From positions 1-64,000 of the forward strand of contig JALFSN010000005.1 of NCBI GenBank assembly GCA_022778805.1: a DNA stretch of 64,000 nucleotides, given 5' to 3'. The notes under the pieces are model-generated. The model worked only from the letters and a program-made list of their open reading frames with translations. It had not been told where the DNA came from and searched no databases. Made by a program: the position numbers and the translations under genes. The DNA comes from Arcanobacterium sp. (lineage in GTDB: Bacteria > Actinomycetota > Actinomycetes > Actinomycetales > Actinomycetaceae). Shown here piece after piece: positions 1 to 64,000 of the stretch; within the stretch, counting starts at the first letter, position 1, and the number at the start of each line of letters is the position of its first letter.

Positions 1-67
1 AGTGAGCAAAGTAAATCCGGTTTTGGTATCTGCTATCAATTTGCTATCAAATGCCCCGTTTCCGCTT
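1..67. other. Flank of guaA 3' end, possible integration-site sequence
   Basis: This short stretch lies just beyond the guaA stop codon and its hairpin. It contains a near-repeat: TGCTATCAAT at about 31-40 and TGCTATCAAAT at about 43-53, with a related TGGTATC just before. No coding frame is recognisable. The 3' end of guaA is a known integration hotspot for genomic islands, and repeated arm-like sequences next to it would fit an island end. The window stops here, so this is only a suggestion. Confidence 0.3.
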
Positions 68-103
68 CAAAAACCCAGTGTTTTCAAGGCTTTGCGGGTT
101 TTG
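68..103 (-). terminator. Hairpin after guaA, likely terminator
   Basis: The arms CAAAAACCC (68-76) and GGGTTTTG (96-103) are inverted repeats separated by about 19 bases. On the minus strand the second arm runs into GGGTTTTTG, so the element can act as an intrinsic terminator for guaA, whose stop codon is five bases away. Confidence 0.55.
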
Positions 104-107
104 TCAG

Positions 108-1736
108 TTATTCCCACTCAATCGTCCCTGGGGGCTTTGACGTGACGTCGAGTACCACGCGATTGATCTCACGCACCTCATTCGTAATCCGATTTGAGAT
201 CTTGCTGAGTAAATCGTACGGCAGCCTACTCCAGTCGGCACTCATAGCATCTTCACTGCTCACTGGGCGCAAGACCACCGGATGCCCGTAGCTACGCCCA
301 TCGCCCTGCACCCCCACGGAGCGCACATCGGCCAGCAGTACCACCGGACACTGCCAGATCTCTCGATCCAGCCCCGCCCGAGTGAGCTCTTCACGCACAA
401 TCGCGTCAGCAGCACGCAAAATACGCAGTCGCTCTGGCGTGATCTCGCCAATGATACGAATCGCCAAGCCAGGGCCAGGGAACGGCTGACGCCACACCAG
501 ATTGCTGGGCAAACCAAGCTCCATGCCAATCGCCCGCACCTCGTCTTTGAACAGCGAGCGCAACGGCTCAATCAGCTCAAAGTCGAGATCATCTGGAAGC
601 CCTCCCACATTGTGATGAGATTTGATGTTGGCCGTGCCGTCGCCACCACCGCTTTCTACCACGTCTGGATACAGAGTGCCCTGCACTAAGAATTTCACTT
701 CGCGCCCATTCGCACCTGCTTCTTTCACAATCTCACGCTGGGCGGCCTCAAAGCTGCGAATAAATTCGCGGCCGATAATTTTGCGCTTGCGCTCCGGCTC
801 GCTCACCCCTGCAAGGGCGTTCAAGAAGCGCTCGCTCTCGTCCACAGGCATAATTTTCATGCCGCGCGCTGCGGCGTAATCGTTAATCACCTGTTCACGC
901 TCGCCCTCGCGCAGCAGACCGTGATCGACGAATACACAGGTGAGCTGGTCGCCTATAGCGCGATGTACCAGCGCGGCTGCCACTGAGGAATCCACTCCGC
1001 CGCTCAAACCGCAGATTACCCAGGCATCGCCTACCTTTTCACGGATGGCACGCACCTGATCGTCGATGATAGAGCCAGGAGCCCAATTGGGCGCCAACCC
1101 AGCGCCGTCACGAAGGAACTTCCGGAAAAGCTCATTGCCATTCTCGCTGTTGCGCGCCTCGGGATGCCATTGGACGCCATAGAGACGTCGCTCGCGATTT
1201 TCAAATGCTGCCACTGGCGCTCCTGGCGTGCTCGCCGTCACCGTAAAGCCATGGGGAGCGCGGGTGACGGCGTCTCCGTGGCTCATCCACACGGATTTTT
1301 CACCGCTCTCTCCACTCGTCAGCACTGCATGTACGCCACTAGCCGGATTGAGCTGCGCCGTCGTCGCGCCATATTCGCTCGTTCCCGTTTCCGCTACCGT
1401 ACCGCCAAGCTCCTGAGCCATCTGCTGAAAGCCATAGCAAATACCCAATACCGGCACGCCCGCTTCCAAGAGAGCACGGTCTAAACGGGGCGACCCTGGC
1501 ACGTACACCGAAGCGGGGCCTCCGGAGAGAATGATAGCTGACGGCTGTTTCGCCAAAATTTTCTCAGCGCTCCATGAATGCGGCACGAGCTCCGAATAGT
1601 AGCCCACATCACGCACCCGTCGTGCAATCAACTGAGCATATTGGGCTCCGTTATCCACCACGACCACAGGGCGACGTGCACCGCGCACATCAGGCGCTAC
1701 GGACACTGCTTGACCATCACGATGATTTCCTGCCAT
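108..1736 (-). CDS. guaA: GMP synthase (glutamine-hydrolysing)
   Basis: GuaA makes GMP from XMP, ATP and glutamine in the cytoplasm, the last step of guanine nucleotide synthesis. The 542-residue protein has the usual layout. An N-terminal class I glutamine amidotransferase domain carries the nucleophile in GICYGFQQM (Cys about 100) and the HPE motif in QWHPEA (about residue 190). The ATP pyrophosphatase domain has the P-loop SGGVDSS near residue 245. The C-terminal dimerisation domain ends in KPPGTIEWE, the normal family ending, so the gene is complete. It is followed by a hairpin. The window's purine block lies 40 kb away, so guaA is not part of that operon. Confidence 0.97.
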
Positions 1737-1855
1737 AGCACTAAGCCTAGCGGATGCAGCGGAGTTTCCAGCACTCAGCCCGCCATCGCGATATTCAACA
1801 CTCCCCTTTCGACTCCCGCTCGTAGCTTCTCCCTCCTTTTCTCGCGGCTTGCCCT

Positions 1856-3025
1856 TTATTCCTCCAGCGCGAGCTCTCTAGCCGATTCGCAGCACACATG
1901 TTCGCCGGTCACGGGATCGTCAAAATCGAGCTGCGCCGCTAAAAGCTGGAGAGGATACGGACGGGCGGCAGACTGTGCTGGCGTGAGCACCCGCGGGTAG
2001 ATAGGATCACCACAAATCGGGGCTCCGAGTTCGTTCATGGCCACCCGCAGTTGATGAGTAAATCCGGTGTGGGGATACAGCGTATATAGGCCGAGGCCAT
2101 AGCCCAGCTCGCGAGTCAGTGTGATATCCGTGACGGCGTTCATCTGGGTGCGCGTTATTGGACGTCGGCGTTCTCCGTAGTAGCTGCCAACATATCCATG
2201 ATTGTGCTCATCTCCGGTGCTGCATACGCCGTGGTTAGCGTATCCACTCTGGCCAATGTATCCGCCTTGATCGGTGAGAGAACCACTCCCTTTACCAGTG
2301 GGGACATGACCAGTGACGGCGGTGCCTACCTCGGCATGACGCCGCCGCGAATCTGCCGCTATGACGTGTACCTGTAGCTGACCATCCGTTTTGTGCAGCG
2401 TGAGTTCGCTGTGCCAGGTCGTTCCGGCGTGCGCCGCAATCTTGCCCTGAGCTGACAGCACTATTGGCGCTATTGCGCGATAGACTTTGCTAATCCGGCG
2501 GCGTTCAAAGAGCATCTGATACGCTCCCCTCCACTGCGGAGATTTAACGAAAAGTAAGAGACCAGCAGTTTCCAAATCGAGCCGGTGAGCCGCCACCAGC
2601 AGATCATTATGAAACTGCCGGCGCGCCGTCACTAAAGCGCTCTGCGCCACATGCGACCCTTTAGGTACGCTCGCCATTCCGTGTGGTTTATCCACCACAA
2701 CGAATCGCTCATTTTCAGCCACCACCGGAAGCTCTAGCGGCTGTGCCGGCTCGTCGAGAACTGGGCGGAATACCCACACTCGTTCTCCGGCATGGTACGC
2801 ATCATCCGCTTTCAGAGCGACATTGTGCCCTGCGTAGACATCCGAGCGGCTGAGCAGCTCTAGCCCCTCACGTCCAAAGCGATATTCAAACCACTCACCC
2901 AGCGTGCTCCACTGCCCATCTGGCAAGCGCAAGGGAGCGGCATTGATCCCGTTGCGAAGTGGCGGTTGTATTCGCCGCCGCTTCTCGCTGCGCCGCACTG
3001 ATCGACTTGCACGTTTCCCACTCAT
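1856..3025 (-). CDS. RluA-family pseudouridine synthase with an internal insertion
   Basis: This enzyme isomerises uridine to pseudouridine in RNA, probably rRNA. The signature HRLDLETAG (catalytic Asp about residue 150) and the later [12 protein letters not shown] segment place it in the RluA/RluD family. An S4-like N-terminal region (about 35-90) precedes the catalytic domain. At 389 residues it is longer than a minimal RluA, mainly because of a Gly/Ser/Tyr/His-rich segment at about 226-292 (containing [19 protein letters not shown]) that looks like a low-complexity insertion in a loop. It lies about 120 bases upstream of guaA on the same strand. Substrate position cannot be assigned. Confidence 0.88.
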
Positions 3026-3466
3026 CCCCGCTAGCCTAGCAAACGACGAACGCAGCGCCGCACACTACGCGATACTCTCCGGCTTGCAGACACGCCGTGC
3101 TCTACATCATTGTGCACATGCCCTGTGGCTCTCTATCGTGCAGCGCCTGGTAGAGAGAAAAGTCACGAGGTTACTACGGAGGCTACTACAAGCCAGAAGA
3201 CGCCGAACAGAGAGCAGAATATGAAATTGGAGAAAATATGCGCGCGAACGCCCACAATGCTCGCCGAACGTGAGACACTGAAAGAAGTGCGTACACGTAT
3301 CTTTATCGCTGCGCAAGCACTGGCTGAAGTTCGTCACCTGTGTGAGATAGGTTCACCACCTGAGGAATGGTAGGCGGCGCCTTACGAAGACGGGTTTGCG
3401 AAGACGACCAGAGGATATGACGCGCAGTCATGAACGAAGCTAAGAGGCTTGAAAGAGAGGATTCCC
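3026..3466. other. Intergenic region between the pseudouridine synthase and pta
   Basis: The two flanking genes diverge here, so both promoters should lie in this 441-base spacer. I see two tandem duplications: a 12-base unit at 3167-3190 (GAGGTTACTACG / GAGGCTACTACA) and a 14-base unit at about 3382-3409 built on CGAAGACG. A plus-strand frame of 50-87 codons ends at 3373, but it has no recognisable homology and I do not call it. Confidence 0.5.
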
Positions 3467-5140
3467 GTGGCGAAGAGTCTGTATTTTACAGCTGCGGAAA
3501 CGGGCGTTGGCACACGCGCTATCGCCCAAGCATGCATTGAAAAATTGCGCGAACATTACCCTCATCTAGGGGTTTTTCGGACGTTCACAAACGGGGCCAT
3601 CGACGCCGATGAGCCTTTCCTCTCCCTTCTAGATAGCGCTGGACTCGCCACAGAACGCGACGTGGCATGGGGCACCACACGCCAGGCCTATGTGGCCAAC
3701 GAAGATGCCGCCATGGTGACACTCGTCAAACGGTACACGGATTATGCCGCCAAGCACGACGCCATCTTTATTGTGGGACTGCTAGATTCCGACCCAATCT
3801 ACCCTGGAATGCTCGCCCGCACTGGTCGCGCCGCAGCAAACTTAGGCGCCACAGTGGTGCCGGTCATCTCCGGTTCTCTGCGCACGCTAGATGAAATATC
3901 TACCGCGGCGCACCTCACCGTTAAGGAAATGAGCCAGGAGCATGCCCCTACCAGCGCCATCATCGTAAGTGACGCCCCTGCCGAGCTCACCCACTCTTTG
4001 CCAAGCGATTCTTCACATCGCACCATCATTGCTTTCGCCGAGGGGGTACAGCGGAGCGTGGACGACGCAAACGCCGCAATACTCGTGGCAGCTATGGAAC
4101 AGGAATCGCACGTCGTCACCCCACTGAGCTTTACTGCGGGATTGATTGAAAGAGCGCGTTCTCTCCGGCAGCGCATTGTGCTTCCGGAGAGCGACGATGA
4201 TCGAGTGCTCACCGCAGCAGCTGAACTTATAGAGCGCGAAGTGGCCGATATTATCTTGCTCGGAGATGCTGACGCCGTAGCCCAGCGCGCAAATGCTTTG
4301 GATATTGATCTGAGCAAGGCCACAGTCATCTCGCCTGAGAATCCGGAGCTGCTGGAGAAATATGCCACGAAGTTCGCCCAGTTGCGCGCAAAGAAAGGCA
4401 TCAGCTACGAGCAGGCGTTGGAAAAGGTAAAAGACATCTCCTATTTCGGCACCATGATGGTCTATATGGATGACGCCGATGGAATGGTCTCAGGGGCAGC
4501 ACACACTACGGCTCACACTATCGTGCCCAGTTTCCAAACGATTAAGACAAAACCCACTGTTGATCTGGTGAGTTCGTGTTTCTTGATGCTCATGGAAGAT
4601 CGCGTGTATGTGTATGCCGACTGTGCGGTGACGCCGAACCCCACCCCCGCTGAACTCGCCTCAATCGCTATCAGCTCTGCCGAAACGGCGCAGGCATTCG
4701 GCGTCGAACCACGCATCGCTATGCTGTCTTACTCCACGGGTACATCCGGCAAGGGGCCAAGCGTCGATGCCGTCGTAGAAGCTACAAAAATTGCCAAAGA
4801 GCGCCGTCCCGACCTGCTGATTGAGGGGCCGATCCAGTATGACGCCGCCGTCAATCCTGCCGTAGCGGAGAAAAAATTGCCAGGATCCCCCGTAGCCGGA
4901 CGAGCGACAGTGTTCGTTTTCCCTGATCTCAATGCCGGCAATATCGGATACAAAGCCGTGCAGCGTTCTAGCGGAGCAGTAGCCGTTGGTCCTGTGCTTC
5001 AAGGGCTCAATAAACCAGTCAATGACCTATCGCGTGGAGCTTTGGTAGAAGATATCGTCAATACTGTGGCGATCACGGCTATTCAAGCCCAAGTCACTCA
5101 GCAAACACAGGGCACAGCGCAGACACAACGCAGATTTTAA
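3467..5140 (+). CDS. pta: Phosphate acetyltransferase
   Basis: Pta converts acetyl-CoA and phosphate to acetyl phosphate, feeding AckA for ATP production from acetate overflow. The chosen GTG start is preceded by GAGAGGA at a good distance. An upstream in-frame TTG at 3449 lacks such a site. The 557-residue protein has the long Pta layout: an N-terminal P-loop-like domain whose nucleotide motif is degenerate (AAETGVGT, no GK[ST]), a middle region, and the C-terminal acetyl/butyryl phosphotransferase domain from about residue 225 (IVLPESDDDRVLTAA to the end). The middle part is shorter than in the roughly 700-residue enzymes of other bacteria. ackA follows 20 bases later, so the two form an operon. 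Confidence 0.95.
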   Translation: MAKSLYFTAAETGVGTRAIAQACIEKLREHYPHLGVFRTFTNGAIDADEPFLSLLDSAGLATERDVAWGTTRQAYVANEDAAMVTLVKRYTDYAAKHDAIFIVGLLDSDPIYPGMLARTGRAAANLGATVVPVISGSLRTLDEISTAAHLTVKEMSQEHAPTSAIIVSDAPAELTHSLPSDSSHRTIIAFAEGVQRSVDDANAAILVAAMEQESHVVTPLSFTAGLIERARSLRQRIVLPESDDDRVLTAAAELIEREVADIILLGDADAVAQRANALDIDLSKATVISPENPELLEKYATKFAQLRAKKGISYEQALEKVKDISYFGTMMVYMDDADGMVSGAAHTTAHTIVPSFQTIKTKPTVDLVSSCFLMLMEDRVYVYADCAVTPNPTPAELASIAISSAETAQAFGVEPRIAMLSYSTGTSGKGPSVDAVVEATKIAKERRPDLLIEGPIQYDAAVNPAVAEKKLPGSPVAGRATVFVFPDLNAGNIGYKAVQRSSGAVAVGPVLQGLNKPVNDLSRGALVEDIVNTVAITAIQAQVTQQTQGTAQTQRRF

Positions 5141-5160
5141 GACTTTAAGAGGAAAGAAAT

Positions 5161-6339
5161 ATGTCAGTTCTCGTGATTAACTCAGGATCAAGTTCTATTA
5201 AATACCAGCTCATTGATCCCGTCAGCGGTCAGAGCGTCGCCAATGGTCTGGTGGAGCGTATCGGGGAAGATCTCGGTCACTATCAACACACATACGGCGG
5301 CACCACTACGGATATTGAAGAACCCGTTCCCGATCATGGCGTTGGACTGAGAAAAGTCCTGGAGCTTTTCAACACTGCTGGACCGAGCTTAGAAAACGCC
5401 GGTATCAAGGCTATTGGGCATCGCGTGGTGCAAGGGGGGAAATACTTCAATAAGGCTGCACTCATTGATGATGCCGTCGTAAGCCGCATCCGCCAGCTTA
5501 TCCCGCTGGGCCCCTTGCACAATCCTGCCCATCTCAAGGGAATTGAGGTGGCGCGTGAGCTGTTTGCAGAGATTCCTAATGTCGCCGTCTTCGACACCGC
5601 TTTTTTCCAGGATCTGCCCGCTGAAGCAGCTCTGTATGCGCTTGAGCGCAACGTGGCCGAAAAATATGAGATTCGCCGCTACGGGGCACATGGCACCTCG
5701 CATAAATTTGTGAGTTCGCAGGTGAGCGAGATTCTCGGGCGGGATGATCTGAAGCAGATTGTCTTACACCTCGGCAATGGGGCTTCTGCTTCCGCCGTCG
5801 TTGCCGGACGCGCTATTGATACCTCCATGGGACTCACCCCGCTGGAGGGATTAGTGATGGGTGGCCGTACGGGCGATATCGACCCTGCGGCAGTGTTTCA
5901 TTTACAGCGAGTAGCAGGCATGAGCGTCGATGACGTCGATGAGCTATTCAATAAGCGCAGTGGCCTGAAAGGGCTCACTGGGGAAAACGACATGCGCACT
6001 GTGTGGAAGATGGCGGATGCAGGAGATCAACGTGCCCACGAGGCCATTGATATCTACGTTCACCGCATCGTGCACTATATTGGTGCCTACACAGCAGAAA
6101 TGGGCGGCGTGGGCGTGATTACTTTCACTGCTGGCATAGGAGAAAATGACGCCCGACTGCGTGCCAAGATCCTTGATCGCCTCGCCGTTTTTGGGGTGAC
6201 AGTGGATGCCGATGCCAATCAGCCGCACACCAAAGTCCCCACCACGATCTCCGCCGCGGACTCTGCAGTGCGCGTCATGGTGGTGCCTACCAACGAAGAG
6301 TTGGCAATCGCTCGCGAAGCAATGGATCTCATTAGCTGA
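5161..6339 (+). CDS. ackA: Acetate kinase
   Basis: AckA transfers phosphate from acetyl phosphate to ADP, completing the pta-ackA route to acetate and ATP. The 392-residue protein is of normal length and shows the family landmarks: VINSGSSSIKYQL at the N-terminus, the phosphate-binding HLGNGAS segment near residue 203, GGRTGDIDP near 238 and FTAGIGEN near 323. The ATG is preceded by AAGAGGAAAG. It sits 20 bases after pta and is followed by a strong hairpin. Confidence 0.97.
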   Translation: MSVLVINSGSSSIKYQLIDPVSGQSVANGLVERIGEDLGHYQHTYGGTTTDIEEPVPDHGVGLRKVLELFNTAGPSLENAGIKAIGHRVVQGGKYFNKAALIDDAVVSRIRQLIPLGPLHNPAHLKGIEVARELFAEIPNVAVFDTAFFQDLPAEAALYALERNVAEKYEIRRYGAHGTSHKFVSSQVSEILGRDDLKQIVLHLGNGASASAVVAGRAIDTSMGLTPLEGLVMGGRTGDIDPAAVFHLQRVAGMSVDDVDELFNKRSGLKGLTGENDMRTVWKMADAGDQRAHEAIDIYVHRIVHYIGAYTAEMGGVGVITFTAGIGENDARLRAKILDRLAVFGVTVDADANQPHTKVPTTISAADSAVRVMVVPTNEELAIAREAMDLIS

Positions 6340-6372
6340 GCTGCCCCGCAGCTGACCTCTTGAGGAAATAAC

Positions 6373-6406
6373 AGCGCAGCTGTGCCGATGCTGGCACAGC
6401 TGCGCT
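6373..6406 (+). terminator. Hairpin after ackA
   Basis: A perfect 14-base-pair stem (6373-6386 with 6393-6406) closes a six-base loop 33 bases after the ackA stop. There is no strong T-run after it. It is very likely the 3' end of the pta-ackA transcript. Confidence 0.75.
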
Positions 6407-6601
6407 CATATGTCTCTAGGGCGGAGTCTGCAAAGACTACACGCAGTCTGTGCACAAGAGGCACGGCAGTTAGCTGCGCTGAACGGAGATATCTATATGC
6501 AGGGCTACCGTGTAGGAGCGCTCGGCAGGAGCGGTGCAGCGAACACCACTGCACCAGGCAGCTTCTCATTCGTTTCCAACTCGCAGCCGCTGACGAGGAC
6601 T

Positions 6602-6616
6602 TATAGAATATTGAGC
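6602..6616 (+). promoter_or_regulatory. -10 element of a likely leaderless mrp transcript
   Basis: TATAGAAT at 6602-6609 lies seven bases before the ATG at 6617, and no ribosome binding site is present. This spacing would put the transcription start at the start codon. Leaderless mRNAs are common in Actinomycetota. The -35 region is weak. Confidence 0.45.
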
Positions 6617-7756
6617 ATGTCTGTAACAGAAGAGCAGGTGCGCGAAGCGCTCACACACGTGATAGATCCTGAAATTCGTCGTCCCATCACCGATCTTAAT
6701 ATGGTGCGTTCTGTACACGTCGGTGCCGATGGCGCCGTGGAGGTGGAGATTAGGCTTACAGTGGCAGGATGCCCGATGGCTACGACGATTGAATCAGATG
6801 TCAAGGATGCCGTGGCACACCTTGATGGCGTGAGCAGCGTCAGCGTCGTCACGACCGCCATGACCCCAGAAGAGCAGAAACAACTGCGTGAGCAGCTGCG
6901 CGGTACCGAAGAACCCGTGATTCCTTTCGCGCAAAGCGGTTCGCTCACGCGCGTCTATGCGATCTCCAGCGGCAAAGGGGGCGTAGGCAAGAGCTCCATG
7001 ACGGTCAATCTAGCGACTGCTATGGCAGCACAAGGCCTACACGTGGGCGTGGTGGACGCCGATATTTATGGCTTCTCTATTCCACAGATGCTCGGCGTCA
7101 CGACTCCCCCACAAGTGGTCGATAATATGATCATTCCGCCAGTAGCACACGGGGTAAAAGTGATTTCCATCGGCATGTTTATGCAGGAAAATACGCCCGT
7201 CGTATGGCGTGGTCCGATGCTGCACCGCGCGTTGGAGCAGTTCTTTGCCGATGTCTACTGGGGCGATTTGGATGCGTTGCTAATTGATCTGCCGCCAGGC
7301 ACTGGCGATATCGCTATCTCGGTGGCACAGCTCATTCCTAACGCCGAACTTGTGGTAGTGACGACGCCGCAGGCAGCGGCTGCTGAAGTCGCAGAGCGAG
7401 CTGGCATGATGGCTAAGCAGACGAAACAGCGCGTCGTAGGCGTAATTGAGAATATGAGCTATCTGGCCATGCCAGACGGTACACATATGCCACTTTTCGG
7501 CACCGGTGGAGGGGAAGTCGTCGCCAACCAACTTGGACAAATTCTCGGCTATTCTATCCCTGTCTTAGCTCATGTTCCTCTCGAGCAAGCGCTTCGTGAA
7601 GGCGGCGATCATGGCACTCCCCTTGCCGTTCAAGAACACGACTCTGTGGCTGCACGAGAGATGCGTGCGGCCGCTACACTGCTCGCCCATCGAGCTCGCG
7701 GTCTAGCTGGGCGCAAGCTTGGAGTGACGCCGGTATCCGGATCTGGGCAAAGCTGA
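6617..7756 (+). CDS. mrp: Mrp/NBP35-family iron-sulfur cluster carrier ATPase
   Basis: Mrp-type proteins bind and deliver Fe-S clusters using a MinD-like ATPase. The N-terminal MIP18/DUF59 domain (about residues 1-90, starting MSVTEEQVREALTHVIDPEI) is followed by the ATPase domain with the deviant Walker A SSGKGGVGKSS (about 118) and DADIYGFSIPQ. The reading frame extends 69 codons upstream, but that part has no homology and the MIP18 domain begins at this ATG. The promoter position suggests a leaderless message. It is a single-gene unit ending at a small hairpin; the methyltransferase gene is 200 bases further on. Confidence 0.9.
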   Translation: MSVTEEQVREALTHVIDPEIRRPITDLNMVRSVHVGADGAVEVEIRLTVAGCPMATTIESDVKDAVAHLDGVSSVSVVTTAMTPEEQKQLREQLRGTEEPVIPFAQSGSLTRVYAISSGKGGVGKSSMTVNLATAMAAQGLHVGVVDADIYGFSIPQMLGVTTPPQVVDNMIIPPVAHGVKVISIGMFMQENTPVVWRGPMLHRALEQFFADVYWGDLDALLIDLPPGTGDIAISVAQLIPNAELVVVTTPQAAAAEVAERAGMMAKQTKQRVVGVIENMSYLAMPDGTHMPLFGTGGGEVVANQLGQILGYSIPVLAHVPLEQALREGGDHGTPLAVQEHDSVAAREMRAAATLLAHRARGLAGRKLGVTPVSGSGQS

Positions 7757-7789
7757 GATGAAGCACTAAGGAATTCAGCGCCTCATCTC
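7755..7789 (+). terminator. Hairpin after mrp
   Basis: GAGATGA at 7755-7761, overlapping the stop codon, pairs with TCATCTC at 7783-7789. The stem is only seven base pairs with a long loop and no T-run, so this is a weak terminator candidate. Confidence 0.35.
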
Positions 7790-7956
7790 GGCGCCGCCCG
7801 AAAGAATTGCCATCAGACTCAAAAGGTTGCCATCGAACTGCGCGCCTCGTGCCCACCCACCGGCCTTATGCAGCGCTGAACGTGCCAGTGGCGACGCGGA
7901 TAATGCTCCATGGAGCAAGCTCAGGTAAACTGAACAGACGAGATGAAGGAGCACCG

Positions 7957-8607
7957 ATGGCACAGGTACATGAAAAAGCTGCCTCCTGGTTGTATGCAGA
8001 AGAAGCCGTGTTGGATCAAGACGTCGCACGCGAAGCGCGCGAACATGCCGCAGAGCTTGGAATCGAACCGCTGAGCGTCGCCACCTGCGCCTTTCTCACG
8101 TCCCTTGCGACGCTTCCGTCGGTGCGCACTATCGCTGAGGTAGGAACGGGAACTGGAGTGAGCGGATTGGCTCTGCTCGCTGGCAGTCCAGATTCCACAT
8201 TGACCTCTATTGATGTGGAGCCGGTCGCCCAAAATTATGCACGTGAAGCGTTCGCTGCTCAGGGGGTGCGCTCCGCACGTTTCCGCCTCATAGGCGGCCG
8301 CAGCGCTGATCTGCTCCCTCGCCTTGCCTCTGCCTCATATGATCTCGTTTTAATCGATGGAGATCCTCTTGAAGCTGCCGGAGACGCAGAAGAAGCTCTC
8401 CGGATGCTCAAAGCCGGTGGCATTCTACTTCTTGCACATGCCCTCAACCACGATTTAGTGGCTGATCCGGTACGGCGTGACGCCGTCACTGTAGCGCTGC
8501 GCGACCTCGGCCACGAGCTACTTGCGAATGATGCCGTAGCGGCCAGTCTACTGCCACTGAGCGATGGCATACTTTTAGCCGCGAAAAAATCTAGCGAGAC
8601 AGACTAG
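7957..8607 (+). CDS. O-methyltransferase family protein (SAM-dependent)
   Basis: The 216-residue protein fits the cytosolic caffeoyl-CoA/catechol O-methyltransferase-like family found next to DUF3117 and LOG genes in Actinomycetota. It has a SAM-binding glycine motif EVGTGTGVSGL near residue 60 and an acidic loop SIDVEP after it, then DLVLIDGDP near 130. The start is fixed by GAAGGAG six bases before the ATG; the longer frame upstream lacks a binding site. The natural substrate is unknown. It is convergent with DUF3117. Confidence 0.85.
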   Translation: MAQVHEKAASWLYAEEAVLDQDVAREAREHAAELGIEPLSVATCAFLTSLATLPSVRTIAEVGTGTGVSGLALLAGSPDSTLTSIDVEPVAQNYAREAFAAQGVRSARFRLIGGRSADLLPRLASASYDLVLIDGDPLEAAGDAEEALRMLKAGGILLLAHALNHDLVADPVRRDAVTVALRDLGHELLANDAVAASLLPLSDGILLAAKKSSETD

Positions 8608-8615
8608 CTGCACAA

Positions 8616-8658
8616 GGCTAAACACACATCGCTAAGCGCATCGGGCTAAACGCACATC
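8616..8658. repeat. Short repeats after the methyltransferase gene
   Basis: GGCTAAACACACATC (8616-8630) and GGCTAAACGCACATC (8644-8658) flank a shortened copy, GCTAAGCGCATCG (8631-8643). The array starts eight bases after the stop codon. Confidence 0.7.
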
Positions 8659-8685
8659 AAAAATGAACGTCAAAAATTCTTACCC

Positions 8686-8707
8686 GTGTACGTGCCCACT
8701 CGTACAC
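8686..8707 (-). terminator. Terminator of the DUF3117 gene
   Basis: GTGTACG (8686-8692) and CGTACAC (8701-8707) form a seven-base-pair stem three bases after the DUF3117 stop. Reading the minus strand, the stem is followed within about ten bases by AATTTTT, as in an intrinsic terminator. Confidence 0.6.
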
Positions 8708-8709
8708 AG

Positions 8710-8886
8710 CTACTTTTTGCGTTCCAGTACTGTGCCGAGCACAGCATGAAGCTCTTTCACCTCATCTTCGTTCATCTCTAGCACCATGCGCCCGCCTCCC
8801 TCAAGAGGCATACGGAGCGTGATGCCACGGTTGTCTCGCTCCGCTTCAAGCGGACCGTCACTCGTGCGGGGTTTCATCGCTGCCAT
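8710..8886 (-). CDS. DUF3117 family small protein (58 aa)
   Basis: A small gene found by reading the minus strand directly. The product begins MAAMKPRTSDGPLEAERDNR and contains RMPLEGGGRMVLEMNEDE, the hallmark of the DUF3117 family, which is confined to Actinomycetota and usually 55-60 residues long. AGGAG lies four bases before the ATG. Its place directly downstream of the LOG-family gene is the usual context. Function is unknown. Confidence 0.93.
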   Translation of the reverse strand: MAAMKPRTSDGPLEAERDNRGITLRMPLEGGGRMVLEMNEDEVKELHAVLGTVLERKK

Positions 8887-8974
8887 ACTGCTCCTAACTT
8901 ATACGGCGCTCTTCGGCGTCATATATACGCTTCTAGGCGCCATTTTACACCGAGTTTTCGCCCCTGGCACTACA

Positions 8975-9766
8975 TCACTGTGCGCTCATTTTTTCAGACT
9001 CGTGACGCCGCTCTTTCGCCAGTTCATTGACGGCATTCGTCACTGCATCCACGGCGTCGTGCGCCGAATCCACTACTGTAAGCCGCGCAAAATCTTCTTC
9101 GGCAATCATTCCCTCTTCCAACATGCGGGAACGAATCCACTCGATCAGTCCTCCCCAGTAGTGAGTACCAACCAGCACAATAGGAAACCCCGAAATTTTG
9201 TGAGTCTGCCGCAGCGTAACGGCTTCAAACAGCTCATCCATTGTGCCAAATCCTCCTGGCAGGACAACGAACGCCTGAGCGTACTTCACAAACATCAGTT
9301 TTCGCACGAAGAAATAGCGGAAATTTACATTCATCGTGACGTATTCATTAATGTCCTGCTCAAACGGCAGTTCAATTCCAAGCCCCACCGATGTGCCGCC
9401 AGCGAGCGCCGCCCCTTTATTTGCAGCCTCCATCACCCCTGGACCGCCGCCAGTCATCACTGCAAACCCTCGTTCGGCAAGTTCTTGAGCAATCTCGGTG
9501 CCCACAGCATAGTACGGGCTATCTGGCTTTATTCTGGCCGAGCCAAAAATACTCACAGCTAATCCCAGGCCAGCGAGCGCCCCAAAGCCATCTACCAACT
9601 CTGATTGAATGCGCAAGATACGCCAGATGTCAGAGTGAATAAAACTTGTATCTTCATTCGGTGCAAGCAGCCGCGCATCTGTGGTGGAAAGCGGAATACT
9701 TTCAGAGCGCAGCGTCACCGGCCCACGCTGATACGTAACCTTTGATGATGTGTGCGATATCGTCAT
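8975..9766 (-). CDS. LOG-family protein (TIGR00730, nucleotide 5'-monophosphate phosphoribohydrolase-like)
   Basis: Members of this Rossmann-fold family hydrolyse cytokinin-type or other nucleoside monophosphates to base and ribose 5-phosphate. The 263-residue protein contains SIFGSARI near residue 73, MTGGGPGVMEAANKGA near 104 and the family signature PGGFGTMDELFEAV near 170, where the Glu and Arg-binding residues sit. The N-terminal 60 residues precede the core. DUF3117 follows on the same strand. The region upstream holds one copy of a 54-bp repeat. The physiological substrate in bacteria of this kind is not settled. Confidence 0.9.
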   Translation of the reverse strand: MTISHTSSKVTYQRGPVTLRSESIPLSTTDARLLAPNEDTSFIHSDIWRILRIQSELVDGFGALAGLGLAVSIFGSARIKPDSPYYAVGTEIAQELAERGFAVMTGGGPGVMEAANKGAALAGGTSVGLGIELPFEQDINEYVTMNVNFRYFFVRKLMFVKYAQAFVVLPGGFGTMDELFEAVTLRQTHKISGFPIVLVGTHYWGGLIEWIRSRMLEEGMIAEEDFARLTVVDSAHDAVDAVTNAVNELAKERRHESEKMSAQ

Positions 9767-9811
9767 ACTTCAAGAGTTTACTAGTTGCTCTGGGTACTCT
9801 TATAGAGTGCA

Positions 9812-9865
9812 GGTTAAAAGAATGTAAATCTCAGCTCAGGGCGTATAGCCCTGCCAGTGGTGCGC
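9812..9865. repeat. 54-bp direct repeat, copy 1
   Basis: This copy matches 11831-11884 at 52 of 54 positions by direct comparison. It contains a perfect six-base-pair hairpin, CAGGGC-gtata-GCCCTG, at 9837-9853. With copy 2 it brackets the lipoprotein and protease genes. Confidence 0.9.
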
Positions 9866-9910
9866 AGATTGGCTATCCATGTGCCACTCCCGTTTAGCAC
9901 TTTCCAGAAT

Positions 9911-10369
9911 TCATGAGTTCTCGCCACTTGGGATAATCTCACTTTGGACGTGCAGGCCAGCCCCTAAAATGTGCTTCGCGGGATAATTCCTACCTCCACA
10001 TATAAAACCACCTTTAATATTTCTCTTGTCTGACCCTAAGAAGTCACTTCCTTCAGGAATCAAGGCACCCTCGGCAACTAAGGTTTTGTGATCGTCAGAG
10101 ACCCCCACTGATTCGCTGAAAACGATCAATTTATCGTCATCGTCAAAGACGCATACGTCGTTGCCAACAACCATGATTTTCTTCGCTTTGTACCGTAGAG
10201 CGACAGAGTTGAGAGTAGGATCGGGAGGGAGTTGCGGCGCTTGTGGCCCTGCAGAACTAGATGGATCAAGCGGCGACTGCGGTGCCCTTGGGCCAGAGTC
10301 AGTGCAAGCAGCCAATAACAGGGCAGCGCACACGGCACACAGACAGGCAAACAACCGGCGTTTTTCCAT
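9911..10369 (-). CDS. Small secreted lipoprotein, unknown function
   Basis: The 152-residue product has a lipoprotein signal peptide: basic MEKRR, a hydrophobic core and the lipobox LLAAC with the acylated Cys at about 22. A Pro/Ser-rich linker follows, with the imperfect repeat PRAPQSPLDP and PQAPQLPPDP. The C-terminal domain of about 100 residues has two cysteines (in NDVCVFDDDDK and GGFICGGRNY) that could form a disulfide. No family is recognised. It lies 51 bases downstream of the protease gene on the same strand, probably cotranscribed. Codon use is AT-richer than in neighbours. A role as partner or inhibitor of the protease is only a guess from position. Confidence 0.75.
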   Translation of the reverse strand: MEKRRLFACLCAVCAALLLAACTDSGPRAPQSPLDPSSSAGPQAPQLPPDPTLNSVALRYKAKKIMVVGNDVCVFDDDDKLIVFSESVGVSDDHKTLVAEGALIPEGSDFLGSDKRNIKGGFICGGRNYPAKHILGAGLHVQSEIIPSGENS

Positions 10370-10420
10370 TTATTAGGCACCCACTTTCACAGTTTCAGCT
10401 CATCGGCAGATTAATACTGT

Positions 10421-11689
10421 TTAATAATGTTGCACTTGGGTATTCGCGTTCCACGCATAGACTCCGCTCAACTGCGTGAAGCTATATCCGCATTTGCCGC
10501 TGCTATTTCTCCAAGAGCCTTTAACAATCCCATGCACATCGACGGAGCCATCTCCTTTAGAACTCAAAGAATAGATAGGGCCACCAGAATCCCCACCGGC
10601 CCAACCATTGCAATCACTCTTTCCATCACGATTCGAATCATGATAGAGAGTCGTCTGATGGGTTGATTCAACATTTGCAACAGTAAACGAAGTATCCACG
10701 CTACTCACTACATAACGACATATTTGCCCCGTAGTTCTACCGCTATGACACACTTCTTGCCCTGGCCAACGTTTTGCAGCTCCTGAAATTTTAAGATTTG
10801 AGGTAGAGTTTGTATTCGCTGCGCCATTGAAGATATGAGGAGCGTAGCTACCTTTATATAAAATTTTCCAGTCACCATAAATTTTCCCATTTCCTGGATA
10901 CGATGTGGTGTACTGAGAGCCAACAAATCTCCCCGTCGGCGTTGTAAACGTAATTCCGCCACAGTGCCCAGCGGTTAAAACTCCAGAGGTACCATTGACC
11001 GTTACCGGAATGCCAAGAGAACACGTACTATTGCCAACGATTTCTCCGCCCATGTAAAACTTTGGGGAATCACTGTAACGCCCCGCGGCATCCTTTGCAG
11101 GCTGAGCTGCCTCAACCGAAATTTTGATGTCATCATCCAGAGAGCGCAGTTGGGAATGTGCGAGGGTCTCGGCGCTACTCCCATCTTCAACAACAAGCGT
11201 TATCCCATTATTGACAATATCGACAGCCGCAGATACTAGTCCTTTCCCTTCTAACTCATCAGCATAAAGCTCTTGTACCTCAAGCAAATCAGCGTAAGAA
11301 TGCCCGACAGGAATCACCTGGACACGATCTGAATGGGTTTTAAGTATCTCTGCCAGTTCGGGAATGTCTCGCATATATGTCTCTGAGACCGCATAGACAT
11401 TAACGCTCTGCCGATCAAAAGCAAGTGCCAAACCAGCAAATTCCTCCCGATGCCTATCCACTATATCTCCGAGCTGCTGCGCCAGTATATCCACATCTTC
11501 TGGAGTTTCGCCATACCACTGGCGTTCCCCTTGAGGTTGCAGATCTGATTCACTCTCCACATTAGCAGTGGAGGAACTATCCCCTAACGACGGTGGAGAC
11601 GCCTGCGCTAACGGAGAGCTAACCGCCATCGCACAGAAAACAAATAACGCCGATACGACCGCTGTGCTTTTATGTCTGCCAGTAAACAT
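10421..11689 (-). CDS. Secreted trypsin-like serine protease, streptogrisin/alpha-lytic type
   Basis: This is an exported, probably self-processing serine protease of chymotrypsin fold. From the ATG at 11689 (preceded by AAAGGGG) the 422-residue precursor has a signal peptide ending about ALAQA-S, an acidic pro-region of about 170 residues, then the protease domain from about CSLGIPV. The triad is visible: His in LTAGHC (about 242), Asp in YGDWKIL (about 273) and Ser in GGDSGGP (about 368). Cysteines flank His and Ser as in streptogrisins. A longer frame begins 16 codons upstream, but lacks a binding site. Base composition is clearly AT-richer than the neighbours, and the gene lies inside a pair of 54-bp repeats, suggesting acquisition. 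Confidence 0.9.
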   Translation of the reverse strand: MFTGRHKSTAVVSALFVFCAMAVSSPLAQASPPSLGDSSSTANVESESDLQPQGERQWYGETPEDVDILAQQLGDIVDRHREEFAGLALAFDRQSVNVYAVSETYMRDIPELAEILKTHSDRVQVIPVGHSYADLLEVQELYADELEGKGLVSAAVDIVNNGITLVVEDGSSAETLAHSQLRSLDDDIKISVEAAQPAKDAAGRYSDSPKFYMGGEIVGNSTCSLGIPVTVNGTSGVLTAGHCGGITFTTPTGRFVGSQYTTSYPGNGKIYGDWKILYKGSYAPHIFNGAANTNSTSNLKISGAAKRWPGQEVCHSGRTTGQICRYVVSSVDTSFTVANVESTHQTTLYHDSNRDGKSDCNGWAGGDSGGPIYSLSSKGDGSVDVHGIVKGSWRNSSGKCGYSFTQLSGVYAWNANTQVQHY

Positions 11690-11830
11690 CTCATCCCCTT
11701 TGATAGGAGGATTACCCCGACACACTGATGATAACACGTTATAATTTGCAAAACTGTAAAAACATTATAAAATTCGCTCTCATTTATATAAAGAGTCTAC
11801 TAGCCACCTTGGCTGCTGCTATATGCTTCG
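11690..11830 (-). promoter_or_regulatory. AT-rich promoter region of the protease gene
   Basis: The 140 bases before the protease start are unusually AT-rich. On the minus strand TTTACA and TGTTAT, about 18 bases apart, offer a plausible -35/-10 pair (around 11730-11760). The assignment is by eye only. Confidence 0.35.
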
Positions 11831-11884
11831 GGTTAAAAGAACGTAAATCTCAGCTCAGGGCATATAGCCCTGCCAGTGGTGCGC
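11831..11884. repeat. 54-bp direct repeat, copy 2
   Basis: Same orientation as copy 1 with two mismatches. It lies 27 bases after the lpdA stop codon and contains the hairpin CAGGGC-atata-GCCCTG. In this copy TGCCAG at 11871-11876 can also pair with CTGGCA at 11887-11892. It may serve as the lpdA terminator, which would make copy 1 the displaced end of a duplicated or integrated segment. Confidence 0.9.
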
Positions 11885-11910
11885 CGCTGGCAGGCAGCAG
11901 AGCCCATACG

Positions 11911-13323
11911 CTACATCTGCACGATTTTGTGTAGAGCGCGCGCCGTCTCCGTGATCGTTCCTGAGATCGACGGATACACTGTAAACGTCTGTGAAAACTC
12001 ATCCACCGTGAGACGGTTTTTCACAGCCATGGTGAGCGGGAAAATAAATTCTCCGGCATATTGCAAACACAGCACAGCTCCAGCGATGGTACGGGTATTA
12101 CGCCGAGCAAAGATCTTCACAAAGCCCTCATCAATCCCCCGCATCTTGGCGCGCGCATTGCGCACCACCGGCAACATATATTGCACACAATCCACTGCTC
12201 CAGAATCCACCTCAGCTTGCGTGACGCCCACTGAAGCAATCTCGGGGTTGGTGAAGATATTGCTGGAAACATGATCGAGGCGCAGCGGCTCCACTGCATC
12301 CCCCAGTGCGTGAGCCATGGCTATCCTGCCCTGAGCTGCCGCCACAGAAGCAAGCAAAAACACTCCCGTGCAATCCCCTGCGGCATAGATGCGGTTGCCG
12401 GTGGTGCGCGAGACTCTATCAGTGATAATGAATCCGTGCTCGTCAAGTTCCACTCCAGCATCTTCCAGACCAATGCCATCCGTGTTTGGGATAGCACCCA
12501 CAGCCATCAGCACATGCGATCCCTCAATTTCTGAACCGTCGGCGAGGGTGACAACCACCTTATCACCCTCCACCCGCGCGGACTGTGCACGTGCTTTGCT
12601 GCGGATATTCACGCCGTTGCGCTCAAATACTTCTTGAATGAGTTCAGCCGCATCGGGATCGTTTCCAGGCAACACTCGATCGCGCGAGCTCACGAGCGTG
12701 ACTTTCACACCGACCGAATTAAAGGCAGCAGCAAATTCTGCACCAGTGACGCCAGATCCAACCACGATGAGATGCTCCGGCGCTTCTTTAATGCTGTAGA
12801 TCTGCTTCCAGGTGAGAATTCGCTCCCCATCTGGCATAGCAGATTCCAGTTTGCGTGGCCGCGCCCCCGTGGCCACAAGCACCACATCTGCTTCAAAAGT
12901 ACGAGAACCGGAGCGCACGATTCGGCGCCCATTTGTGCCAGTCTCAGGGGCAATCGTGCCTCGCCCCGCCACTATTTCCACGCCAGAGTCCAGCAGTCTA
13001 TTGCTGATTTCAGCACTCTGGCTCGCGGCAAGCCGTGAGACGCGCTCAAAGATTCCTAACACATCTGCCTTATATTCTCCGTCGCCCTCTTCAGCAATTT
13101 TCAGTTTGCCAGCACGCCGAATATTGTCCATCCAAGCAGCCGACGCAATCAGCGTCTTCGATGGGATGACGTCGGTGAGCACAGCCGACCCTCCAGCTCC
13201 CTGCTCTTCGATCAATACTGTGCGCGCTCCGTGAGTCCTCGCTTGCAATGCCGCCTCATACCCACCTGGGCCACCACCGATAATTACCACTGTGCGCTGA
13301 GTACGCCGCATATCCGTCGTCAT
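11911..13323 (-). CDS. lpdA: NAD(P)H-quinone dehydrogenase of the LpdA (Rv3303c) type
   Basis: This FAD flavoprotein has the lipoamide dehydrogenase fold but not the redox disulfide: the position of CLNVGC is GGSAVLTDVIPSK. The usual C-terminal HAHP motif is replaced by VYPSISGTITE. Both changes are typical of the actinobacterial LpdA family, which reduces quinones with NAD(P)H. FAD and NAD sites are visible as VIIGGGPGGYEAA near residue 15 and VVGSGVTGAEFAAAF near 180; the second FAD motif is IYAAGDCTG. A start at 13323 gives 470 residues. The frame continues upstream without homology, and a start four codons later is possible. Menaquinone genes elsewhere in the window give it a plausible substrate. 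Confidence 0.88.
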   Translation of the reverse strand: MTTDMRRTQRTVVIIGGGPGGYEAALQARTHGARTVLIEEQGAGGSAVLTDVIPSKTLIASAAWMDNIRRAGKLKIAEEGDGEYKADVLGIFERVSRLAASQSAEISNRLLDSGVEIVAGRGTIAPETGTNGRRIVRSGSRTFEADVVLVATGARPRKLESAMPDGERILTWKQIYSIKEAPEHLIVVGSGVTGAEFAAAFNSVGVKVTLVSSRDRVLPGNDPDAAELIQEVFERNGVNIRSKARAQSARVEGDKVVVTLADGSEIEGSHVLMAVGAIPNTDGIGLEDAGVELDEHGFIITDRVSRTTGNRIYAAGDCTGVFLLASVAAAQGRIAMAHALGDAVEPLRLDHVSSNIFTNPEIASVGVTQAEVDSGAVDCVQYMLPVVRNARAKMRGIDEGFVKIFARRNTRTIAGAVLCLQYAGEFIFPLTMAVKNRLTVDEFSQTFTVYPSISGTITETARALHKIVQM

Positions 13324-13555
13324 GTACTCATTGTGCCAAATATCCGCCAAGCACAGAAAATACGCACAGCGAGGACGGCAGAGCATAAAGTGATGAAGCG
13401 CAAAGCGGCGAAGCACGACCCCGCGAGAGCAGTGGAAATGACGCCGCAGCCAAACGGCCTCTGCCTGATTCTATCCACATCTCACAGCTCCGATGCCCCT
13501 ATTTATCCTCTTTTAACAAAAATTTAATAGCGGAGTTACCCTCCTATGCTTGACT

Positions 13556-13591
13556 AAGTGCGGCGGTTGGGATGATGAAACCACCGCACTT
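13556..13591 (+). promoter_or_regulatory. Leader hairpin before the ABC importer operon
   Basis: The arms AAGTGCGGCGGTT (13556-13568) and AACCACCGCACTT (13579-13591) pair with one mismatch and are followed by TTCTATT. A possible -10, TATGCT, lies just upstream at 13545-13550. As no plus-strand gene ends here, the hairpin sits in the 5' leader and could act as an attenuator or as a binding site. Confidence 0.5.
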
Positions 13592-13617
13592 TCTATTCCC
13601 CATCGTTAGGAGCAGGT

Positions 13618-14775
13618 TTGATCAAGAAAATGCTGCGCGTCTGCGCATCAACAGCTGTAGTGGCCATGGCCGTCAGCCTCAGTGCATGCAGCTCTCCCTC
13701 CCAAAATGGCAGCGGATCAGATACTGCCGATACCTCAAAGTGGGCAACGGCTCTGTCCGCAGAAGAAGGCGGCGGCCTTGCAGAACTCGAAAAAGCAGCC
13801 AATGCTGAAGGGCAGCTCAACGTGATCGCTCTGCCACATAACTGGTCTAATTATGGCGAGGTGATTGAGGGATTTAAGAAAAAATATCCTGCGATCAAGA
13901 TCAATGAGCTCAATCCCAACGCTTCCTCTGCAGATGAACTCAAAGCGGCACAGACCAATAAGGGAACGGATAAGGCTCCAGATGTCTTCGATTTAGGGAT
14001 CGGCACCGCCGTCATTTCTACCGATAAGTTTGCACCGTACAAAGTGGCAGCTTGGGACTCTATTCCCGACGACGTTAAAGAGTCATCAGGGCTCTACTAC
14101 GGCGACTATACCGGCGTCATGACGCTCGGATACAACAAAACCAAATACGGCACAATTGATATCTCCAATCTGAAGACCTCGCTCGCTGATCCGAAATTCA
14201 AAAATACCGTTGCTCTCAATGGAAAGCCTAGCGAAGCAGGATCAGCGGCGAACGGTTTCCTCGCCGTGAATTTAAATCAAGGCGGTTCTATCACTCATTT
14301 CCAACCAGGACTTGATTTCTTTGCAGCATTAAAAGAGGCCGGAACTCTCACGACTATCGACGTCACAGATGCGACAATCGACTCTGGACAAACTGGAGTG
14401 GTATTCGATTGGTCGTACAACCAAGTGTCCACACAAGAGCGGCTCAAGACACAGCAGAATGTGGAGTGGACAATTGTCACTCTTCCCCATGGCGAGGTAG
14501 AGCAATACTACAACCAGGCAATTTCTAAAGATGCTCCACATCCAGCCGCTGCTCGCTTGTGGGAGGAGTACCTCTACACTGCAGACGTACAAAATGCATG
14601 GCTCAGAGGCGGAGCTATCCCAGCGCTCTACGCCACCATGCAAAAAGACGGCTCACTCGATCAAGCTGCTGCAGAAAAACTGCCCGCCGTGTCTGCCCCA
14701 TTTAACTACACGGCAAGCCAGGCAGACGCTATGACGAAATGGCTCGCTGCTCATTGGGATAAGACGATCGGCTGA
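13618..14775 (+). CDS. ABC importer substrate-binding lipoprotein (PotD/AfuA-like)
   Basis: An extracytoplasmic solute-binding lipoprotein of the family that captures spermidine/putrescine, iron(III) or similar small ligands. The TTG start is supported by AGGAG five bases upstream. The signal peptide ends at a lipobox, VSLSAC, with the acylated Cys about residue 24. The binding domain starts about residue 60 (GQLNVIALPHNWSNYGEVI) and runs to the C-terminus; GVMTLGYNKTKYG and PHPAAARLWEEYLYT are typical segments. It is the first gene of a four-gene operon (binding protein, two permeases, ATPase). The ligand cannot be read from the sequence. Confidence 0.88.
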   Translation: MIKKMLRVCASTAVVAMAVSLSACSSPSQNGSGSDTADTSKWATALSAEEGGGLAELEKAANAEGQLNVIALPHNWSNYGEVIEGFKKKYPAIKINELNPNASSADELKAAQTNKGTDKAPDVFDLGIGTAVISTDKFAPYKVAAWDSIPDDVKESSGLYYGDYTGVMTLGYNKTKYGTIDISNLKTSLADPKFKNTVALNGKPSEAGSAANGFLAVNLNQGGSITHFQPGLDFFAALKEAGTLTTIDVTDATIDSGQTGVVFDWSYNQVSTQERLKTQQNVEWTIVTLPHGEVEQYYNQAISKDAPHPAAARLWEEYLYTADVQNAWLRGGAIPALYATMQKDGSLDQAAAEKLPAVSAPFNYTASQADAMTKWLAAHWDKTIG

Positions 14776-14780
14776 GCACA

Positions 14781-15818
14781 GTGACTAACATTCGCCACCA
14801 TGGGGACGCCAGCGTCTGTGCCGGCACAGACGCTGGCGCAGATACTGGCATTGTAGATCTTCACCATCTGCACGTGCCAGCATCTTCCTCGCTGCCAAAT
14901 CCTGTGCCGGAGCATCTACCCCAGCCGTCGCCACAGTCGCTGCTATCAAAGCCGCCATCTGGACGAAAGCGTTCAGGTAACATCTCGCCGCTGTGGGGCA
15001 CGTCGCTTTTCTTCGCTTATCTTGCCGTTTTTCTCGCTCTTCCAACGCTCATTATCGCAATCAGCGCTTTCCAATCAGCAGATAACACAGCGACGCTCTC
15101 TAATTTCAGCGTGCTCATTGAAGCAAACACGCTCCGAGCTTTTGAAACATCTCTCGTCGTCTCGGCCATCTCAGCCACAATCGGTGCCGCTGTGGGAGCC
15201 TTGGCAGCGAACTCTCTGGCGACGCTTTCTGTGTCACATCCACTGCTGCGCAGAGTCGTCACGTCTTTATGCTCCGTACTATCGCAATTCGGCGGCGTCA
15301 TGCTGGCGTTCGCGTTCATCGCCACCTTTGGAATCACTGGAATACTGACGGTCACGTTTGCCGAACTCTTCGGTATTGCTCCTGATTCCAGCTGGCTTTC
15401 AACAGTGCCTGGCCTCATTTTGGTCTATTGCTACTTCCAAATTCCGCTGATGGTTATCGTCTTTCTCCCCGCGCTCGATGGCATCAAGCCTCAGTGGCGA
15501 GAGGCTACCGAAGTATATGGAGGAAATGGATGGACGTATTGGACGCGAGTAGCAGGTCCGCTGCTGTGGCCGGCGTTTCTCGGATCGTGGATTTTACTCT
15601 TCGCGAATGCTTTTTCCTCATTCGCCACCGCAGCAGCTCTTTTCACGCAGCAGCAGATTCTCATTCCGCTGATGATCCAGGCAAAGATGAGCAATGAACT
15701 CGATCTCACCCAGACGGGAGCAGCCTCGGTACTCGCCCTTATGATGATCGTCGTCGTGGCAATTGCTATGGGGCTCAACTGGTTACTCTCCACTCGCAGT
15801 GCACGGTGGGAGAAATAA
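14781..15818 (+). CDS. ABC importer permease, first subunit
   Basis: An inner-membrane permease of the spermidine/iron-type importer. About six transmembrane segments follow a roughly 65-residue Pro/Ser-rich cytoplasmic N-terminus. The EAA loop contacting the ATPase is visible as EATEVYGGNGWTYWTRVAGPLLWP (in part) near residue 240. The GTG at 14781 is five bases after the previous stop but has a poor binding site, so the true start could be further downstream. A perfect 32-bp palindrome at 14807-14838 lies in the first codons. The next permease overlaps by one base. Confidence 0.85.
   Translation: MTNIRHHGDASVCAGTDAGADTGIVDLHHLHVPASSSLPNPVPEHLPQPSPQSLLSKPPSGRKRSGNISPLWGTSLFFAYLAVFLALPTLIIAISAFQSADNTATLSNFSVLIEANTLRAFETSLVVSAISATIGAAVGALAANSLATLSVSHPLLRRVVTSLCSVLSQFGGVMLAFAFIATFGITGILTVTFAELFGIAPDSSWLSTVPGLILVYCYFQIPLMVIVFLPALDGIKPQWREATEVYGGNGWTYWTRVAGPLLWPAFLGSWILLFANAFSSFATAAALFTQQQILIPLMIQAKMSNELDLTQTGAASVLALMMIVVVAIAMGLNWLLSTRSARWEK
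14807..14838. repeat. Perfect 32-bp palindrome at the binding-protein/permease junction
   Basis: Positions 14807-14822 are the exact reverse complement of 14823-14838, with no loop. In mRNA this forms a long GC-rich stem just after the first cistron, the place where many importer operons keep a stem-loop that favours the binding-protein message. Confidence 0.9.
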
Positions 15819-16714
15819 TGGATAAGACGAATCGCAGCAGCAACCACGAAGCTGAATACACCAACTATCAAGGCACACCATGCCAGAAGAACCATCGACG
15901 AGCTCCACGCCAGAAGAAACACATTTTTCACTGGGGCATCCTCACCATCGTGTTGGCTTTCTTCGCCATTCCGCTGGTCTCCCTCGCGCTTTACACTATT
16001 CGGCGCCCGCTAGCTGGAACGTGGACAACGATTTCATGGCAGCAGCTTTTCGGCATGGGAGATACTGCCTCTGGAGTGGATCTCTCCGAGCTGTGGAATG
16101 GAGTGGCGGCCTCGGTGTTTGCAGCAGCTCTCACCGTCGCAATGATGCTCGTTATTTTAGTGCCCACGTTGGTGATTACTCGCCTGTATTCTAAAAAGCT
16201 AGGGAAAATAGTGGAGTTCCTTTCACTGCTTCCCCTAGCAATCCCTGCGATCGCCCTAGTAGTGGGATTAGGCCCGATCTATCGCATCATCTCGCAGGTG
16301 CTCTCCACTGATGCGTGGTGGCTCGCTTTCGCTTACACAATTATTGTGCTGCCCTATTCTTACCGCTCCCTTGACGCCGGACTCCGCCAGCTCGACGTCA
16401 TCACCCTTTTTGAAGCGGCACAAACCTTTGGTGCCTCCTGGATCAGGACGCTCTTCACCGTGGTCATTCCCAATCTGAAGACGGCGATCATCTCCGCATG
16501 TTTCATCTCCGTGGCCGTCGTGTTTGGCGAATATACCATCGCCGCGTTACTCGGGCGAAATAATCTCCAGACGGCACTGTTCGTCATCAACCAAAATGAC
16601 TCATTCATCGCAGCTGCCATGGCGCTGCTGGCCATGCTCTTTGCCATGCTCCTACTCATTGGCGTAGACGTAATCACCACAGTCGCAAACCGCAGTAAAA
16701 GCAGTAAAAAGTAG
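15818..16714 (+). CDS. ABC importer permease, second subunit
   Basis: The second membrane subunit of the importer, 298 residues with about six transmembrane segments after a polar, basic N-terminus of some 40 residues. The EAA-type loop is FEAAQTFGASWIRTLFTVVIP near residue 207 (quoted in part in the family sense), ending GIDV-like helices and a Lys/Ser tail. The ATG overlaps the stop of the first permease in TAATG, with GGGAG upstream, so translation is coupled. The ATPase gene follows after 30 bases. Confidence 0.86.
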   Translation: MDKTNRSSNHEAEYTNYQGTPCQKNHRRAPRQKKHIFHWGILTIVLAFFAIPLVSLALYTIRRPLAGTWTTISWQQLFGMGDTASGVDLSELWNGVAASVFAAALTVAMMLVILVPTLVITRLYSKKLGKIVEFLSLLPLAIPAIALVVGLGPIYRIISQVLSTDAWWLAFAYTIIVLPYSYRSLDAGLRQLDVITLFEAAQTFGASWIRTLFTVVIPNLKTAIISACFISVAVVFGEYTIAALLGRNNLQTALFVINQNDSFIAAAMALLAMLFAMLLLIGVDVITTVANRSKSSKK

Positions 16715-16744
16715 CAAGAAAAGTGCAAGAAGAGGATAGATATC

Positions 16745-17851
16745 GTGATACAACCGCCCGAAGATAGCGCTCGTGCAGTCGAAGTCGAGATGCATCACAT
16801 TGATAAATTTTATGGGCGTATGCACGCACTCATTGACTTCGACCTGAGCATTAACCCTGGAGAAATGGTGGTGCTAGTGGGACCATCAGGATGCGGGAAA
16901 ACCACGGCACTGCGCACACTTGCTGGTTTGGAAAGCGTGACGTCGGGGCGCATTATGATTGGAGGTCACGACGTCACCAACCTGCCCGTCCAGAAACGTA
17001 AGCTCGCTATGGTGTTTCAGGCTTATTCGCTTTTTCCTCACCTCAACGCCCTCGACAATGTAGCATTTGGGCTGCGTACTCGACACGTGCCAAAGAACGA
17101 AGCGGAAAAGCAGGCTGCTCAGGCTCTTGATCTCGTAGGTTTATCAGATCAATATGCAAAGTTTGTGCATCAGATGTCTGGTGGGCAACAGCAGCGAGTG
17201 GCATTGGCACGCGCCCTGGCAGTTCGCCCGCACGTACTGCTTCTCGACGAACCACTCTCCGCTCTCGATGCGAAAGTCCGCGTGCAACTGCGCGATGAGA
17301 TTCGCCGAATCCAACAGGAGGTGGGGATGACAACGCTGTTCGTAACCCACGATCAGGAAGAGGCCCTCTCTATTGCCGATCGCGTGGGCGTGATGCACGG
17401 CGGGCGTGTGGAGCAAATTGGCTCCCCTGAAGATATCTACAACAGACCAGAAACTCCGTTTGTAGGAAATTTCATTGGAGTTTCCAACAAAATTCGTGCC
17501 TATTCTGACGGCGCGCAGGCCACATTATATCAACAGCGGGTACCACTGCTGCCAGGCTCCGCTCTCGGGGCAGTGGAGGTGCTGATCCGTCCTGAGGCTG
17601 TGCAGCTCACCCCGGCCACAGGGCGCGGCACCCATGACGGCGCCACTGCCACGCTGGTAGCCTCATCATTCCTAGGAGCACTCGCTCGCGTAACGGTGAA
17701 AACAGCTGACGGCACAGAAATCGTTGCTCAACTCCCATCAACGGCAGCGGCAGCTATCCCGCTTGGACAAGCCGTAGCGGTGAGTTTCGCGCCGATTCCG
17801 GCACTAGCCCAACGGATTCCTACCCAAACTGCCAGCGCCGGCAACTCCTGA
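16745..17851 (+). CDS. ABC importer ATPase (spermidine/iron type, with C-terminal TOBE-like region)
   Basis: The energising subunit. The 368-residue protein shows Walker A GPSGCGKTT near residue 46, the Q-loop in VFQAYSLFPHL, the signature MSGGQQQRVALARAL near 142, Walker B LLLDEPLSALD and the switch His in VTHDQEEA. After the nucleotide domain a TOBE-like region (about 240-368) is present, as in PotA/FbpC. The GTG start has GAGGATAG upstream. The closing stretch is Ala/Thr-rich. With the two permeases and the lipoprotein it forms a complete importer. Confidence 0.93.
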   Translation: MIQPPEDSARAVEVEMHHIDKFYGRMHALIDFDLSINPGEMVVLVGPSGCGKTTALRTLAGLESVTSGRIMIGGHDVTNLPVQKRKLAMVFQAYSLFPHLNALDNVAFGLRTRHVPKNEAEKQAAQALDLVGLSDQYAKFVHQMSGGQQQRVALARALAVRPHVLLLDEPLSALDAKVRVQLRDEIRRIQQEVGMTTLFVTHDQEEALSIADRVGVMHGGRVEQIGSPEDIYNRPETPFVGNFIGVSNKIRAYSDGAQATLYQQRVPLLPGSALGAVEVLIRPEAVQLTPATGRGTHDGATATLVASSFLGALARVTVKTADGTEIVAQLPSTAAAAIPLGQAVAVSFAPIPALAQRIPTQTASAGNS

Positions 17852-17930
17852 TGTCACATCCTACCGGCGCGTCCCCAACTCACACGGAAATTGCTTGCGC
17901 GGCGCTGCAGAGCACCTGGCATCGCGTTCT

Positions 17931-17970
17931 TGCGTATCATCATCCACTGACTGCGTATCATCCAATGAGA
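17931..17970. repeat. Tandem duplication at the 3' end of proS
   Basis: TGCGTATCATCATCCACTGAC (17931-17951, in part) is followed directly by TGCGTATCATCCAATGAGA (17952-17970). The second copy includes the proS stop codon at 17958-17960. Confidence 0.65.
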
Positions 17971-19754
17971 TGAGTGAGCTCCGCTACCGCACTTTCCACT
18001 GGCACCTCGCTCGATAAGCCAGTGCTGCGAGTGCGCAACTCTACCATGCCATCTTTGAAACCGCGCCCCACCACCACAGCGTATGGAGCACCAATCAGCT
18101 CGTAATCTGCAAATTTCACGCCGGCGCTCATCTTTGGCCGATCGTCGAGCAGCACCCTGAATCCGGCTGCTTCCACCTCAGCGGCAATCTTTTCAGCAGC
18201 AGCAAAGAGCTCGTCACCTTTGCCGGTGGCAATCACGTGCACCTGCACAGGAGCCACATCAAGTGGCCAGACCATGCCTTTTTCATCGTGGTTTTGCTCG
18301 ACGAGAGCCGCCACCAGACGGCTCACCCCAATACCGTAAGAGCCCATCGTCACCACGGTCGCTTTACCGTTTTGATCGAGCACTGTGAGACCCAGCGCTT
18401 TTGCGTACTTACGGCCAAGTGCGAAAATGTGCCCGATTTCAATACCTCGCTCGATAGTGAGCGGCCCAGATCCATCGGGAGCTTCATCTCCAGCGCGAAC
18501 TTCCACTGCTTCAATCATTCCATCAGCTTCAAAGTCTCGGCCATAGACCACGTTCATCACGTGCTTTCCAATTTCGTTCGCACCCGTAATCCACACCGAG
18601 CCACGGGCAATATGCGCATCAAGCAAATACTTGATACCGCCTACTGGAGATCCATCAGCATCTTTCGTACATCCAGCACTCTGCGGGCCAATCACCGTAG
18701 AGCCAATATATCCAGGCACTAACTCTGGGAACTGCTTGAGATCGTCAGGCGTGGCCATCTCCACTTCCAAAGGACTGAGGTTAGCCTCTACGCGGCCAAG
18801 GTCTACCTCACGATCCCCTGGCACTCCTACGACGAAGAGTTCACGCTGGCCGTCAGGGTGAATCCCCACAAGTACCACGTTCTTGAGGGTATCGCTCGCC
18901 TGCCATGGACGATCAGAGCGCGGATGCAGTGTATTAAACACATCGACGAGCGCATCAATCGTCTTTGCCTCTGGAGTATCCACCACCTGCGGAGCGGGTA
19001 CGTCTGCATAATCTTGCTCTGGCTGGGCAGGAGTAGTGACCGCTTCCGTATTGGCTGCGTAGCCTCCGGCGCTGCGCACGAAGGTATCTTCTCCAATGGC
19101 ACACGGGAAGAGGAACTCTTCCGAGCGTGAGCCTCCCATAGCTCCACTCTGTGCTGAGCACACCACAAAAGGCAGGCCCAAGCGGGTAAAGATCCGTTGA
19201 TATGCCTGCCGCATCACGTCATAGCTGGCATTGAGTCCGGCGTCATCAATATCAAAGCTATACGCATCCTTCATCACGAATTCACGCGTGCGCAAAATTC
19301 CGGCGCGCGGCCGCGCCTCATCACGGTATTTCGTCTGAATCTGATAGAGCATCGCTGGCAGATCTTTATATGAGCTATACATATCTTTCACTGCTAAAGT
19401 GAACATCTCTTCGTGCGTAGGCGCGAGTAGATAATCACCATCACGGCGATCTTTGAGACGGAAAAGGTTTGCGCCATATTCTTCCCAACGATTCGTAGCC
19501 TCATAGGGCTCACGGGGCAAAAGTGCCGGGAACAGCAGCTCTTGCGCACCAGCGGCGTCCATCTCCTCGCGCACAATAGCTTCCACCCGACGCAAGACCT
19601 TAAGCCCTAGCGGGAGCCAGGTGTAGATTCCAGGAGAGACGCGGCGCACGTATCCCGCCCGCACAAGGAGCTTGTGAGAATCTACTTCAGCATCAGCTGG
19701 ATCATCGCGTAGAGTGCGCAAAAAGAGCTTCGACATTTTCAGCATGTCCACCAT
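17958..19754 (-). CDS. proS: Prolyl-tRNA synthetase (bacterial type)
   Basis: ProS charges tRNA-Pro with proline. The protein has the bacterial-type layout: class II catalytic core with motif 2 near [20 protein letters not shown], an editing-type insertion (about 230-380), motif 3 [14 protein letters not shown] and the anticodon-binding domain ending [14 protein letters not shown]. The family N-terminus is [17 protein letters not shown] place the start at the ATG at 19754 (AGGGG seven bases upstream); the ATG at 19745 is also possible. The longer frame to 19844 has no homology. About 598 residues. A tandem duplication spans the stop codon. Confidence 0.95.
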
Positions 19755-19858
19755 TTTAACGCCCCTGAGCAATGGAGCCGAATTACCGCCGTACAGAGGG
19801 CAGTAAGCAGCGCGGTACTTGCCTGCATTCTCCGCTACTTGCATTCGCAGCTGCTCAC

Positions 19859-19890
19859 ATGCGTCTTAGCAGCTATGCGTCTTAGCAGCA
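19859..19890. repeat. Tandem 16-bp duplication after the GNAT gene
   Basis: ATGCGTCTTAGCAGCT (19859-19874) is followed by ATGCGTCTTAGCAGCA (19875-19890). On the minus strand the copies lie directly after the GNAT stop codon and resemble the last codons of that gene (GTGCTGCTGTAAC). The core CTTAGCAGCAC recurs at 63015-63041. Confidence 0.8.
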
Positions 19891-19892
19891 CG

Positions 19893-20762
19893 TTACAGCA
19901 GCACCGTGGCGTACTCGCCCACCACAGTAAAACCTGCCTTTTCGTACGTACGCACAGCAGGCAGATTGAAATCATTGACGTATAGATGCACAGTGACGCC
20001 GAAACGTCGCCGTATCTGCTGCGCTACCGCCACCATCGCCGGAGCTGCCAACCCTCGTCCGCGCAGTTCCGGAGTGACCCACACCCCTTGTATCTGAGCT
20101 ACACCCCCAGCGAAAGCCCCCACATCCGCCTTAAATTCCACCCGCTGATGCCCACGGACATCACGTCCCATACGCACGAAAGTAAAACCTTGCGAGATGA
20201 GGGCACGTACCCGCTTAGCATAGAAGCCGCCGCGCTCACGTGGATCATAGCCGACTTCTTCCAGAAACATTGCCGCTGAAGCGGGAAAGACCACATCAAA
20301 CTCACGCGGATCGGCAATGCGCACCTGCGAATCAGCACTGACGACGCTCGCAGACTCTCCTTGCCACACCATTGACAGCTGGTGGGCGCGCACCTCACGC
20401 GGAGCATGAAAATCGGAGCGCACTAGCTCCCACAGCGGCAAAACTTGCTCGGCTGCTCCCACAAGCGAATTGGCATATACCCGAGCGCGGGAAAAATAAT
20501 GCGCCAGCGCAGCGCGACTCTCCGCAGTAAATCCCCATGGAATGATGTTCGCCCCGTTCCAGCACACTGCCTGTAGCGCGCCATCATCGGAGAAGTAGCC
20601 GACGAAATGTTGCCCACTGGGAGTGGGAGGCAGGTGATCGAGCCATCCCCGCATCAACACCGTCTCCACGGGCGCCTGCGCCATCAATTCAGCTGCCGCC
20701 ACATAGTCCCCACGCCCAAGCCTACGAAGCGGCGTTGTACAGCTTTGCCAGGGGAAACGCAT
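19893..20762 (-). CDS. GNAT acetyltransferase with N-terminal DUF4081 domain (Rv2867c-like)
   Basis: A 289-residue protein with two parts: an N-terminal domain of about 140 residues as in DUF4081 proteins and a C-terminal GNAT domain. The acetyl-CoA loop is VTPELRGRGLAAPAMVAVA, near residue 230, followed by LYVNDFNLPAVRTYEKAGF, the typical GNAT end. The order GNAT-ispG-rseP-dxr is conserved across Actinomycetota. The ATG at 20762 has GGGAG upstream; a GTG six codons earlier is less likely. The acceptor substrate is unknown. Confidence 0.85.
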   Translation of the reverse strand: MRFPWQSCTTPLRRLGRGDYVAAAELMAQAPVETVLMRGWLDHLPPTPSGQHFVGYFSDDGALQAVCWNGANIIPWGFTAESRAALAHYFSRARVYANSLVGAAEQVLPLWELVRSDFHAPREVRAHQLSMVWQGESASVVSADSQVRIADPREFDVVFPASAAMFLEEVGYDPRERGGFYAKRVRALISQGFTFVRMGRDVRGHQRVEFKADVGAFAGGVAQIQGVWVTPELRGRGLAAPAMVAVAQQIRRRFGVTVHLYVNDFNLPAVRTYEKAGFTVVGEYATVLL

Positions 20763-20823
20763 TAGGATACGCTCCCCCACACCAGGCCACAGCGCAGCTC
20801 CATCGTCCGAGTCATCAGCTGCG

Positions 20824-22023
20824 TCACGCCGTCACCGTCGGATGGGCATCGGTATCTGCCGTCAGTCCTCGCTCAGCAGCAACCTGAGGCGCCAGCTCCA
20901 CCAACGTACGTACGATCTCGCTCTCCGGCACCGTCTTTACCACTTTTCCAGCGATAAAGATTTGGCCTTTTCCATTGCCACTAGCCACACCTAGATCAGC
21001 TTCGCGCGCTTCGCCTGGACCATTGACGACGCACCCCATCACAGCCACTCGCAGTGGATACGTGATGCCTTTCAGCCCAGCCTCCACTTCATTAGCGAGC
21101 CTCCAAATGTCCACTTGGGCGCGTCCACAGCCAGGGCAGCTCACAATTTCGAGAGTCTTCGGCCGCAGGTTGAGCGAGCGCAAAATCTGCTCTCCCACGC
21201 GCACTTCCTCCACGGGATCATCAGACAGCGAGACTCGAATGGTATCTCCGATGCCTTCCGCTAAAAGCACACCAAATGCCACAGCCGATTTAATCGAACC
21301 TTGAAAAGCAGGGCCAGCCTCCGTGACGCCGAGATGCAACGGCCAATCGCCGGCATCACTGAGCAGCTCATAGGCGCGCACTACCGTCACCGGATCGTGA
21401 TGCTTCACCGAGATGGCAAAGTCATAGAAACCAGCATCCTCAAAGAGTTTCGCCTCATTCACTGCCGATTCCACCAACGCCTCGGGAGTAGCACGGCCGT
21501 ATTTGTCCAGTAGACGCTTATCGAGACTTCCCGCGTTGATTCCAATTCGCATTGACGTTCCATTCGCACGTGCGGCAGCGGCAATCTCTGGAATCACGTC
21601 GTCAAATTTTTTGATATTGCCTGGATTGACGCGCACCCCGCAGCCCGCTTCAATGGCCGCGAACACGTAGCGCGGCTGGAAATGAATATCGGCCACCACG
21701 GGGATGGCACTGCGCTGCGTGATTGCAGCGAGCGCATCAGCGTCTTTGTCCGTCGGGCACGCCACCCGCACGATATCACAGCCAGCGGCAGTGAGTGCCG
21801 CAATCTGCTGCAGCGTAGCATCCACATCCCACGTTTTCGTCGTAGTCATCGATTGCACGGCAATAGGAGCACCGCCTCCTACGCTCACTCCACCAACGTG
21901 AATTTGTCGGGTAGGCCGGCGCTGCGCCAAGACGGAGACAGTGTCAGATACGTGCTGCGCTGATTGAGCGCGGTTCACGGGGCGCTCATCGCTGCCCGCA
22001 TTCGCTCTTTGTTCGTTGCTCAC
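20824..22023 (-). CDS. ispG: 4-hydroxy-3-methylbut-2-enyl diphosphate synthase
   Basis: IspG (GcpE) is the [4Fe-4S] enzyme of the MEP isoprenoid pathway that converts MEcPP to HMBPP. Cluster ligands appear in SCPGCGRAQ and, further on, [11 protein letters not shown]. The TIM-barrel part includes [17 protein letters not shown] and RVNPGNI. The frame extends 35 codons upstream without homology. I take the GTG at 22023, seven bases after a TACAAT -10 element, implying a leaderless mRNA; a start a few codons later is possible. About 399 residues. dxr, an earlier pathway step, is two genes upstream. Confidence 0.94.
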
Positions 22024-22030
22024 GCGCGCT

Positions 22031-22036
22031 ATTGTA
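22031..22036 (-). promoter_or_regulatory. -10 element of a likely leaderless ispG transcript
   Basis: TACAAT on the minus strand ends seven bases before the GTG start of ispG. No ribosome binding site is visible. This spacing places transcription initiation at the start codon. Confidence 0.45.
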
Positions 22037-22091
22037 GTGCACCTGCCATCAAAGTGTGCGCCGATCGGCCGATGGAGTTCACCTATCACTA

Positions 22092-22123
22092 CCGGAATGG
22101 CCGAAAACCGGAACGGCCGAAAA
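22092..22123. repeat. Tandem 16-bp duplication between rseP and ispG
   Basis: CCGGAATGGCCGAAAA (22092-22107) is followed by CCGGAACGGCCGAAAA (22108-22123), one mismatch. It lies upstream of ispG, downstream of rseP. Confidence 0.85.
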
Positions 22124-22239
22124 GGCACTGCCGTGTCAGCCGCCCAACTGTACCCAGCCGCATCCCGCCGATCTCAACTGCACACCTAAGCCATATCCCG
22201 CCGCACCAGCAACGATGCTGCCGAGGGAACAGCCGTCTC

Positions 22240-23550
22240 CTAGACGACAGGATTGACGATGTCGGCCACCACCAGTAGCAGCGTCATCACCGTAAAAAAG
22301 ACAATCACGGCGTAACTCACCGGCAGCAGACGCGCCGTGTCGAACGCTCCTGGATCCGGTCGTCCTCGCCAGCGGGCAAACATGCGGCGTATCCCCTCGA
22401 TAAGAGCGCCTAGAATGTGCCCACCATCGAGTGGCAGCAGCGGAATAAGATTGAAGACGAAAAGGCTCATATTAAGCGATGCCATCAGCATTAAAAAGTC
22501 AGCACTCCGTTGAGCAAACCCATACCACGAGGCCTGAGCGCTGGTGATCGTACCAGCCATATCAGCTATTCCCACAATACCCACTACTGAGTCCGCATCG
22601 CGGGGCGCTCCAGAGACGAGTTGCGCTGCCGTATCCCACAGCTTCATTGGCAGCACCGCCACGATCTGGGCAGTGCCAACCGCCAGCTTGCCAACTTGCA
22701 GCAGAGCCGATCCAAGGGACTGCCGGCGCATCTCCAACTGGGGCGATATACCTACATATGGTTTGAGCTCCGTGCGCTCACGTCCTGTCTGCGGATCGGT
22801 GACGACGTCACTCCCGCGGATGAGTGGCCGTTCAGCTAGTACTGGAGAGAGCGTCAGCGTCAGCAGTGCGTCAGCGTCAGGACGGCGTATCTGCACCTGA
22901 ACTGTTTCCGTGCCGCCGTGCGCAATCGCAGCTTGCACATCTTCCCACGAATCTACGGAGGTATTTCCCCAAGAGAGAATCTGATCACCCGCACGCAGAC
23001 CGGCGCGGGCTGCTGGCGAGGCGGCATCCCTGCTGCAAGTAGCCGTTCCATCGATACACTGCTGCACATCTGCCAACGTCGTCCCGTATACTCCCCCACC
23101 GATTCCGCACAGCACTCCCACAGTGAGGATGAGCGAAAGTAGCAAATTAACGCATGGCCCACCGAACATGACGATGAGCTTTTTATGGGCCGGCAAACGC
23201 CAAAAGGCCAAGTGTTCTTCCCCTGGCTCCAGCTGTGCGGCAGAATCCTGCCGCGCCTGTTCGGCAGCGGTGAACTCGCCATTAGGCTTCATCACTCGCA
23301 CACCTGCAGGCGCTGGAGCCAGCATTCCCGCGAGCTGCACAAAACCACCGAGCGGGATAGCTTTTATGCCATACTCCGTACCGCCTCGGTGCACGCTCCA
23401 GAGCGTGGGGCCAAAACCGATGAAATACTTCGGCACTTTCACGCCAAACTTCTTGGCAGGCAGTAGGTGCCCCAGTTCATGAAGACCCACCGTTATGAGT
23501 AATCCCACCACGAAAAGTACAATACCCAGCGCCATGAGCAATAGCGTCAC
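22240..23550 (-). CDS. rseP: Site-2 zinc metalloprotease, RseP/Rip1 (M50) family
   Basis: An intramembrane protease that cleaves membrane-bound regulators such as anti-sigma factors. The 436-residue protein has the zinc motif HELGH in the first transmembrane helix (about residue 24), a PDZ domain in the middle (about 170-260, AGLRAGDQILSWGNTSVD) and the second metal-site motif LPLLPLDGGH in the third helix. The GTG start has GAGGAA four bases upstream. It sits between dxr and ispG as in mycobacteria (Rip1). Its substrates are not visible in the window. Confidence 0.93.
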   Translation of the reverse strand: MTLLLMALGIVLFVVGLLITVGLHELGHLLPAKKFGVKVPKYFIGFGPTLWSVHRGGTEYGIKAIPLGGFVQLAGMLAPAPAGVRVMKPNGEFTAAEQARQDSAAQLEPGEEHLAFWRLPAHKKLIVMFGGPCVNLLLSLILTVGVLCGIGGGVYGTTLADVQQCIDGTATCSRDAASPAARAGLRAGDQILSWGNTSVDSWEDVQAAIAHGGTETVQVQIRRPDADALLTLTLSPVLAERPLIRGSDVVTDPQTGRERTELKPYVGISPQLEMRRQSLGSALLQVGKLAVGTAQIVAVLPMKLWDTAAQLVSGAPRDADSVVGIVGIADMAGTITSAQASWYGFAQRSADFLMLMASLNMSLFVFNLIPLLPLDGGHILGALIEGIRRMFARWRGRPDPGAFDTARLLPVSYAVIVFFTVMTLLLVVADIVNPVV

Positions 23551-23598
23551 GCGTTCCTCACTTTCAGCCCCGCCAGATTATTCAGCCTCTGCACGCTT

Positions 23599-24882
23599 TC
23601 AACTCTGCTCGATAAGCGTATCTGCCTGCGCCCGTGCCCACTTTTCAGCGGCTTGCACAGTATCCAGAGTGAGGGCTTGATCTGATACGCCACCCAGCAA
23701 CGAGCTGTGCGCAAACTCGTCGAGCGTGCGCGCCACCACATCGGTCATTTCTAAGAAGCCGATAACTCCCTGGGAGAATGCTGCCACCGCCTGCTCGTTG
23801 GCAGCATTCATCACGGCGGGAAAGAGTGGCCCCGCCGCGAGCGCCTGCCGAGCCATCTGCACAGCTGGAAACGCCTCGTCGTCTAACGGCTCAAAACTCC
23901 AGTTCATCGCCTGCGTCCAATCGCATGCCTGAGCAACATCCTTGAGCCGCCTCGGCCAGCTCAGGCCGAGCGCAATCGGCAGGCGCATATCTGGCGGGGA
24001 AAGCTGAGCCACTGTGGAACCATCCGTGAACTCCACCATCGAGTGCACGAATGACTGCGGATGCACCACGGCGACGATCTGCTCCGGTGGTATGTCGAAA
24101 AGATACGCCGCCTCGATTAATTCCAGCCCTTTATTCATGAGCGTGGCGGAATTAATCGTCACTACCGGCCCCATCGTCCATGTGGGGTGACGCAGAGCCT
24201 CACGCACTGTGACGTGCGTCAGTTCATCGCGGCTGCGCCCCCGAAATGGCCCGCCACTCGCCGTCAAAATCAGACGATGCACATATGAACGTCCATCCGT
24301 ATTGGCACTGGTGAGTCCTCGGTGGTGCATCCCCGACTGCAGCGCTTGGAAGATAGCCGAGTGCTCTGAATCGACTGGCACAATCTGCCCAGGACGTACC
24401 ATTGCTTCGGCCACCAGCTCCCCACCAGCTACGAGCGATTCTTTATTGGCCAGCGCCAGCGTCGCTCCCGTGCGCAATACTGCAAGCGTGGGGGCAAGCC
24501 CCACAGATCCGGTGATGCCGTTGAGCACCACATCGCTCTGTATCAGCGCGCTGGCAAGTGAGGCAGACGCATCGTCCTTGCACATCCCCTGCGCACATGC
24601 GGCCAGCTCAGCCATCGCCTCGGCGCCTGAGAAAATTTCCGGCTCAATGCGCCCGTCTCCAATAGCTGCCCAGGCATCGCGAAATGCCTGCACTGCCCGC
24701 GTATCGGCAAGGGCTACGGCCGGTACGTCAAAATCATGAGCTTGCTGGGCAAGGAGCTCGACGCGCGCACCGCCAGCGCCCAGACCAGCCACGCGGTAGT
24801 CCTCTCGATGATGCGCAATTACATCGAGAGCTTGCGTACCAATGGAGCCTGTCGAGCCAAGTATCCATATGTTTCGCATCAT
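23599..24882 (-). CDS. dxr: 1-deoxy-D-xylulose 5-phosphate reductoisomerase
   Basis: Dxr converts DXP to MEP with NADPH, the first committed step of the MEP pathway. The NADPH motif GSTGSIGTQALD starts at about residue 9. LALANKESLVAGG near 170 and VDSEHSAIFQAL near 195 carry metal and substrate residues; TASGGPFR is the flexible loop. The 427-residue length is slightly above average. The start may be either of two adjacent ATGs (24882 or 24879). It is upstream of rseP and ispG in the same direction. Confidence 0.95.
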   Translation of the reverse strand: MMRNIWILGSTGSIGTQALDVIAHHREDYRVAGLGAGGARVELLAQQAHDFDVPAVALADTRAVQAFRDAWAAIGDGRIEPEIFSGAEAMAELAACAQGMCKDDASASLASALIQSDVVLNGITGSVGLAPTLAVLRTGATLALANKESLVAGGELVAEAMVRPGQIVPVDSEHSAIFQALQSGMHHRGLTSANTDGRSYVHRLILTASGGPFRGRSRDELTHVTVREALRHPTWTMGPVVTINSATLMNKGLELIEAAYLFDIPPEQIVAVVHPQSFVHSMVEFTDGSTVAQLSPPDMRLPIALGLSWPRRLKDVAQACDWTQAMNWSFEPLDDEAFPAVQMARQALAAGPLFPAVMNAANEQAVAAFSQGVIGFLEMTDVVARTLDEFAHSSLLGGVSDQALTLDTVQAAEKWARAQADTLIEQS

Positions 24883-25014
24883 TCACCTGCTCTTTTCACC
24901 ACGATAATTCATTGTGGCCATATTGACCCGATTATTGACCTGATCATATTGCTTGCGCCTGCCGTATGCTGCTACATGCTGCTACTCTGCTCGCGCCACC
25001 GCCTATTGTGCTAT

Positions 25015-25719
25015 CTATTCCACCGCCAGCAACACTCTGATGAGCTCCTCGATATAGGCATCCACCACAGCTTCGTCGTAGGCATCGGCTTTCTTGGCAG
25101 CAGGAAAAGTTATCATGCGTGCATCATGCACGCTCACGTGGGCTTTCCCTGCGAAATAGGCATTCACACGATCGAGGAATCGATCCACAGGCGCCTTAGC
25201 ATAGCCAGTCTTTTTGGCATCTGCGAATCGTGCCCGTTTCGGTCGTCTCAGGCGAGGATAGAGCTGACGCGCCAGCTCATACGTGGCATCAAGCCAGGCT
25301 TCTTCACCGCTCTGAGTCAGCACAGCCGCACGCTGGCGTTGCACAAATGCCGTCTGTAATCTGTCGAGAGCCGCATCCACTGCCGATGGAGCATACCCTC
25401 CATGCACCATTGGAAAGGCTACGCCAGCTATGCTGGCTGCATCTATTGTTGTATCTATTGTCCTCTGTTGGCTGCGCAAACTGCGCGAACTGCGGGAGCT
25501 GCGCGTATCACTGCGAGAAGCTGCGGAGCGTGAGCTGCCGGCTCGTATCTCATTATGCACCGCTCGGATATCGCTCACTGTCTCATCGTCTGCATCGCCT
25601 GGTCTCGCATCAGGATGCGTGGCTACATAGCAGTTTTTCGCCTGAGCAAGGAACTGATCCACCCGCTGCATATCGTATCCGAGCTTGCACTTGCTCACTC
25701 GGGTAAACGTCGTCTTCAT
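25015..25719 (-). CDS. DivIVA-motif repeat protein
   Basis: An actinobacterial protein of 234 residues with four DivIVA-domain-like motifs: GYDMQRVDQFLAQA, GYAPSAVDAALDRLQTAF, GYAKAPVDRFLDRVNAYF and a divergent AYDEAVVDAYIEELIRVL. This pattern recalls membrane-curvature-binding segments of DivIVA/Wag31, but the long coiled coil of true DivIVA is absent. A Ser/Arg-rich linker (about 80-105) separates motif 1 from the rest. GGAAGGA precedes the ATG by five bases; the frame upstream to 25896 overlaps rlmN and is not coding. The gene lies just downstream of rlmN. Role probably in cell-pole or wall growth, by analogy only. Confidence 0.82.
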   Translation of the reverse strand: MKTTFTRVSKCKLGYDMQRVDQFLAQAKNCYVATHPDARPGDADDETVSDIRAVHNEIRAGSSRSAASRSDTRSSRSSRSLRSQQRTIDTTIDAASIAGVAFPMVHGGYAPSAVDAALDRLQTAFVQRQRAAVLTQSGEEAWLDATYELARQLYPRLRRPKRARFADAKKTGYAKAPVDRFLDRVNAYFAGKAHVSVHDARMITFPAAKKADAYDEAVVDAYIEELIRVLLAVE

Positions 25720-25762
25720 TGCTGTCCTTCCTGTCGGCGTCACGCAGCATCTTCTCTTGCTA

Positions 25763-27142
25763 CTATAGACGCAGATTGCCAGGCTTTGACGCCGAGGCAT
25801 TTTCCTTTTCTCGGCTGTTCTCTTTTTCTCGGAGCAGACGGTCGCGCACTGCCCGCTGAGCTTTCGCCGCTCGCGCAGCAATATGCTCTGGATCAATCAC
25901 TTTTGCTGCGAGCTGCCCGCAAGCGCCGTCGATGTCTGCCCCGCGCGTGTCCCGTATCGTGGTGGGGATTCCCGCCGCCGTCAGCGTATGCACAAATGCC
26001 TCTTGAGCGCGGTGTGTCGATGCCGTCCAGATACTACCTGGAGTGGGGTTGAGCGGAATCGGATTCACATGTGCCCAGCCTTTACCACGGCTGTTGAGTT
26101 CCTGCGCGAGCAGTTCGGCGCGCCACACGTGATCATTCATATCTTTGATCAAGGCATATTCAATGCTCACTCGCCGTCCAGTGCGCACGAAATAGTGCCG
26201 CGCTGCGTCGAGCAACTGAGAGACGTTATAGCTGGAGTTAATCGGAATGAGGTCATCGCGCAGATCGTCATCAGGGGCGTGCAAAGAAACGGCGAGGGTG
26301 AGCGGCAAACCTAGCTCTGCCAGCTTATGAATCCCTGGCACAATCCCCACGGTAGAAACTGTGATGTTGCGCGCTGATATCCCGAATCCTTCAGGAACCG
26401 GAGCAGTGATACGAGCAATAGCTTCCGTCACCGATTTGTAGTTGGATAGCGGCTCGCCCATCCCCATAAATACGATGTTCGTAATCCGGCGTGAATCTGC
26501 TGGAGCTTTTGGATTCGCATTCCCTCGCTGATCTACCTTCACTTTCCCTCCATGAGGGCGCTTATTGCCAGCAACAGCGTGAGCCGTGACGGCGCCGTCG
26601 CGGGCGGCGAGCATGTTGAGCCGCACCTCTTCCACAATCTCAGCTGCCGTGAGATTGCGTACCAGCCCTCCTTGCCCAGTGGCACAAAATGGGCACGCCA
26701 TTCCGCACCCAGCTTGAGCGGAGATACAGAGCGTCGTGCGATCCGGATATGCCATGAGCACGCTCTCAATCACTGCTCCGTCGAAGAGTCGCCACAGAGA
26801 TTTCACTGTGGCACCGCCGTCAGCCACCTGATGAGCTACCTCGGTGAGCAACTGCGGAAACATTTTTTCCGTGAGCTGGAAGCGCTGGGCTGCCGGTATA
26901 TCACTCATGTGTTCCGGATCCGTGGTGAGATGTTCAAAATAATGCCGTGAGAGTTGATCGGCTCGGAAAGCCTGATAGCCCAGCTCGTGGACGACCTGCC
27001 GACGCTCAGCCCCCGTCAGATCAGCTAAATGCCGCGCCGGCTTCCCGAAGCGTTGCTCAGTAAAACTCACGGATAGCGCCTGTCCATTTTCTACTCGCGG
27101 ACGCACTTGCCGTGACGGCGCACCTTGCTCATTGCCTTTCAT
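25763..27142 (-). CDS. rlmN: 23S rRNA (A2503-C2)/tRNA (A37-C2) methyltransferase
   Basis: A radical-SAM enzyme that methylates C2 of adenine in 23S rRNA and tRNA. The cluster motif CGMACPFC is near residue 145, MGMGEPLSNY marks the SAM region, and the C-terminal catalytic Cys lies in DIDGACGQL. The 459 residues exceed the usual 350-400 because of a hydrophilic insertion (about 185-225) and Lys/Glu-rich extensions at both ends. It belongs to the pyrH-frr-cdsA-rlmN run. Confidence 0.94.
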   Translation of the reverse strand: MKGNEQGAPSRQVRPRVENGQALSVSFTEQRFGKPARHLADLTGAERRQVVHELGYQAFRADQLSRHYFEHLTTDPEHMSDIPAAQRFQLTEKMFPQLLTEVAHQVADGGATVKSLWRLFDGAVIESVLMAYPDRTTLCISAQAGCGMACPFCATGQGGLVRNLTAAEIVEEVRLNMLAARDGAVTAHAVAGNKRPHGGKVKVDQRGNANPKAPADSRRITNIVFMGMGEPLSNYKSVTEAIARITAPVPEGFGISARNITVSTVGIVPGIHKLAELGLPLTLAVSLHAPDDDLRDDLIPINSSYNVSQLLDAARHYFVRTGRRVSIEYALIKDMNDHVWRAELLAQELNSRGKGWAHVNPIPLNPTPGSIWTASTHRAQEAFVHTLTAAGIPTTIRDTRGADIDGACGQLAAKVIDPEHIAARAAKAQRAVRDRLLREKENSREKENASASKPGNLRL

Positions 27143-27198
27143 ATGTTCAGACTAGCCCCACTTTTCTGCTCTTTTGATCTTTCTTTTTTGAACTGTTC

Positions 27199-27241
27199 CC
27201 CGAAGGTACTGCCCTAAAGGGACTATCCCAAAAGGTTAGGG
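27199..27241. repeat. Three degenerate 13-15-bp repeats upstream of rlmN
   Basis: CCCGAAGGTACTG (27199-27211), CCCTAAAGGGACTAT (27212-27226) and CCCAAAAGGTTAGGG (27227-27241) are consecutive related units between cdsA and rlmN. Confidence 0.6.
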
Positions 27242-27286
27242 CGGCTACGCCGTTATTCAGTACACAATTTTATCCAGCTCATTCAT

Positions 27287-28168
27287 TCAGCTCACAGACG
27301 CTGGAATTCCTAAAGCCAGAAGATAGAGCAGATAAAAAGTCGGAGCGCAGAAGAGCATCGCGTCAATTCTGTCCAGCATTCCGCCATGACCAGGAAAAAT
27401 CGTGCCCATATCTTTGATTTTCATATCGCGCTTCAGCAGTGACTCAGCAAAATCTCCTACCGTGGCAAGCACCGGAGTGACGAGAGTGAACACCACGACC
27501 CACCACCAGTCCAACCCCAATGCGAGTCGGATAAAAAGCCAGGCAGCGATGAAAGAGAAAACCACCGATCCAGCGAAACCTTCCCACGATTTTTTAGGTG
27601 ATATCGTGGGGGCAATCGGATGTTTCCCCAAAAAGATGCCGAAGGCCAGCCCCCCAGTATCTGACGCTGCGGGGAGCAAAACCAGCGCCACGATACACCA
27701 CGGAGCGTGCGGCAGATCTGCCATGGCCACAGCAAACATGCCGCTCATGCCAATCCAACCGAGCGCGAAAACTCCCGCTAGGCCATTTGCCACCGCTCGC
27801 GGATGTCCACTAAAAATTGCCCACGTCAGCACCAGCAAGGCCGCGCAACAAAAGGTGAGAAAACCCGCAGCAATCCCCTGCGCATACGTGGCCACTGCCA
27901 TAGCAGCAACCCCCAGGACCATCGGCGCGAGCGGCACATGAATATCACGAACGAGAAAAGCTCCAGCCGCTTCCCACAAGCCGATGGAAAAACCTGCTAT
28001 AGCCAGAACGACGAACCACATCGGGTGGAAAGCCACTGAGACAGCCACAATAGCGACGAGCACCAGCGCCGTCACGACGGCAGCAGGCATGTCTCGCCCG
28101 GATTTGCTGTGCTGCTCGTGTGGAGCTTTCGGGGGATGCGGCGTCAAAGCCGCTAAAAAAGAGTTCAC
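27287..28168 (-). CDS. cdsA: Phosphatidate cytidylyltransferase (CDP-diacylglycerol synthase)
   Basis: CdsA activates phosphatidic acid with CTP to CDP-diacylglycerol for phospholipid synthesis in the membrane. About eight transmembrane segments are apparent. The family signature at the C-terminal side reads GDFAESLLKRDMKIKDMG and continues FPGHGGMLDRIDAM. GTG start, seven bases after the frr stop, so translation is coupled. 293 residues. Confidence 0.95.
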   Translation of the reverse strand: MNSFLAALTPHPPKAPHEQHSKSGRDMPAAVVTALVLVAIVAVSVAFHPMWFVVLAIAGFSIGLWEAAGAFLVRDIHVPLAPMVLGVAAMAVATYAQGIAAGFLTFCCAALLVLTWAIFSGHPRAVANGLAGVFALGWIGMSGMFAVAMADLPHAPWCIVALVLLPAASDTGGLAFGIFLGKHPIAPTISPKKSWEGFAGSVVFSFIAAWLFIRLALGLDWWWVVVFTLVTPVLATVGDFAESLLKRDMKIKDMGTIFPGHGGMLDRIDAMLFCAPTFYLLYLLALGIPASVS

Positions 28169-28175
28169 GCCTGAA

Positions 28176-28733
28176 TCAGATTTCCATCAGCTCTTTTTCT
28201 TTGCCATCGAGCAGAGCATCAACCTGATCAATATATTTCTTTGTGAGAGTATCAAGCTCTTTCTCGGCGCGCGCCACATCGTCTTCGCCAGCCTCGCCAT
28301 CTTTCTTGATTTTATCAAGCTCATCTTTGGCGTTACGCCGCACATGTCGCACAGAGACGCGAGCCTCTTCAGCCTTATTCTTAGCGAGTTTCACATAATC
28401 TTTACGCCGTTCCTCCGTGAGCGGCGGCATAGTGATACGCAACAGCTGCCCATCATCAGTGGGATTCACGCCTAGATCCGATTCAGCAATTGCTTTCTCA
28501 ATGTCTTTCATAGAGGAGCGATCATAAGGAGTGATCAGCACGGTGCGCGCCTCCGGAATACTCACCGTTGCCAGTTGCTGCAGCGGGGTGGGTGCTCCGT
28601 AGTATTCCACGAGAAGCGAGGTAAACATCTCGGGGTTGGCACGTCCGGAGCGGATTTTCTGAAAATCCCCGCGCGCCACCTCCAACGCTTTCGTCATTTT
28701 TTCTTCGGCCTCAAGCAGTACGTCGTCAATCAT
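28176..28733 (-). CDS. frr: Ribosome recycling factor
   Basis: Frr splits post-termination ribosomes together with EF-G. The 185-residue sequence is full length and typical: RSGRANPEMFTSL near residue 30, PEARTVLITPYDRSS, NPTDDGQLLRI and VRHVRRNAKDELD. It lies between pyrH and cdsA, the usual order. Confidence 0.97.
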   Translation of the reverse strand: MIDDVLLEAEEKMTKALEVARGDFQKIRSGRANPEMFTSLLVEYYGAPTPLQQLATVSIPEARTVLITPYDRSSMKDIEKAIAESDLGVNPTDDGQLLRITMPPLTEERRKDYVKLAKNKAEEARVSVRHVRRNAKDELDKIKKDGEAGEDDVARAEKELDTLTKKYIDQVDALLDGKEKELMEI

Positions 28734-28918
28734 AGTGTCTGTGCTTTCTCGCTAAATGTTGTCCGTTATTTCATGATTATATTGTGCGTTGCCGTCTGCA
28801 TGGGACACTCGGCTCGCTGTGTGCTTCACTGCAACAGCGATGTCCCCCGTGACGCCGTCTCTCAGCTGACCATCCGCATGGAGTATTCGCAAACACGGCC
28901 AGTTCGCTCTGTATCACG

Positions 28919-29650
28919 TCAGCGCGTCACGAGCGTACCGATTTTTTCTCCGCGCAGGGCACTCGTCACGTTTCCACTCCCTTGCATCCCGAAAACTCTC
29001 ATCGTCAAACCGTTATCCTGACAGAGAGAAAACGCCGCAGCGTCTACCACTTTCAAGCCTCTGCGCAGCGCGTCGTCATAGGTGAGATAATCGAGTTTAG
29101 CCGCCTGCGGATCGAGACGCGGATCAGCTGTGTAAATGCCATCTACCCCGTTTTTGCCCACCAGTAGTTCATCGCACCGCAGCTCCAAAGCTCGCTGAGC
29201 CGCCACGGTATCCGTTGAGAAAAACGGCATCCCAGCTCCAGCACCAAACACGACGGCGCGGCCTTTCTCCAGGTGGCGAATGGCCCGCAGCGGAATGTAC
29301 GGCTCGGCCACTTGAGTCATCGTGATAGCACTCTGCACGCGGGTGGGCACACCAGCTTGCTCCAGGAAATCTTGCAGTGCCACGGCATTGATGACAGTAC
29401 CGAGCATCCCCATGTAGTCTGCACGGGCACGATCCATACCGTTCTCTTGCAACTGCGCTCCACGGAAGAAATTACCGCCGCCGACCACGATGCCGACTTG
29501 CACACCCTCGTTCACTGCTGCCGCAATTTCACTGGCCACGCGCGTAAGCACACTGGTATCTAGTCCCACGGCACCGCCGCCAAAAACTTCGCCAGAGAGC
29601 TTCAGCAGTACTCGTCTGCGGGATGCGTGGCTATCACTCGTATTTTCCAT
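28919..29650 (-). CDS. pyrH: UMP kinase
   Basis: PyrH phosphorylates UMP to UDP. The amino-acid-kinase fold is clear: [11 protein letters not shown] near residue 15, [11 protein letters not shown] near 55, TDTVAAQRA near 150 and [13 protein letters not shown] near 165. The ATG at 29650 has AGGA upstream and matches the family N-terminus; the longer frame is not conserved. 243 residues. frr follows after about 185 bases. Confidence 0.96.
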
Positions 29651-29819
29651 GGTTCCTATCATAGAAGAAAAATGCGATGGAGTGCACAGCCCCGCTCTGG
29701 AATGAGTACCCCACATTGAGCATTAAGCTGAGTGGATTCCTAGCGGAACTTTGTGGAGCCACGTGCGCATTTTCTGCAGGCCGTGCCTAACCACAATTTT
29801 ATAGAAAGGACAGTGCCCC

Positions 29820-31373
29820 GTGGGCAAAAACTCCAACGTGATTCACGTGCCTGGTTCGCAGCGATCTTACAGCCGAAACAAGCTTTTACTCGTCGTGCTC
29901 GTTCCACTGATGATGAGTCTGATGCAAGTCAGTTCCATCAATACTGCACTGACGACGATTCAACATTCTCTCTCTGCCACCGACGCCGAAATTCAGTGGA
30001 TGATTTCAGGGTATGCCCTGGCTATCGGCATCGTACTCGTGCCTGCTGGACGGCTGGGCGATATTTTTGGGCGCGCTGGCGGCTTCGTCACAGGCTTAGC
30101 AATTTTTTCTGTAGCGTCGCTGCTCATCGGCCTATCGAATGATCCTCTACATCTCAATGTGCTGCGGTTAGCACAGGGATTCGGATCGGGTGTGCTCTCA
30201 CCGCAAACCACGGGGCTCATCCAGCAGTATTTCCAAGGTCGGGACCGTGCCCGCGCTTTCGGATATTTCGGGCTCACCGTCTCTGCCTCAGTGGCCGCCG
30301 GCCCCGTGCTCAGTGGAGGACTCATCCAGCTCCTCGGCCCTGAGATTGGCTGGAGGGCGAGTTTCATCCTCAATTTTCCGATCGGCGTCATCGGCATCAT
30401 TTTGGCTTTCTTCTGGCTGCCGTTCGGCAAAGAACGGCGCACAATCGGCCCGCGTAAAGACGAGATAGAAGCTGAATATGAGGCAGAAGAGATCGCTAAA
30501 GGTCATCACCCTATTCGGCGTACGAGCTCAACCAAAGTGGATCTTGACCCATTCGGAATGCTGCTGCTCGCCGTGGCTGTGCTCGGCATCATGCTGCCAT
30601 TTATGATGAAAGGCAATCCGTGGCTGTACCTAATCGTAGTTCTCGGCCTAGTGCTTATGGCCGTATGGGTCGCGTGGGAAAAATATTATAAAGAGCGCGG
30701 CGGCTTTCCTATGGTCGATCTCGATCTGTTTAAGATCACTACATTCCGCTACGGTACTGCTATCGTCTCCGTCTTCTTTCTCGGGATGACGTCGATTTGG
30801 GCGATTTTCTTAATTTTCCTGCAAAATGCTATGGGAGCTACTCCCTTTGAGCTTGGACTCTTCTCGATACCGAATTCCATTCTTTCCGCTCTTGCCTCGC
30901 TGTGGGCAGGAAAGTATGCGGTAGAACGAGGCCGTGCCATTCAATTCTGGAGCGTCCTGATGTACCTCGTGGGCCTGCTCAGCATCATCGGTATGACGTT
31001 CCTCGCCGCGCGGGGCATGAACTACTGGTGGTATGTGCTGCCCACGCTGCTCATGGGCATTGGTAGCGGGGCCATGGGAGCTGCCAACCAGACTCAAGCA
31101 ATGCTCGACGTGCCGGCTTCATCGGGCGGTACAGCTGGAGGCGTGTTGCAAACGGGGCAGCGTATGTCTACTGCTATCGGGATCGCCTTAGTAACGGCGA
31201 TATTCTTCAGCGCGCGCGGAACGCTGCACCCAGACGGCACCGGCGGACACTGGTATTTCGGCCTGGTGGTCGCATTCGCCGTTATCTCCGCCATCATCTT
31301 TATTGATTTGCTCATTGTCCTAGTATTCTGGCGCAAAGGAATTAAAGAAAAAGCTGCAGCATCACAGAGTTAA
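29820..31373 (+). CDS. MFS transporter, DHA2-like drug/H+ antiporter family
   Basis: A 517-residue inner-membrane carrier with about 14 predicted transmembrane segments, as in the DHA2 (14-helix) group. The loop motif between helices 2 and 3 is GRLGDIFGRAGGF, and a GPVLSGGLIQ motif follows in helix 5. A charged central loop (about 205-240) separates the halves. The GTG start has AGAAAGGA upstream. It stands alone between divergent pyrH and convergent glmM, and ends at a strong bidirectional terminator. Substrate unknown. Confidence 0.88.
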   Translation: MGKNSNVIHVPGSQRSYSRNKLLLVVLVPLMMSLMQVSSINTALTTIQHSLSATDAEIQWMISGYALAIGIVLVPAGRLGDIFGRAGGFVTGLAIFSVASLLIGLSNDPLHLNVLRLAQGFGSGVLSPQTTGLIQQYFQGRDRARAFGYFGLTVSASVAAGPVLSGGLIQLLGPEIGWRASFILNFPIGVIGIILAFFWLPFGKERRTIGPRKDEIEAEYEAEEIAKGHHPIRRTSSTKVDLDPFGMLLLAVAVLGIMLPFMMKGNPWLYLIVVLGLVLMAVWVAWEKYYKERGGFPMVDLDLFKITTFRYGTAIVSVFFLGMTSIWAIFLIFLQNAMGATPFELGLFSIPNSILSALASLWAGKYAVERGRAIQFWSVLMYLVGLLSIIGMTFLAARGMNYWWYVLPTLLMGIGSGAMGAANQTQAMLDVPASSGGTAGGVLQTGQRMSTAIGIALVTAIFFSARGTLHPDGTGGHWYFGLVVAFAVISAIIFIDLLIVLVFWRKGIKEKAAASQS

Positions 31374-31435
31374 TCTTGGGGCAGATTCTCAGCCAGCCAC
31401 CGCTGCGAGAGATAACTATTACGAGCCGAACCAAT

Positions 31436-31471
31436 GGAGCCGAGCCGGCAGAAATTTGCTGGCTCGGCTCC
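31436..31471. terminator. Bidirectional terminator between the MFS gene and glmM
   Basis: GGAGCCGAGCC (31436-31446) pairs perfectly with GGCTCGGCTCC (31461-31471), and the stem can extend inward to an AT-rich loop. It separates two convergent genes. Confidence 0.8.
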
Positions 31472-31500
31472 ACTGTTGCTCAAATATCAACGAGTCATTA

Positions 31501-32832
31501 TCAGTGAGACAATTTGGCTCGCACCGCATCTGCCAAACGCTGTGCACACTCGTCAGCCTGCTCTTGGGTGGCAGCTTCCACCATCACGCGGATCAACGGC
31601 TCCGTGCCAGAAGCCCGCAGCAGCACTCGCCCAGTCTCTCCAAGCTCAGCCTCCACTTCCGCCACTTCAGCGGCGACGAGATCGACGCGCTCTTTGTCTA
31701 CACCGGAGACGTTAATAAGCGTCTGCGGCAGCTCTTTCACAAAGTCCACCATCTCTGCCAGTTTCTTGCCCTGCTTGGCAACCTCGCTCGCCACCAACAC
31801 GGCCGTGAGTGTGCCATCTCCCGTCGTGGCGTGATCGAGATTAATCACATGTCCGCTCTGCTCGCCCCCAATGTTGTATCCATGCGCCAGCATTTCCTCC
31901 AGCACATAGCGATCTCCCACTTTCGTGCTCACAGTCTTAATTCCTTTGGTGCGCATGGCGAGGTGCAAACCAAGATTACTCATCACCGTCACGACGAGTG
32001 TATTGCGCTTGAGGCGTCCCTCCTTCTTCATCGCCACCGCAAGCATCCCCATAATTTGGTCGCCATTGACGAGCGTGCCCTCGTGATCGACTGCGAGACA
32101 GCGATCGGCATCGCCGTCAAAAGCAAAACCGAAATCGGCACCGGTGGCTACCGTGAGCGCCTGCAGCTGTTCCGGATGGGTAGACCCAGCTTTGTCGTTG
32201 ATATTTTTACCATCGGGAGCAGCATTGATGACGACGACGTCCGCCCCCAATTTTTGGAAGACACGCGGAGCTACATCGCTAGCTGCTCCATTCGCACAGT
32301 CGAGAGCGATACGTAGCCCTTTGAGCGAGTGTCCAGAACGAATGAGATGATCCATATAAACTTTGTCGCTCACCATCGCATTCTCGCCGATGAAACCTAC
32401 TCCATCACCCGTTGGACGTTCCCAATCTTGGCCGAGGACGGCCTCAATTTCGTCTTCCGACGAATCTGGCAATTTGAAACCATCCCCATTGATGAATTTG
32501 ATGCCGTTGTCGTAGAAAGGATTGTGTGAGGCAGAAATAACGACGCCAAGATCGTAATCTTGCTCAGCTGTCAGATAAGCCACCCCTGGTGTGGGAATTT
32601 CTCCCACGTGTTCAACGTCTACCCCCGCGCTGGCAAGACCAGCCGCCACTGCCTGCCCGAGCATGCCAGAACTCTCGCGCGTGTCTTGCCCGACAATAGC
32701 TTTCGGCCGATGCCCGAGGTTGTTTTTTGCCAATACTCGCGCTGCTGCTTCTCCAAGTTCCAGCGCGAGCGAAGCAGTGAGTTTCTTATTTGCCAATCCG
32801 CGCACACCATCTGTGCCAAAAAGTCGAGGCAT
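31501..32832 (-). CDS. glmM: Phosphoglucosamine mutase
   Basis: GlmM interconverts glucosamine 6-phosphate and 1-phosphate for UDP-GlcNAc and peptidoglycan synthesis. The phosphoserine loop is VISASHNPFYDNG (Ser about 102), the metal loop DGDADR near 245 and the sugar-binding loop GGEQSGH near 330; RASGTEPLIRVM is in the last domain. 443 residues, typical. GGAAGGA precedes the ATG. It lies downstream of rpsI, the usual position. Confidence 0.96.
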   Translation of the reverse strand: MPRLFGTDGVRGLANKKLTASLALELGEAAARVLAKNNLGHRPKAIVGQDTRESSGMLGQAVAAGLASAGVDVEHVGEIPTPGVAYLTAEQDYDLGVVISASHNPFYDNGIKFINGDGFKLPDSSEDEIEAVLGQDWERPTGDGVGFIGENAMVSDKVYMDHLIRSGHSLKGLRIALDCANGAASDVAPRVFQKLGADVVVINAAPDGKNINDKAGSTHPEQLQALTVATGADFGFAFDGDADRCLAVDHEGTLVNGDQIMGMLAVAMKKEGRLKRNTLVVTVMSNLGLHLAMRTKGIKTVSTKVGDRYVLEEMLAHGYNIGGEQSGHVINLDHATTGDGTLTAVLVASEVAKQGKKLAEMVDFVKELPQTLINVSGVDKERVDLVAAEVAEVEAELGETGRVLLRASGTEPLIRVMVEAATQEQADECAQRLADAVRAKLSH

Positions 32833-32949
32833 ACGTCATCCTTCCTCATCCGTCTATGGACGTCGTTGGAATCAGTATAGCGCCCTCCCCTGCTCATAGC
32901 TTTAACAGAATGTATCGGCCAACACATAAACCTCTGGAATGCAAGCAAC

Positions 32950-32982
32950 GTGGCGCATACAGCTAGATGCCGTATGCGCCAC
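32950..32982 (-). terminator. Terminator of the rplM-rpsI unit
   Basis: GTGGCGCATAC (32950-32960) and GTATGCGCCAC (32972-32982) form a perfect 11-base-pair stem about 100 bases after the rpsI stop. The following T-content is modest. Confidence 0.65.
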
Positions 32983-33080
32983 GCCTCACATTTCTCTACC
33001 GCTACCGCTGCTCTTCCAAAGCTATGCCCCGCAAGAGTGCAAGGAGCGGATCGCGCCAGCTTGCTGGCAGTCGTCCAATA

Positions 33081-33584
33081 TCAGCGCTTGGAGAACTGCG
33101 AAGCCTTGCGGGCTTTCTTCAAGCCTGCCTTCTTCCGCTCCACCGCGCGAGCATCGCGGGTGAGGAATCCGGCTTTCTTGAGCGCCGGACGGTTCGCATC
33201 CCGATCAATCTCGTTGAGCGCACGTGCGATACCTAGGCGCAATGCGCCTGCCTGCCCTGAGGGGCCGCCACCATTGATGCGCGCAATCACGTCGAAACGC
33301 CCCTCAAGATCGAGCAGCACAAATGGCGAATGCACGAGCTGCTGATGAATCTTATTGGGGAAATAATCTTCGAGCACCCGCCCGTTGATCTTCCATTCTC
33401 CAGAGCCAGGGACGAGGCGCACGCGAGCTACTGCTTCTTTGCGGCGCCCCAGGCCATGACCAGGAGCAGTGATAGAGGCACCCTTGCCGGCACCCTCTTC
33501 TTTCGGAGCTTCGCTCTCCGTAGTATACGAACTCGGAGCTGCCTCTTCGAGCTCCAGTTCTTCTAGTGTAGTGGTCTCAGCCAC
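33081..33584 (-). CDS. rpsI: 30S ribosomal protein S9
   Basis: S9 is a small-subunit protein whose C-terminal tail contacts the P-site tRNA; the tail here reads [12 protein letters not shown], with the conserved final Arg. The core begins near residue 45 ([15 protein letters not shown]). The N-terminal 40 residues are acidic and Thr/Glu-rich, an extension seen in other Actinomycetota. The GTG at 33584 has AGGAG four bases upstream. 167 residues. It follows rplM after 65 bases. Confidence 0.97.
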
Positions 33585-33649
33585 GATTCTCCTTAAAACT
33601 TGATGCACTGTGCTCCGCGTTACTCATTGCGGAGGTAAGCGCCTGCTGA

Positions 33650-34099
33650 TCACTTCGATTGGGTAGCTTTGGTGAGCTCATATGGCACTGGATTTTGCCC
33701 AGTGTGCGGATGTTCGCTGCCGCGATAAACCTTCAGCTTGGCGAGCTGAGCGCGCCCGAGAGAATTCTTCGGAAGCATACCCGCCACGGCTTTCATCACG
33801 GCTTTTTCTGGCTTTGTAGCCAGGAGTTCCGCATACGATGTGGCTTTCAAACCGCCTGGATATCCAGAGTGGTGATACGCCATCTTCTGAGTGAGTTTTG
33901 CACCAGTGAGAGCCACCTTATCGGCGTTAATCACGATTACGTAGTCGCCAGTATCAGCATTTGGAGCGAACTGGGGCTTATGCTTCCCACGGAGCAGGGT
34001 GGCAACATGAGTTGCCAAACGGCCAAGAACGACGTCGGTGGCATCAATGATGTACCACTTTTTCTCCACATCGCCTGGCTTTGGTGTATACGTGCGCAC
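33650..34099 (-). CDS. rplM: 50S ribosomal protein L13
   Basis: L13 is an early-assembling large-subunit protein. The 149-residue sequence is standard: GTG start [16 protein letters not shown], then [19 protein letters not shown] and a core ending [13 protein letters not shown] lies eight bases upstream. It is the first gene of the L13-S9 unit and has an unusually long leader. Confidence 0.97.
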
Positions 34100-34742
34100 T
34101 TGCGTAGCCTTCGTTTCTGTTCGTGAGCAGAAGATAACGGCGCTAGCGATGGCTTACTGCCAGCGTGCTAACCCTGCCCGATGGACTAAAATCTTGACGT
34201 TTGTGTGACTCGCGAAGACGAGTGGGATTAGTACTTACGCACAGCTCACACAACGTTTACTCACTTTACTTGGCTGCGTGTGACGGCGTCAAAGCCTGCT
34301 GAGCACCTGTGAGCGGTTTCATGACGACGATATCTCGTACCTCTTGCCCATTCCCGCCACGCCCAGAATCTCACACTGTAGACCGCTGTAGCCTAGGTGG
34401 CTATAACTATTCCGCCTTGTAGCCCGCTCAAGAATTCTTCTTTCATAAAAAGAAATTTTATGAAAAATTCAAACTTTCTTCTTCTATAGCAGAAAACTCT
34501 TTGATTTTCGTTTCCATGCAGAAGACAGTATCCAAAGAAGTTCCCTGCACCCGAGAGATGGGATTGAGCATCGCCACATTCCTGAGTTTCTTCTCGCAGG
34601 CGACTGGTGATACACCGAGCAGCGGCTGTCACAGCAGAATTGAGCACCTCACACTGGAACACTGCCCCGCTTCTGGAGCTAGGACGGCACTGATTTCCCT
34701 TTTCTCTCATTCACTATCATATCCATTCACCTATCATGGCAT
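34100..34742. other. Long non-coding gap between truA and rplM with an AT-rich palindrome
   Basis: This 643-base gap separates two genes that are usually close together. It holds the presumed rplM promoter and leader (34100-34292). At 34441-34465 the arms TTTCATAAAA and TTTTATGAAA face each other across AGAAA in a markedly AT-rich stretch. A minus-strand frame of 105 codons (34393-34710) shows no recognisable homology and I do not call it. Confidence 0.5.
34263..34292 (-). promoter_or_regulatory. Putative promoter of rplM-rpsI
   Basis: On the minus strand TTGACG (34287-34292) and TAAAGT (34263-34268) are 18 bases apart, a good sigma-70-type pair. The predicted start leaves a leader of about 155 bases, which contains a small hairpin ACTCG-tcttcg-CGAGT. 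Confidence 0.5.
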
Positions 34743-35804
34743 TCACCTATCATGGCCTCGCGCCTCTGCCAGCTCATCTGTACCTCTATATATCCGCGCT
34801 CTAGCAGCCTGCGCAGCATAATCATCTGGCGGCGGGTAGCCAATTTCTTCGAGTGTGAGCGGGTGCGCCGGAGCTACCGGAGCCGCCTGCGACCGACTGG
34901 GAACACGGAGTAACTGTGCTGGCCAGCTCTCCGCCCGAGCGCCACGCCCCACCTCGATCAGCGCCCCCATGAGCGAGCGCACCTGTGAGTGGCAAAAAGC
35001 ATCCGCTCGCACGCGCACCTCAATGACGCCGTCATCACGGCGCTCACAGTGCAGCTCATGGAGTGTGCGCACCGTGCTGGCATGCGGACGCGGTTTACAA
35101 AAACTGAGAAAATCGTGTTCTCCGAGGAGAACTTCGCCACTGCGGTTCATCGCTTCTACGTCCAATTTCTGATTGAGCCACAGTACGTCGCGTACCAGCG
35201 GATTCCACGCTAGCACGCTATCGGCAATCCGATAACTGTACCGGCGCCACAACGCCGAAAAACGCGCATCAAAGACGTCTGGCACCGCCGTTGCCATGCG
35301 CACGACTACATCAGAGTAGCCACGTGGACTGCTCACACGCACCGCGTGAGACGTGGATGACGCCGGCGCTTTCAGCCCTGGAGAAGTCGGGACGCCCACG
35401 GGGTCTGAGGATGCTAGAGACCTCACCGAACTTGCTGGGCGCATCGAAGACGCGCCCCTCTCCGATGTGCCCAGCAGGGCGTCCTCACCGTCTTCCCAAC
35501 GCTCCCAATATGAATGCCGGCGCGCCAGCACGGCGTTCACGCCACGAACCAGAGCCACACTAGGCTCACGATCGGAGCGAGCAGGCAACGCCGCCCATGC
35601 CCGCTCACTCACGTCGCAGTGCGCCACTTGCCCCCGCGCATGCACACCGGCATCGGTACGCCCAGCCACTGTGAGAGCCACTGGTTCGCGCAGCACTGCC
35701 GCGAGCGCCGTCTCCAGTTCTCCTTGCACTGTGCGCTGCCCCGGCTGAGCAGCCCAACCGTGAAATCCAGCACCAGCATATGCGATATCCAGGCGAATTC
35801 TCAT
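34743..35804 (-). CDS. truA: tRNA pseudouridine(38-40) synthase with a low-complexity insertion
   Basis: TruA makes pseudouridine at tRNA positions 38-40. The catalytic Asp is in AGRTDAGVHARGQ (about residue 51), and RRYSYRI and AFCHSQVRSLMGALIEVG mark the rest of the fold. At 353 residues it is longer than the usual 250-300: a Ser/Pro/Arg-rich stretch at about 97-165 (GTSERGASSMRPASSVRSL) sits in a surface loop, and a Pro-rich tail follows at the end. The truA-rplM-rpsI order is standard, but rplQ, its usual upstream neighbour, is 18 kb away. Confidence 0.93.
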   Translation of the reverse strand: MRIRLDIAYAGAGFHGWAAQPGQRTVQGELETALAAVLREPVALTVAGRTDAGVHARGQVAHCDVSERAWAALPARSDREPSVALVRGVNAVLARRHSYWERWEDGEDALLGTSERGASSMRPASSVRSLASSDPVGVPTSPGLKAPASSTSHAVRVSSPRGYSDVVVRMATAVPDVFDARFSALWRRYSYRIADSVLAWNPLVRDVLWLNQKLDVEAMNRSGEVLLGEHDFLSFCKPRPHASTVRTLHELHCERRDDGVIEVRVRADAFCHSQVRSLMGALIEVGRGARAESWPAQLLRVPSRSQAAPVAPAHPLTLEEIGYPPPDDYAAQAARARIYRGTDELAEARGHDR

Positions 35805-36167
35805 AGCGTCATTTTAGCGTGCGCTCTCTCGCATTATTTGCACTGCTTACCGTCCTGTAATTGTTCTGCACTGTGGACGGCGCGCTACGTCCTCGCTGCA
35901 CCTTCGCACTGTTGCCCATACGCTGCGACACGCTCGCACCGCTATGGGCGGCGCCAGTGTGGCGTCATACACCGCGTAGTACCCTGCATAATATTTGGGC
36001 GGCGCTGTCATGCTCACGCCGAGCACTGCGACGTCACGCCCTGTTTCTACAACAATTCAGTACCGCTGGCTAACGTACATCCCAATCGCATGTACACTAG
36101 CGGTAAGAGAAACAAGCAGTGTTGGCTTCGTACAAACGCAAGCGAATAAAAAAGAAAGAATGGACAG
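35805..36167. other. Divergent intergenic region between truA and the ATP-grasp gene
   Basis: The 363-base spacer contains the start regions of both divergent genes. A possible -10 (TACACT) lies near 36092, about 70 bases before the ATP-grasp start. A plus-strand frame across truA and this region (35514-36149) is a shadow with no homology. I see no RNA gene. Confidence 0.4.
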
Positions 36168-37187
36168 ATGAAGCAAAATCTAGTTGCCTACGGATTTCGA
36201 GTGGTGAAGAACGCAAGCTTCAAGAAATTCTCTACCGTGCTCGACGAAGTGCATCAACGCTCCGGAATCCCCAAGCCGGAACTCACCAAAGACATGGTGA
36301 AATCGTTCCTCAAGTACGGAGCCGGATACTACGATTACTCCAACTTCAACTTCTTTGAGCTCACGGATGCTCAACGCGACACGTACATGACCCGTTTCCG
36401 CTCGAAGAAACTCATTACGAAAGTAAACGACCCAAACTATGCGCTGGTGTTCGATAGCAAATCACTTTTCAATGAGGTATTTCGCGATTTTATCCGTCGC
36501 GATTTCTTGAAAGTGGATAGCGCCGACGATGAAGAATGCGAACGCTTCTTCAATGCTCACGATGAATACTTCGCCAAGATGGATGGTCTGGAAGCTGGCG
36601 CTGGCGCAGAGCTCTTGAAGAAGGAAAATTTTGCTGATGCCGCGCAGTTCACCGCATATATTCGCGGAAAGAAGTTCGGGGTCGTCGAGCAGGTGCTCAA
36701 GAATCATCCGGACCTGGCCGCCGTCTACAATGGTTCGCTCAACACCATGCGAATGATTACTCTCATTGACGATTCCGGCGAACCGCATCTGCTGTTTGCC
36801 GCACAAAAATTCGGGATTAGCGGCCGTTTTGTCGATGTGTATGGAGCGCATGGCCCTGTGGATTTGGAAACGGGAGAGTTCCTCTACCCTGCCCGCCACG
36901 GCGTCATTACGGACGGCATTGAGTATTCGGAGCATCCGGATACTGGCGTACTGCTGGTGGGATTCCACACGCCACTCTTCCAGGAAGCGAAAGAGTTTGT
37001 CTTACGCGCAGCCAAAGTAGTACCACAGATGCGCTACGTGGGATGGGACGTAGCCGTGACGCCGGACGGCCCTGCCATTGTCGAAGGCAACAACTACAGC
37101 GCTCACGATTACTGGCAGCTCCCAGGCCAAAATCCCTCAAAGATAGGGATTATGCCGACGATTCGCAAGTATGTGCACGGCATGTGA
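36168..37187 (+). CDS. ATP-grasp enzyme, sugar-transfer-associated type
   Basis: This 339-residue protein resembles the ATP-grasp group often found with polysaccharide genes (ATPgrasp_ST). The C-terminal half carries the fold: SLNTMRMITLIDDSGEPHLL near residue 190, then VGWDVAVTPDGPAIVEGN near 300, where the Asp, Glu and Asn would bind magnesium-ATP. The N-terminal half (RSKKLITKVNDPNYALVFDS) is typical of the same group. Such enzymes join a carboxylate to an amine or similar. The binding site before the ATG is weak (AAAGAAAG). It converges with the racemase gene and precedes MurT-GatD, so a role in cell-wall or surface-polymer decoration is plausible but unproven. Confidence 0.8.
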   Translation: MKQNLVAYGFRVVKNASFKKFSTVLDEVHQRSGIPKPELTKDMVKSFLKYGAGYYDYSNFNFFELTDAQRDTYMTRFRSKKLITKVNDPNYALVFDSKSLFNEVFRDFIRRDFLKVDSADDEECERFFNAHDEYFAKMDGLEAGAGAELLKKENFADAAQFTAYIRGKKFGVVEQVLKNHPDLAAVYNGSLNTMRMITLIDDSGEPHLLFAAQKFGISGRFVDVYGAHGPVDLETGEFLYPARHGVITDGIEYSEHPDTGVLLVGFHTPLFQEAKEFVLRAAKVVPQMRYVGWDVAVTPDGPAIVEGNNYSAHDYWQLPGQNPSKIGIMPTIRKYVHGM

Positions 37188-37260
37188 ACCGTGAGCTAGC
37201 CTGCGAACAAACTTAGTCAGTGCCAGGGACAGCCTGAGGTGGCTCGCGCCTTGCTGGTAC

Positions 37261-38346
37261 TCAGTTGCCAGCGAGGCGCGAACGCAGAGAGATATCGAAA
37301 CCCCCATGAGTAAATCCACTCGCCACGGCAGAGTAGTCGAGTGAGAATTCCATGGTGGAACCAAGGTGATAATTGCGCTTGCTGTCAGTGACGTCGCAGA
37401 CGGCATAGTCACTGGAAGCTCCTAGAATCTCCACGCCAGGGTCAAGGGGGCGCACACCATCGAGATACATCGACTGACGCCCCATCACGACGAGCGCCCG
37501 CTTCCTGCGGCCTTTATCTTCAAACTCTGGCTCCTCGCCAAAAGCCGCACCATTACCCACTGCTCCCCACGGCAATGACGGCTTCTCTTTCACTTCGACG
37601 ATTTCCGTCTCCAAGGTGAATGGGTGCTGCGCGAGCCACGGAATGTCTTCCTCATAGCATGGCAGACGTCCAAAGAGAATAGACTCTCCGCAGCGCAGAT
37701 TAGTGACGGCGGAAGGCAACGTGTCCTCTTCAAGCATCCGCAGCGAGCTGGAGTTTCCTCCTGAGACGATGTCGAGTTCCCGCCCAATTGAGCGCTGCAC
37801 CAGTTCCACTTTTTCTGCCAGATCCGCCATATTCTCCACGCCCGGCAAAATATTGCCATAGCAGCTCACGTTAGTGCCGATACCGGCGAGCTGCACATGC
37901 TTCAGCTGTTCGATGTGCTGCGTGAGTTGCACCAATTCTGTATTTTCTACTCCCTCACGCAGATCCCCCACTTCTGCCATCACCAGCACTGAATAACGTT
38001 GATCATGCGCTTCGCAGTATTCCTCGATACGATCTGCTGTGAGGTGATCAGAGATCATACACATATCCGTGAGCTCGACCAGTTCCGGAATCTCCTCCAT
38101 CATCGGAATCCGGATAAACCACTTCTCTTTTGGCACGTCCGCATAGGCACGCACATGCTCCAAACTGGCATCGGCCAGCGCCCGTACGGGAGCTGCCGCA
38201 ATCCTCCTAATGAGGGGGGCATACCCTGCCACGCCTTTGACCACTGCCGCGATGTCTACACCACGCTGAGCTCCCAGTTGGGCGATACTCACAGCGTTCG
38301 CAACGATTCGATCGTCGTCAATCACAATTCGGGGGAAAGCACTCAT
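37261..38346 (-). CDS. PLP-dependent alanine/ornithine racemase family protein
   Basis: The protein belongs to the fold-III PLP enzymes that include ornithine racemase (Orr). It begins with an alanine-racemase-type barrel: VDIAAVVKGVAGYAP (PLP Lys about 41), then GTNVSCYGNILPG and VSGGNSSSLRML, which are marks of the Orr group, and NLRCGESILFGRLP. The start at 38346 gives 361 residues; another ATG four codons upstream is nearly as good. The longer frame is not supported. It is the only minus-strand gene in the 36-54 kb block and is divergent from murT, sharing an intergenic region with repeats. Which amino acid it racemises cannot be told from sequence. Confidence 0.85.
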   Translation of the reverse strand: MSAFPRIVIDDDRIVANAVSIAQLGAQRGVDIAAVVKGVAGYAPLIRRIAAAPVRALADASLEHVRAYADVPKEKWFIRIPMMEEIPELVELTDMCMISDHLTADRIEEYCEAHDQRYSVLVMAEVGDLREGVENTELVQLTQHIEQLKHVQLAGIGTNVSCYGNILPGVENMADLAEKVELVQRSIGRELDIVSGGNSSSLRMLEEDTLPSAVTNLRCGESILFGRLPCYEEDIPWLAQHPFTLETEIVEVKEKPSLPWGAVGNGAAFGEEPEFEDKGRRKRALVVMGRQSMYLDGVRPLDPGVEILGASSDYAVCDVTDSKRNYHLGSTMEFSLDYSAVASGFTHGGFDISLRSRLAGN

Positions 38347-38378
38347 CGTTCCAGTCATTCTCCAATACGCTCGTGTGG

Positions 38379-38410
38379 CAATACTCTTGCGCGACAATAC
38401 TCTTGCCGAT
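38379..38410. repeat. Tandem 16-bp duplication upstream of the racemase gene
   Basis: CAATACTCTTGCGCGA (38379-38394) is followed by CAATACTCTTGCCGAT (38395-38410). A weaker third copy, CAATACGCTCGTGTGG, lies at 38363-38378. The array is in the 5' leader region of the racemase gene. Confidence 0.8.
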
Positions 38411-38472
38411 AACGGCTGTGGCAGCGGCCGTGAGTAAATCTAATCCTTTTCTGAGTCTAGTGCATTGATAGA

Positions 38473-38514
38473 CCTCACACCGCGTTAAATTTTCCTCACA
38501 TCGCGTTCATATTT
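38473..38514. promoter_or_regulatory. Two direct 21-bp repeats in the racemase/murT intergenic region
   Basis: Positions 38473-38493 and 38494-38514 are two copies of a 21-base unit with four mismatches, sharing CCTCACA, CGCGTT and a T-rich end. They lie 30-70 bases upstream of a -10 candidate, TATACT (38543-38548). A 21-base period is two helical turns, as for operator iterons. Confidence 0.55.
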
Positions 38515-38542
38515 CCTCCTGCTGCCGCCATGTAATCCCAGC

Positions 38543-38548
38543 TATACT
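38543..38548 (+). promoter_or_regulatory. -10 candidate of the murT-gatD-like operon
   Basis: TATACT stands about 50 bases before the GTG start of the MurT-like gene. No clear -35 hexamer is seen, which would fit dependence on an activator binding the direct repeats upstream. Confidence 0.4.
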
Positions 38549-38596
38549 GCTAGCATAGGTTGATATAGCCCCACAGCCATTCGGAATGATGAAGTA

Positions 38597-40210
38597 GTGA
38601 ACACAATTCGTTTTTTTGCCGCATTAATGACAGCTAAAATTGCAGCGCTAGCACTGAAAATCACACATCACAACGGCACCCAGCTCCCCGGCAGTTTGGC
38701 CATCAAAATCTGCCCTGATTTTCTTGGTCGCGTCGCCCACCCGCGTACCATCGTTGCCGTGACGGGGACCAACGGAAAAACTACCGTGGCAAATCTTATC
38801 GTCGATGGTATGGAAGCCTCCGGCAGACGAGTGTTGAGCAACAAATTAGGCTCTAATCTGCACACGGGCGTGGCATCTGCGCTAGCAGCTGGCGTCACAA
38901 TCTTCAACAAACAGCGTTTTTCTATGGCCGTTCTGGAGTGTGACGAACGGGCCACCCCGCGAATTTTTCCCTATCTCACTCCCGATCTGCTCGTCGTCAC
39001 CAATCTTTTCCGTGATTCCGTGCAGCGCAATGCCCACAGCGACTACATCTTCTGGATTCTGGAGCACGCCCTTCCGCCGTCCACAAAGCTGCTCCTCAAT
39101 GCTGACGACGTCATTTCCTCTCGTCTGGGACTCGCAGCTGGCAACGAGCGCGTTTTCTTCGGCATTGATCGCATGCCGACTGATCGCACGCACTCGCGCG
39201 ATATTGTGAACGACGGTCGCACCTGCCCGCAATGTCGCCATTTACTCACTTACGAATACGTGCGCTATCACCATATTGGCCGCGCCCACTGCGAGTACTG
39301 CGGCTGGCATTCTCCCGACTATGATTACGCCGGCACTAACGTCGATATCGACCACATGCACTTGGACGTGCGCGAATCAGCAGCGGTGGCTTCCTTAGCT
39401 TCCCCTGCTGCTCCCCTGCCCGAGTCAGCTGTGTCTACTCCGCCTAGCTCGGCTGGCGATGTCACCGTTCCAACTGCACCTACTCTGCCTACCTCAGCCG
39501 ATACCCCTGAAGCCGCTGGGAGTGCACCCGCAGCCACGACACAGCACACACATGAGCAATCGCTGGCACATCTGCGCATTCTCAACAGTGGCATTCACAA
39601 TATATACAACGTTGTGACGGCGTACGCAGCACTGCGCGAATGCGGGGTGCAGCACGATGACGCAGAACGCATTATGCGCGATATTCAGATCACTAAGACT
39701 CGTTATTCTATCGAGCCAGTGGGCGATGTATACGCTGGCAATCAAATGGCAAAAGACGTCAATGGCGTGGCCAACTCGCGCGCCTTTGACTATCTCGCCA
39801 GTTTGCCTGGACGCAAAGAGCTGATTTTAATGATGGGCGATCTGCGCGACGTGAAAGACTTTTCAGAAAATCCCTGCTGGATGTATGACGCCGATTTCGA
39901 ATATCTCAACACTCCAGAGATCACTCACATCGTCGTGACCGGAGCACGCGGCAAAGACTATCGGGTGCGTTTACTTCTCGCAGGCATACCTGATGAGCGT
40001 ATCAGCTATGCCGCGAGAGAAATTGACGCACCTCGGCAGCTGCATTTCGAGCCAGGAGAAAGTATATACGTACTACATGGCGTGGATTCCGTACCGTTAG
40101 CTACACGCGTGCTACAGGACGTGAAAAAACTCGCGTTGGCAGCAGCTGAACGTCGTACCCACTCACACGCTGCCGCCTCTCACACCTCGGCAACGAAGGA
40201 GCAGCGATGA
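38597..40210 (+). CDS. murT: Divergent MurT-like Mur ligase (lipid II amidotransferase ligase subunit)
   Basis: MurT is the ATP-dependent ligase that, with GatD, amidates D-glutamate of lipid II. This 537-residue homologue has the ATP loop GTNGKTT (57-63) and the MurT-specific zinc ribbon with CPQC (210-213) and CEYC (232-235). The C-terminal DADFE motif, which carries the Asp thought to complete the GatD active site, is kept (431-435). However the usual KNPAG motif reads KDVNG, and the usual NDxxADGRD segment reads MMGDLRDVKD. An Ala/Pro/Ser/Thr-rich insert occupies about 260-320. GTG start; overlap of four bases with the GatD-like gene. Confidence 0.85.
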   Translation: MNTIRFFAALMTAKIAALALKITHHNGTQLPGSLAIKICPDFLGRVAHPRTIVAVTGTNGKTTVANLIVDGMEASGRRVLSNKLGSNLHTGVASALAAGVTIFNKQRFSMAVLECDERATPRIFPYLTPDLLVVTNLFRDSVQRNAHSDYIFWILEHALPPSTKLLLNADDVISSRLGLAAGNERVFFGIDRMPTDRTHSRDIVNDGRTCPQCRHLLTYEYVRYHHIGRAHCEYCGWHSPDYDYAGTNVDIDHMHLDVRESAAVASLASPAAPLPESAVSTPPSSAGDVTVPTAPTLPTSADTPEAAGSAPAATTQHTHEQSLAHLRILNSGIHNIYNVVTAYAALRECGVQHDDAERIMRDIQITKTRYSIEPVGDVYAGNQMAKDVNGVANSRAFDYLASLPGRKELILMMGDLRDVKDFSENPCWMYDADFEYLNTPEITHIVVTGARGKDYRVRLLLAGIPDERISYAAREIDAPRQLHFEPGESIYVLHGVDSVPLATRVLQDVKKLALAAAERRTHSHAAASHTSATKEQR

Positions 40211-41211
40211 ACGATACCTCTTTGACGATCGAAATTCTCTACCCTGAACTGGCTAATCTTTATGGCGAGCTGGCAAATGCTCATTTTCTAGCACGCGCAG
40301 CGCGAGAATCGGGCGCCGACGTCACTATTATTGAGACTCCCGTGACTGATACCCCGCATTTCCTCGATGGATCTGTAGACTTTGTCTACATCGGAGCCAT
40401 GCCGGAAACCGCGCAAGTGGTGATCAGCGATGCGCTTCGCCCCCATACGGCAGCCATTCGCGCGAGGATTGACGCCGGCCAGATTATCCTCGCCACCGGC
40501 AACGCCGTGGAGATTTTTGGGCAGGGAATGGAATCGGCAGATCTCGAAGGATTTCAGGGGCTGGGGTTGTTTCCCGCTCTGGCACATATCGATCTATGGA
40601 AGCGCCATAACTCGTTTTACGTCGGCACTTTCGAGCGAACATCTACCCCACGTGTGCCGCCTACGCATTCCACGGCTTCCATACCGGAACAGCAGACAGA
40701 TGCTGGTAGACTGCCGAAGCTCACAGCGGATGGCCAGCAGGTATCTGCGGCAGCAAATTCCCCCGCTACCGTGCAGATCGTCGGGTTTAAGAGCCAATTC
40801 GGGCACTCTACTTTTACCAGCTCTGCTGGCTCTGCTCACGCTCGCTTGGCCAGCTCTGAAAACGCACACTCGACTGCCCCATACCATGCGCGTGAACAGT
40901 ATCCGCCATTGTTCCGCACTATCCGCGGTATGAGTTTCAGCGGACAGCCCGTCGATCGAGCCGCCAGCACTCCTGCTCGTCACAGCATCGGTAGCAGCAT
41001 CGCAGAGGACGGCGAAGGCGTACGCATCCAGAATTTTATGGGCACCTATCTGATCGGGCCGCTTCTGATACTCAGCCCGCTTTTCACACAGGAGCTTTTA
41101 CGAATGTTGGGTATTGAGCAACCGCAGCTGCCGTATGAAGACGCCGTCTATGACGCTTTTGACGCTCGCTTGCACGAATTCATGGAGCCCACCCGCCACT
41201 TTTCTATCTGA
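40207..41211 (+). CDS. GatD-like protein lacking glutaminase catalytic residues
   Basis: GatD is the glutaminase that supplies ammonia to MurT. This 334-residue partner aligns clearly (LYPELANLYGELAN, IVGFKSQFGHSTF, GTYLIGPLLI), but three key residues are changed. The Cys nucleophile is Gly98 (ILATGNAVEIFGQ), the catalytic His is Ile283 (GTYLIGP in place of GTYLHGP) and the glutamine-gating Arg is His200. The GGG segment reads GAMPE. Two Ser/Ala/Thr-rich inserts (about 145-188 and 203-262) explain the excess over the usual 240 residues. ATGA overlap with the MurT-like gene indicates coupled translation. It should be unable to hydrolyse glutamine. Confidence 0.85.
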   Translation: MNDTSLTIEILYPELANLYGELANAHFLARAARESGADVTIIETPVTDTPHFLDGSVDFVYIGAMPETAQVVISDALRPHTAAIRARIDAGQIILATGNAVEIFGQGMESADLEGFQGLGLFPALAHIDLWKRHNSFYVGTFERTSTPRVPPTHSTASIPEQQTDAGRLPKLTADGQQVSAAANSPATVQIVGFKSQFGHSTFTSSAGSAHARLASSENAHSTAPYHAREQYPPLFRTIRGMSFSGQPVDRAASTPARHSIGSSIAEDGEGVRIQNFMGTYLIGPLLILSPLFTQELLRMLGIEQPQLPYEDAVYDAFDARLHEFMEPTRHFSI

Positions 41212-41232
41212 AGCATCTCTATCTGAAGCATC
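41203..41232. repeat. Tandem 15-bp duplication spanning the gatD-like stop codon
   Basis: TCTATCTGAAGCATC is repeated exactly at 41203-41217 and 41218-41232. The first copy contains the stop codon TGA at 41209-41211. Confidence 0.95.
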
Positions 41233-41334
41233 TCACCCGAAGAGAGCCCCCGATTTTTTCTCAAATTATAGACGCCCCAATTCCGCAATTTGGAACATCA
41301 GGTCAGAGTTATACGGCAGTCATACACTGGATGC

Positions 41335-42222
41335 ATGGCTGAAATGAAGCATGTTCATATTGATGGTGTTTCCCCTATTTCGAGCGGCAAGGTGCGAGAT
41401 CTGTACGATCTTGGCGATCAGCTGCTCATCGTCGTCACCGATCGCGTCTCTGCGTTCGACGTCGTCTTCGATCAATTAATTCCAGATAAAGGCGCTGTGC
41501 TCAATAGCATCAGCGCCTTTTGGTTCCGCAAACTCGCTCATATCATCCCCAATCACATGGTGAGCACGGATCCTACTGATTATCCGCTGCCTTTTAGCGA
41601 GCACTCCGATCAGCTGGCACGGCGTTCTATGCTCGTGAATAAGCTTGAGATGGTGCCTGCTGAATGCATCGTTCGTGGATATCTTGAAGGGTCAGCCCTC
41701 AAGAGCTACCGCGCCGATGGCACGATTAATGGCATGAAGATGCCCGCAGGATTACGCCAAGGAGATAAACTTCCAGAGCCGATTTTCACTCCCTCTACTA
41801 AAGCGGAGTCTGGCCATGATGAGAACATCTCCGTCGCCGAACTCGCCAACCAGATCGGTACCGAAACGGCGCAGGCGTTGGAAGAAGCGTCGCTCACCCT
41901 CTTCACAGAGGCCAGCGATTATGCCGAGAGCCGAGGAATTATTCTCGCCGATACCAAATTTGAATTCGGATATCGTGACGGCGTACTCCACCTCGGTGAC
42001 GAGGCATTTACCCCCGATTCTAGCCGTTTCTGGGATGCCGCCACCTGGGAGCCAGGCCACGCGCAAGCGAGCTTCGACAAGCAGTATCTGCGTGAATGGC
42101 TGGAGACCCTCGATTGGGACAAGACGTATCCGGCTCCTGAGCTGCCGGCAGACGTGATTGCCAATACCGCAGCTCGCTACCGCGAAGCGTACGAGCGTCT
42201 AACCGGTGAAAAGTGGGCGTGA
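41335..42222 (+). CDS. purC: Phosphoribosylaminoimidazole-succinocarboxamide synthase
   Basis: PurC joins CAIR and aspartate to SAICAR, step 8 of IMP synthesis. The 295-residue protein shows SSGKVRDLYDLGDQLLIVVT, VPAECIVRGYLEGSALKSY and FGYRDGVLHLGDEAFTPDSSR. The frame starts further upstream, but homology begins after the ATG at 41335 (or 41344). It opens the purine block and is followed by purE after three bases. Confidence 0.96.
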   Translation: MAEMKHVHIDGVSPISSGKVRDLYDLGDQLLIVVTDRVSAFDVVFDQLIPDKGAVLNSISAFWFRKLAHIIPNHMVSTDPTDYPLPFSEHSDQLARRSMLVNKLEMVPAECIVRGYLEGSALKSYRADGTINGMKMPAGLRQGDKLPEPIFTPSTKAESGHDENISVAELANQIGTETAQALEEASLTLFTEASDYAESRGIILADTKFEFGYRDGVLHLGDEAFTPDSSRFWDAATWEPGHAQASFDKQYLREWLETLDWDKTYPAPELPADVIANTAARYREAYERLTGEKWA

Positions 42223-42225
42223 GGC

Positions 42226-42717
42226 ATGATGACTGATTTCAAAGTTGCTATTGTGATGGGCTCTCGCTCAGATCTGGATGCTATGCAAGAGGCCGCTGAC
42301 GTGCTCACGCAATTTGGCATCGGCTATGAGATGCGCGCCCTCTCTGCCCACCGCACGCCCGCTGCCGTGCAAGAATACATCTCTGGCCTCGCAGATCGCG
42401 GTTTTGCTGCCGTGATCGCAGGAGCTGGCGGAGCTGCCCATCTGGCAGGTGTGTGCGCCTCGCACACTCATCTGCCAGTGTTTGGCGTGCCGATGCGCAC
42501 ATCGATGGCTGGCGGACTCGATTCGCTGCTCTCCACGGTGCAGATGCCGCGCGGCATTCCAGTGGCTACGACGGCCACCGGCGGAGGCGGGGCATATAAC
42601 GCAGCTCTGCTGGCTGTGGCCGTGATTGCGTTGAGTGATGCACACATGCGCGAGAAATACATCGCTTTCCGCACTGCACAGACACAAAAGGTGCTCGATC
42701 AGAGCGTGATTGACTAA
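42226..42717 (+). CDS. purE: N5-carboxyaminoimidazole ribonucleotide mutase
   Basis: PurE class I converts N5-CAIR to CAIR. The 163-residue sequence has IVMGSRSDLDAM, LSAHRTPAAVQEY and AGAGGAAHLAGVCA, all around the substrate site. Start may be either of two ATGs, 42226 or 42229. It overlaps functionally with purC (adjacent, three bases). A purK partner is not in this window. Confidence 0.96.
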   Translation: MMTDFKVAIVMGSRSDLDAMQEAADVLTQFGIGYEMRALSAHRTPAAVQEYISGLADRGFAAVIAGAGGAAHLAGVCASHTHLPVFGVPMRTSMAGGLDSLLSTVQMPRGIPVATTATGGGGAYNAALLAVAVIALSDAHMREKYIAFRTAQTQKVLDQSVID

Positions 42718-42864
42718 TAATTCGTAGCTGGCGCGCCGCCGTGCTGTCTAGAGATCGCTAGGCAACGCAGCGGCGCGGCTCTCAGCAGCGGAATGTAAGG
42801 CTTGACGGTACCGCATCCGATTCGACGATATAAACGATTCGACGACGTGAAAGGCACAGGATTC

Positions 42865-45800
42865 ATGGATCTACGGCTCGCTATTCGCAGAAAACCACAG
42901 TTTCGAGACGACGAGCACGCCTTGCGCACCGCACTTGCCCATCTGGACGGCGTCGGTGAACTGACTGACGTCGCCATTATCCACCTGTATGATGTCTTTC
43001 ACGCAGATGATGAGGGCTGTGATCGCGATGCTCTGCTCGACTCCGTCGTCTGCGATGCCCGCGTCGATACCGCCGTGAGCGAAAGCGAACTCCACGAACT
43101 AGTTGCACGAGCTGACACAGGAGAGATGACTCTCCTAGCAGTCGAACCGCTCCCAGGTCAGTACGATCAACGTGCCGACGCCGCAGGGCAAGCTCTCCAG
43201 CTGCTTCGGCCAGCGACGCCCGCACGAATTTATTCGAGCGAGCTGTATGCCATCTCCCCAGCCCTCAGCGAGAAGGCGCTCCAGGCTATTCGCACTTATC
43301 TGATTAATCCGGTAGAAGCTGGCGAAAAGGATCTCACGCTACTCTCGGAACCAGATATGGGCGCCCCTGATTCATTGGCAGAGTATAGTGACTTCCTCGA
43401 CCTCGATGGGGCGGGCCGATCCGCGCTCATAGCAGAGCGCGGCATGGCGATGAGCGAGGCTGACCTAGCGTGCATTCAAGAGTATTTCCGCTCGGAGGGA
43501 CGCACGCCGACCGATGTAGAACTGGCCGTTCTGGATACGTATTGGAGCGATCACTGCCGCCACACTACTTTTAATACAGGGCTCACAGACATCGTCAATC
43601 ACTCTGAACGTTTTCACGCGGAACTTGAACGCGCTTTAGCTCGCTGGCAAGAACTCCGCAGTGCCAATGGACGTTCTGGGCGCGTGCCCACGCTGATGGA
43701 TCTGGGTACCATCATGGGCAAAGATTTGCGCCGCCGTGACATCATGACGACCCAAGAGGTGAGCGAAGAGATCAATGCCTGCTCCGTCCATATAACGGTG
43801 GATGGGGAACCATGGCTGCTGATGTTCAAAAATGAGACCCACAATCATCCCACCGAGATTGAGCCGTTCGGCGGAGCAAGCACTTGCCTTGGCGGCGCAA
43901 TCCGAGATCCCCTCTCTGGCCGCTCATGGGTGTATCAAGCTCTGCGCCTCTCTGGCGCTGGGGATATCACTGAGCCGCGCTCATCCACTCTTGAAGGAAA
44001 ACTGCCACAAGCTGATATTTCCACGCGCGCGACCGCAGGCTACTCTAGCTATGGCAACCAGATTGGCCTAGCTACCACGGGTGTGCAAGAGTTTGTGCAC
44101 AGCGGATACGTGGCCAAACGCATGGAGCTTGGAGCCGTGGTGGCCGCCGCTCCAGCAGCTAATGTGCGCCGGTTAGAGCCGGAGGCAGGTGACGTCGTCA
44201 TCATCCTCGGTGGACGTACTGGACGTGACGGTATTGGGGGAGCTACTGGCAGTTCTAAAGCTCACACTGAAGAATCCCTCGCTCGCTCTGGAGCTGAAGT
44301 GCAAAAGGGGAACCCCGTCAATGAGCGCAAAATTCAGCGCTTGTTCCGCCGTGCCGACGTGGCACAGATGATTGTGCGTTGCAACGATTTCGGCGCTGGC
44401 GGAGTGGCTGTAGCCGTGGGTGAGCTCGCAGCTGGTCTCGATATCCACCTCGATAGAGTGCCGCTGAAATATGCGGGCTTGAATGCGAAAGAAATTGCTA
44501 TCAGCGAATCTCAAGAGCGCATGGCCGTGGTGGTGCGAGCGGCAGATGCGCCATTGTTTATCGCGGCTGCCGCTGAGGAGAATCTGGAAGCCACTGTTCT
44601 TGCTGAGGTGACGGCGAGCGGCAGAATGCGTATGTTTGACGGCGATGAGATGGTCGTAGATCTCTCACGCGCCTTCATCGACACCAACGGGGCTCCGCGC
44701 AGCCAAGCCGTCGAGATGCGCGATCCACAGGTTGGCAATGGCGGTGCGCACGCGCCCAACGCTGCTACGCCTGTAGCAGCCGCCTCCGCAGCTGCGGTCC
44801 CCACCTCGGTTCTCGCCAGTCTTGCAGCAGCAAACATTGCCTCGCAGGAGGGCATGGTTGAGCAGTTCGACTCCACTGTAGGCCGATCAACTGTGCTCAT
44901 GCCATACGGGGGCATATTACAAAAGACCAAAGAGATGGCGAGCATCCAGACACTGCCGGTATCCGGCGGCACGGACGTTGCCAGCGTGATGACGTACGGT
45001 TTTAGCCCTGTCCTCGCCGACGATTCTCCTTATCTTATGGGGGCGTACTCCGTGGTTGAGGCGCTCAGCGCGCTCAGTGCAACTGGAGCTGATCCGAAGC
45101 AAGCATGGCTCACAGTGCAAGAGTATTTCCAGCGTCCAGATTCTGATCCGTTGGTGTGGGGCACCGTGCTTCAGGCACTGCTCGGCCTGCTTGAAGCTCA
45201 AGATGCTTTCGACGTGGCGGCAATCGGCGGCAAAGACTCCATGAGCGGCAGCTTCACACTCGATGACGGCCACGAGCTACACGTCCCTCCGACGCTGGTG
45301 ACGTTTGCCGTTGGTACTCTCGATGCTACAAAGGCCGTGAGCGCCACGCTGCCGCCACGGCAACTAGATTTGTATTACTTACCGCACACGCCACTGGCTT
45401 CTGGAGCTCCGAATTATGCCCAGCTGCGTGCGAACTTCGCCAGCTATCAACAACTTGCGGCTGCCGGCGGCGTCGTGAGCGCCTCTGCCATCCGTGGAGG
45501 CAACCTAGCTGCCACCGTGGTCAATATGTGTCTGGGCAATGCCGTGGGATTTTTCGCTTCTAGCACATCTGCTCGCGCCTGGCTCACACCTGGTAGCGAG
45601 GTGCAGCAACTGACGCACAACCCGCTGGGTGGCATCGTCTTTGCCGTCGATCCGCTGGTGAATATCACGCCGCTCTTTAGCGTCGCTACGGCGGATGCCA
45701 CGGCGTGCGCTAGCGCTGCCGGAGATGCACCGGCAGATTCTGATCGGCCGCGCGTGATCTATCTCGGTGCCACTACAGACAAGAACCACACTATTGATCT

Positions 45801-46929
45801 GGGCTTCGAGTCATTCAGCATCGACGAGGCACTGCAGGTGAGTGAGCGCGGTTACGCGAGCGTCTACCCCATCAACCGCACAAGCGCTCCCAGCGAGCCA
45901 CTGCCCGATTTCGCCGTGCAGATCGGCACTGACCACGGATCTACCGCCGATGTCACCGCCGGTGGTACTAAATCCAGGGGCACGTCCGCCGATACCACGG
46001 CTATCAGAGATACTTCCGGTGGCAGCCCAGCTACGCCCGCCGCCGATGCCGGTGAAGGAGATGCTGCCGTGCGCGTACTCTTGCCAGTCTTCCCTGGCAC
46101 GAATTCGGAGTACGACATGGCTGAGGCATTCCAGGCTGCGGGAGCTAGCACGGAATTCCACGTCATCCGCAATCTCACACCAGACATGCTGGCGGCAGAC
46201 ACCGCCACGTTCATCGCTCGTCTCTCTGATCCGAGCGTACAGATTTTGGCATTCTCCGGCGGATTCTCCCTGGGAGATGAGCCTGACGGCAGCGCCAAAT
46301 TTATGGCTGCTTTCTTGCGTTCTCCCGCAGTGGCGGCTGCCGTCACTGCCTTTACCCGTAGAGATGGGCTAGTGCTCGGCGTGTGCAATGGTTTCCAAGC
46401 CCTAGTGAAATCCGGGTTCCTCCCCTATGGCGATCCGAGCAAGCTCACTGCTGATTCTCCCACTCTCGCACATAATCGGCAGCTCCGGCATGTCTCTCGT
46501 ATTGCCACCACCCGCGTGGCAACGGCGGCGAGCGCCAGCCCCTGGCTCAGCACGTTCACCCCTGGGCAGATTCACAAGGTGCCTGTCTCGCACGGCGAGG
46601 GGAGATTCGTCGTCAGCGAAAGAGAAGCACGCCAGCTCTTCGCAGCTGGGCAGGTGGCATTCCAGTACGTCGATGCAGAGGGCACGCCCACGATGGAAGC
46701 CCCCGAGAATCCCAACGGTTCCAGCTTTGCCATCGAGGGAATTATCTCTCCTGATGGAAAAATCTTAGGGAAGATGGGGCACCCTGAGCGCTACCGTCAT
46801 GGCCTGATGCGCAATATCCCTGGCATCGGTGAACAAAGCATCTTTGCCAACGCTGTGGCGTATTGCCGAGCGCACACATCCCCATCAGCTGCACCTCAAT
46901 CAGCTGTATCTGGATCTCCCTCGCACTGA
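42865..46929 (+). CDS. purL: Phosphoribosylformylglycinamidine synthase, single-chain form
   Basis: This large enzyme makes FGAM from FGAR, ATP and glutamine. Unlike the three-part PurL-PurQ-PurS of most Actinomycetota, all functions are in one chain of 1354 residues. An N-terminal PurS-like part is followed by two AIR-synthase-type halves (YWSDHCRHTTFNT near 230, FKNETHNHPTEIEPFGGAST near 330) and a C-terminal glutaminase with GFSLGDEPDGSAKF, Cys in GVCNGFQAL (about 1174), then VSHGEGRF and HPER. Ala/Ser/Thr-rich segments sit at about 630-660 and 1022-1068. ATG 42865 has AGGA upstream; a TTG start 21 codons earlier is possible. Confidence 0.93.
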   Translation: MDLRLAIRRKPQFRDDEHALRTALAHLDGVGELTDVAIIHLYDVFHADDEGCDRDALLDSVVCDARVDTAVSESELHELVARADTGEMTLLAVEPLPGQYDQRADAAGQALQLLRPATPARIYSSELYAISPALSEKALQAIRTYLINPVEAGEKDLTLLSEPDMGAPDSLAEYSDFLDLDGAGRSALIAERGMAMSEADLACIQEYFRSEGRTPTDVELAVLDTYWSDHCRHTTFNTGLTDIVNHSERFHAELERALARWQELRSANGRSGRVPTLMDLGTIMGKDLRRRDIMTTQEVSEEINACSVHITVDGEPWLLMFKNETHNHPTEIEPFGGASTCLGGAIRDPLSGRSWVYQALRLSGAGDITEPRSSTLEGKLPQADISTRATAGYSSYGNQIGLATTGVQEFVHSGYVAKRMELGAVVAAAPAANVRRLEPEAGDVVIILGGRTGRDGIGGATGSSKAHTEESLARSGAEVQKGNPVNERKIQRLFRRADVAQMIVRCNDFGAGGVAVAVGELAAGLDIHLDRVPLKYAGLNAKEIAISESQERMAVVVRAADAPLFIAAAAEENLEATVLAEVTASGRMRMFDGDEMVVDLSRAFIDTNGAPRSQAVEMRDPQVGNGGAHAPNAATPVAAASAAAVPTSVLASLAAANIASQEGMVEQFDSTVGRSTVLMPYGGILQKTKEMASIQTLPVSGGTDVASVMTYGFSPVLADDSPYLMGAYSVVEALSALSATGADPKQAWLTVQEYFQRPDSDPLVWGTVLQALLGLLEAQDAFDVAAIGGKDSMSGSFTLDDGHELHVPPTLVTFAVGTLDATKAVSATLPPRQLDLYYLPHTPLASGAPNYAQLRANFASYQQLAAAGGVVSASAIRGGNLAATVVNMCLGNAVGFFASSTSARAWLTPGSEVQQLTHNPLGGIVFAVDPLVNITPLFSVATADATACASAAGDAPADSDRPRVIYLGATTDKNHTIDLGFESFSIDEALQVSERGYASVYPINRTSAPSEPLPDFAVQIGTDHGSTADVTAGGTKSRGTSADTTAIRDTSGGSPATPAADAGEGDAAVRVLLPVFPGTNSEYDMAEAFQAAGASTEFHVIRNLTPDMLAADTATFIARLSDPSVQILAFSGGFSLGDEPDGSAKFMAAFLRSPAVAAAVTAFTRRDGLVLGVCNGFQALVKSGFLPYGDPSKLTADSPTLAHNRQLRHVSRIATTRVATAASASPWLSTFTPGQIHKVPVSHGEGRFVVSEREARQLFAAGQVAFQYVDAEGTPTMEAPENPNGSSFAIEGIISPDGKILGKMGHPERYRHGLMRNIPGIGEQSIFANAVAYCRAHTSPSAAPQSAVSGSPSH

Positions 46930-47081
46930 GAGCATTACGGCCGCGATGCTCTCGGATGCCCCCGCCGCGCTCAACGCTCCAGCACCCCACAGAAATCCGT
47001 TGTCCACACCGTCAGTACTCCCAGCTGTGCACTTTCAGCACACATATTCCAGCCCTTACCCAATAGAAAGAACGAGGAATT

Positions 47082-48185
47082 ATGAGCCAACCAGCACAAT
47101 CTCACACTCCCTCCTCCGTGGCCGGAGCGGCCTATGCACAGGCCGGAGTGGATCTTGAGCGTGGCTACGAAGTAGTGCGCCGCATTCGCTCAAGTGTCGA
47201 TGCCACCAAGCGCTCAGGCATGATGGGCGGTATTGGCGGGTTCGGCGGCATGTTTGACCTCAAGGCTGCTGGATATCGAGATCCGATCCTCGTATCTGGC
47301 ACTGACGGCGTCGGTACTAAACTCTTTTTAGCTTTCCAGACAGGCATTCATACCACTGTGGGAATTGACGCCGTAGCGATGTGCGTCAATGACGTGATCG
47401 CCCAGGGAGCAGAACCGCTTTTTTTCTTGGATTACATCGCCATACCGAAAGCGGAACCGGCGATTGTAGCCGACATTGTGCAGGGTATCGCAGGCGCCTG
47501 CACAGAATCAGGATGCGCTCTCATCGGCGGCGAAACAGCTGAGATGAACGACCTCTATGAAGATGGCACCTATGATATTGCCGGCTTCTGCGTAGCCGCT
47601 GTAGAACGCGACGGTATCATCACCGGCGCTGATATGGCTCCTGGCGACGTGCTACTTGGGCTTCCCAGCTCCGGCCCCCATTCCAACGGCTATTCGCTGT
47701 TGCGCAAAATTTTCTTCAAAGATCACCACTACGCCTCCGATACCTATGTGCCGCAGCTCGCGCAGCTCACGCACGCAGATGGCACGCCCATGACGCTCGG
47801 CGAAGTGCTGCTCACCCCCACGAAGCTCTACGTTCAGCCGATACTCTCCATGCTGCGCGCCGGCGTCACGCCGCATGGAATGGCAAACATCACTGGTGGT
47901 GGCTTCTTTGAAAACATCCCACGAATGAACGCCGATCTCGGATACGATATCCAGCTCGGCTCTTGGCCGTCTCTGCCAATTTTCGACTGTATACGTCAGC
48001 TCAGCTCTTTGGAACGAGACGCGATGTTCAACGTCTTCAACATGGGCATCGGATATGTGATTGCACTTGCGCCGAGCGATGTATCAGCCGCACAGGCGGC
48101 ACTGCAAGCAGCTGGCAGCGAAAGCTACGTGATCGGCACGGTGAATGATGGCACTGCCGGAAAGGGAGTTCAGCTCCATGAGTGA
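47082..48185 (+). CDS. purM: Phosphoribosylformylglycinamidine cyclo-ligase
   Basis: PurM closes the imidazole ring: FGAM plus ATP to AIR. The 367 residues include GGIGGFGGMFDL, LVSGTDGVGTKLFLAF, IGGETAEMNDLYEDG and PSSGPHSNGYSLLRK. GAGGAA precedes the ATG. The last codons overlap the purN start (ATGAGTGA). Confidence 0.97.
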   Translation: MSQPAQSHTPSSVAGAAYAQAGVDLERGYEVVRRIRSSVDATKRSGMMGGIGGFGGMFDLKAAGYRDPILVSGTDGVGTKLFLAFQTGIHTTVGIDAVAMCVNDVIAQGAEPLFFLDYIAIPKAEPAIVADIVQGIAGACTESGCALIGGETAEMNDLYEDGTYDIAGFCVAAVERDGIITGADMAPGDVLLGLPSSGPHSNGYSLLRKIFFKDHHYASDTYVPQLAQLTHADGTPMTLGEVLLTPTKLYVQPILSMLRAGVTPHGMANITGGGFFENIPRMNADLGYDIQLGSWPSLPIFDCIRQLSSLERDAMFNVFNMGIGYVIALAPSDVSAAQAALQAAGSESYVIGTVNDGTAGKGVQLHE

Positions 48186-48933
48186 CACACCGCAACTATT
48201 TCCCAGTGCCCTCGGCACGTCGATGGCACTGCCCAAACGGGTCAATATGGCCGTCTTCGCCTCGGGAACGGGCACGAATTTCCGAGCCTTGTGCGAAGCT
48301 GCCCGCAGCGGAGAACTGGGCTGCGCAGAGCCTATGCTGCTAATCTGCAATCGCGAGTGCACAGCGATGGAGATAGCACGGGAAAAAGAAATTCCTGCAT
48401 ACGTGTTTTCTCCGCGCGATTTCGATAGCACCGAAGCGTGGGAAGAAAAAATTCTGAGCGTCGTGCGCGCTTTCGAGATTGATTTTATTGCGCTCGCGGG
48501 ATATTTGAAGAAAGTGGGCACCACCTTGCTGGAGGCATTTCCTGGCAAAATAGTGAATCTGCATCCCGCTCTCTTGCCAGCATACCCAGGATTGCACTCT
48601 ATTGAGCGCATTTGGCACGATGCAACCTCTGACGACGCCCAGCTAAATGCTGCTGCACGCGCAGGCGCCGGAGTCACCGTGCATATTGCGGATGAGCGTT
48701 TCGACCACGGCCCGATCTTGGCGCAGCAAGGCGTTCCTGTGGAGACGTTTAGCTCACTGAGCGATTTTGAAGCGGCCGTGCACCGCACCGAGCACGCTCT
48801 CTTTCCTGCTACCATTGCCGCATTCGCATCCACTGTCGAGCGCACAGTTCGGCCAGGTACCCCTTATTGGCTCCAGCGCGCCCGCGAAAATCATCACACT
48901 AGCAGCGAGCCTGGCGCCGAGGGCACGCGCTGA
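48178..48933 (+). CDS. purN: Phosphoribosylglycinamide formyltransferase
   Basis: PurN transfers a formyl group from 10-formyl-THF to GAR. Motifs: AVFASGTGTNFRAL near residue 25 and NLHPALLPAYPGLHSI near 130 with the catalytic Asn-His, then an Asp in ERFDHGPIL. The ATG overlaps the purM stop, so translation is coupled. 251 residues, slightly longer than usual because of N- and C-terminal tails. A 200-base spacer leads to purD. Confidence 0.95.
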   Translation: MSDTPQLFPSALGTSMALPKRVNMAVFASGTGTNFRALCEAARSGELGCAEPMLLICNRECTAMEIAREKEIPAYVFSPRDFDSTEAWEEKILSVVRAFEIDFIALAGYLKKVGTTLLEAFPGKIVNLHPALLPAYPGLHSIERIWHDATSDDAQLNAAARAGAGVTVHIADERFDHGPILAQQGVPVETFSSLSDFEAAVHRTEHALFPATIAAFASTVERTVRPGTPYWLQRARENHHTSSEPGAEGTR

Positions 48934-49097
48934 GCTTTGTTCCAGATTTCCTATACCGCCGATTCACATACGTCAGGTCCATGTACGCCAGATTTCTCTA
49001 CGCCTCAGATTTGTCTGTGCTCTCTCCGCACAATCTCAGCTGACTTCTACATCCGTCACTGCTGCTTATATGCACAGCCGTGACGACTCCAGAGCCG

Positions 49098-49122
49098 ACA
49101 CACAGACACACAGACACACAGA
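49098..49122. repeat. Short CA-rich tandem repeat before purD
   Basis: The eight-base unit CACACAGA occurs three times in a row just upstream of the purD ribosome binding site. Confidence 0.75.
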
Positions 49123-49135
49123 AGAAAGGATCTTC

Positions 49136-50431
49136 ATGAAAATTTTGATAGTGGGCGGCGGCGGCCGCGAAATGGCTCTCGTCAGGCACGAAGTTGCCCA
49201 TGGGCACGATGTATGGTGCGCCGGAGCGAGTGACGCTATCGCCGAGCTTGCCACTCCTGTGCCACTTCCCGATGACGCCGATCCGAAGCAGCGCTGGGAA
49301 AAATTGGCTCATACGGCAGCTGAGCTCGGTATTGAACTCACGATTGTAGGACCGGAAGCTCCACTCGCCAGCGGCATTGCCGACGTCTTCCGTGAGTGTC
49401 ACCTGGCTATCTTTGCCCCCACGCAGGCAGCTGCCAGAATCGAGACATCGAAAGCCTATGCAAAAGACGTGATGGCACGCTCCGACGTCCCCACGGCAGC
49501 CTATCATCTGCTGACGAGCACACCTGATGCTCTGGACTATCTCGCTTCCGATGCCGTCCACTACCCTAGCGTGCTCAAAGAAAATGGCCTACGCGCCGGA
49601 AAAGGCGTCACGATCTGCGCTGATCAGCAACAGGCAGCAAACGTCGTGGAGCACCTCCAGCTCGATGCTGAACACCCGCTGCTCGTCGAGGAATTTTTAG
49701 TTGGCTTTGAGTTCTCGCTCATCGTGATGGCAGATGGAGAACGCTACGTCGCTCTTCCCGTCGCGCAAGATCACAAGCCGATTGGCGAAGGCAATGTAGG
49801 GCCGAATACCGGCGGCATGGGCGCTGTATCCCCAGTGCCACGAGTCACGGATGCACTGTATCAGGAAGCGATCCACCGCGTGATTGAGCCAACGCTAGCT
49901 CAGCTAGCTGCTCAGGGTCATCCTTTTACTGGATTCCTCTACGCCGGTCTGATCGCCACCTCTGACGGGATAAAGGTGATTGAGTTTAACGCCCGATTGG
50001 GAGATCCGGAAGCAGAAGTGATTTTGCCACGCCTGCACGGTGATATAGCTCAAGCAGCCCTCTCACTCTTGGCGGGAGACACTCCTACTCTCGCCGTCAC
50101 GGAACGCACTTGCCTCGGTATTGTGCTCAGTTCTCCAGGATATCCAGGAGTCGTGACGGCATACCCAGCGATTCCAGCGGCGCTTTTTGAGGCTGTTGAA
50201 TCAGATTCTGATATCGCTATCATTCACATGGGTACTCAAAAGATGAACGGCGATGACGGCGGAGTAGCTGCCGAGCACTCCTGGCAGGCACACGGCGGGC
50301 GGGTAGCCATCGTTACGGCACTCGGATCGGATAGTGCCGACTGCCGTTCGACGTTAGTGCCGCTACTGGATGCTGCATTAGCTGAATCAGATCTGTACTA
50401 CCGCTGCGATATCGGCACTTTTGCCGGTTGA
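49136..50431 (+). CDS. purD: Phosphoribosylamine-glycine ligase
   Basis: PurD joins phosphoribosylamine and glycine (step 2 of IMP synthesis) using an ATP-grasp fold. It starts MKILIVGGGGREMAL, with GAAAGGA six bases upstream; the much longer frame from 48767 overlaps purN and is not coding. NTGGMGAVSP near 220 and EFNARLGDPEAEV near 275 are typical. 431 residues. Confidence 0.96.
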   Translation: MKILIVGGGGREMALVRHEVAHGHDVWCAGASDAIAELATPVPLPDDADPKQRWEKLAHTAAELGIELTIVGPEAPLASGIADVFRECHLAIFAPTQAAARIETSKAYAKDVMARSDVPTAAYHLLTSTPDALDYLASDAVHYPSVLKENGLRAGKGVTICADQQQAANVVEHLQLDAEHPLLVEEFLVGFEFSLIVMADGERYVALPVAQDHKPIGEGNVGPNTGGMGAVSPVPRVTDALYQEAIHRVIEPTLAQLAAQGHPFTGFLYAGLIATSDGIKVIEFNARLGDPEAEVILPRLHGDIAQAALSLLAGDTPTLAVTERTCLGIVLSSPGYPGVVTAYPAIPAALFEAVESDSDIAIIHMGTQKMNGDDGGVAAEHSWQAHGGRVAIVTALGSDSADCRSTLVPLLDAALAESDLYYRCDIGTFAG

Positions 50432-50474
50432 TCGCTTCGGATGGATCTATCGGCTGATTACTCGCGGAGCCGTG

Positions 50475-50504
50475 CAGCACGGAACATCACAGCACGGAAC
50501 TTTG
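50475..50504. repeat. Tandem 15-bp duplication between purD and menB
   Basis: CAGCACGGAACATCA (50475-50489) is followed by CAGCACGGAACTTTG (50490-50504), then a partial third copy CAGCGTAG. Confidence 0.8.
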
Positions 50505-50575
50505 CAGCGTAGAGCGTGCGCTAAGATAGCAGTGCCACAGTGGATAGACATATGAGCGAAGATGCGAGGGACATG

Positions 50576-51394
50576 ATGGAACGTACCTGGGAAACCGTGA
50601 AAACCTACGAAGAAATCATTTTTGAACGCGCCGACAAGATCGCGAAGATTACGATCAATCGCCCTTGGCACCACAATGCGTTTACGCCACTCACTGTGGC
50701 AGAAATGATTGATGCGTTCGCACTGTGCCGAGATGATCCAACTATCGGCGTCATTATCCTCACCGGCGCTGGAGATAAAGCGTTCTGCTCTGGCGGAGAT
50801 CAAAGCGTGCGCGGCAACGGCGGATACGTAGGCCGTGATGGCATTGCACGCTTGAACGTGCTCGATTTGCAGCATCTCATCCGCATCATCCCCAAACCAG
50901 TGGTGGCGATGGTAAAAGGGTGGTCGATTGGCGGCGGCAATATCTTACAGCTGGTGTGTGATCTGACGGTTGCAGCTGAAAACGCGAAATTTGGCCAGAC
51001 GGGCCCACACGTCGGCTCTTTCGATGCCGGATATGGCAGCGGCTACCTCGCCCGCGTCATCGGGCACAAACGCGCCAAAGAAGTGTGGTTTTTGTGTAAA
51101 CAGTACACTGCCGACGAAGCCTACCGCATGGGATGGGTCAATACGGTAGTACCGCTTGACGAAGTAGAAACGGTGACGCTCGAATGGTGCGATCGAATGC
51201 TGGAGATGAGTCCAACGGCGCTGCGCTTCATCAAAGCAGCTATGAATGCCGACACCGATGGCCTAGCCGGCATCCAGCAGTTTGCCGGCGATGCCACGAT
51301 GCTGTATTACACCACGGATGAGGCGAAAGAGGGAAAAAATGCGTTCCTAGAAAAGCGCACGCCCGATTTCGACCAGTTCCCGAAATTCCCGTGA
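50576..51394 (+). CDS. menB: 1,4-dihydroxy-2-naphthoyl-CoA synthase
   Basis: MenB cyclises o-succinylbenzoyl-CoA to DHNA-CoA in menaquinone synthesis. The crotonase fold is clear: [32 protein letters not shown], the oxyanion site [15 protein letters not shown] and [18 protein letters not shown], with family-specific Asp and Tyr. GAGGG lies five bases before ATG 50576; the frame also has earlier starts (50540, 50552). About 272 residues. menE follows after 13 bases. Confidence 0.95.
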
Positions 51395-51407
51395 GATCTG
51401 CTGCACC

Positions 51408-53393
51408 ATGATAATCGAAAATTGGCTGCGAAAACGCGCACTCACACAGCCTCACAGCCTCGCACTCGTCTATCAAGGCAAGGAGTGGACGTTCTCGCAG
51501 CTCTTTGCCGCAAGCTGCGAGATGAGCGGAGCGCTAGCTGCGCTCTTTGCACATACCCCATGCCGGTGCGAGCGTAGTTCTCCGCACGGCGTTTCCTCGC
51601 ACGACTCTTTTCAGCAGGATACTTCCTTACAGCCCGCTGCCAGCGGGCTCCCATACGCAGAAATACCAGCAGCAATAAAAGTGAACGAGTCTTGTGAAAC
51701 CTCTCCGGAGCCTGCGCCACTGCCTCAGCGAGTGGGGCTGCTGTGCGACAACTCTGAAGCGACATATATTCTCATTCTGGCACTCATGAATCTCGGGGTG
51801 CAGATGGTCATGCTCAACACTCGGCTCTCTAGCGCCGAGCTGAGCTACCACGTCGCTGATGCACAACTGACGCATATCCTGTTCAGTGCAGATGCCGCGG
51901 CGAAAGCTCAGGCTCTGACGGATGCTCCTGGCTCTGAACTGCGCGCCATTGCACTCGAACCGCTGTGGGAAGAAGTGCAGGCCAGCGGCGATTCATCGGC
52001 TGCCAGCCGTACGTCACAGCGCTGCATCCGCAGAGAATTTGATCTAGACGAGGTGATGAGCATTCTCTACACCTCCGGTACTACTGGCCAGCCTAAAGGC
52101 GTGATGCAAAGCTACGGCAACCACCTGTGGAGCAGTATTGCAGGAATGCTCACCTCAGGAATAACGCCGCACGATGCCTGGGTATGCGCTGTGCCGCTCT
52201 TCCACATCTCAGGTCTTTCCATTCTCGTGCGTGGACTCGTCTACGGTATCCCCGTCTATCTCTTCCAAAAGTTCGATGCCCATGCGCTCAATGGCGTCCT
52301 CCTCTCCGGCAAGGCCAGTATCGTCTCCGTGGTAGCCTACACACTCACCAAACTCTTAGATGACATGGAAAGACGCCCCCAGCACACTTATCCTGATTCA
52401 TTCCGCTATATGCTGCTAGGCGGTGGCTTCTTTGCTGATTCATTGCTGGAACGGTGTGCGCACCTGCATATACCTGTCATCCGCTCATTTGGCATGAGCG
52501 AGACCTGTTCGCAGATCATCGCTACTCCGCTTCGCCGCGATTACTACAAGCCAGGCTCCTCGGGCCTCCCGCTCTTTCCCAATCAGCTGCGGATTGCCGC
52601 CGTTCACGCTGCTCGCACGAAGGACGACAGCGCAGAAGATACCCCCAGCACTAGCCTCACCCCTACTGACACTGCAGCCCACGCTGCAAGCCCTGCCGCC
52701 GTCACCAGTGATCCTATGCGGAGCAATGCCGCCTGCCCTACACAAGGGAATGCCACCTGCGCCGTGCGGGGCGATGCTGCGTGTACAGCAGAGCTTCCAG
52801 CTGGAGAAATAGGAGAAATCCAGATTAAATCACCTGCACTGTGCGTGGGCTACGTGAATAAACCAGATCTCTACGCCGCCGCATTCACCCATGATGGATG
52901 GTATAGAACTGGCGATATCGGCACCCTCGATGACGATGGATTCCTCTACGTGAAAAGCCGTCTCTCTGATCTTATTATCTCTGGCGGAGAAAATATTTAT
53001 CCCACCGAAGTAGAAAACGTCTTAGCGCAGCACCCCGCGATCAGCGAAGTAGCCGTTGTAGGGCACGCCGATGATACGTGGGGCTACGTTCCCTGGGCAT
53101 ATATCGTGCCAGCGCGCCCTGATGCACTAGCAGATGAAGCGGCTACACCCGTGCGCAATGACACGACGCGCCCTGCTGATACGGCACACAGTGCTTCCAC
53201 TTCTACGGCGCCCACTCCTGCAGCACAAACAGCTATATCTCCCCCTCGTCCCACCGATGCCGAACTCACAGCATTTGTGCGCTCACGCCTCGCAGCCTAC
53301 AAGGTGCCACAGCGGTTCATATGGCTCGATGCACTACCAAAAACTTCTATTGGTAAAATCCAGAAATTCAAGCTGCTGGAGCTGCCGGAGTAA
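51408..53393 (+). CDS. menE: o-succinylbenzoate-CoA ligase with several low-complexity insertions
   Basis: MenE activates o-succinylbenzoate with ATP and CoA, the step before MenB. The adenylate-forming core has ILYTSGTTGQPKGVM near residue 219, YRTGDIG near 500 and PKTSIGKIQKFKL at the end, with the catalytic Lys. At 661 residues it is about 150 longer than family members. Three inserts account for this: about 52-105 (Ser/Pro/Cys-rich), 405-465 (Ala/Thr/Pro-rich, with a degenerate NAxC repeat) and 580-625. It probably remains functional, since all core motifs are intact. Confidence 0.92.
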   Translation: MIIENWLRKRALTQPHSLALVYQGKEWTFSQLFAASCEMSGALAALFAHTPCRCERSSPHGVSSHDSFQQDTSLQPAASGLPYAEIPAAIKVNESCETSPEPAPLPQRVGLLCDNSEATYILILALMNLGVQMVMLNTRLSSAELSYHVADAQLTHILFSADAAAKAQALTDAPGSELRAIALEPLWEEVQASGDSSAASRTSQRCIRREFDLDEVMSILYTSGTTGQPKGVMQSYGNHLWSSIAGMLTSGITPHDAWVCAVPLFHISGLSILVRGLVYGIPVYLFQKFDAHALNGVLLSGKASIVSVVAYTLTKLLDDMERRPQHTYPDSFRYMLLGGGFFADSLLERCAHLHIPVIRSFGMSETCSQIIATPLRRDYYKPGSSGLPLFPNQLRIAAVHAARTKDDSAEDTPSTSLTPTDTAAHAASPAAVTSDPMRSNAACPTQGNATCAVRGDAACTAELPAGEIGEIQIKSPALCVGYVNKPDLYAAAFTHDGWYRTGDIGTLDDDGFLYVKSRLSDLIISGGENIYPTEVENVLAQHPAISEVAVVGHADDTWGYVPWAYIVPARPDALADEAATPVRNDTTRPADTAHSASTSTAPTPAAQTAISPPRPTDAELTAFVRSRLAAYKVPQRFIWLDALPKTSIGKIQKFKLLELPE

Positions 53394-53502
53394 AGTGCCG
53401 AGTGCCCAAGAGGCTTGGCACATGCAAAAGGCTCGGCATACAGGAGGCTTGGCACATGCTAAAAGCAAGGCACATAAGAGAAGACACAAGGAAAGGTCGC
53501 TT

Positions 53503-53874
53503 ATGAGTATTCTTGACGATGCTGGCTTAGAACTCATCGAGGCCAGCTCTCAGCTCGTCGTCTACCGATATACCGTGAATGCCCAACTCACACAGATTCA
53601 CGGGGTGCTTCACGGCGGTATCTCTGCAGCCATTGCCGAACAAGCGGCGAGCCTCGGTGCCACGCAGACGGCAGCTGAAGGATTTATAGCAGTGGGCACG
53701 GGGCTAGAGACGCATCATTTACGGCCAGTTTCGCTAGGGATGCAGTGCGAAGCCCGTGCAGTGCCAGAAAACGCCGGCCGCCTGCAGGTGTGGCGCGTCG
53801 AGCAGCGCATCCTCACCACTGGCGAACTTTTCAACGTCTCCAGCGTGAGCGTCTATCTCAAGCGCGCCCGCTAG
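53503..53874 (+). CDS. menI: Hotdog-fold thioesterase, probable DHNA-CoA hydrolase
   Basis: The 123-residue protein is a PaaI/MenI-type hotdog thioesterase. The active-site segment is HGVLHGGISAAIAEQAAS (about residue 35), with the catalytic Glu in the helix. GAAAGG precedes the ATG; the longer frame overlaps menE. The position after menB-menE suggests that it hydrolyses DHNA-CoA to DHNA, completing a three-gene menaquinone unit. The assignment to that exact substrate rests on context. Confidence 0.78.
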   Translation: MSILDDAGLELIEASSQLVVYRYTVNAQLTQIHGVLHGGISAAIAEQAASLGATQTAAEGFIAVGTGLETHHLRPVSLGMQCEARAVPENAGRLQVWRVEQRILTTGELFNVSSVSVYLKRAR

Positions 53875-54182
53875 ACCACTAGCCTGCCAGACCGCTAGTC
53901 TGGCCACCGCGTTAGAATTCCTCGTATGTTCCACACTGCGCAGCATATACCCCCTGCTCTGCCGTGCCCCTGCACTCAGACCTCCGTCACCTCGCGTCCT
54001 GCACTCAGACCTCCGCGCGAGGATGAAAACACAGCTACACAAAGCCGATAGTCACGGCTACACAAGACTGAGAACCGGGGGCTGCGCGAGAGTGTGAGCC
54101 ACACCAAGAGCATACAAAAGGGGCTGAGATGAGACACATGCTCACCCCAGCCCCTTAAGAGCGCCGTCAGACGACGTTCATA
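53875..54182. other. Repeat-rich spacer between convergent menI and rplQ
   Basis: GCCAGAC (53886-53892) and GTCTGGC (53898-53904) form a seven-base-pair hairpin 12 bases after the menI stop, and CGCTAG recurs on both sides of the stop. An 18-base direct repeat built on CTGCACTCAGACCTCCG occurs near 53967 and 53999. GCTACACAA occurs twice near 54031 and 54057. The rplQ terminator lies at 54118-54156. No gene is seen. Confidence 0.6.
54118..54156 (-). terminator. Terminator of the rpoA-rplQ operon
   Basis: CAGCCCCTT (54148-54156) pairs with AAGGGGCTG (54118-54126); an inner TGAG/CTCA pair extends the stem. On the minus strand the arm ends CCCCTTTTG, giving a short U-run. It lies 27 bases after the rplQ stop. 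Confidence 0.8.
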
Positions 54183-54746
54183 CTACTTCTCGTCAGCAGC
54201 CTGCTCAGCTGCCACATCCGCAGCATCCTCAGCAGCGACATCTTCTGCCGTAGTAGCTTCGGCAGCATCCTCTGCTGTATCGGGCACATCAACTGCGTCA
54301 GTGGCATCGGCCGCAACTTCCTCGGCTTCGGTAGCTTTCGGGGCTTCAGCAGCCGGAGCTGCCGCCTTCTTCTTGCTCTTCTTCGACACTGGCTCCAGCA
54401 CGAGTGAAATCTCTGCCATAGGGGCATTGTCACCCTTGCGATTTGTCAGTTTCACGATACGGGTATATCCGCCGTCACGATCCTGGAATTTCGGAGCTAA
54501 CTCCTCAAACAAGATATACGCGGTCTCACGATCACGCAGATCTTTCAAAGCCAAACGCCGACGGTAAGTGCCGCCCTTCTTGGCCTTGGTAATCAGTTTT
54601 TCCATATACGGGCGTACACGGCGAGCCTTTGCCTCCGTCGTCACCACACGCTCATTGTGGATGAGATCGCGGCAGAGATTGTTGATAATCAGGCGCTCGT
54701 GTGCTGGGGAACCACCCAGACGAGGGCCTTTCGTTGGTTTAGGCAT
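54183..54746 (-). CDS. rplQ: 50S ribosomal protein L17 with a long acidic tail
   Basis: L17 lines the peptide exit region of the large subunit. The conserved part (about 1-118) starts MPKPTKGPRLGGSPAHERL and contains RRLALKDLRD. It continues into a tail of roughly 65 residues rich in Ala, Glu and Asp (KKSKKKAAAPAAEAPKATEA and further). Tails of this kind occur in other Actinomycetota, though this one is long. 187 residues. Confidence 0.95.
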   Translation of the reverse strand: MPKPTKGPRLGGSPAHERLIINNLCRDLIHNERVVTTEAKARRVRPYMEKLITKAKKGGTYRRRLALKDLRDRETAYILFEELAPKFQDRDGGYTRIVKLTNRKGDNAPMAEISLVLEPVSKKSKKKAAAPAAEAPKATEAEEVAADATDAVDVPDTAEDAAEATTAEDVAAEDAADVAAEQAADEK

Positions 54747-54794
54747 TATTTCTCCTCAAAGTTTTTCGTCAGATCTGCACTGTGGCTGAAAGAC

Positions 54795-55805
54795 TCACAT
54801 CAGATCGTCGCTGAACGTCATCGAGTACGTGTCGTCAGCATTAAATCCAGCATTCGGGTTGAAACCAGCAGGTGAATCCTTCAGATGCAAATCCAGCTTG
54901 GCCAGCTCATCTTTCACATCTTCAATGCTCTTGGCTCCAAAGTTGCGGATATCAAGCAGGTCGGCCTCCGAGCGCTGAACCAGCTCACCAATGGTGTGGA
55001 TGCCCTCGCGCTGCAGACAATTCTGTGAGCGAGCCGGCAGATTCAGAATCGTGATCGGACGCTGCAAATCGCTGCTCTGCTGCTCAGGCACCGGAGCTTC
55101 TTTCAACTCCAAGCCCTCCACCTCTTCATTGAGCTCGGTGGTCAAACCGAAGAGCTCGACGAGAGTTTTACCAGCCGAAGCAAACGCATCTCGCGGCAGC
55201 ACCGACGGCTTTGTCTCAACGTCTACGATGAGCTTGTCGAAATCAGTGCGCTGCCCTACGCGGGTGGCTTCCACTTTGTAGCTCACTTTCACCACTGGTG
55301 AATAGATGGAGTCTACGGGGATACGCCCAATCTCGGCTTCCGGATCTTTATTCTGCGCTGCACTCACGTACCCACGGCCACGCTCGACAGTGAGATCAAT
55401 CTCCAGCTTGCCTTTTTCATTGAGATGAGCGAGCACGAGTTCTGGATTGTAGATCTCCACTCCAGACGGCGGCGTAATATCCGCTGCTGTCACCACACCT
55501 GGACCCTGCTTACGCAGATACATCTGCACCGGCTCATCATGCTCCGAGGTGACGACGAGCTCTTTCACATTGAGGATGATTTCGGCCACGTCCTCTTTCA
55601 CCCCATCAATGGTGGAGAATTCGTGGAGCACACCATCAATATGCACCGACGTGACGGCGGCACCCGGGATAGAGCTCAAGAGCGTGCGGCGCAGTGAGTT
55701 GCCCAAAGTGTAGCCAAAGCCAGGCTCAAGCGGGTTGAGCGTAAAGCGAGAACGGGTCTGAGAGACCTTCTCTTCAGTCAGCGTTGGACGCTGTTCGATG
55801 ATCAC
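54795..55805 (-). CDS. rpoA: DNA-directed RNA polymerase alpha subunit
   Basis: The alpha subunit nucleates polymerase assembly and binds UP elements and activators. The N-terminal domain ([21 protein letters not shown]) and the C-terminal domain ([20 protein letters not shown]) are both complete, joined by a linker near residue 235. GTG start with AAAGGA upstream. 336 residues. It follows rpsK directly, with no rpsD between them. Confidence 0.97.
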
Positions 55806-55889
55806 TATTATTTCCTTTCGTGGGCGCCCACTATATGACGCTCAAATTTTTCTCGCGCTCATGCGGCGCTTTGGCGAGTATTAAAAGGA

Positions 55890-56285
55890 TCAAACACGGC
55901 GGCGCTTTGGTGGACGCACGCCGTTGTGAGCCTGTGGCGTGACGTCGGAGATCGACGTCACCTCCAGGCCAGAAGCTGTGAGAGAACGAATAGCAGTTTC
56001 ACGCCCCGAGCCAGGGCCTTTCACAAACACGTCCACTTTCTTCATGCCGTGTTCCATCGCGCGCCGAGCAGCGTTCTCAGCAGCGAGCTGAGCAGCATAC
56101 GGGGTGCTCTTACGCGATCCCTTAAAGCCCACCATGCCGCTCGATGTGGCAGCGATGACTTCACCATTCGTATCGGTGATGGAAACAATAGTGTTGTTAA
56201 ACGTGCTCTTAATATGAGCTTGACCCACTGTGACGTTCTTGCGCACAGTACGGCGCGGCCGACGCGCCTGAGTTTTTTGTGCCAT
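55890..56285 (-). CDS. rpsK: 30S ribosomal protein S11
   Basis: S11 is part of the platform of the small subunit. The 131-residue sequence is standard, with [20 protein letters not shown] and ending [10 protein letters not shown]. It lies between rpsM and rpoA. Confidence 0.97.
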
Positions 56286-56366
56286 AAATACTTTCTCCTG
56301 ATGATTCTCTCGTCCCGTCCGCGCGATCTCAACGCGCAGCAGCGGGTACGACGCTACGTTTCAGCC

Positions 56367-56741
56367 TTACTTGGCTTTCTTCTTGCCGGCCACCGTGCGC
56401 TTGGGGCCTTTGCGCGTGCGGGCGTTCGTCTTGGTGCGCTGGCCGTGCACGGGAAGCCCGCGGCGGTGGCGCAAACCTTGATAGCTGCCGATTTCAATCT
56501 TGCGGCGAATATCTGCCTGCACTTCGCGGCGCAGATCGCCTTCTACTTTGTAGTTCTCGTCGATATGAGCCTTGAGCTTCACGAGATCATCTTCAGTGAG
56601 GTCTTTCACGCGAGTATCTGGATTGACTCCAGTAGCTGCAAGTGTTTCATTCGCACGCGTGCGACCAATGCCATAAATGTATGTGAGCGCAATCTCCACT
56701 CTCTTTTCACGAGGGAGATCGACGCCAGAAAGACGTGCCAT
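56367..56741 (-). CDS. rpsM: 30S ribosomal protein S13
   Basis: S13 contacts the P-site tRNA and the large subunit. The 124 residues begin [19 protein letters not shown] and include [19 protein letters not shown] and a Lys-rich end. Confidence 0.97.
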
Positions 56742-56987
56742 TCCTTGTGGCTCCTGTATTCTTTTCTGCCGAAAGTGTGGGGCACTGCTATCTCCAGAGC
56801 ATTTCTGCGATTCTGAAGCCTCGGCTTTCGGTCCGAGGGTTGCCGAGCTATGCGCTCAGCTAGCTGTGCTGCTTACTGCAATCTGCACACGTGCTACACA
56901 ATGTTGTCAGTAACGATGCTTATCAGTGACGACGCTGCAGACCGTCTGGGGCGCGCTCTCACTACCGATACGCTCCCCTCCAGGATT

Positions 56988-57104
56988 TTAGCCCTGGCGC
57001 TGTTTGTGCCGCGGATTGGCATCGCAAATCACCATCACGCGCCCATGACGGCGAATGATTTTGCAGTGATCGCAGATCCGCTTCACGCTTGGCTTGACCT
57101 TCAT
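56988..57104 (-). CDS. rpmJ: 50S ribosomal protein L36 (zinc-binding form)
   Basis: A gene of only 38 codons, read directly from the minus strand: it starts [15 protein letters not shown] and ends NPRHKQRQG. The zinc ligands Cys11, Cys14, Cys27 and His33 are all present, so this is the C+ form. It sits between infA and rpsM, the expected place. Confidence 0.97.
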
Positions 57105-57163
57105 TGTTATTCCTCTGCCACACTCGCACATTTCCCAATGGGCGAGGTCAGCTTCTCGCGCAG

Positions 57164-57385
57164 TTACTTATAGCGATACACGATTCGTCCGCGGCTCAGA
57201 TCGTAGGGCGTCAGCTCTACAACCACGCGGTCTTCGGGAAGGATTTTGATGTAATGCTGCCGCATTTTGCCAGAGATATGAGCCAACACCATATGCCCAT
57301 TTTCCAGCTCCACACGGAACATCGCATTGGGAAGAGCTTCAGTAACTCTTCCCTCAACTTCGATTACGCCTTCTTTTTTCGCCAT
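57164..57385 (-). CDS. infA: Translation initiation factor IF-1
   Basis: IF-1 occupies the A site during initiation. The 73-residue OB-fold protein reads [20 protein letters not shown] and ends RGRIVYRYK, as in other Actinomycetota. GGAG lies upstream. rpmJ follows after 59 bases. Confidence 0.97.
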
Positions 57386-57661
57386 CAGTCTCCGCTAACT
57401 TTTCATTTATTACTCCGGAGCTTGCATCTACGCCGGCCCTCAGCACACACACTAGTACGCTGCGAGCGCGGCACACGGCCGAGCCTCACAGGCAGCCATG
57501 CAGACACAGAACACCAATGAACAAGTCTACGCGCTTGCACTACCCTGAGAAAACCCCGAATCTGGTGCAATGAATCACGTCTGCGGAATAATGCTTGCCG
57601 CTCCTGCGCTGACACAGATAGCAAAAGAACATCACGATAGAGAAGAAAAGAGATTGAAGAG

Positions 57662-58282
57662 ATGGCCACTATCGGAATTATAGGCGTCACTGGCATGGTG
57701 GGATCAGACCTTGCGCGCGAAGCTGTGCGCCGCGGGCACACAGTAATTGGGGTCTCCCGCCATGGCGCTCCTGAGACGCCTCTCGCAGGAGTTGAGTATC
57801 GCGTCGGAGATTTTGCTGATACTGATGCCGTCATGGATCTTGCAAACAGCGTGGACGTACTGATAATCACCACTGCTAGCGGCCGTGCTACTGGCGATTG
57901 GGCGCCAGTATTATCCGCACATGAAGCGCTCATTAAGCGCCAACCCACCACGCGCTTATTTGTGGTTGGTGGCGCTGGTGGCTTGCGTGACGACGAAGGC
58001 GTGCGCCTGATTGACAACGGCTTCATTCCAGAAGACTATGCCGAGCCGCGCGTCTTTGCCCGCGTGCTTGATATGTATCTGCACTCCAACCCAGAGCTGA
58101 ACTGGGTGATGCAGGTGCCAGCTATCACAATCGAGCCTGGTCAGGCCAGTGAACAATACGTTCTTGGCGGCGATCACGCTGCTGGCACTCTCGTCACTAC
58201 TAGCACATTTGCCCGCGCAGCAATTGATGAGATAGAGCAGCCAGCTCACTCTCGCGAGCGTTACAACGTGGCAAACGCCTGA
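57662..58282 (+). CDS. NAD(P)-binding SDR-like protein (COG2910, NADH-flavin reductase-like)
   Basis: A 206-residue atypical short-chain dehydrogenase with the dinucleotide motif GIIGVTGMVGSDLAREAV at the N-terminus, HTVIGVSRHG, then VVGGAGGLRD in the middle. Relatives are annotated as putative NADH-flavin reductases or epimerases; the true reaction is not known. It stands on the plus strand between infA and map, two genes of a normally continuous minus-strand operon. The stop codon lies in a tandem repeat array. Confidence 0.8.
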   Translation: MATIGIIGVTGMVGSDLAREAVRRGHTVIGVSRHGAPETPLAGVEYRVGDFADTDAVMDLANSVDVLIITTASGRATGDWAPVLSAHEALIKRQPTTRLFVVGGAGGLRDDEGVRLIDNGFIPEDYAEPRVFARVLDMYLHSNPELNWVMQVPAITIEPGQASEQYVLGGDHAAGTLVTTSTFARAAIDEIEQPAHSRERYNVANA

Positions 58283-58359
58283 TACTCAGCGCCTGATACT
58301 CGACGCCTGATACTCGACGCCTGATACTCGGCGCCTGACACTGACCGTCTGACGCCGAG
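58276..58359. repeat. Tandem array of six 14-bp units spanning a stop codon
   Basis: Four near-identical copies of CGCCTGATACTCRR are followed by two more divergent copies. The TGA of the first unit (58280-58282) is the stop codon of the SDR gene. The units keep a constant 14-base period, so the in-frame phase shifts with every copy. Confidence 0.9.
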
Positions 58360-58384
58360 TGATTTTTAGGAGGCGAACCGCGCC

Positions 58385-58428
58385 GTGATTTTATGATGAC
58401 GGCGCGGTGATTTTATGATGACGGCCAC
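58385..58428. repeat. Tandem 22-bp duplication downstream of map
   Basis: Positions 58385-58406 and 58407-58428 share GTGATTTTATGATGACGGC and differ only in the last bases. It lies between the 14-bp array and the end of map, in the spacer of two convergent genes. Confidence 0.9.
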
Positions 58429-58458
58429 GCCGCGCTGTTCGCCATTTCCTCAGCGGCC

Positions 58459-59298
58459 TCATTCCCCTAGCGGCACCGGCGTCACCCCGAAACGTGCGAG
58501 TTCACTAGCGCCGCCGTCACGAGCGGATAGTACCCATATTCCCCGTGAATGCAGAGCGATCTCATGCTCCCAGTGGCACCCGTCTGAGCCGTCGAGCGTT
58601 TTCACCGTCCAGTCGTCCTCAAGCGTCGTATTTGCCGGCGATCCAGCAGCCAAAATCGGCTCAATGCACAGCACCATTCCTGGCCGCAGCTTCACTTTCC
58701 GGCGCACGCGAAAGTTGTACACTTCCGGTTCCATATGCATTTTCGTGCCCAGCCCGTGGCCAATAAATTCGCGCACAATCGACGGGCGCTCATTCCTCGG
58801 CACGCTATCAACGTAATCTTGCACGGCAGCGCCAATATCTTCCACGTATTCTCCGCAAGCCATAGCAGCTATACCTGCCCACATAGCCTCGCGGGTGATC
58901 TCGCTCAACCGCTGGCGGCGAGCCGTCACCCGCGGATCCCCGCCAGCCACCACAGTGCTCACGCATGCATCAGCGTGCCAGCCGCCCAGCAGAGCTCCGC
59001 AGTCAAAACTCACAATATCTCCGGCGCGGAGTACTTCCCCTCCTGGAATCCCATGCACCACTGTAGAATTCACCGAAATGCACGTCTGCGCCGGATATCC
59101 CTCATACCCATAAAAATTGGAGACGGCGCCGTGCGCTTTCAACACGCCCAAGGCCACGTCGTCCAACTCTTTTGTGCTGATACCAGGAGCCGCTGCAGCT
59201 AGCAATGCCTCGTGAATGTCCGCTACCACCAGCGCAGCTCGGCGCATCTCGATGATCTGCTGGTCGCTCTTGAGCTCAATATGTTTCCGAATTCGCAT
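58459..59298 (-). CDS. map: Methionine aminopeptidase, type I
   Basis: Map removes the initiator methionine from nascent proteins. Metal ligands are visible in DIVSFDCG and GWHADACVS, then HGLGTKMHMEPE and IEPILAAG. The start MRIRKHIELKSDQQI (59298) fits family members, which usually start near this position; a -10-like TATGGT six bases before it suggests a leaderless message. About 279 residues. adk, usually just upstream, is 4 kb away, and infA is separated by the plus-strand SDR gene. Confidence 0.94.
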   Translation of the reverse strand: MRIRKHIELKSDQQIIEMRRAALVVADIHEALLAAAAPGISTKELDDVALGVLKAHGAVSNFYGYEGYPAQTCISVNSTVVHGIPGGEVLRAGDIVSFDCGALLGGWHADACVSTVVAGGDPRVTARRQRLSEITREAMWAGIAAMACGEYVEDIGAAVQDYVDSVPRNERPSIVREFIGHGLGTKMHMEPEVYNFRVRRKVKLRPGMVLCIEPILAAGSPANTTLEDDWTVKTLDGSDGCHWEHEIALHSRGIWVLSARDGGASELARFGVTPVPLGE

Positions 59299-59677
59299 AT
59301 CTGCACCATACGCCACCTCACGCCCGACAGCCAGAATCTAGCTAGCAACGCACGGCAGACATCTGGCAGCGAACATCTGCCGTTTGGCGTTAGCGCCTGG
59401 CAGCAGGCATCCACCGTCTGGCTTTGCATTTGCGGCGAATTGCAAAACTGCGAGAACAAATCAGGACGCCAAAATATAAGGATGCAAAGCATAAGAACGC
59501 CACAACACCGTGTACAACGCAGATCAGAGCGCCACAATGCCACAACGCCACAACAGCATGGGTAAGCCCTTATAGCTGTGGTGGCGGACGCACCCACGTG
59601 TATCCGCCACCACCTGAGGCCTCACAGTAGTGAAAACTCATTCCACTGTGCGAGAACTGCTGTTCTTATTATTTTTG
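59299..59677. other. Spacer between map and the beta-helix surface protein
   Basis: The 379-base spacer contains a possible -10 for map (59305-59310), triplicate GCCACAAYG units at about 59530-59557 and the terminator at 59578-59613. No coding frame with homology is seen. Confidence 0.5.
59578..59613 (-). terminator. Hairpin after the surface protein gene
   Basis: GTGGTGGCGGA (59578-59588) and TCCGCCACCAC (59603-59613) form a perfect 11-base-pair stem about 65 bases after the stop codon. No clear T-run follows. Confidence 0.7.
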
Positions 59678-61972
59678 TTATTCAGCTCTGCGACGCTGAG
59701 CCAGCAGCACCGCACCTGCACCACCGAGAAGCACTGCTGCCAGCAACAGACCGCGCACATCCACGCCGGTCTTCGATAGCGCGCTGCTCTTTGTCTCAGC
59801 GGTAGGCGTTCCAGTGCTAGGCTGTGCAGCCTTCACCTGCTCTGTCTGCTGCGGCTTAGCATTGCCAGATTCGTGCGAACCCGTTCCTTGGGGGTTCTCC
59901 GGATCAGCGCTGCCTGGAACGGATGGAGAATCAGCAGAATTTCCATCCGTGCTGACGGCGCCAATATCGGTAGTACGTGCCGTGCGGCCGAAGAAATCTG
60001 TGCCGAGAGCAAAACCATTCCAGTCAGTAATTGCTTTACCTGCGCCAATAGCTGGAGAATGCTCAGCCAGCTTGTATCCGTCAAATTCAGTCGTGATCGC
60101 GTCTGCCTGTGCAAAGCTCATATCAGGGAAGTAGTGCTTCCGAGCTTTCATATCAGCAGCCGGAGTCTCAGGGCCGGTACCAGGATTGACGAGTACCGTC
60201 TCCCCTTTAGCAACTTTCACGGCAGCGGTATCACTTTCCGGATAGTTAGCGTAGTTGTAGTAGAGATTGTTGGAATACGTCACCTTTGCATTGCCATCAA
60301 TATCGTTGGGAGCCCAGGTGATATGGCCTAACGGCTGCCAATCCTCATGGCGTGGCTGAGAGCTAACATTATAGAAGATATTGTTCTCCACTTTCATCGT
60401 GCCCTGCTGAGCCTGGGCAGGATGCAAAATGGAAGCGCCCTCTTTCAGATAGAACGTGTTGTTGTACACGTGCGCATTTGGGTAGAGGCCAGCATACGTG
60501 GCTTCCCAATATGTCGGCGACAGGGCACCCAGTGAGTCATTCTGCGCAATGTTGAACCGGAAGGTAGAATTTGCCGCCTGGTGTCCGCAGAACATGACTG
60601 TGCCGCCAGAGTTGTTGGCAGAGTAGTTGTACTCGTACAGCGTCCCATCTCCAGAATCTGCATCCCAGGGCATGCCGTCGCCATTTCCTTTATCTGCACC
60701 GCGAGTGTTGAGCCCTTCGTTAAAGCGGAAGACAGCATTCTTGGATTTCCACGGCCAGATGGAGGCAGCCACACGTCCACCTTGCTTGTCGAATTTATTC
60801 TCATTGCCAGGGATGACTTTGCCGTTGTTGGCACCGTTGTTGCCTGAATACTTGAAAAGGTAGTCTGTGGTATTCATCTGCGTTGCGATTTCGGTCGCCA
60901 CATTGCTTTCAATAATGGGTTTGTACCCATATATCGCCGTGATCGCATCTCCACCAATATTCTTGATGAAGTTACGGCTTATCACAATGTTTGTATTCCC
61001 GTACTTCTTGATGGTCTCATCAGGGATCTGATCGAGCTGATCGACTGCAGCCGAGCCATATGCGCTGTATACCGCTGCAATTCCCCATCGGCCTGAATCT
61101 TCCACACGGTTGTCAACGATCTGCAGATCGTTGAAACGCGGGTATCCTGCGGCCGGTTCGTCGAGTGCTGGACGGAATGTTGGTTCCATACGTTCAGCAG
61201 CAGGCTTCATCTTTTCGGTGGCAACGAATGCACTAAAATAAATCGCACCATTGAGAGAGTGCTTGTTGTAAACGTTGCCCTGGACGTCGTGCACATAGAG
61301 ATTCTTGAGCAGCACGTGATTCAATGTGCCCCTGTTCTGCGCGATACCCGCCACGCCCGTACGATCTAAAGCACACTTGTCGTTATACAGACAACCATTT
61401 TCTCTGCCGTCCGCATCTTCAACGCGCTTATTCGTAATTTCGAGATCAGTCAGTTCAATGTTTTGTGTATCTTTCAGCATCACCGCAGAAGAAACGGCAT
61501 CCTGCGCGAAATAGTGCTGGGCATGGGCAAGAGTCAGACCATAGTCAAGTTTCCACTGGCCAGTTCCGTTAGCGGCGATGACGGGTTTCGCCCCCCCCTC
61601 GCCATATGCAGAGATAATCAGCGGGGCGCCGTCAAAGCTCTCTTGGAAAGCGCAAGCGGTGCCATCATTGAAAGTGAACTGTTTGTCTCCGCTGATACAC
61701 AGATGCTGATCGTTAAATGTGTCTCCACGTTTGAGCAGTATCTTATCTCCGGCATGGAGAGTCAGCGTATTAACTTTCGTGAGCGTCCGGAACGGTTTGG
61801 CCTCAGATTGACCGTCGTTTGCATCATTACCTGATGCACTCACGTAGTAGGTCGTACCTGACGTCGTCTCTTCTGCGTTAGGAGCTGCAAAAGCTGGTGA
61901 CGGCGTCACTGCCGCTACCACGCATGCCACAGCTGAGAGACTGACGAGGCTGCTGAACTTCTTTATATTCAT
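59678..61972 (-). CDS. Wall-anchored right-handed parallel beta-helix protein
   Basis: A 764-residue secreted protein, probably a polysaccharide-acting enzyme or adhesin. A signal peptide ends about AFA-AP (residue 30). The region YYVSASGNDANDGQSEAKPF is typical for the start of a parallel beta-helix of polysaccharide lyase or glycosidase type. Repeated NxxF/NNxF strands follow up to about 690, then a Ser/Pro/Thr-rich stretch. The end is a sorting signal: LSKTG at about 732-736, a hydrophobic segment and QRRRAE. The motif deviates from LPxTG. It lies 40 bases after the foldase-like gene and uses AGGGGA before the ATG. The substrate is not known. Confidence 0.85.
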   Translation of the reverse strand: MNIKKFSSLVSLSAVACVVAAVTPSPAFAAPNAEETTSGTTYYVSASGNDANDGQSEAKPFRTLTKVNTLTLHAGDKILLKRGDTFNDQHLCISGDKQFTFNDGTACAFQESFDGAPLIISAYGEGGAKPVIAANGTGQWKLDYGLTLAHAQHYFAQDAVSSAVMLKDTQNIELTDLEITNKRVEDADGRENGCLYNDKCALDRTGVAGIAQNRGTLNHVLLKNLYVHDVQGNVYNKHSLNGAIYFSAFVATEKMKPAAERMEPTFRPALDEPAAGYPRFNDLQIVDNRVEDSGRWGIAAVYSAYGSAAVDQLDQIPDETIKKYGNTNIVISRNFIKNIGGDAITAIYGYKPIIESNVATEIATQMNTTDYLFKYSGNNGANNGKVIPGNENKFDKQGGRVAASIWPWKSKNAVFRFNEGLNTRGADKGNGDGMPWDADSGDGTLYEYNYSANNSGGTVMFCGHQAANSTFRFNIAQNDSLGALSPTYWEATYAGLYPNAHVYNNTFYLKEGASILHPAQAQQGTMKVENNIFYNVSSQPRHEDWQPLGHITWAPNDIDGNAKVTYSNNLYYNYANYPESDTAAVKVAKGETVLVNPGTGPETPAADMKARKHYFPDMSFAQADAITTEFDGYKLAEHSPAIGAGKAITDWNGFALGTDFFGRTARTTDIGAVSTDGNSADSPSVPGSADPENPQGTGSHESGNAKPQQTEQVKAAQPSTGTPTAETKSSALSKTGVDVRGLLLAAVLLGGAGAVLLAQRRRAE

Positions 61973-62012
61973 AGGTCCCCTATGTGTTGTCTGTTGATCA
62001 CGTTGTCTACGA

Positions 62013-62993
62013 CTAAGAGCTAAGAGCAGATTTCACAAAATCTACTAGGTTCGCTCGATTCATAACGATGTCCATATTCCGCACGCGGGCGGATACGAGG
62101 TCATAATAAATAGTGCTGCGTAAATCCTCCTTAACGTTTGCTGCAATGATCTCCCACCTCTCTGATTCTGAGGGTATGGCGGAGATTTCTGAGCCAAAAT
62201 CCCACGTATTTTCAGCATAATGCTGCTTCACTTGATCATCACTAACGGCCATGCCTGGTGCAGCATCATCATTGATGTATTGATCCTTCAGCTGCGATAG
62301 ATATTTGGATAGGTAGACAGGCACCTCGTAGCGATCGAGACCATAGACGGCCTCTCCTTTCGAGCGAGCACGTTCGTTCTCAGCGTTCTCGCTCGATGCA
62401 TTCTGCATGACGTCGTTCCAGCTGGCGCTGTGCATATGCCCAGCTGCGACTGCCTGCTGATATACAGCATGTTGCTGTTCTAAAAGGCGAACCGCCTTGC
62501 ACAGGGCGAATTCCAGCGGGTGCGTAGCGGCAGCACAGAGTGTTTTGCTCGTTGGCGAGTAGGAGCTGGTGAGCTGCGCTTGCATACGTTCAGCTTCGGA
62601 ACGTGGCTGCGTGGACGCTTCAGGCGCGCACATAGCCGTATTAGCGCGCCAGAAATCAGCACCAATCGATTGTTCACCACTCCCACAACTGGCTACGACA
62701 GCCGATTTTGTCTCCGCCAGAGCATAGCGAAACTCACCAGCCGTTATCGGCTCTCCGGCAATCGTCAGGTCAATCGCCTGCCCATCGTCACTATCTGCGC
62801 TAGCAGCGTTGCCCTCTTGAGCACTTGCCCCTTGTGCGCCACTTTCGGTGACGCCGTCACGAATCTTATGAATCCCATAGATGACGGCGCACACAGCCAC
62901 AACGACGAGTACCACCGCGACAAGGGCAACATAAAGCGCCTTTTTCTGCGAGGACTTTCCCGCCCTCTTCCGCGCCGTTCGGTTATTCGCCAT
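62013..62993 (-). CDS. Membrane-anchored foldase-like protein (SurA N-like), unknown role
   Basis: A 326-residue protein with a cytoplasmic basic N-terminus (MANNRTARKRAGKSSQKK), one transmembrane helix (about 20-42) and an extracytoplasmic domain. The segment IAGEPITAGEFRYALAETK resembles the start of the SurA/PrsA chaperone domain; a peptidyl-prolyl isomerase domain is not visible. Five extracytoplasmic Cys could form disulfides. It is directly upstream of the beta-helix surface protein on the same strand, so it may assist folding or export of that protein. The assignment is weak; treat it as a hypothetical protein with a likely chaperone-like domain. Confidence 0.6.
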   Translation of the reverse strand: MANNRTARKRAGKSSQKKALYVALVAVVLVVVAVCAVIYGIHKIRDGVTESGAQGASAQEGNAASADSDDGQAIDLTIAGEPITAGEFRYALAETKSAVVASCGSGEQSIGADFWRANTAMCAPEASTQPRSEAERMQAQLTSSYSPTSKTLCAAATHPLEFALCKAVRLLEQQHAVYQQAVAAGHMHSASWNDVMQNASSENAENERARSKGEAVYGLDRYEVPVYLSKYLSQLKDQYINDDAAPGMAVSDDQVKQHYAENTWDFGSEISAIPSESERWEIIAANVKEDLRSTIYYDLVSARVRNMDIVMNRANLVDFVKSALSS

Positions 62994-63330
62994 TGATTCC
63001 CTATTCCTCGCCCACTTAGCAGCACACCTACTTAGCAGCACCGCACTGATGGCTTCCTGGACATCGGCGTCACTGCTACTGAGATTGCCACTGCCACATT
63101 ATACGCTATGTATATAGCTAGTCATATAGCTCGCCATGGCCGCAAGCATAGCGCTCACGAGTATCGGCACAACAAAACTGAGATATGTGCTCAGCGGCGC
63201 GTCGTACTGCGTTACACGAGTTCAGAACCGCAGTTCAGAGACTCAAAAGCGCAGAGAAGCCGTTAAAACTTCGAGCAGCGCCCACGAGAGTGCACGCTGC
63301 CCAGTGTCGCTTGCCAGTGTAGCGACCTTT
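62994..63330. other. Spacer between adk and the foldase-like gene, with promoter and repeats
   Basis: The spacer of 337 bases holds two short repeats: ACTTAGCAGCACACCT / ACTTAGCAGCACCGCA (63014-63029, 63030-63045) and, just after the adk stop, CCAGTGTCGCTTG / CCAGTGTAGCGAC (63301-63313, 63314-63326). A good -10 is described separately. Confidence 0.6.
63098..63103 (-). promoter_or_regulatory. -10 element upstream of the foldase-like/surface protein operon
   Basis: TATAAT on the minus strand, a perfect -10 match, about 105 bases before the ATG. A clear -35 is not seen. It suggests that the surface module is transcribed separately from adk. Confidence 0.45.
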
Positions 63331-63918
63331 CTAGAGCGCAAACCGTTCTTTCAAGGCGTTCACAATCCGGTCATGTACCTCGGTAATCTCACCGACGCCG
63401 TCAATGGCCAACACCATATCTCGTTCGTCGTAGGCAGAGACAACCGGCTGAGTTTGCTGATGGTATACGTCGATACGCCGACGAATCACAGGTTCAGTAT
63501 CGTCTGCGCGTCCTTCAATCTCAGCTCTGCGGAGCAATCGGGCGACGATGGCATCATCAGGGATCACCAGTTCGATGACGGCGTCGAGCTGCGTGCCATA
63601 GTCCGCGAGAATCTGATCGAGCTGCGTCACCTGGTGCAGATTGCGTGGATAACCGTCCAGCAAAAAGCCCTCGGCGGCATCGGGCTGGCCAAGGCGAGTG
63701 CGCACCATCGCATCCGTTATCTCATCTGGCACTAAATTTCCAGCGTCAATATAATCTTGAGCACGCTTTCCCAGCTCAGTGCCATCAGCGATGTTGGCGC
63801 GGAAAATAGCACCTGTAGAAATCTCAGGGATCCCCATCGCTTGTGCAATCGTCGTGGCTTGAGTTCCTTTTCCTGCCCCTGGCGGGCCCACAATCACTAG
63901 CCGTGCTTTTGCAGCCAC
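63331..63918 (-). CDS. adk: Adenylate kinase
   Basis: Adk interconverts AMP, ADP and ATP. The P-loop GPPGAGKGTQAT begins at about residue 10, DGYPRNLHQVTQLD is conserved and the lid is the short form, without zinc cysteines. The GTG at 63918 has AGGAG four bases upstream; the frame runs further upstream but has no homology there. 195 residues. secY would normally precede it beyond the window edge. Confidence 0.95.
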   Translation of the reverse strand: MAAKARLVIVGPPGAGKGTQATTIAQAMGIPEISTGAIFRANIADGTELGKRAQDYIDAGNLVPDEITDAMVRTRLGQPDAAEGFLLDGYPRNLHQVTQLDQILADYGTQLDAVIELVIPDDAIVARLLRRAEIEGRADDTEPVIRRRIDVYHQQTQPVVSAYDERDMVLAIDGVGEITEVHDRIVNALKERFAL

Positions 63919-64000
63919 TTTTCTCCTCTTTTCTTCAACGGCTTTTGCCACCTGCTGCTTCGCCGCAGCACCTGCGCGGACATATCTGCACTCATACCGT
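63919..64000. other. Window edge upstream of adk
   Basis: The last 82 bases contain the adk ribosome binding site. All three minus-strand frames were read. None gives a recognisable gene end (such as secY) within the visible bases. Confidence 0.3.

Follow-up and report, generated by a model that had tools for sequence, protein, structure and literature searches.

What does a MurT–GatD pair make when its GatD can no longer make ammonia? Canonical MurT activates the alpha-carboxyl of D-Glu with ATP, and ammonia derived from GatD attacks it. In the window, the 64,000-nucleotide stretch of an Arcanobacterium sp. contig that we analysed, a MurT-like gene is coupled to a GatD-like gene whose glutaminase site has gone. 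The attachment site of the cross-link divides bacterial walls into group A and group B, and we know of no enzyme that, in group B, attaches the initial residue to the D-Glu alpha-carboxyl. Group B walls, as set out for the Schleifer and Kandler types, bear an amino acid at that carboxyl (PMC11382707). A literature search that was short on subscription journals and preprints returned no description of a MurT/GatD lacking glutaminase, nor of a ligase that adds the initial residue of a group B bridge; since its coverage was partial, this silence is weak evidence of novelty.

A GatD-like subunit without a glutaminase site

The MurT-like ligase subunit (38597..40210, plus strand, 537 aa) carries Mur_ligase_M and MurT_C domains, scoring 65 bits against PF08353 and 32 bits against PF08245, each above the Pfam cut-off. 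Its stop codon overlaps the start of the GatD-like gene (40207..41211, plus strand, 334 aa) by 4 bases as ATGA, and both frames are intact, as the first-pass annotation had said in calling the gene intact and coupled to a MurT-like partner. That annotation also held that the catalytic Cys and His were replaced, which alignment with solved GatD bears out: S. aureus Cys94 corresponds to Gly98 (40498..40500, plus strand) and His189 to Ile283 (41053..41055, plus strand). The oxyanion Gly-Gly-Gly of canonical GatD reads Gly63-Ala64-Met65 (40393..40401, plus strand). Its claim that an Arg had been lost to His200 was mistaken, because the counterpart of the glutamine-binding R128 of S. aureus is Arg133 (40603..40605, plus strand), which is kept. 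We looked for another Cys and His in the active site and found neither, and a substitute catalytic Cys elsewhere in the subunit is ruled out, there being no cysteine anywhere in the 334-aa protein.

R128 of S. aureus GatD is reported to be essential, as are C94 and H189 (PMC5871853), and a Cys94Gly change is reported to have abolished amidation (PMC6085368); the window GatD naturally carries Gly at this position, which supports a dead site. Judged from its residues, the site cannot act as a glutaminase. Its loss also supports the first-pass proposal that the pair needs another nitrogen source or another amine. We guess that, through the retained Arg133, GatD may still be able to bind an amino acid.

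The GatD fold was confirmed, the predicted model (mean pLDDT 72.9) being nearest to the GatD of MurT/GatD complexes. Against GATase_3 the window GatD scored 17.3 bits, under the Pfam cut-off of 27, and the canonical GatD of a genome of the same genus (L008) scored 106.4 bits. NCBIfam equivalog scores for the window pair were 38 of 400 and 194 of 800, with canonical L008 also falling under, at 117–121 and 157–173. With the MurT-GatD of S. aureus, S. pneumoniae and S. pyogenes the window pair shares overlapping genes, Mur ligase middle and MurT_C domains, zinc-ribbon cysteines, the GatD fold, the ligase residues and the Arg128 equivalent; it differs in a GatD without the Cys, His and oxyanion Gly-Gly-Gly and in a MurT with two extra residues in the K-N-P loop and His147 in place of Glu. 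Insertions rich in Ala, Pro, Ser and Thr, absent from the Bacillota relatives, occupy residues of about 260–322 in the window MurT and of about 146–190 and 204–230 in the window GatD, the latter mostly at low confidence in the predicted model.

A ligase that looks alive and changed

We call a GatD "dead" when its Cys/His site is lost and "canonical" when Cys and His are present. Among 130 distinct MurT/GatD loci, 84 had Cys and His, 44 were dead (43 having lost both residues and one being truncated before the His), two had Gly with His and none had Cys without His; because similarity to the dead family guided part of their retrieval, 44/130 is not a frequency. The dead loci came from Bacillota and from four Actinomycetaceae genomes.

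The ATP and acceptor residues of MurT (K61, N87, E114, D116 and E117) are kept in 43 of the 44 dead pairs, with one gap, and R369 is kept in all 44. Two further positions separate dead from canonical MurT. A two-residue insertion between K386 and N389 of the K-N-P loop (residues 387–388; 39755..39760, plus strand, in the window) is diagnostic of the family, being present in 44/44 dead pairs versus 0/84 canonical ones. Position 147, in the loop R144-N145-A146-H147 (39026..39037, plus strand), is His in 38/44 dead pairs and Glu in 83/84 canonical pairs. The K-N-P loop of S. pneumoniae MurT is described as possibly contacting ATP, and the other loop as being without the Mg-binding His of other Mur ligases (PMC6085368); His147 of the dead-pair MurT may play the part of that His. 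With ligase residues kept and loops altered, the ligase looks alive and changed beside a dead glutaminase.

A family centred on Bacillota

Searching named genomes with MurT from three members of the window genus gave 13 loci. Two belong to Actinomycetaceae MAGs, of which one bears the title Arcanobacterium sp.; the other 11 belong to Bacillota-like MAGs whose titles are Lachnospiraceae, Clostridium sp., Clostridiales, Erysipelothrix sp. and, surprisingly, Bacteroides sp. Both GatD positions could be read in 12 of the 13 loci, and both were lost in all 12; in the other (L046, genome G005) the gene leaves its contig after the Cys position, and its other half, on a separate contig, is also without the His. 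MurT_C matches were found in 13/13 genomes and two of them in 7/13, where the second pairs are dead as well. None of the 13 genomes, most of them MAGs, showed a canonical pair. The window pair is not a curiosity of one actinomycete; it belongs to a large family centred on Bacillota.

Seven Bacillota MAG genomes (L101–L107 and L047–L054) have two dead pairs each, one by a transaminase and the other by an ATP-grasp gene, as expected of amine-specific paralogues. A different departure is seen in L235, where GatD has Cys and His but the oxyanion Gly-Gly-Gly is replaced by Gly-Thr-Asn; the same genome, G536, also encodes an ordinary GatD (L177).

Ten genomes of the window genus (G000–G009) were compared. 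Three carry the dead pair, two (G001 and G006) a canonical pair with Cys and His, one (G003) a MurT match whose GatD was left unread, and four no match or a weak one; the presence of MurT/GatD is thus patchy within this single genus. A search of 213 Actinomycetaceae genomes with a narrow profile matched 3/213 and missed the dead pair of a further genome, G155, so that its counts are lower bounds.

A lost site would, taken alone, fit a decaying paralogue, and nothing further points that way. Decay is refuted, and we give it next to no weight: the frames are intact and overlapping; the pair holds the only MurT of its genome, where a second intact GatD–MurT pair was looked for and not found; 53–60% identity is kept in two relatives; and replacements such as TGNA and Gly-(Ala/Ser)-Met are conserved across phyla.

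Common ancestry of the dead-pair MurT

In a quick maximum-likelihood tree of 80 MurT rows, for which the GatD site was not part of the data, 38/38 dead rows formed one clan with an SH-aLRT of 96, leaving 40 canonical rows and the two Gly/His rows outside; the tree omits 6 near-identical dead rows and 44 of the 84 canonical rows, and L148 sits on a long branch. The trio from the window genus is nested among 29 rows (support 100), the rest of which come from Bacillota or from the family sample of G497, the genome that carries the Erysipelothrix MAG locus. This nesting suggests that the dead pair reached the window lineage by transfer from Bacillota.

Genes that accompany dead pairs

Beside the window pair lie two genes that could supply and extend a bridge. 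The divergent neighbour (37261..38397, minus strand; the true start is perhaps some 17 codons inside) is ornithine-racemase-like, of the Orr family with an Ala_racemase_N domain; its best NCBIfam match is ornithine racemase Orr (NF040742; 332.9 bits, E 2e-99), and it does not reach the curated cut-off of 480 bits. Next to it is an ATP-grasp ligase-like gene (36168..37187, plus strand; Pfam ATPgrasp_ST, PF14397). No Rfam match was found in the window.

Orr-like genes occurred in at least 5 of the 213 Actinomycetaceae genomes, namely the three with the dead pair, G155 and G135. In G155 the gene again lies divergently beside a MurT/GatD pair, one whose sequence is very different from that of the window and whose GatD is also dead, with Gly for Cys and Leu for His. 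The racemase gene of G135 (L149, 7744–8865) has topoisomerase-like and gyrase-like frames on either side, and the 16 kb read there contained no GatD match. Among the 11 Bacillota genomes an Orr-like racemase was matched in one, weakly, so that a general link between dead pairs and this racemase is not borne out there and the amine in Bacillota would have to differ.

Bacillota have other company. A diaminobutyrate transaminase (TIGR02407, above cut-off in the one gene tested) adjoins GatD in 7 of the 11 genomes, and the second dead pairs are followed by an ATP-grasp homologue with 33% identity to that of the window. Another dead pair, L192, also adjoins an ATP-grasp gene, L186 has three FemAB genes upstream, and in the Erysipelothrix MAG mraY and murD lie directly upstream of the pair. 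Overall, a transaminase, ATP-grasp, Orr-like or FemAB gene was found within 3.2 kb of 20/45 distinct dead genes (ATP-grasp beside 10, diaminobutyrate transaminase beside 7) versus 0/87 canonical entries, a partial contrast since most canonical loci had flanks of 1.5–2 kb; roughly one dead locus in two lacks all of these neighbours.

These genes could have nothing to do with the pair, the racemase and ATP-grasp ligase building a group A bridge or another polymer from an amino acid that the adjoining pair does not handle. The racemase is indeed transcribed divergently from the pair, and the PF14397 family is named for polysaccharide loci. We nevertheless think such coincidence quite improbable, because ATP-grasp genes accompany dead pairs in three settings (the window genus, the second pairs of seven Bacillota genomes, and L192) and an Orr-like gene lies beside two very different dead pairs.

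MurE was also considered as a separator of dead from canonical genomes. We take the motif DNPR in MurE to mark the use of DAP; it is absent from the MurE of the window genome and likewise from those of the genus relatives with a canonical pair, so that it fails to distinguish the two kinds.

Dead and canonical pairs exclude each other

The family of G497, which appears to be Erysipelotrichaceae, was sampled with 95 genomes drawn evenly from a larger group. At E 1e-20, 62/95 matched, and among these 21 had a dead GatD only, 41 a canonical GatD only and none had both; in the 33/95 without a match, a weak canonical pair below the cut-off could be missed. Dead and canonical pairs are thus mutually exclusive in this sample, never occurring together. 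Walls in Erysipelotrichaceae are reported as group B with D-Glu-Gly-L-Lys or D-Glu-L-Asp-L-Lys, and Gly or L-Asp is given on D-Glu for Erysipelothrix rhusiopathiae and Holdemania filiformis, both classed as B1delta (PMC4062643). Three dead-pair genomes, G498 (L114/L128), G496 (L118/L127) and G497 (L119/L129), have two MurE matches above the family cut-off, which in G496 lie on one contig about 3 kb apart.

The mutual exclusion bears on whether the pair acts on the stem peptide at all, as it could instead join an amino acid or amine to a carboxyl or acceptor other than the stem D-Glu. The acceptor site of MurT is described as poorly known even in canonical complexes (PMC6085368), which leaves room for such a shift, but the location of one pair after mraY–murD, the FemAB genes beside another and the exclusion of the canonical pair all point to the stem, and we consider a different acceptor improbable.

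An independent loss of the Cys in a second family

In f19, a family of the window's order sampled over 85 genera with genomes of 0.9 to 4.8 Mb, GatD has Gly for Cys and mostly keeps the His. The genes of one member, G262, best match plasmids of Curtobacterium (83.3%, against 75–76% in other actinobacteria), Clavibacter (79.7%) and Microbacterium (79.3%), from which we infer that f19 is Microbacteriaceae. A profile of three f19 GatD matched 281/398 genomes, 117/398 having no match at E 1e-10. Among 71 loci read, a set that leans toward the profile (the 30 best matches, 40 picked across genera, and L241), 69 were without the Cys (58 Gly, 7 Ala, 2 Ser, 1 Asn and 1 Thr), and two, L313 and L318, keep both Cys and His; the His is kept in 55/69 of the Cys-less loci. 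A racemase-family gene adjoins 13/45 f19 loci, with Ala_racemase domains confirmed in L241. The f19 MurT is placed in the actinobacterial canonical clade and showed no K-N-P loop insertion in the two rows compared, which together indicate an independent origin of the Cys loss. The f19 pairs are therefore like that of the window in having lost the Cys, kept the MurT partner and, at some loci, a racemase-family gene alongside, and unlike it in their separate origin, mostly kept His and, in the two rows compared, uninserted loop. A ten-genus table of Microbacteriaceae gives B-type walls with DAB, D-Lys, D-Orn and others, one genus being of unknown structure (PMC7033078).

Discussion

A lost ammonia source, a kept ligase chemistry, altered loops and neighbours concerned with D-Orn, Dab or bridge ligation are most simply read together as an amino acid ligase. 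We propose, at a probability of roughly 0.58, that the MurT of the dead pair joins an amino acid and not ammonia to the D-Glu alpha-carboxyl, as the first step of a group B bridge. The loss of the site, the kept ligase residues, the common ancestry and the gene company are what we observed; from them we infer what reaction takes place, with which amine, and in what order the steps run. GatD would no longer make ammonia, MurT would still activate the D-Glu alpha-carboxyl of the peptidoglycan precursor using ATP, and an amino acid would attack in place of ammonia. This amine would probably be a D-diamino acid in the window lineage, such as D-ornithine or D-lysine from the Orr-like racemase, 2,4-diaminobutyrate in some Bacillota and perhaps glycine in Erysipelothrix-like genomes. 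The next bridge residue would be added by the ATP-grasp or FemAB neighbour, and GatD would be retained as a structural, perhaps amino-acid-sensing, partner. Arcanobacterium walls are group A, which we counted against the group B reading of the window pair.

The strongest competing reading is of an isoglutaminyl synthase that depends on ammonia: MurT would amidate D-Glu from free ammonia of the ammonia-rich gut, and GatD would persist as a scaffold or channel remnant. The kept ligase residues and fold suit it, the hosts of the MAGs appear from their titles to be gut bacteria, and S. aureus MurT is described, in a passage on trypsin, as needing GatD for stability in vitro (PMC6085368). We regard this reading as unlikely, though the least so of the alternatives, as it leaves unexplained the diamino-acid genes beside the pair, the two dead pairs per genome and the loss of the Cys in the presumed Microbacteriaceae. 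Among the three options of the first-pass annotation, another amine donor is hence best supported, by gene context, with free ammonia ranked lower. A MurT relative working without glutaminase has a parallel in the MurT-like proteins of archaea, which differ in their pseudomurein context and in being described from genomes without any GatD homologue (PMC11915815).

The amino acid ligase reading may extend beyond the window. In two families whose presumed identity would give them group B walls, GatD is dead in 21/62 matched genomes (the presumed Erysipelotrichaceae) and Cys-less in 69/71 loci read (f19, the presumed Microbacteriaceae). We give even odds to the broader proposal that MurT with a dead GatD is a general starter of group B bridges, which would have had two origins, one in Bacillota, followed by spread to some Actinomycetaceae, and one in Microbacteriaceae.

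The dead pair is a glutamine amidotransferase that has retained its dead glutaminase subunit across phyla. If the amino acid ligase reading is true, it would supply the hitherto missing opening step for one of the two major classes of cell-wall cross-link in bacteria. Its sequence marker, a Cys-less GatD together with a MurT whose K-N-P loop has two extra residues, would let genomes reveal wall type, and the dead pair provides a named candidate enzyme for assay.
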